Below, in pieces: positions 1-15,077 of a stretch of DNA of 15,077 nucleotides. This DNA comes from Oscillospiraceae bacterium (lineage in GTDB: Bacteria; Bacillota_A; Clostridia; Oscillospirales; Oscillospiraceae), in the NCBI GenBank assembly GCA_017408725.1, contig JAFQUA010000072.1, forward strand, positions 1 to 15,077, written 5' to 3'. The notes under the pieces were generated by a model. The model had not been told where the DNA came from. It made no database searches and worked only from the letters and a program-made list of their open reading frames with translations. A program made the translations under genes and the position numbers. Positions within the stretch are counted from its first letter, which is position 1; every line of letters begins with the position of its first letter.

Positions 1-1061
1 AAGAGCATTCCAAGACCGTTGAGAACGTCATTTTCAGTAGCGAGGATATAGGGCTCGCGAGCACCGTTGTGGTCGAATGTGGAGTTGAGAAGAGCCTCGG
101 GGAAGTCGCAGTTGGGATAGAAGTCGGTCCACTGACGCTGACCCTGGAAGCCGCCGGCGATGGCGTTGTGACCAACCATCTCTTCCTCGCAACCTGCGGG
201 CAGGTTGGGGTTGCCGTTGAACATGTCCTTGATGATGCAGTACATCTTAGCCAGGAAGTCCCACTGCTCAGCCTTCTTCTCGTCGGAAGTCTTAACGAAG
301 TCGGGGTTCTTGTCCCAGCCTTCCTTGCAGTTTTCAGCGATCCAAGCCTTAGCTCTTGCAACTTCTTCTGCGTCATAGACGCCTTCGGATATTCGACGGA
401 TGATCTCGACCTCGTCGACAGACTCAACGCGCATGCCCAGGTAAGACTCGATGAAAGCGGGATCGATGATGGAACCGCCGATACCCATGCAGATGGAGCC
501 GATCTGCAGGTAGGACTTGCCGCGCATGGTAGCAACAGCGACAGCAGCGCGAGCAAAGCGCAGCAACTTCTCCTGCACGTCAGCAGGGATGTTGGTCACT
601 TCGTCCAGATTCTGAACATCGTGGCCGTAGATGCCGAATGCGGGCAGACCCTTCTGGGCATGGCTTGCCAGAACGGAAGCCAGGTAAACCGCGCCGGGAC
701 GCTCGGTGCCGTTGAAGCCCCATACGCCCTTGATGGTCTGGGGATCCATGTCCATGGTCTCGGAGCCGTAGCACCAGCAGGGAGTAACGGTCAGAGTGAT
801 GTCAACGCCGTTTCTCTTAAACTTTTCAGCGCAGGCAGCAGCCTCGGCAACACGGCCGATGGTAGTGTCAGCAATGACGACCTTGACGGGCTCGCCGTTG
901 GAATACTGGATATTTTCCTCAAACAGCTTCTTGGCAGCCTGTGCCATAGCCATGGTCTGGTCTTCCAGAGACTCACGAACCTTCAGCGGGCCGCGGCGAC
1001 CGTCGATGGTGGGGCGGATACCGATAACCGGATACTCGCCGATGTATCTGTTCTTTGCCAT
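1..1061 (-). CDS. fucI: L-fucose isomerase, N-terminal 353 residues (cut by window edge)
   Basis: Ketol isomerase that interconverts L-fucose and L-fuculose; the family also accepts D-arabinose/D-ribulose. It is a cytoplasmic Mn2+ enzyme. The frame runs open off the left edge. Translation shows [12 protein letters not shown] near residue 13, the family signature [17 protein letters not shown] around residues 90-106, [16 protein letters not shown] and [10 protein letters not shown], collinear with E. coli FucI. Glu343 in the ATEN motif matches the first metal ligand (Glu337 in E. coli); the later Asp and His ligands lie outside the window. I chose ATG 1061 because AGGAGG (1075-1070) sits 8 bases upstream; an in-frame ATG at 1067 is too close to it. 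It lies 88 bases downstream of the LacI-family gene on the same strand, so it may be cotranscribed or use its own leader promoter. FucI identity is very secure; the physiological substrate (fucose or arabinose) is not fixed by sequence. Confidence 0.96.
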
Positions 1062-1083
1062 AATCATTCCTCCTGATTTCTTT

Positions 1084-1101
1084 GCCGCGGTTTTCCGCAG
1101 C
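1084..1101 (-). other. Leader hairpin ahead of fucI
   Basis: On the minus strand GCTGCGG and CCGCGGC form a 7-bp stem (one G-U pair) around an AAAA loop, about 20 bases ahead of the AGGAGG of fucI. No T-run follows it, so it is not a terminator; it may stabilise the 5' end of a fucI transcript. Confidence 0.4.
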
Positions 1102-1102
1102 G

Positions 1103-1132
1103 AATATACATTATTAAATATTAAAACGCCAA
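1103..1132 (-). promoter_or_regulatory. Possible fucI promoter
   Basis: Reading the minus strand, TTGGCG (1132-1127) and TATATT (1108-1103) are separated by 18 bases inside the AT-rich gap between the regulator and fucI. The -35 is imperfect. If real, fucI can be transcribed separately from the regulator. No copy of the GCGAAWCGTTTCGC palindrome is nearby. Confidence 0.35.
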
Positions 1133-1149
1133 AAGCATTCTAAACATAC

Positions 1150-2130
1150 TTATTTCGGCTCGATATTGCACTTGAGCCGGGTGATCCTGGGATCTCCGGT
1201 ATAACCCGAAAGACGCTCGATCAAATACCCCGCAGCCAAATGACCGATCTCTGATTCCGGTTGGTACACCACCGGCAGCGGCGGTTTCATCATGGTGCAT
1301 ACATTCACGCAGTCAAAGCCGAAGATATCAATATCATCCGGAATCCGCAAGCCCTGATCGCGAACCGCTGTAAACAAGCCGATGGTAATATCATAGTTGG
1401 TCGTTACAATGGCCGTGGGACGATCCTCTAACTGCAGCAGTGCTTCACAACCTCTGTAGCCCGTTCCAAACACATTCTGGTCACTGATCACCAGCAAGTC
1501 ATCGTAAAGGATCCCATGATCCGACAACGCCCGTAGATAGCCAACCTGCCGTTCTTTTGCGGTAAACACAGATTTGGGTCCGGAAATAATGCCGATCCGC
1601 CGGTGCCCTTTGGCAATCAGTGCCGATACCGCACTGTAAACCGCGTCAGCATTGTCCACCAGCACCGCATCACTGGTCACACCCTGGATCATTCTGTCAA
1701 TCTGTACCATGGGGATGCTGTGATTGGCCGTCAACTCGTAAAACTCCTCGGCAGAAAGATCTTCGGATGCATAGATCAATCCGTCAATTCCGTTGGAGAT
1801 CAGAAATTGCAGGTTGTCCCGCTCCAGACCGTGGTTTGCACCGTAGCAGGATACCAAAGTATGATATCCATGCTCCCGGAATATCTTGTCCATAGAGGTA
1901 ATCACATTGCCGTAAAACGGAGCTGTCATATCCGGAATGAGGATGCCGATGGAGCGGCTTCGCTGGGATTTTAAGTTTCGCGCAAAAGGATTGACCCGAT
2001 AATCCAATTCTTCGACGGCTGCGCGAATCGCTTCAGCATTGTCCTGGTGCACTTTCCCACCGTTTAAGTATTTGGAAACCGTGGACATCGCCACTCCCGC
2101 CCTGCGGGCCACATCTTTAATGGTCGCCAT
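1150..2130 (-). CDS. LacI-family transcriptional regulator
   Basis: DNA-binding regulator of 326 residues. Residues 2-25 (ATIKDVARRAGVAMSTVSKYLNG) are a typical LacI helix-turn-helix, followed by a hinge region (NPFARNLKSQRS, about 47-58) and a periplasmic-binding-protein-like effector domain beginning SIGILIPDMTAPFYGNV. Length is normal for the family. A purine-rich Shine-Dalgarno (GGGAGAG) precedes ATG 2130. The gene is divergent from the ABC importer operon, and two near-identical palindromes with the central CG typical of LacI-family operators lie in the shared intergenic region, one only 23 bases upstream of this start. I infer a local repressor, autoregulated and induced by a sugar or sugar phosphate. 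The effector cannot be read from the sequence; fuculose, ribulose or a phosphate ester is possible given the neighbours. The family assignment is certain, the regulon inferred. Confidence 0.93.
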   Translation of the reverse strand: MATIKDVARRAGVAMSTVSKYLNGGKVHQDNAEAIRAAVEELDYRVNPFARNLKSQRSRSIGILIPDMTAPFYGNVITSMDKIFREHGYHTLVSCYGANHGLERDNLQFLISNGIDGLIYASEDLSAEEFYELTANHSIPMVQIDRMIQGVTSDAVLVDNADAVYSAVSALIAKGHRRIGIISGPKSVFTAKERQVGYLRALSDHGILYDDLLVISDQNVFGTGYRGCEALLQLEDRPTAIVTTNYDITIGLFTAVRDQGLRIPDDIDIFGFDCVNVCTMMKPPLPVVYQPESEIGHLAAGYLIERLSGYTGDPRITRLKCNIEPK

Positions 2131-2152
2131 CTCATCTCTCCCGGTCCATCAT

Positions 2153-2168
2153 CGCGAATCGTTTCGCG
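2153..2168. promoter_or_regulatory. Candidate LacI-family operator O1
   Basis: CGCGAATCGTTTCGCG is a 16-bp palindrome with one mismatched pair and the central CG characteristic of LacI-family operators. It lies between the regulator's promoter and its start codon, so binding would block the regulator's own transcript. It shares 13 of 14 core bases with the perfect copy at 2382-2395. Confidence 0.65.
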
Positions 2169-2172
2169 TTTA

Positions 2173-2188
2173 GCGGTGCAGAAACCGC
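2173..2188 (-). other. Small hairpin in regulator 5' leader
   Basis: GCGGT (2173-2177) and ACCGC (2184-2188) can pair around a 6-base loop. The element lies in the transcribed leader predicted from the minus-strand promoter, next to operator O1. Its function is unknown and the stem is short. Confidence 0.25.
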
Positions 2189-2202
2189 CTGCTAACGCTT
2201 AT

Positions 2203-2231
2203 ATAATATAAAAACATTTTTGTGCTGTCAA
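2203..2231 (-). promoter_or_regulatory. Sigma-70-type promoter of the LacI-family gene
   Basis: On the minus strand a perfect TTGACA (2231-2226), a 17-base spacer and TATTAT (2208-2203) give a near-consensus vegetative promoter. Transcription would begin near 2196 and run through the candidate operator O1 into the regulator, consistent with autorepression. Confidence 0.75.
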
Positions 2232-2252
2232 TACAATTTCTAAAAAAACATC

Positions 2253-2279
2253 TTGATTTTTTTGTGGATTTATTATAAT
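2253..2279 (+). promoter_or_regulatory. Possible distal promoter for the importer operon
   Basis: TTGATT (2253-2258) and a perfect TATAAT (2274-2279) face the ABC genes but with a short 15-base spacer, inside a very AT-rich stretch. It would make a leader of about 265 bases and be crossed by operator O2. It is weaker than the candidate at 2342-2369. Confidence 0.35.
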
Positions 2280-2341
2280 ATATAGCCGTGCAGGGGTACA
2301 AAAGCTCCCCGATTGGCGATATGAACAAAAAATTCTTTTCT

Positions 2342-2369
2342 TTGCGTCCTCTTTTCCCTGCTTTATAAA
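2342..2369 (+). promoter_or_regulatory. Probable promoter of the ABC importer operon
   Basis: TTGCGT (2342-2347), a 16-base spacer and TATAAA (2364-2369) place a start site near 2376. The perfect palindrome at 2382-2395 then covers roughly +6 to +20, a classic repressor position. The remaining leader to the first gene is about 175 bases and contains only short imperfect dyads (2424-2436, 2477-2491) that I cannot assign. Confidence 0.55.
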
Positions 2370-2381
2370 CAAGGTGCACAA

Positions 2382-2395
2382 GCGAAACGTTTCGC
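2382..2395. promoter_or_regulatory. Candidate LacI-family operator O2 (perfect palindrome)
   Basis: GCGAAACGTTTCGC is a perfect 14-bp palindrome centred on CG. It sits just downstream of the -10 element of the importer promoter. Its centre is 228 bp from that of O1, so a tetrameric or paired LacI-type protein could bridge the two sites. I found no further copy in the window, which supports a local regulon. Confidence 0.72.
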
Positions 2396-2551
2396 CGTTT
2401 TTCGCGCATTTCGGAGGACAAAAAAGCACAGTGCTTAATCCTGCAAATCGAAAGTCAATTTTTGCCGGTATTTTTTGTTCCGGTTTGGAACTGAAGCGTT
2501 TTTTGCGGGCAGCATACAGCATATGAAGTAACAGGAAAGGTGATATTGGGA

Positions 2552-4045
2552 ATGGGTGAAACAATTCTGAAGATGCAAGGCATCCAGAAATATTTCTCCG
2601 GTGTGCATGCACTGAAGGGTGTCGACTTCGAACTGAAAGCCGGCGAGGTTCATGCACTGATGGGCGAAAATGGTGCTGGTAAATCCACTTTGATCAAAGT
2701 TCTTTGCGGCATCCACAAAAGAGACGGCGGTACCGTAGAGTACTTTGGTAAGGAAGCCAACTTCCATAACATTGCCGAATCTCAGGCTGCCGGCATCAGT
2801 GTTGTCCATCAGGAGCTGAACATGATGAACCACTTGACGGTGGCTCAGAACATCTTCATCGGCCGGGAGCCCAAGAAGGGCATTATGATCGACGACAAAA
2901 AGATGATTGCCGAAGCTAAGGCTTTGTTTGATAAAATCAGTGTGAAGATCGACCCCACTGTTAAACTGGGCGAGCTGACCGTAGGCAAGCAGCAGATGGT
3001 AGAGATCGCCAAAGCCATCTCCCGGGACTGCAAACTCCTGGTGCTGGACGAACCCACCGCCGCACTGACCCAGCCGGAGGTGGAAGAGCTGTTTAAAATC
3101 ATGCGTGAGCTGCAGGAAAAGGGTATTGGTATGATCTACATCTCTCACCGTATGGATGAGATCAACCGCATTTCCGACAGAGTTACCGTTATGCGAGACG
3201 GTGAATACGTGGGTACTGTGAATACCGCTGACGTCACCAAGGACGACATCGTGAAGATGATGGTTGGCCGCGTGATTATGGGAGACAAGAAGGAAGCCTC
3301 CACTGTTCCTGCCGATGCCCCTGTGGTATTGGAAGTCAAACACCTGAATGCTGGCAAGGAAGTGAAGGATGTAAGCTTCCAGCTTCACAGAGGCGAGATC
3401 CTGGGCTTTGCAGGTCTGATGGGTGCCGGCCGTACAGAAGTAGCCCGCGCGCTTTATGGTGCTGACCCCAAGCAGACCGGTGAGATTTATATAAACGGCA
3501 AGAAAGTTAACATTAAGACTCCTGAGCAGGCTGTCAAGTACGGCATCTGTTATCTGTCCGAGGACCGTAAGCGCTACGGACTGATGCTGGCCAAGTCTGT
3601 AGCTGAAAACTCCGCCATTGCCTCCGTTGATAAATTTGTCCACAAAGGCTGGATCAACGATAAGGAAATTGCCAAGGTCTCCGCAGAGACCAACTCCCTG
3701 CTGCGCACCAAGACTCCTTCCATGGAGCAGCTGCTGAAGAACCTCTCCGGCGGTAACCAGCAGAAGGTCATTATCGCCCGTTGGCTGATTAAAGACTGTG
3801 ATATCTTTATTTTTGACGAGCCTACCCGCGGCATCGATGTCGGTGCAAAGAGTGAAATGTACACTCTAATGGAGGATCTGGCCTCCAAGGGCAAGTCTGT
3901 TATCATGATCTCTTCCGAACTGGCAGAGATCCAGCGTTTGAGTGACCGCGTCATCGTTATGTGTGAGGGCCGGATCACCGGCGAGTTGGACATCGCCGAC
4001 GCCACCCAGGAAGAAATTATGAAATACGCCACCATGCGTGAGTGA
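2552..4045 (+). CDS. CUT2-family sugar ABC importer, duplicated ATP-binding subunit
   Basis: Energises uptake of a monosaccharide with the permease and binding protein that follow. 497 residues, the usual length of RbsA/MglA/XylG-type proteins with two fused nucleotide-binding domains. First domain: Walker A GENGAGKST (38-46), a modified signature LTVGKQQ (142-148) and Walker B LLVLDEPT (D166, E167). Second domain: degenerate Walker A GLMGAGRTE (288-296, no lysine, as is normal for this family), signature LSGGNQQ (398-404) and IFDEPTRGID (D422, E423). Start: ATG 2552 sits 8 bases after GGTGA within AGGAAAGGTGA; in-frame GTG 2540 and TTG 2546 overlap or crowd that site. First gene of the operon, with 24 bases to the permease. 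Substrate is not readable from the ATPase; neighbouring FucI and FGGY kinases suggest a pentose or 6-deoxyhexose. Confidence 0.95.
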   Translation: MGETILKMQGIQKYFSGVHALKGVDFELKAGEVHALMGENGAGKSTLIKVLCGIHKRDGGTVEYFGKEANFHNIAESQAAGISVVHQELNMMNHLTVAQNIFIGREPKKGIMIDDKKMIAEAKALFDKISVKIDPTVKLGELTVGKQQMVEIAKAISRDCKLLVLDEPTAALTQPEVEELFKIMRELQEKGIGMIYISHRMDEINRISDRVTVMRDGEYVGTVNTADVTKDDIVKMMVGRVIMGDKKEASTVPADAPVVLEVKHLNAGKEVKDVSFQLHRGEILGFAGLMGAGRTEVARALYGADPKQTGEIYINGKKVNIKTPEQAVKYGICYLSEDRKRYGLMLAKSVAENSAIASVDKFVHKGWINDKEIAKVSAETNSLLRTKTPSMEQLLKNLSGGNQQKVIIARWLIKDCDIFIFDEPTRGIDVGAKSEMYTLMEDLASKGKSVIMISSELAEIQRLSDRVIVMCEGRITGELDIADATQEEIMKYATMRE

Positions 4046-4069
4046 TCGTAAGGAAAGGGATTGAATACA

Positions 4070-5113
4070 ATGAAACTTAATGACAAAAAGCCTTTTAAAC
4101 TTCAGCAGAATATCATCATGCTCTTTGCTACGGTGGTTCTGCTGGGTCTGTTCAGCTTGGTAAACCCCAACCTGATCAGAGATAAGTATATGATTCTGAG
4201 TATGGTCCAGCAGTTCGCGCCCTATGCGGTTATGGGTCTGGGCGTCACCTTCGTTATCGCCACCGGCGGTATCGATCTGTCTCTGGGTACTGTGTGTATC
4301 GCTTCCGCCGTTTTGGCCGGTAAGCTGTACACCATGGGCATCATTCCCCTGTGGGCAACCATCCCTGTGATGATGATCATCGGTACTCTGTGCGGCCTGC
4401 TGAACGGCCTGATGGTGGCAAAGCTGAAGATTCCTGCATTTATCGCAACTCTGGGTACTATGATGGTATCCCGCGGCCTGTCTGCATTGCTTGCCGAAGT
4501 TCCTAACATCTTCTTCCCCACCGGCACCTGGTACAACAAAATCTTCTCCAGCCTCACCATTGGCGATGTAAGTGCCATTCCTATGGGTCTGTTCTGGGTC
4601 ATCGGTTTGATGCTGATTTGTATGTACCTGATGTACAAGAACAAGATCGGCCGTTATATTCTTGCCATCGGCTCCAATGAAGAAGCTACCCGCCTGTCCG
4701 GTATTAACACCGACAACTACAAGATCTTTGCTTACACCTTCGCCGGTCTGTTCTGCGGTATTGCCGCAATCTTCTACTCCGCAGCCTTCCCCACCATCGC
4801 CTGCGCTACCGGTAACGGCATGGAACTGGATGCCATCGCCGGTGTCTACATTGGCGGTACTTCTTCCGCCGGCGGCGTTGCTTCTGTTTCCGGCTCCGTC
4901 ATCGGCGCGATCCTGCTGGTTGTCATCCGCAGCGGTCTGAATATGGTGCTGGCAAAGCTGGGCATCAGCCTGAACTCTACCTATGTCACCTATGTGCTGA
5001 CCGGTATCATTGTTGTAGTCGCCATTCTGATGGACATCATCAAGACCAACAACCAGAATAAGGTAAAGATCGAAAAGGTTGAAGAAACCAAGAAAGAAGC
5101 TCCCAAGGCTTAA
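4070..5113 (+). CDS. CUT2-family sugar ABC importer, permease
   Basis: Membrane-spanning channel subunit of the importer, 347 residues, RbsC/XylH/AraH type (BPD_transp_2). It has many hydrophobic segments, beginning with NIIMLFATVVLLGLFSLV near residues 14-31, and the family motif VTFVIATGGIDLSLGT around residues 60-75, then a GLLNGLMVAKLKIPAFIATLGTM-like loop (the coupling region with the ATPase) and ELDAIAGVYIGGTSSAGG near residue 260. The last 25 or so residues are highly charged (Lys/Glu-rich) and probably cytoplasmic. Start: ATG 4070 is 10 bases after AGGAAAGGG (4051-4059); an in-frame TTG at 4061 directly abuts that site. Probably forms a homodimer with the fused ATPase. Subunit assignment is secure; the sugar is unknown. 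Confidence 0.95.
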   Translation: MKLNDKKPFKLQQNIIMLFATVVLLGLFSLVNPNLIRDKYMILSMVQQFAPYAVMGLGVTFVIATGGIDLSLGTVCIASAVLAGKLYTMGIIPLWATIPVMMIIGTLCGLLNGLMVAKLKIPAFIATLGTMMVSRGLSALLAEVPNIFFPTGTWYNKIFSSLTIGDVSAIPMGLFWVIGLMLICMYLMYKNKIGRYILAIGSNEEATRLSGINTDNYKIFAYTFAGLFCGIAAIFYSAAFPTIACATGNGMELDAIAGVYIGGTSSAGGVASVSGSVIGAILLVVIRSGLNMVLAKLGISLNSTYVTYVLTGIIVVVAILMDIIKTNNQNKVKIEKVEETKKEAPKA

Positions 5114-5124
5114 TTCCCTTTGTA

Positions 5125-5149
5125 TAAGTGTGAGCCAAAGGCCCACTTA
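5125..5149 (+). other. Intercistronic hairpin between permease and binding protein
   Basis: TAAGTG pairs with CACTTA, and an inner GCC with GGC, separated by a small internal loop. No T-run follows, so it is unlikely to terminate. Such elements often protect the 3' segment of an operon mRNA and raise the level of the binding protein over the membrane subunit. Confidence 0.4.
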
Positions 5150-5191
5150 GAATAGAAAGAGAAACAAAAATCATTTTAGGAGGAAACAATC

Positions 5192-6247
5192 ATGAAAAAA
5201 CTCATCGCATTGGTACTGGTCATGGTCTTGGCTCTGAGCCTGGTGGCCTGTGCTCAGCCCGCTGAGGAGAAGACCATCGCTGTGATCGCTAAGGGCGAGT
5301 CCCACGCTTTCTGGCAGGCTGTTAAGGCCGGTGCTGAGAAGGCTGCCAAAGAGAAGGGCTACAAGCTGACCTTCCAGGGCCCTGCTAACGAGAACCCCGA
5401 ATCCGTACCCAGCCAGATCACCATGGTTCAGACCGCTCTGTCCAACAATGTTAGCGGCATCGTTCTGGCTACCATCGGCTCCGGCTTCGGCGAACTGCTG
5501 ACCCAGGCTTACGACAAGAACATCCCCGTTGTTACCTTTGACTCCGGTCTGAAGGCTCCCGAGGACATCACCGCTGGCAAGAACCCCATTGTTGCTCACG
5601 TTGCTACCGACAACAAGGCTGCTGCTAATATCAACGGCGAGAAGCTGTTCGAGGCTATCAAGGCTGACATCGCTGCTTGCACCGCTGACAGCAAGTACGT
5701 AATCGGTGTTATCCAGCACGACGAGACCGCTACCGGCTATGACCGCGCTGACGGCTTCATTGAGAAGTTCAAGGCTCTGGCTGACGCTGACGAGACCACC
5801 AAGGGCAAGTACGAGATCGTTAAGGAAGTAAAGCCCGGCGATGCTAACCAGGCTTATGTTGCTGCTCTGGAAGCTCTGTACGAAAAGAACATCAGCGCTC
5901 TGTTCATGACCAACGAAGGTGTTGTTAAGCAGGTTTACGACGCAACCAAGGCTGCTGAAGGCAAGTACGACGACATCGTATTCTCCGGCTTTGACGCTGG
6001 CACCAAGCAGCTGACTTGGATGAAGGAGAACGGTACTCCCAAGCTGGTTGGCTCCGTTGCTCAGGACTCCATCGAGATGGGTTATCAGGCTGTTCTGCAG
6101 TGCATCGCTGCTATCGAGGGCGGCAAGGCTGAGAACAAGGACATCGTTGGTACCTGGTATGACTTCTCCAACATGAATGAAATGGTTGAGAAGGACCTGG
6201 CCTACACCGATAGCGACGCTGACAAGGCTGCTATCCTGGGCAAGTAA
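5192..6247 (+). CDS. Sugar-binding lipoprotein of the CUT2 ABC importer
   Basis: Extracytoplasmic receptor, 351 residues, periplasmic-binding-protein type 1 fold (Peripla_BP_4). N-terminus MKKLIALVLVMVLALSLVAC is a lipoprotein signal: positive start, hydrophobic core and lipobox LVAC with Cys20 as the lipidated residue, so it should be anchored on the outer face of a Gram-positive membrane. The mature domain starts KTIAVIAKGESHAFWQAVKAG, as in ribose, xylose and galactose binding proteins. Strong AGGAGGAAACAATC ribosome site before ATG 5192. Codon use is strikingly uniform (GCT, GTT, GGC, AAG, ATC), typical of a highly expressed gene, and an intercistronic hairpin precedes it. It is the third gene of the importer operon and is followed by a strong terminator, so the importer is a discrete unit. 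Ligand unknown; L-fucose or D-arabinose is the inference from context. Confidence 0.95.
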   Translation: MKKLIALVLVMVLALSLVACAQPAEEKTIAVIAKGESHAFWQAVKAGAEKAAKEKGYKLTFQGPANENPESVPSQITMVQTALSNNVSGIVLATIGSGFGELLTQAYDKNIPVVTFDSGLKAPEDITAGKNPIVAHVATDNKAAANINGEKLFEAIKADIAACTADSKYVIGVIQHDETATGYDRADGFIEKFKALADADETTKGKYEIVKEVKPGDANQAYVAALEALYEKNISALFMTNEGVVKQVYDATKAAEGKYDDIVFSGFDAGTKQLTWMKENGTPKLVGSVAQDSIEMGYQAVLQCIAAIEGGKAENKDIVGTWYDFSNMNEMVEKDLAYTDSDADKAAILGK

Positions 6248-6281
6248 TCCCTAACAAATCGCATATCAGCGGCTTGAACCG

Positions 6282-6312
6282 ACCGGCACCACTTCGGTGG
6301 TGCCGGTTTTCT
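6282..6312 (+). terminator. Intrinsic terminator with UUCG loop
   Basis: An 11-bp perfect stem, ACCGGCACCAC (6282-6292) with GTGGTGCCGGT (6297-6307), closes on a C(UUCG)G tetraloop and is followed by TTTTCT. It ends the importer operon 35 bases after the binding-protein stop codon. Confidence 0.93.
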
Positions 6313-6331
6313 CAAGAAGCACACTTACCAA

Positions 6332-6386
6332 CTCACAGCTGAATCCTGCAAATATTTTTATGATATTTTCAGCATTGAACTGTGAG
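6332..6386 (+). other. Two-tier stem in kinase leader
   Basis: CTCACA (6332-6337) pairs with TGTGAG (6381-6386) and the adjoining GCTGAA (6338-6343) with TTCAGC (6368-6373), leaving a 7-base bulge and a 24-base AT-rich loop. The AGGAGG of the next gene follows at once, so the structure could influence translation. No good promoter is visible between the terminator and the kinase. Confidence 0.35.
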
Positions 6387-6401
6387 ACAGGAGGTTGTAT
6401 A

Positions 6402-7877
6402 ATGAAAAAAGCAAGAAATCTGCTGGCATTCGACTTAGGCGCCAGCAACGGCCGTGCCATTCTCGGCCGTTTTGACGGTGAAAAGATCACCATGACTGAG
6501 CTTCACCGGTTTGAAAACAACTACATTGAAATGAACGGTATCTACTACTGGGATACCCCCTACCTTTACAATCAGTTGAAGCAGGGTCTGCTGAAATTCG
6601 TCCAGGGCGACTACGGCGAACTGGATTCCTTCGGCATCGACACCTGGGGTGTGGACTTCGGCCTTCTGGATAAGAACGGCCAGCTCGCCGGTGTGCCCCG
6701 TTCCTACCGTCTGGGTACTCAGGAAGATATCGACGCAGTTAAAGCTGTGATCCCCGCTCAAACCCTTTACGAGCGCTCCGGTATCGACACCACACTGACC
6801 TTCAATACCCTCTATCAGCTCTACCGCCGCAAGCGGGAAAATGACCCCGCTCTGGAAATTGCGGATACCATGCTGCTGACTCCTGACCTGCTGGGCTATT
6901 TCCTCACCGGTGCCAAGGGTACGGAATATACCATCGCCACCACCACCCAGCTCTATAATCCCACCACCCAGGACTGGGATTGGGAGACAATCGACACTCT
7001 GGGTCTGCCCCGCCACATCTTCACCAAGATTGACAAGACCGGTACCATCCGCGGCCAGCTGCGTCCAGAGGTCTGCGAAGAGATCGGCATTAATCCCGCC
7101 GCTTTCGTAGCCGTTGGCAGCCACGACACCGCTTCCGCTGTTGCCGCTATTCCCGGCAAGGGCAGCTTTGCCTTCTGTTCCAGCGGCACATGGAGCCTCT
7201 TTGGCGCAGAAATGGACAAGCCCGATCTTTCCCCTGAGGCCGCAGCCGCCGGTTTCTCTAATGAAGGTACCATTCAGGGCGGTTTCCGTCCCCTGAACAC
7301 CATCATCGGCATGTGGATCATTCAGGAATGCCGCCGCGATTGGCTGAAAAACGGCATCGACATCAGCTGGGACGGTGTTGTGCAGGAAGCCCGCAAGGCC
7401 GAGCCCCTGCGCTCCATTATTAATCCCGACTCCCCCGAATTCTACGCTGGCGGCAATATGGAAAAGAAGATTCAGGACTTCTGCCGCAAGACCGGTCAGC
7501 CCGTTCCCGAAACCATCGGTCAGGTGGCCCGCTGTGTCTATGAGTCTCTGGCACTGAAATACCGCCACGCACTGGAAAGCCTGCAGAAGATGAAGGGTCA
7601 GCGAATTGATTCGCTGAATATTGTGGGCGGCCCCATCAACAACCGGTTTCTGGATCAGCTCATCGCCGATTCTTTGGACCGCGAAGTGGTCACCGGCCCC
7701 GTGGAAGGCGCTGCCATCGGCAATCTGCTGACCCAAGCCATGGCTCTGGGCGACATCAAAGATCTTGACGAGCTGCGTCAGGTCGTCCGTAATTCCGAAG
7801 CCGTTGAGGTTTGGAAGCCCCACCACACCGCCGAATGGGAAAACGCATATCAAAAGTTACTTACTTTCTTAAAATAA
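6402..7877 (+). CDS. Rhamnulokinase-type FGGY carbohydrate kinase
   Basis: ATP-dependent ketose kinase of 491 residues; RhaB-like proteins make L-rhamnulose-1-phosphate. Visible features: FDLGASNGRAI (10-20, first phosphate loop), GIDTWGVDFGLLD (78-90, substrate region), VGSHDTASAVAA (238-249) with Asp242 as probable catalytic base, FCSSGTWSLFGAE (258-270) and a C-terminal VGGPINNRFLDQL (408-420). The last motif usually reads GGG..N in this family; here the third Gly is Pro. Start: ATG 6402 follows AGGAGGTTGTATA; the frame extends further upstream but runs through the terminator. Because the locus carries fucI and no rhamnose isomerase, the real substrate may be L-fuculose or D-ribulose, so I leave the symbol empty. 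First gene of the metabolic operon; the SDR follows 13 bases later, with the ribosome site overlapping this stop codon. Family certain, substrate uncertain. Confidence 0.88.
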   Translation: MKKARNLLAFDLGASNGRAILGRFDGEKITMTELHRFENNYIEMNGIYYWDTPYLYNQLKQGLLKFVQGDYGELDSFGIDTWGVDFGLLDKNGQLAGVPRSYRLGTQEDIDAVKAVIPAQTLYERSGIDTTLTFNTLYQLYRRKRENDPALEIADTMLLTPDLLGYFLTGAKGTEYTIATTTQLYNPTTQDWDWETIDTLGLPRHIFTKIDKTGTIRGQLRPEVCEEIGINPAAFVAVGSHDTASAVAAIPGKGSFAFCSSGTWSLFGAEMDKPDLSPEAAAAGFSNEGTIQGGFRPLNTIIGMWIIQECRRDWLKNGIDISWDGVVQEARKAEPLRSIINPDSPEFYAGGNMEKKIQDFCRKTGQPVPETIGQVARCVYESLALKYRHALESLQKMKGQRIDSLNIVGGPINNRFLDQLIADSLDREVVTGPVEGAAIGNLLTQAMALGDIKDLDELRQVVRNSEAVEVWKPHHTAEWENAYQKLLTFLK

Positions 7878-7890
7878 GGAGATGTTTATC

Positions 7891-8769
7891 ATGAGCGTAG
7901 ATATGACCAAATGGATGCAGATCGCCAAAGAAAACATTCACAACCGCCCCGCAGGTACCGGCCGTCTGGCAGGCAAGATCACCATCGTTACCGGTGCTGC
8001 TCAGGGCTTCGGCAAGGGCATTGCTGAGGAGCTGTACGCAGAGGGTGCCACCATCATCATCGCTGACATGAACCAGCCTCTGGCGGAATCCGTCGCTGCC
8101 GAGATGGGCGATCGGGCTTATGCCATCGCTGTCAATGTTTCTGACGAAGAGAGCGTTGCCAATCTGGTAGCACAAACCGTAGAAAAGTTCGGCGGTCTGG
8201 ATATCATGGTCGCCAACGCCGGTGTTGTCCGCTCCGGCCCCATTGCCGACTTCGAGAAGAAGGATTTCGAGTTCGTTACCGCTATCAACTACACCGGTCT
8301 GTTCCTCACCGCCAAGTATTCCGCCATGATCATGCAGGCACAGCACGAGGCTGACCCAGAGGCTTCCTTCGACATCATCGCCATGTCCTCCAAGTCCGGT
8401 CTGGAAGGCTCCAACAAGAACTTTGCCTACGCAGGCTCCAAGTTCGGTGCCATCGGTCTGGTTCAGAGCTGGGCACTGGAGCTGTGCGCCTACAACATCA
8501 AGGTCAACGCCATCTGCCCCGGCAACTACCTGGATGGTCCCCTGTGGTCCGACCCCGTCCGCGGTCTGTTCGTTCAGTACCTGCAGGCCGGCAAGGTTCC
8601 CGGTGCCAAGACCGTTGAGGATGTCCGCCGCTTCTACGAGGCTAAGGTTCCCATGAACCGTGGCTGCCTGCCCATCGATGTTGCCCGGGCTGTTATGTAC
8701 TGCGTGGAGCAGAAGTATGAGACCGGTCAGGCTATCCCCGTCACCGGCGGTCAGGTCATGCTGAACTAA
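7891..8769 (+). CDS. SDR dehydrogenase resembling sorbitol-6-phosphate 2-dehydrogenase
   Basis: NAD(P)-dependent short-chain dehydrogenase of 292 residues. TGAAQGFGKGI (34-44) is the cofactor glycine motif, Asp59 at the end of the second strand points to NAD(H), NAG lies at 109-111, and the catalytic tetrad is visible as Asn133, Ser167, Tyr180 and Lys184 (YAGSK). The C-terminal part, KVPMNRGC...VTGGQVMLN, resembles SrlD/SorD (D-glucitol-6-phosphate 2-dehydrogenases). The N-terminal 28 residues ahead of the Rossmann fold are an extension over minimal SDRs. Start: ATG 7891 is 9 bases after TAAGGAG; ATG 7882 overlaps that site. Together with the SorE-like gene downstream it could re-oxidise a polyol phosphate to a ketose phosphate. 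A role as lactaldehyde or other dehydrogenase cannot be excluded. Confidence 0.85.
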   Translation: MSVDMTKWMQIAKENIHNRPAGTGRLAGKITIVTGAAQGFGKGIAEELYAEGATIIIADMNQPLAESVAAEMGDRAYAIAVNVSDEESVANLVAQTVEKFGGLDIMVANAGVVRSGPIADFEKKDFEFVTAINYTGLFLTAKYSAMIMQAQHEADPEASFDIIAMSSKSGLEGSNKNFAYAGSKFGAIGLVQSWALELCAYNIKVNAICPGNYLDGPLWSDPVRGLFVQYLQAGKVPGAKTVEDVRRFYEAKVPMNRGCLPIDVARAVMYCVEQKYETGQAIPVTGGQVMLN

Positions 8770-8781
8770 TCAGGTGCTGCC

Positions 8782-9933
8782 ATGATCGATATTGCCATTT
8801 TGAACAAGCTGAATGCCCCTACCCGGGAAGAACGCCTTGCAAACCTTAAAGAGGTTTTGAAGGATACCGTATTCCCGCCCATGGTGCCTCAGTACATCAA
8901 TAACCACATTCACACTACCTACTCTTTCTCTCCCTACTCCCCCACCGCAGCGGTTTACGCCGCCCGTATGGAGGGTCTGTGCACTGCCGGCATCATCGAC
9001 CATGATTCCATTTCAGGTGCGCAGGAGTTTATTGAAGCCGCCAAGCTGGTGGATATTCCCGTTACCATCGGTATGGAAGCCCGTGTCAGCATGGACGGAA
9101 CCCGTCTGGAAGGCCGCCGCACCAACAATCCCGATCAGGTGGGCGTTTCCTACATGACCATACAGTCCGTTCCCCACGACAAGATCGCTGTCCTGACCGA
9201 GTTCTTCAAGCCTTATCAGGCTGCCCGTCACGAACGCAACCGGAAAATGATCGCCAAGATCAATGACTTGGTGGGTGTTTCTCTGGATTATGACCGGGAT
9301 GTACTCCCCCTCTCCGAAGCTGCTGACAACGGCGGCGTTACCGAGCGGCATTTGATGTACGCTCTGGCCATTGAACTGGTCAAGCAGGTTGGCAAGGGTC
9401 AAAGCATGATCGACAAGCTGACTTCTGTGGGCATGACCCTTTCCGAAAAGCAGAAGACCATGCTTCTGGACACCGAATACCCGTTCTACGAGTACGATGT
9501 GCTGGGTATGCTGAAGGGTACCTTCGTTCCCAAGATCTTCATTGATGCCACAGATGAATGCCCCAAGCTGAAGGATATGGTCAAGCTTTGCAGCGATGTG
9601 GATGCTTACCTTTGCTATGCATACCTCGGCGATGTGGGTGACAGCGTCACCGGCGACAAGAAGGCCCAGAAGTTTGAGGACGATTACCTCGACGATGTAT
9701 TTGAGTGCCTGAAGGAAGAAGGCGTCAAAGCCGTCACCTATATGCCCACCCGAAACACCCCGGCACAGCTTACCCGCCTCAGAAAACTTTGCGACGATTA
9801 CGGTATGTTCCAGATCTCCGGTGAGGATATCAATTCTCCCCGGCAGAGCTTTGTCATCAAGGCCATGGAGAATCCCTTGTTCCAGAACCTAATCGACGCC
9901 ACCTGGAAGCTCATTGAGCATGAAAGTAAATAA
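8782..9933 (+). CDS. PHP-domain protein, putative metal-dependent phosphoesterase of unknown role
   Basis: 383 residues. The PHP metal site is recognisable: INNHIHTTYSFSPYSP (H42, H44), IIDHDSISG (D73, H74) and IGMEA (E99). The expected C-terminal Asp-x-His is replaced by GEDINSPRQSF (D349, I350, N351), and a long segment of about 240 residues separates E99 from it, so this is a divergent PHP subgroup. No signal peptide or membrane segment; cytoplasmic. Starts 12 bases after the SDR stop with only a weak AGGTG site, suggesting translational coupling. PHP proteins hydrolyse phosphoesters (histidinol-phosphate phosphatase, nucleases, 3',5'-bisphosphate phosphatases). Placed between two polyol-phosphate-type dehydrogenases, it may act on a sugar or polyol phosphate, but that is inference. 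Domain call is firm; function unknown. Confidence 0.85.
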   Translation: MIDIAILNKLNAPTREERLANLKEVLKDTVFPPMVPQYINNHIHTTYSFSPYSPTAAVYAARMEGLCTAGIIDHDSISGAQEFIEAAKLVDIPVTIGMEARVSMDGTRLEGRRTNNPDQVGVSYMTIQSVPHDKIAVLTEFFKPYQAARHERNRKMIAKINDLVGVSLDYDRDVLPLSEAADNGGVTERHLMYALAIELVKQVGKGQSMIDKLTSVGMTLSEKQKTMLLDTEYPFYEYDVLGMLKGTFVPKIFIDATDECPKLKDMVKLCSDVDAYLCYAYLGDVGDSVTGDKKAQKFEDDYLDDVFECLKEEGVKAVTYMPTRNTPAQLTRLRKLCDDYGMFQISGEDINSPRQSFVIKAMENPLFQNLIDATWKLIEHESK

Positions 9934-9956
9934 CTTCGAAATAGGAGGATAATTAT

Positions 9957-11216
9957 ATGAACACCAAAGCAGTACGTATTCACGGCAAAATGGATCTGCG
10001 TCTGGATGACGTGACCCTGCCCGAAGTTGGCCCCGACGATGTCCGCATCCGCGTAGTTTCCGACAGTCTCTGCATGTCCAGTTACAAAGCCGCTATCGAA
10101 GGCGGCGAGCACAAGCGCGTTCCCGACCGCTGCGACCTGACTCCTACCATTGTGGGTCACGAATTCTGCGGTGACATCGTAGAAGTCGGCGAAAACTGGA
10201 AGCACAAGTACAATGTAGGTGATAAGTTCGTCATTCAGCCCGCTCACTTCCACAAGGGCAGCCAGATGGCTCCCGGCTATTCCTACCAGTTCTGTGGCGG
10301 CGATGCCCAGTACGGCAATGTGCCCATCGAGACTCTGCTGGAAAACTGCCTGCTGCCCTACAATTCCGACACTTACTACTATGGCTCTCTGGCTGAGCCT
10401 CTGAGCTGCGTCATTGGCACTTTCCATGCCATGTACCATACCAAGGCCGGTTCTTATGTCCATGAAATGGGCATTAAGGAAGGCGGCAAAATGGCTCTGC
10501 TGGCTTCCGTCGGCCCTATGGGTCTGGCTGCCATTGACTACGCCATCCACTGCGACCGCCGTCCCAGCCTGCTGGTCGTCACCGATATCGACGAAGCAAG
10601 ACTGGAGCGCGCTGCTTCCATCTACACCGTGGAAGAAGCTGCCAAGTACGGCATTGAGCTGCACTATGTCAACACCCGCATGGAGAATGCCACCGAGTAC
10701 CTCCGGGAGCTGACCGGCGGCACCGGCTACGACGATGTGGTCTGCTTCGCCCCTGTTAAGCCCGTTATCGAACAGGCTGATGACATTCTGGGCTTCGACG
10801 GCTGCCTGAATTTCTTCGCAGGTCCCACCGACTCCAAGTTCAAGGCTCCCTTCAACTGGTACAATGTCCACTACCTGTACACTCACGTGGTTGGCACCTC
10901 CGGCGGCAACACCAACGATATGCAGGAAGCCATCGAGATGATGAATGAAGGCCGACTGAATCCTTCCGCTCTGGTCACTCACATCGGCGGTCTGAACGCC
11001 GTTATCGACACCACTCTGAACCTGCCCAAGATCCCCGGCGGTAAGAAGCTGATCTATACTCAGATTGACCTGCCTCTGGCTGCAATCTCCGACTTTGAGG
11101 AGCTGGGCAAGACCGATCCTCTGTTCGCTGAGCTGGACAGACTCTGCAAGGCAAACAACGGCCTGTGGAACCCCGAAGCAGAAAAGTATCTGCTGGCCAA
11201 CGCCAAGGCTATCTAA
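9957..11216 (+). CDS. Zinc alcohol dehydrogenase resembling L-sorbose-1-phosphate reductase
   Basis: Medium-chain dehydrogenase/reductase of 419 residues. Catalytic zinc ligands are visible as Cys39 (SDSLCMSSYK) and His68-Glu69 in GHEFCGDIVEVG, and Glu147 in LAEPLSCVIG corresponds to the Glu found in polyol dehydrogenases. The four-cysteine structural zinc lobe of classical alcohol dehydrogenases is absent. The Rossmann motif is ASVGPMG (183-189), with Asp210 (VVTDID) favouring NAD(H). The overall look and length fit SorE, which reduces L-sorbose-1-phosphate to D-glucitol-6-phosphate. Strong ATAGGAGGATAATTAT ribosome site, 23 bases after the PHP gene; last gene before a terminator. With the SorD-like SDR in the same operon, it suggests reduction of a ketose-1-phosphate made by a neighbouring kinase. 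The exact substrate is unproven; other polyol (phosphate) dehydrogenase roles are possible. Confidence 0.85.
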   Translation: MNTKAVRIHGKMDLRLDDVTLPEVGPDDVRIRVVSDSLCMSSYKAAIEGGEHKRVPDRCDLTPTIVGHEFCGDIVEVGENWKHKYNVGDKFVIQPAHFHKGSQMAPGYSYQFCGGDAQYGNVPIETLLENCLLPYNSDTYYYGSLAEPLSCVIGTFHAMYHTKAGSYVHEMGIKEGGKMALLASVGPMGLAAIDYAIHCDRRPSLLVVTDIDEARLERAASIYTVEEAAKYGIELHYVNTRMENATEYLRELTGGTGYDDVVCFAPVKPVIEQADDILGFDGCLNFFAGPTDSKFKAPFNWYNVHYLYTHVVGTSGGNTNDMQEAIEMMNEGRLNPSALVTHIGGLNAVIDTTLNLPKIPGGKKLIYTQIDLPLAAISDFEELGKTDPLFAELDRLCKANNGLWNPEAEKYLLANAKAI

Positions 11217-11220
11217 ATTC

Positions 11221-11246
11221 AAAAGCCTCCCGCAAGGGAGGCTTTT
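11221..11246 (+). terminator. Intrinsic terminator or attenuator with GCAA loop
   Basis: A perfect 11-bp stem AAAAGCCTCCC / GGGAGGCTTTT with a GNRA (GCAA) tetraloop begins 5 bases after the dehydrogenase stop codon. The T-run is only four bases before CC, and the next gene's AAAGGAG starts 4 bases later, so partial read-through into the second kinase is likely. Confidence 0.88.
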
Positions 11247-11263
11247 CCTAAAGGAGAACGCAT

Positions 11264-12835
11264 ATGGATCTTCAAAAAGCCGTATTGGGCATTGAACTGG
11301 GCTCTACCCGAATCAAAGCTGTTTTGATCGATGAAAACCATCTTCCCATTGCCACCGGAAGCTATTCCTGGAAAAACGATCTGGTGGATGGTGTCTGGAC
11401 ATACCCTCTGGAAAAGGCGGTGGCCGGTGTCCGCACCTGCTACAGTGAACTGCACAAGGATGTGCAGACCAAGTTCGGTCAGACCTTGACCCGTGTTGCC
11501 GCCATTGGCATTTCCGGCATGATGCACGGATACCTTGTCTTTGACAGAGATGGTAACCAGCTTGCCCCCTTCCGCACCTGGCGCAATACCATCACCGGTC
11601 CTGCCGCTGCGGAGCTGATGGAGCTGTTCCAATTCAACATTCCCCAGCGTTGGAGCATCGCCCATCTGTACCAGGCAATCTTGAATAAAGAATCCCATGT
11701 AAAGAATATTGCCCGGCTAACTACCCTCAGCGGCTATATCCACAGCCTGTTGACTGGAGAAAATGTCATGGGCGTGGGTGAAGTTTCCGGCATGTTCCCC
11801 TACGATGATGAAACCGGCGATTTTGACGCAGTCCGTATAGAGCAGTTCGACGCGCTGGTAGCCCCCTACGGCTTCTCCTGGAAGCTGCGGGACATTCTTC
11901 CCACCGTCAAGCGTGCCGGCGAGCCCGCAGGCTTCCTTACAAAAGCCGGTGCCGCCCTGCTGGACGAAACCGGTGCACTGGAAGCCGGTATCCCCTTCTG
12001 TCCCCCCGAAGGCGACGCAGGCACCGGCATGGTGGCTACGGGCGCCGTTCTGCCCCGTACCGGCAGCATTTCCGCAGGCACCTCTGCTTTCTCTTTGCAG
12101 GTTCTGGAACGTCCGCTGATGAAATATTATCCGGAGATCGACGTTGTGGCCACTCCCTCCGGAAAAACTGTTGCCATGGCCCACACCAACACCTGCACTT
12201 CCGAGATTGACGCATGGGTGAATCTGATTGCCGATGCGATGCGTACCATGGGCTGGAATGTGGATATGAATGAGCTGTACCCCACCTTGTTCCGCAAGGC
12301 ACTGGAGGGTGACACCGACTGCAGCGGCATCATTGCTTTCAATTATTTCGCAGGCGAACCTCTGACCGCCACAGAAACCGGACGTCCCATGCTGGTACGT
12401 CTGCCGGACAGCAAGATGACCATCGCCAATTTCATGCGCTCCCAGCTGTACGGTGCCATCGCAACACTGAAGATCGGCATGGATATGCTGGCTAGGGAGG
12501 AACAGGTGGAATCAGACAAGCTGCTGGGTCACGGCGGCTTCTTCAAGACCCCCGGTGTGGGTCAGCAGATCATGGCAGACGCGCTGAATGTGCCCATTAC
12601 AACCATGGAAACCGCCGGCGAGGGCGGTCCCTGGGGTATGGCGCTGCTGGCAGCTTATATGCTGCGTAAAGCAGAGGGCGAAACCATGGAGAATTATCTG
12701 GCAAACCGTGTGTTCAGCACTGCCAAGAGCAGCCGCCTGCAGCCCGATCCTGCCGGTGTCGCAGGATTCCAAGCGTATCTTGACCGCTATATGGCCTGCC
12801 TGCCGGTACAGAACGCCGCAGCTGCACTAAAATGA
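11264..12835 (+). CDS. FGGY-family carbohydrate kinase, second type
   Basis: Probable cytoplasmic sugar kinase, 523 residues, clearly different from the rhamnulokinase-type protein upstream. N-terminal LGIELGSTRIKAVLID (8-23) is the first phosphate loop, with Glu11 where most FGGY kinases have Asp; ISGMMHGYLVF lies near 83-93; EGDAGTGMVATG (249-260) contains Asp251 as the probable catalytic base; GSISAGTSAFSLQV (267-280) is the second phosphate region; LLGHGGFFKTPGVGQQI (420-436) is the C-terminal adenosine region. Closest by eye to xylulokinase/ribulokinase-like FGGY proteins. AAAGGAG lies 7 bases before ATG 11264. It starts 17 bases after a terminator with no room for a promoter between, so expression depends on read-through or a promoter inside the upstream gene. 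Substrate not assignable; D-xylulose, D- or L-ribulose or a pentitol are candidates. It ends at its own terminator. Confidence 0.87.
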   Translation: MDLQKAVLGIELGSTRIKAVLIDENHLPIATGSYSWKNDLVDGVWTYPLEKAVAGVRTCYSELHKDVQTKFGQTLTRVAAIGISGMMHGYLVFDRDGNQLAPFRTWRNTITGPAAAELMELFQFNIPQRWSIAHLYQAILNKESHVKNIARLTTLSGYIHSLLTGENVMGVGEVSGMFPYDDETGDFDAVRIEQFDALVAPYGFSWKLRDILPTVKRAGEPAGFLTKAGAALLDETGALEAGIPFCPPEGDAGTGMVATGAVLPRTGSISAGTSAFSLQVLERPLMKYYPEIDVVATPSGKTVAMAHTNTCTSEIDAWVNLIADAMRTMGWNVDMNELYPTLFRKALEGDTDCSGIIAFNYFAGEPLTATETGRPMLVRLPDSKMTIANFMRSQLYGAIATLKIGMDMLAREEQVESDKLLGHGGFFKTPGVGQQIMADALNVPITTMETAGEGGPWGMALLAAYMLRKAEGETMENYLANRVFSTAKSSRLQPDPAGVAGFQAYLDRYMACLPVQNAAAALK

Positions 12836-12838
12836 TGT

Positions 12839-12868
12839 AAAGCACCCGGTTCAAACCGGGTGCTTTTT
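12839..12868 (+). terminator. Intrinsic terminator after the second kinase
   Basis: AGCACCCGGT (12841-12850) pairs with ACCGGGTGCT (12855-12864) around a TCAA loop, extended by AA/TT, with a TTTTT run. It starts 3 bases after the kinase stop. Its A-rich left flank could also let it slow transcripts arriving from the convergent gene on the other strand. Confidence 0.92.
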
Positions 12869-12927
12869 GCTTATTATGCGAATCTCTAAATAATCCGGAT
12901 GACCGGTATTGCGCTGAGGGATTCCAT

Positions 12928-14247
12928 TTATGATTGCAGCAGTTCGTCCAGAATTCCCAGATCCCAGGCAAGTCTGGACAGTACATATTTATCCCGAATA
13001 TCCTTGGTGGCCCGGAAGATCACATCCAACATTTCGTCTGCCGTTCCGATCTCGCCCAAAGTTTTTGGCATTTCCATTCTATCAAGCAGCCCTTCCAGCT
13101 GTGCAAATGCCGGTAGCTCCTCATCCATGATCTTTAAAAGCGCATCCCAGTTCTGCAGAATGAGCTCCAGCCGTTTTTTGTGGGCTTCCGGATCATACTT
13201 CCCCTCTTTGGCCTCCAGTGCGATCATGCTTTCCGCGCCCTTGCCCAAAAGATGCCGAAGCTCTGCGCTCCAACGATCATAATCAAACTTCCGAACGGAT
13301 ACCAATGCTTTTTCCCGATCCGGCATGACCGCTTTCAGCTTCTCATACAGTCCCACCGCAATTCGTGTGCCTACCGCACACTGGATGCCATGAAGCTCCA
13401 CGGTTGTACCAAATTCCGCCCCTCGCATGTCCAGTACATGGGATATGTAATGCTCCACACCGGAAGCAGGCCGGGAAAGGCCGGCATAATTCATGGCAAC
13501 GCCGCCGATGACTAAGCCTTCAAATACCGCTTGCACCGCGGCTTCCTCCCGCCGGAGCAAGCCTTCCGCATTGTCCACACACCGCTCCACTGCGCCGCGG
13601 ATCAAATCGGCAATTTCCTCGCAGTAATACTCCCCGGCAATGATCTTGGCGATTCGCCACTCGCAGATGCTGACATATTTCGCAAGCATATCCCCAAGTC
13701 CCGCTTTCATCATCTTCAGCGGCGCATTCCGTAAAATATCCGTATCGCCGATGATCACATCCGCCCCACGGCTGGGCAGGGATATCTTCAAACTGTCCCG
13801 AGTCATGGAAGAGGTGGCAGAAGCATATCCATCCATAGAAGGCGCTGTTCCTACGATGATGTAGGGCTTTTGGGACACCGCGCTTAGAATTTTGCCAATG
13901 TCATTGATCACGCCGGAACCTACCGCGATGACAAGATCGCAGCTTGCGTCGTAATGCATCACCGCAGAGCCTACACTTCTTTCGTCCGGTTCCAGAGCTT
14001 TCTCCGGAAAGCTGTAGGTTACATAGGAAATGCCGCTGTCTGCCAAAATACCGCAAACCCGCTCTCCAGCCGCAGCAAATGTATTTTTATCTGACAAAAC
14101 GAACACTTTTTTCCCGCCGAATTCCGCTACGAATTCCGGGATCTTCTTGATCACGCCGCTGCCCGTAACGATCTTTGCGTCAAAGCTGTGGATCTTTCCG
14201 CAACTACAGAGCCTGCCGTTCATGGCATTCAGCTGTTCCATACTCAT
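12928..14247 (-). CDS. AraM-type sn-glycerol-1-phosphate dehydrogenase family protein
   Basis: Metal-dependent NAD(P) dehydrogenase of 439 residues in the Fe-ADH_2 group. Known relatives reduce dihydroxyacetone phosphate to sn-glycerol-1-phosphate (Bacillus AraM, archaeal G1PDH). Visible: AVGSGVINDIGK (108-119, nucleotide binding), GTAPSMDGYAS (133-143), GLGDMLAKY (183-191) with metal ligand Asp186, GVEHYISH (263-270) with His266, and VELHGIQ with His286. The N-terminus carries a CSCGKIH motif (Cys14, Cys16, His20) of a type I recall from clostridial relatives. I chose ATG 14247, 10 bases after AGGAG (14262-14258); in-frame ATGs at 14277 and 14241 are alternatives. Convergent with the sugar operon, so not part of it. 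AraM relatives often sit in arabinose loci, so it may act on a sugar-derived phosphate here. Family firm, stereochemistry and role inferred. Confidence 0.88.
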   Translation of the reverse strand: MSMEQLNAMNGRLCSCGKIHSFDAKIVTGSGVIKKIPEFVAEFGGKKVFVLSDKNTFAAAGERVCGILADSGISYVTYSFPEKALEPDERSVGSAVMHYDASCDLVIAVGSGVINDIGKILSAVSQKPYIIVGTAPSMDGYASATSSMTRDSLKISLPSRGADVIIGDTDILRNAPLKMMKAGLGDMLAKYVSICEWRIAKIIAGEYYCEEIADLIRGAVERCVDNAEGLLRREEAAVQAVFEGLVIGGVAMNYAGLSRPASGVEHYISHVLDMRGAEFGTTVELHGIQCAVGTRIAVGLYEKLKAVMPDREKALVSVRKFDYDRWSAELRHLLGKGAESMIALEAKEGKYDPEAHKKRLELILQNWDALLKIMDEELPAFAQLEGLLDRMEMPKTLGEIGTADEMLDVIFRATKDIRDKYVLSRLAWDLGILDELLQS

Positions 14248-14268
14248 ATTCCTCACACTCCTAAGGGA

Positions 14269-14297
14269 ATTATACAACGCATCTTTCCACGGCGCAA
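14269..14297 (-). promoter_or_regulatory. Promoter of the AraM-type gene
   Basis: On the minus strand TTGCGC (14297-14292), a 17-base spacer and TATAAT (14274-14269) predict a start near 14262. The leader would be only about 15 bases, with the AGGAG almost at the 5' end. Confidence 0.6.
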
Positions 14298-14305
14298 TCC
14301 TTTTG

Positions 14306-14334
14306 TTGACATTTCGGCCCTTCCCTTTTATGAT
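14306..14334 (+). promoter_or_regulatory. Promoter of the nitroreductase gene
   Basis: TTGACA (14306-14311), a 17-base spacer and TATGAT (14329-14334) form a near-consensus promoter, giving a start near 14341 and a leader of about 20 bases holding AAAGGAGA. Its -35 is only 8 bp from that of the divergent AraM-type gene. Confidence 0.75.
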
Positions 14335-14361
14335 AAAGGAAACGCTGAAAGGAGACCCTAT

Positions 14362-14892
14362 ATGAATTTTACCGAGATCGCCTTAAACCGCCAATCCTGC
14401 CGCAGCTATGACGAAGAAAGAGCAGTAGAACCGGAAAAGCTGGCAGCAATTCTGGAAGCCGTCCGCCTTTCCCCCTCTGCCTGCAACGGTCAGCCCTACC
14501 ATTTGACTGTGTGCAAAGGGCAGGCCGCCAAGGAAGTTGCCAAAGCCACCATGGGCATGGGCATGAACAAGTTTGCCGCACAAGCCCCCGTTCTCATCGT
14601 CATTTCCGAAGCGGCCTATGTCAAATCTGCCGCACTGGGCGCGAAGCTGAAAAACAACGACTACCGTTCTATCGATATTGGCATCGCCGCAGCCTATCTC
14701 ACCGCAGAAGCCACCGCCCAGGGACTTTCCACCTGCATTCTTGGCTGGCTGGACGACGAGAAAATCCGCAAGCTCTGTGATCTTAACGCTCCCGTTCGGT
14801 TGGTCATCACCCTCGGCTACGCCAAGGAAGGCGATCCTCTACGCGCCAAAAAGCGCAAAGAGCTTTCCCAACTGGTAACAGAAAAAGGATAA
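14362..14892 (+). CDS. Nitroreductase-family flavoprotein
   Basis: Small FMN-dependent oxidoreductase of 176 residues, predicted to be cytoplasmic and dimeric. The N-terminal NRQSCRSYDEE (9-19) is the family's FMN-phosphate binding R-x-S-x-R motif (R10, S12, R14), followed by RLSPSACNGQPY (35-46), the second flavin-contact motif. The C-terminal half has SIDIGIAAAYLTAEATAQGLSTC and ends in a ..GYAKEGDPLRAKKRKEL.. tail common in short clostridial nitroreductases. AAAGGAGA precedes ATG 14362 by 6 bases; the frame continues upstream but the promoter at 14306-14334 excludes earlier starts. Monocistronic, with its own promoter and terminator. The natural substrate of such proteins (quinone, nitro compound, enone) cannot be deduced. 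No evident link to the sugar genes. Confidence 0.9.
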   Translation: MNFTEIALNRQSCRSYDEERAVEPEKLAAILEAVRLSPSACNGQPYHLTVCKGQAAKEVAKATMGMGMNKFAAQAPVLIVISEAAYVKSAALGAKLKNNDYRSIDIGIAAAYLTAEATAQGLSTCILGWLDDEKIRKLCDLNAPVRLVITLGYAKEGDPLRAKKRKELSQLVTEKG

Positions 14893-14924
14893 ATCATCTC
14901 TGCTTTTGTAACAGCAAAAACTCC

Positions 14925-14936
14925 CGGCTGCAGCCG
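14925..14936. repeat. 12-bp perfect palindrome
   Basis: CGGCTGCAGCCG is self-complementary and lies 33 bases after the nitroreductase stop, ahead of the main terminator. No T-run follows. Possibly an mRNA 3' end element or a chance GC-rich dyad. Confidence 0.3.
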
Positions 14937-14954
14937 CAATGTCATTAAGTTAAG

Positions 14955-14993
14955 AAAAACTGGATCTCACAGAAATGTGGGATCCAGTTTTTT
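14955..14993 (+). terminator. Intrinsic terminator with GAAA loop, nitroreductase
   Basis: AAAAACTGGATCTCACA pairs with TGTGGGATCCAGTTTTT (one T-G pair) around a GAAA tetraloop and ends in six T residues. The A-rich left flank means it can also act on the opposite strand. Confidence 0.93.
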
Positions 14994-15038
14994 CGTAATA
15001 AATTTAGAAAAACACTTGACAAAAAGCGTTAAATGTGC

Positions 15039-15072
15039 GGCCTTTTTGCTAATTACGATTAGCAAAAAGGCC
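15039..15072. repeat. Perfect 15-bp inverted repeat with 4-bp spacer
   Basis: GGCCTTTTTGCTAAT (15039-15053) and ATTAGCAAAAAGGCC (15058-15072) are exact reverse complements separated by TACG. No T-run follows on either strand, so it is not a classical terminator. It could be a repressor operator for a gene beyond the right edge, a cruciform-forming element or part of a dispersed repeat. A TTGACA at 15016-15021 lies just upstream but has no -10 at proper spacing. Confidence 0.6.
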
Positions 15073-15077
15073 CGTGT

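What the first reader, a model, noticed from the sequence alone, without database searches (positions are those of the whole stretch)
6402..11216. SorE-like plus SorD-like pair beside FucI: possible aldolase-free ketose-1-phosphate route
The operon couples an FGGY ketose kinase with a protein resembling L-sorbose-1-phosphate reductase and one resembling glucitol-6-phosphate 2-dehydrogenase. In the L-sorbose pathway this pair reduces C2 of a ketose-1-P and re-oxidises the other end, moving the phosphate from C1 to the far terminus. Applied to FucI products: D-ribulose-1-P could become D-arabinitol-1-P and then D-xylulose-5-P (the last step is known for arabitol-phosphate dehydrogenases), or L-fuculose-1-P could become a 1-deoxyketose-6-P. 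Either would bypass FucA aldolase. Families are read from sequence; the route is inference.
Basis: partly seen in the sequence, partly recalled or inferred. Interest (0 to 1): 0.7.

Follow-up and report, generated by a model that had tools for sequence, protein, structure and literature searches.

The report
Fucose operon with predicted aldolase bypass
A gut bacterium's sugar operon carries a pair of enzymes resembling those that move a phosphate along L-sorbose, and relatives tie that pair to an acetoin-splitting type of enzyme complex, which suggests a new way of breaking down L-fucose and L-rhamnose.

Summary
The genes are real and correctly placed: rhamnulokinase-like kinase, SDR, PHP protein and SorE/YggP-like MDR at 6402-11216, beside fucI. 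The MDR is 46% identical to SorE and 54% to YggP; the SDR is nearer SrlD (36%) than SorD (29%). New: PHP and MDR co-occur with a lipoyl-dependent, alpha/beta-fused E1-E2-E3 complex (48 of 50 PHP genomes, 21 of 195 others), sometimes in one operon, sometimes with an MtlD-like hexitol-phosphate dehydrogenase. Best reading, inferred: ketose-1-P to 6-deoxyhexitol-P to 1-deoxyketose-6-P, then acyloin-type cleavage to acetyl-CoA plus a tetrose phosphate. The PHP protein's step is open.

The parts
3..1067 (-). FucI, L-fucose/D-arabinose isomerase, N-terminal 355 aa (cut by the window edge)
   Evidence: Pfam PF07881/PF07882, NCBIfam PRK10991 567 bits; 57.7% to E. coli FucI; 96.3% over 353 residues to FucI of L019
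1150..2130 (-). LacI-family regulator
   Evidence: Pfam PF00356/PF00532
2552..4045 (+). sugar ABC transporter ATPase (RbsA/MglA type)
   Evidence: ORF; family read from sequence by eye; the start codon is my choice. Conserved in FucI loci
4061..5113 (+). ABC transporter permease
   Evidence: ORF; family read by eye; conserved position in FucI loci
5192..6247 (+). sugar-binding protein of the ABC transporter
   Evidence: Pfam PF13407
6273..6316 (+). inverted repeat after the binding-protein gene, terminator-like
   Evidence: 20-nt arms, 80% complementary; GC-rich core stem with a TTCG loop followed by TTTTC (read by eye)
6332..6386 (+). imperfect inverted repeat upstream of K1 (24-nt arms); possible operator or leader, untested
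6402..7877 (+). K1, FGGY ketose kinase of the rhamnulokinase family, expected to make ketose-1-phosphates
   Evidence: TIGR02627 430.5 bits, Pfam FGGY; 39% to E. coli RhaB, 25% to FucK; PDB 2cgj, 4c23
7891..8769 (+). SDR dehydrogenase, SrlD-like, stand-alone cousin of the dehydrogenase half of aldolase-SDR fusions
   Evidence: PRK12384 218 bits; 36% SrlD, 63-66% to the fused SDR halves compared
8782..9933 (+). PHP-fold metalloprotein, altered metal-site residues
9957..11216 (+). MDR zinc dehydrogenase of the SorE/YggP family
   Evidence: 46% SorE, 54% YggP; Pfam PF00107/PF08240
11221..11246 (+). perfect 11-nt hairpin between MDR and K2
11264..12835 (+). K2, second FGGY kinase, of the type found beside araA/araD
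   Evidence: TIGR01312 105 bits; 55-59% to kinases in araA-araD clusters

Best explanation
The window is an L-fucose (6-deoxyhexose) catabolic locus of an uncultured, probably Oscillospiraceae-type gut bacterium. Shown by sequence: transporter, isomerase, ketose kinase, a SorE-family reductase, a SrlD-type dehydrogenase and a PHP protein; and, in relatives, strong co-occurrence with a lipoyl-dependent, alpha/beta-fused E1-E2-E3 complex. Inferred: (1) FucI and K1 make L-fuculose-1-phosphate. (2) The MDR reduces C2, as SorE does to L-sorbose-1-P, giving 6-deoxyhexitol-1-phosphate. (3) The SDR (in some genomes perhaps an MtlD-like enzyme) oxidises C5 next to the methyl group, giving a 1-deoxyketose-6-phosphate (1-deoxy-D-tagatose-6-P if the MDR has SorE's stereochemistry). 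(4) This sugar is a methyl acyloin, the substrate type of acetoin dehydrogenase, and the E1-E2-E3 complex cleaves it to acetyl-CoA and a tetrose-4-phosphate. Steps 2 to 4 bypass FucA. L-rhamnulose-1-P would enter the same way, with the RhaE domain as a parallel aldolase or a C4 epimerase. The PHP protein serves the same pathway at an unassigned step. FucA, where present, would be a parallel branch.
For: MDR is SorE/YggP family over nearly its full length. SDR groups with SrlD (support 94/82) apart from SorD and two canonical RhaW domains, though with a very long SrlD branch. Family sample of 200 genomes: MDR and E1 share 13 (expected 1.5), E1 is in 12 of 13 SDR genomes and 12 of 18 FucI genomes. 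Order sample of 245: E1 is in 48 of 50 PHP genomes (14.1 expected). 16 of 16 further PHP-locus genomes that I chose have E1. Operons E2-E3-E1-MDR-[RhaE.SDR]-PHP-kinase-RhaA (L125, L133-L136) and MDR-E2-E3-E1 (L186, L204, L205). LplA and LipA right before SDR-PHP-MDR in a FucI locus (L178). MtlD-like gene in five MDR-E2-E3-E1 clusters; the three of these that were scanned score 304-318 bits with mannitol-1-P 5-dehydrogenase, below cut-off. Of the nearest plasmid E1 relatives (54-58%), the three whose surroundings I looked at lie among sugar genes, one annotated acoB. Eight FucI genomes with SDR-PHP lack PF00596 members other than AraD-like.
Against: FucA-like genes with intact residues beside fucI in L012 and L019 (FucI 96% to the window's), and one gene away in L211. 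All 15 RhaA loci carry RhaE, which with an RhaW-type reading of the SDR gives an ordinary aldolase route. The E1 is not shown to use acyloins: 2-oxo acid E1s are its best solved relatives. Three of the seven MtlD-like genomes (G047, G068, G154) also have SDR and PHP, so MtlD is not a clean swap. G370 and G430 have FucI, MDR and E1 but no SDR or PHP match at the cut-offs used. The tetrose would be D-threose-4-P or L-erythrose-4-P, not D-erythrose-4-P, so a further step is needed. Only PF00596 was searched, so an aldolase of another superfamily could serve. The window's own genome is not held, so the complex is not shown for it. Most genomes are MAGs of unstated completeness, and kinship inflates the co-occurrence values.
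Confidence: 0.4

Rival explanations
1. Ordinary aldolase route. L-fuculose-1-P (or L-rhamnulose-1-P) is cleaved by a FucA-like or RhaE enzyme to DHAP and L-lactaldehyde. The SDR, as in RhaEW, oxidises lactaldehyde to L-lactate; the E1-E2-E3 complex is a pyruvate dehydrogenase downstream; the MDR is a lactaldehyde or diol dehydrogenase.
For: The SDR is fused to a class II aldolase domain in 22 of 93 PHP loci. The three fusions scanned match TIGR02632 over their whole length at 250-277 bits, and the two fused domains checked keep the Zn ligands and base. RhaEW with both activities is reported in PMC3870299 (passages). FucA-like gene beside or near fucI in L012, L019, L211.
Against: Fusions score far below the TIGR02632 cut-off of 567.75, and their SDR half is nearer SrlD than canonical RhaW. 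Eight FucI genomes with SDR-PHP lack such a PF00596 aldolase. It leaves the SorE-type MDR, the MtlD-like enzyme and PHP without a clear role.
Confidence: 0.3
2. Redox phosphate shift for pentoses: FucI turns D-arabinose to D-ribulose, K1 makes D-ribulose-1-P, the MDR makes D-arabinitol-1-P and the SDR D-xylulose-5-P. K2 may phosphorylate ribulose at C5.
For: FucI acts on D-arabinose and the stereochemistry fits SorE's (established knowledge, recalled); K2 is of a ribulokinase-like type.
Against: The same SDR, PHP and MDR occur with RhaA, and the link to a lipoyl complex is unexplained for a sugar without a methyl end.
Confidence: 0.1
3. Oxidative hydrolytic cleavage: the SDR oxidises C4 of the ketose-1-P to a 2,4-diketone and the PHP protein hydrolyses it to DHAP and L-lactate. 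The MDR belongs to a separate step.
For: SDR and PHP are the tightest pair (next to each other in 47 of 53 and 26 of 40 loci), and the PHP metal site departs from the phosphoesterase pattern.
Against: No SDR is called in 16 of 93 PHP loci; the nearest folds of PHP are phosphoesterases; the E1 link is not explained.
Confidence: 0.08

Closest known systems
L-sorbose operon of Klebsiella (SorE, SorD)
   Same: SorE-family MDR together with an SDR of the polyol-phosphate dehydrogenase kind; same proposed logic of reducing C2 of a ketose-1-P and reoxidising the far end (pathway recalled)
   Different: no PTS; isomerase, kinase and ABC transporter instead; the SDR is SrlD-like rather than SorD-like; PHP protein, and in relatives a lipoyl complex, in addition
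E. coli cmtBA-yggP-glpX(yggF) cluster
   Same: closest named MDR, 54% identical, beside a mannitol-type PTS
   Different: no FucI, SDR or PHP among the genes annotated there; function not established as far as I know
RhaEW bifunctional aldolase / lactaldehyde dehydrogenase
   Same: domain order of the clostridial fusions; rhamnose operons with RhaA and a rhamnulokinase
   Different: about 25% identical overall; the SDR half groups with SrlD; stand-alone in the window
Acetoin dehydrogenase systems with butanediol dehydrogenases (Pelobacter, aco operons)
   Same: dehydrogenases making an acyloin next to E1-E2-E3 and lipoate enzymes (PMC3543383, passages)
   Different: alpha and beta fused in one E1 chain; sugar kinase and isomerase in the operon; the substrate would be a sugar phosphate
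FucIKA L-fucose pathway of E. coli
   Same: FucI, FucU in relatives, FGGY kinase
   Different: K1 is rhamnulokinase-like; FucA not found in some relatives; no FucO among the ten window proteins scanned, apart from a weak 27-bit match of the glycerol-1-phosphate dehydrogenase-like protein

Membership tests
SorE (L-sorbose-1-phosphate reductase) | full-length homology to SorE | tested here: met
   46.4% over 418 columns
SorE (L-sorbose-1-phosphate reductase) | operon with a sorbose-type PTS | tested here: not met
   none among the ten window proteins scanned; an ABC transporter instead
SorE (L-sorbose-1-phosphate reductase) | reduces ketose-1-phosphates | not testable with these tools
   needs enzyme assay
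SrlD/SorD hexitol-6-phosphate dehydrogenase | above the PRK12384 cut-off | tested here: not met
   218.3 bits, cut-off 307
SrlD/SorD hexitol-6-phosphate dehydrogenase | groups with SrlD apart from RhaW and SorD | tested here: inconclusive
   support 94/82, but the SrlD branch is very long (3.72)
RhaEW | SDR fused to a class II aldolase domain in this window | tested here: not met
   stand-alone, about 292 aa; fused in relatives
RhaEW | SDR close to canonical RhaW | tested here: not met
   27-30% to two canonical RhaW domains, 36% to SrlD
FucIKA pathway | L-fucose isomerase | tested here: met
   both N-terminal FucI domains; the C-terminal part is outside the window
FucIKA pathway | fucA next to fucI | tested here: inconclusive
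   the window ends inside fucI; a FucA-like gene beside fucI in L012 and L019 and one gene away in L211, none found in other relatives such as L047
PHP phosphoesterase | PHP fold | tested here: met
PHP phosphoesterase | complete three-metal ligand set (recalled pattern) | tested here: not met
   Phe at the Asp aligned with 3e0f, and Asn in the C-terminal D-x-H position, 41 of 41 rows; the motif roles, and the C-terminal motif itself, are recalled
Acetoin (acyloin) dehydrogenase complex | E1 specific for acyloins rather than 2-oxo acids | tested here: inconclusive
   best plasmid hit 58% annotated acoB, next ones 54-55% mostly named fused E1; best solved hits are 2-oxo acid E1s

The most novel reading that the evidence does not exclude
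Gut Clostridia break down L-fucose and L-rhamnose by a redox phosphate shift to a 1-deoxyketose-6-phosphate, which a dedicated lipoyl-dependent E1-E2-E3 complex then cleaves to acetyl-CoA and a tetrose phosphate, with no aldolase and no lactaldehyde. This would be a separate branch of deoxysugar metabolism and a sugar-phosphate member of the acetoin dehydrogenase class.
Probability: 0.35. Interest if true: 0.88.

Novelty: new variant of a known kind. Interest (0 to 1): 0.68.

Why it matters
L-fucose and L-rhamnose are major gut sugars, and their known phosphorylated breakdown goes through an aldolase and lactaldehyde to lactate or 1,2-propanediol. If the inferred route is right, a widespread set of gut bacteria turns the methyl end of these sugars straight into acetyl-CoA. 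That changes which products (acetate or butyrate rather than propanediol or propionate) are expected, and it assigns roles to several gene families now named only by likeness. One labelling experiment would decide.

Tried and rejected
The pattern scan of viral contigs confirmed no relative of the MDR. The plasmid collection gave no PHP match. Rfam finds nothing in the window at gathering thresholds. Literature searches for the locus, the PHP protein, YggP or the acyloin idea found no description: searches returned no paper; one search returned three papers, twenty-two (20 listed), fifty-seven (10 listed) and eight; none of those listed is about this locus by title and start of abstract. The one paper found for RhaEW was read in passages, and two in passages.

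Rejected: PHP as a mere substitute for the aldolase, because it also sits beside RhaE in rhamnose loci; the SDR as plain SorD, because SrlD is nearer; MtlD as a strict replacement of the SDR, because G047, G068 and G154 have both. The 50 rows shown by VIA-align and by Foldseek name no C-C hydrolase near the PHP protein; a missing row proves nothing.

Rows dropped. One search gave 29 E1 genomes: I kept the 17 with 57% identity or more (one, G295, a 67% fragment) and left out 12 with E1-beta-type matches of 35-40%. One search gave 87 PHP genomes: I kept the 50 at E <= 1e-20; of these, 40 were fetched as loci. For MDR in the order sample all 79 were used, and a second count without 16 genomes at 54% identity or less gave the same picture. 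Of the PF00596 matches, only part was fetched and compared with E. coli FucA, RhaD and AraD.


Full report
What is there. The window holds fucI (minus strand, cut by the left edge), a lacI-type regulator, a ribose-type ABC transporter, and then K1, SDR, PHP, MDR and K2 in one direction. K1 is a rhamnulokinase-type FGGY kinase. The MDR is 46.4% identical to Klebsiella SorE and 54.3% to E. coli YggP over nearly its full length; the best solved match is a distant butanediol dehydrogenase (E 2.4e-12). The SDR matches sorbitol-6-phosphate dehydrogenase best (218 bits, cut-off 307).

Where the parts go in relatives. One scan of genome contigs with the PHP protein gave 53 loci, titled Oscillospiraceae, Lachnospiraceae, Clostridia or Firmicutes, nearly all MAGs and many from animal guts, with one named isolate, Flintibacter muris. 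The SDR is next to PHP in 47 of 53 and the MDR in 24; K1-type kinases are in 31, FucI in 18 and RhaA in 3. A second, wider set of 40 loci was taken from the 50 PHP genomes (E <= 1e-20) among 245 of the order. There the SDR is next to PHP in 26, and in 20 of the 40 the SDR is the C-terminal half of a fusion with a class II aldolase domain (2 of 53 in the first set). The three fusions scanned match TIGR02632 (RhaD aldolase-ADH) over their whole length at 250-277 bits against a cut-off of 567.75. The two fused aldolase halves checked, and the separate one of L058, keep the glutamate and the three zinc histidines of FucA.

Fucose loci against rhamnose loci. Over both sets, 15 of 15 loci with RhaA carry RhaE (fused or separate) and 0 of 19 loci with FucI do. 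Either RhaE is simply the rhamnulose-1-P aldolase and fucose uses another aldolase, or RhaE brings rhamnulose-1-P into a shared route, for instance as a C4 epimerase. The second is inference from the fact that the two ketose phosphates are C4 epimers and that the family contains AraD.

Is there an aldolase? I searched PF00596 in 20 genomes of loci and in 19 more, and compared the genes I fetched with E. coli FucA, RhaD and AraD. A FucA-like gene lies between fucU and fucI in G002 (L012) and G004 (L019), and one gene away from fucI in G430 (L211); all three keep the catalytic residues. L019 matters most, because its FucI is 96.3% identical to the window's over 353 residues. On the other hand G006, G007, G008 (Flintibacter muris), G010 and G273 have only AraD-like members (58-64% to E. 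coli AraD), and G020, G280 and G364 have none; all eight have fucI and SDR-PHP. G370 (fucI and MDR, no SDR match) also has only an AraD-like gene. Other FucI genomes with SDR (such as G271, G295, G385, G011, G013, G016) have further members, among them RhaE-like and two-domain ones, and not all were fetched. Most of these are draft MAGs, no completeness was reported, and aldolases of other superfamilies were not searched.

The new link. MDR genes were found beside genes for a lipoyl-dependent dehydrogenase complex: E2, E3 and an E1 with alpha and beta fused in one chain of about 825 aa. Full operons are E2-E3-E1-MDR-[RhaE.SDR]-PHP-kinase-RhaA (L125, L133, L134, L135, L136), RhaE-E2-E3-E1-MDR-SDR-PHP-kinase (L138, L139), MDR-E2-E3-E1 (L186, L204, L205; E3 not called in L190, L192, L197) and MDR-[RhaE.SDR]-E2-E3-E1 (L231-L234). 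In FucI locus L178 the lipoate ligase LplA and lipoyl synthase LipA stand right before SDR-PHP-MDR. In 200 genomes of the family of G008, FucI is in 18, MDR in 18, SDR in 13 and fused E1 in 17. The overlaps are FucI-MDR 13, FucI-E1 12, MDR-E1 13, SDR-E1 12 and SDR-FucI 11, each against 1.1 to 1.6 expected; RhaA (23 genomes) overlaps only weakly, 5 or 6 against 1.5 to 2.1. In 245 genomes of the order, PHP is in 50, E1 in 69 and MDR in 79: PHP-E1 48 (14.1 expected), PHP-MDR 45 (16.1), E1-MDR 55 (22.2). In 16 of 16 further genomes of PHP loci, chosen by me, E1 is present. In the same stretch as PHP, E1 was called in 11 of the 40 loci of the second set and in none of the 53 of the first. Shared descent inflates the p-values (down to about 1e-31), but not the repeated rearrangement of the same genes into new operons.

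What kind of complex. The closest plasmid matches of the E1 beta half (16 of the 40 rows shown, 54-58%) are mostly named fused chains. I looked at three, on Pleomorphomonas, Rhizobium and Agrobacterium plasmids: between them they lie among sugar ABC transporters, sugar kinases, XylB, FucU/RbsD, a mannitol dehydrogenase family protein and LipA, and one is annotated acoB. The next rows, 35-39% identical, are mostly named alpha-ketoacid or pyruvate dehydrogenase subunits. This fits a complex that cleaves a sugar-derived acyloin but does not prove it; the best solved matches are 2-oxo acid dehydrogenases.

A second hexitol-phosphate dehydrogenase. In L235-L238 and L241 the cluster MDR-E2-E3-E1 (with a DeoR-like gene before it, by eye, and LplA in four of the five) carries an MtlD-like gene; L243 and L199 have one some genes away from the MDR. 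Five of the seven were scanned and match mannitol-1-phosphate 5-dehydrogenase models over most of their length at 272-318 bits, below the cut-offs. MtlD oxidises C5 of a hexitol-1-phosphate, the very step the phosphate-shift route needs. It is not a clean replacement, since G047, G068 and G154 also hold SDR and PHP.

Putting it together. From the families: FucI and K1 make a ketose-1-P; SorE-type reduction at C2 and SrlD- or MtlD-type oxidation at the far end would give, for a 6-deoxyhexose, CH3-CO-CHOH-R with the phosphate at C6, an acyloin. An acetoin-dehydrogenase-like complex would release acetyl-CoA and a tetrose-4-phosphate. By SorE's stereochemistry (worked out by me from recalled structures) L-fuculose-1-P would become 1-deoxy-D-tagatose-6-P and the tetrose would be D-threose-4-P, which then needs an isomerase. 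Its weak points are the aldolases present in several relatives, the RhaEW-like fusions, the genomes with FucI, MDR and E1 but no SDR (G370, G430), and the fact that the complex could not be looked for in the window's own genome. I give it 0.4, and the ordinary aldolase and lactaldehyde route 0.3.

Literature. RhaEW is described as aldolase plus lactaldehyde dehydrogenase in PMC3870299 (passages). Pelobacter carbinolicus shows the known pairing of butanediol dehydrogenases, acetoin dehydrogenase and lipoate genes (PMC3543383, passages). The 5-deoxyribose route ends in a class II aldolase (PMC6079011, passages). None describes this locus in the passages seen. Ten searches of the open-access library listed no paper on it.

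Noticed in passing
window:11264-12835 (K2); L092, L094, L096, L098-L100: K2-type FGGY kinases (55-59% identical to K2) sit beside araA and araD where ribulokinase AraB would be expected, so K2 belongs to a ribulokinase-like family that NCBIfam names only weakly as XylB.
   Followed up: partly
window:12928-14277; L017, L020, L025, L087: A glycerol-1-phosphate dehydrogenase-like gene lies near the locus and, in relatives, right beside PHP-MDR pairs without SDR (L017, L020, L025) or near fucU (L087).
   Followed up: no
L119, L122, L123, L126, L129, L130, L132: A PHP family member without SDR stands behind V-type ATPase subunit genes and a lipoate ligase in seven loci (families checked on representatives); their genomes also hold the fused E1.
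   Followed up: partly
L192:6225-7028, L204:8999-9988: A small gene that by eye starts like an amidohydrolase-2 family protein lies upstream of MDR-E2-E1 or MDR-E2-E3-E1.
   Followed up: no
L215, L216, L217 (Rhizobium, Pleomorphomonas, Agrobacterium plasmids): Fused alpha/beta E1 with a separate small lipoyl protein and an alpha/beta hydrolase (annotated acoC in L216) among sugar genes: possible sugar-acyloin cleavage outside the Clostridia too.
   Followed up: partly
L007:12370-14486, L208: Another MDR subfamily (50-53%) is paired with a fructose/tagatose-bisphosphate-type aldolase gene.
   Followed up: no
L086, L174, L175: Class II aldolase proteins of about 430-470 aa with two PF00596 domains in one chain occur in several of these genomes; the one scanned (L086) scores best against 3-oxo-tetronate-4-phosphate decarboxylase.
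   Followed up: no
window:6273-6316, 6332-6386, 11221-11246: A terminator-like hairpin after the binding-protein gene, a long imperfect palindrome before K1, and a perfect hairpin between MDR and K2 suggest separate control of the catabolic genes.
   Followed up: no
L228: A different MDR (32% to YggP), a FucK-like kinase (25%), E2-E3-E1, LplA and a weakly sulfoquinovose-isomerase-like protein in one cluster: perhaps the same chemistry on another sugar.
   Followed up: no
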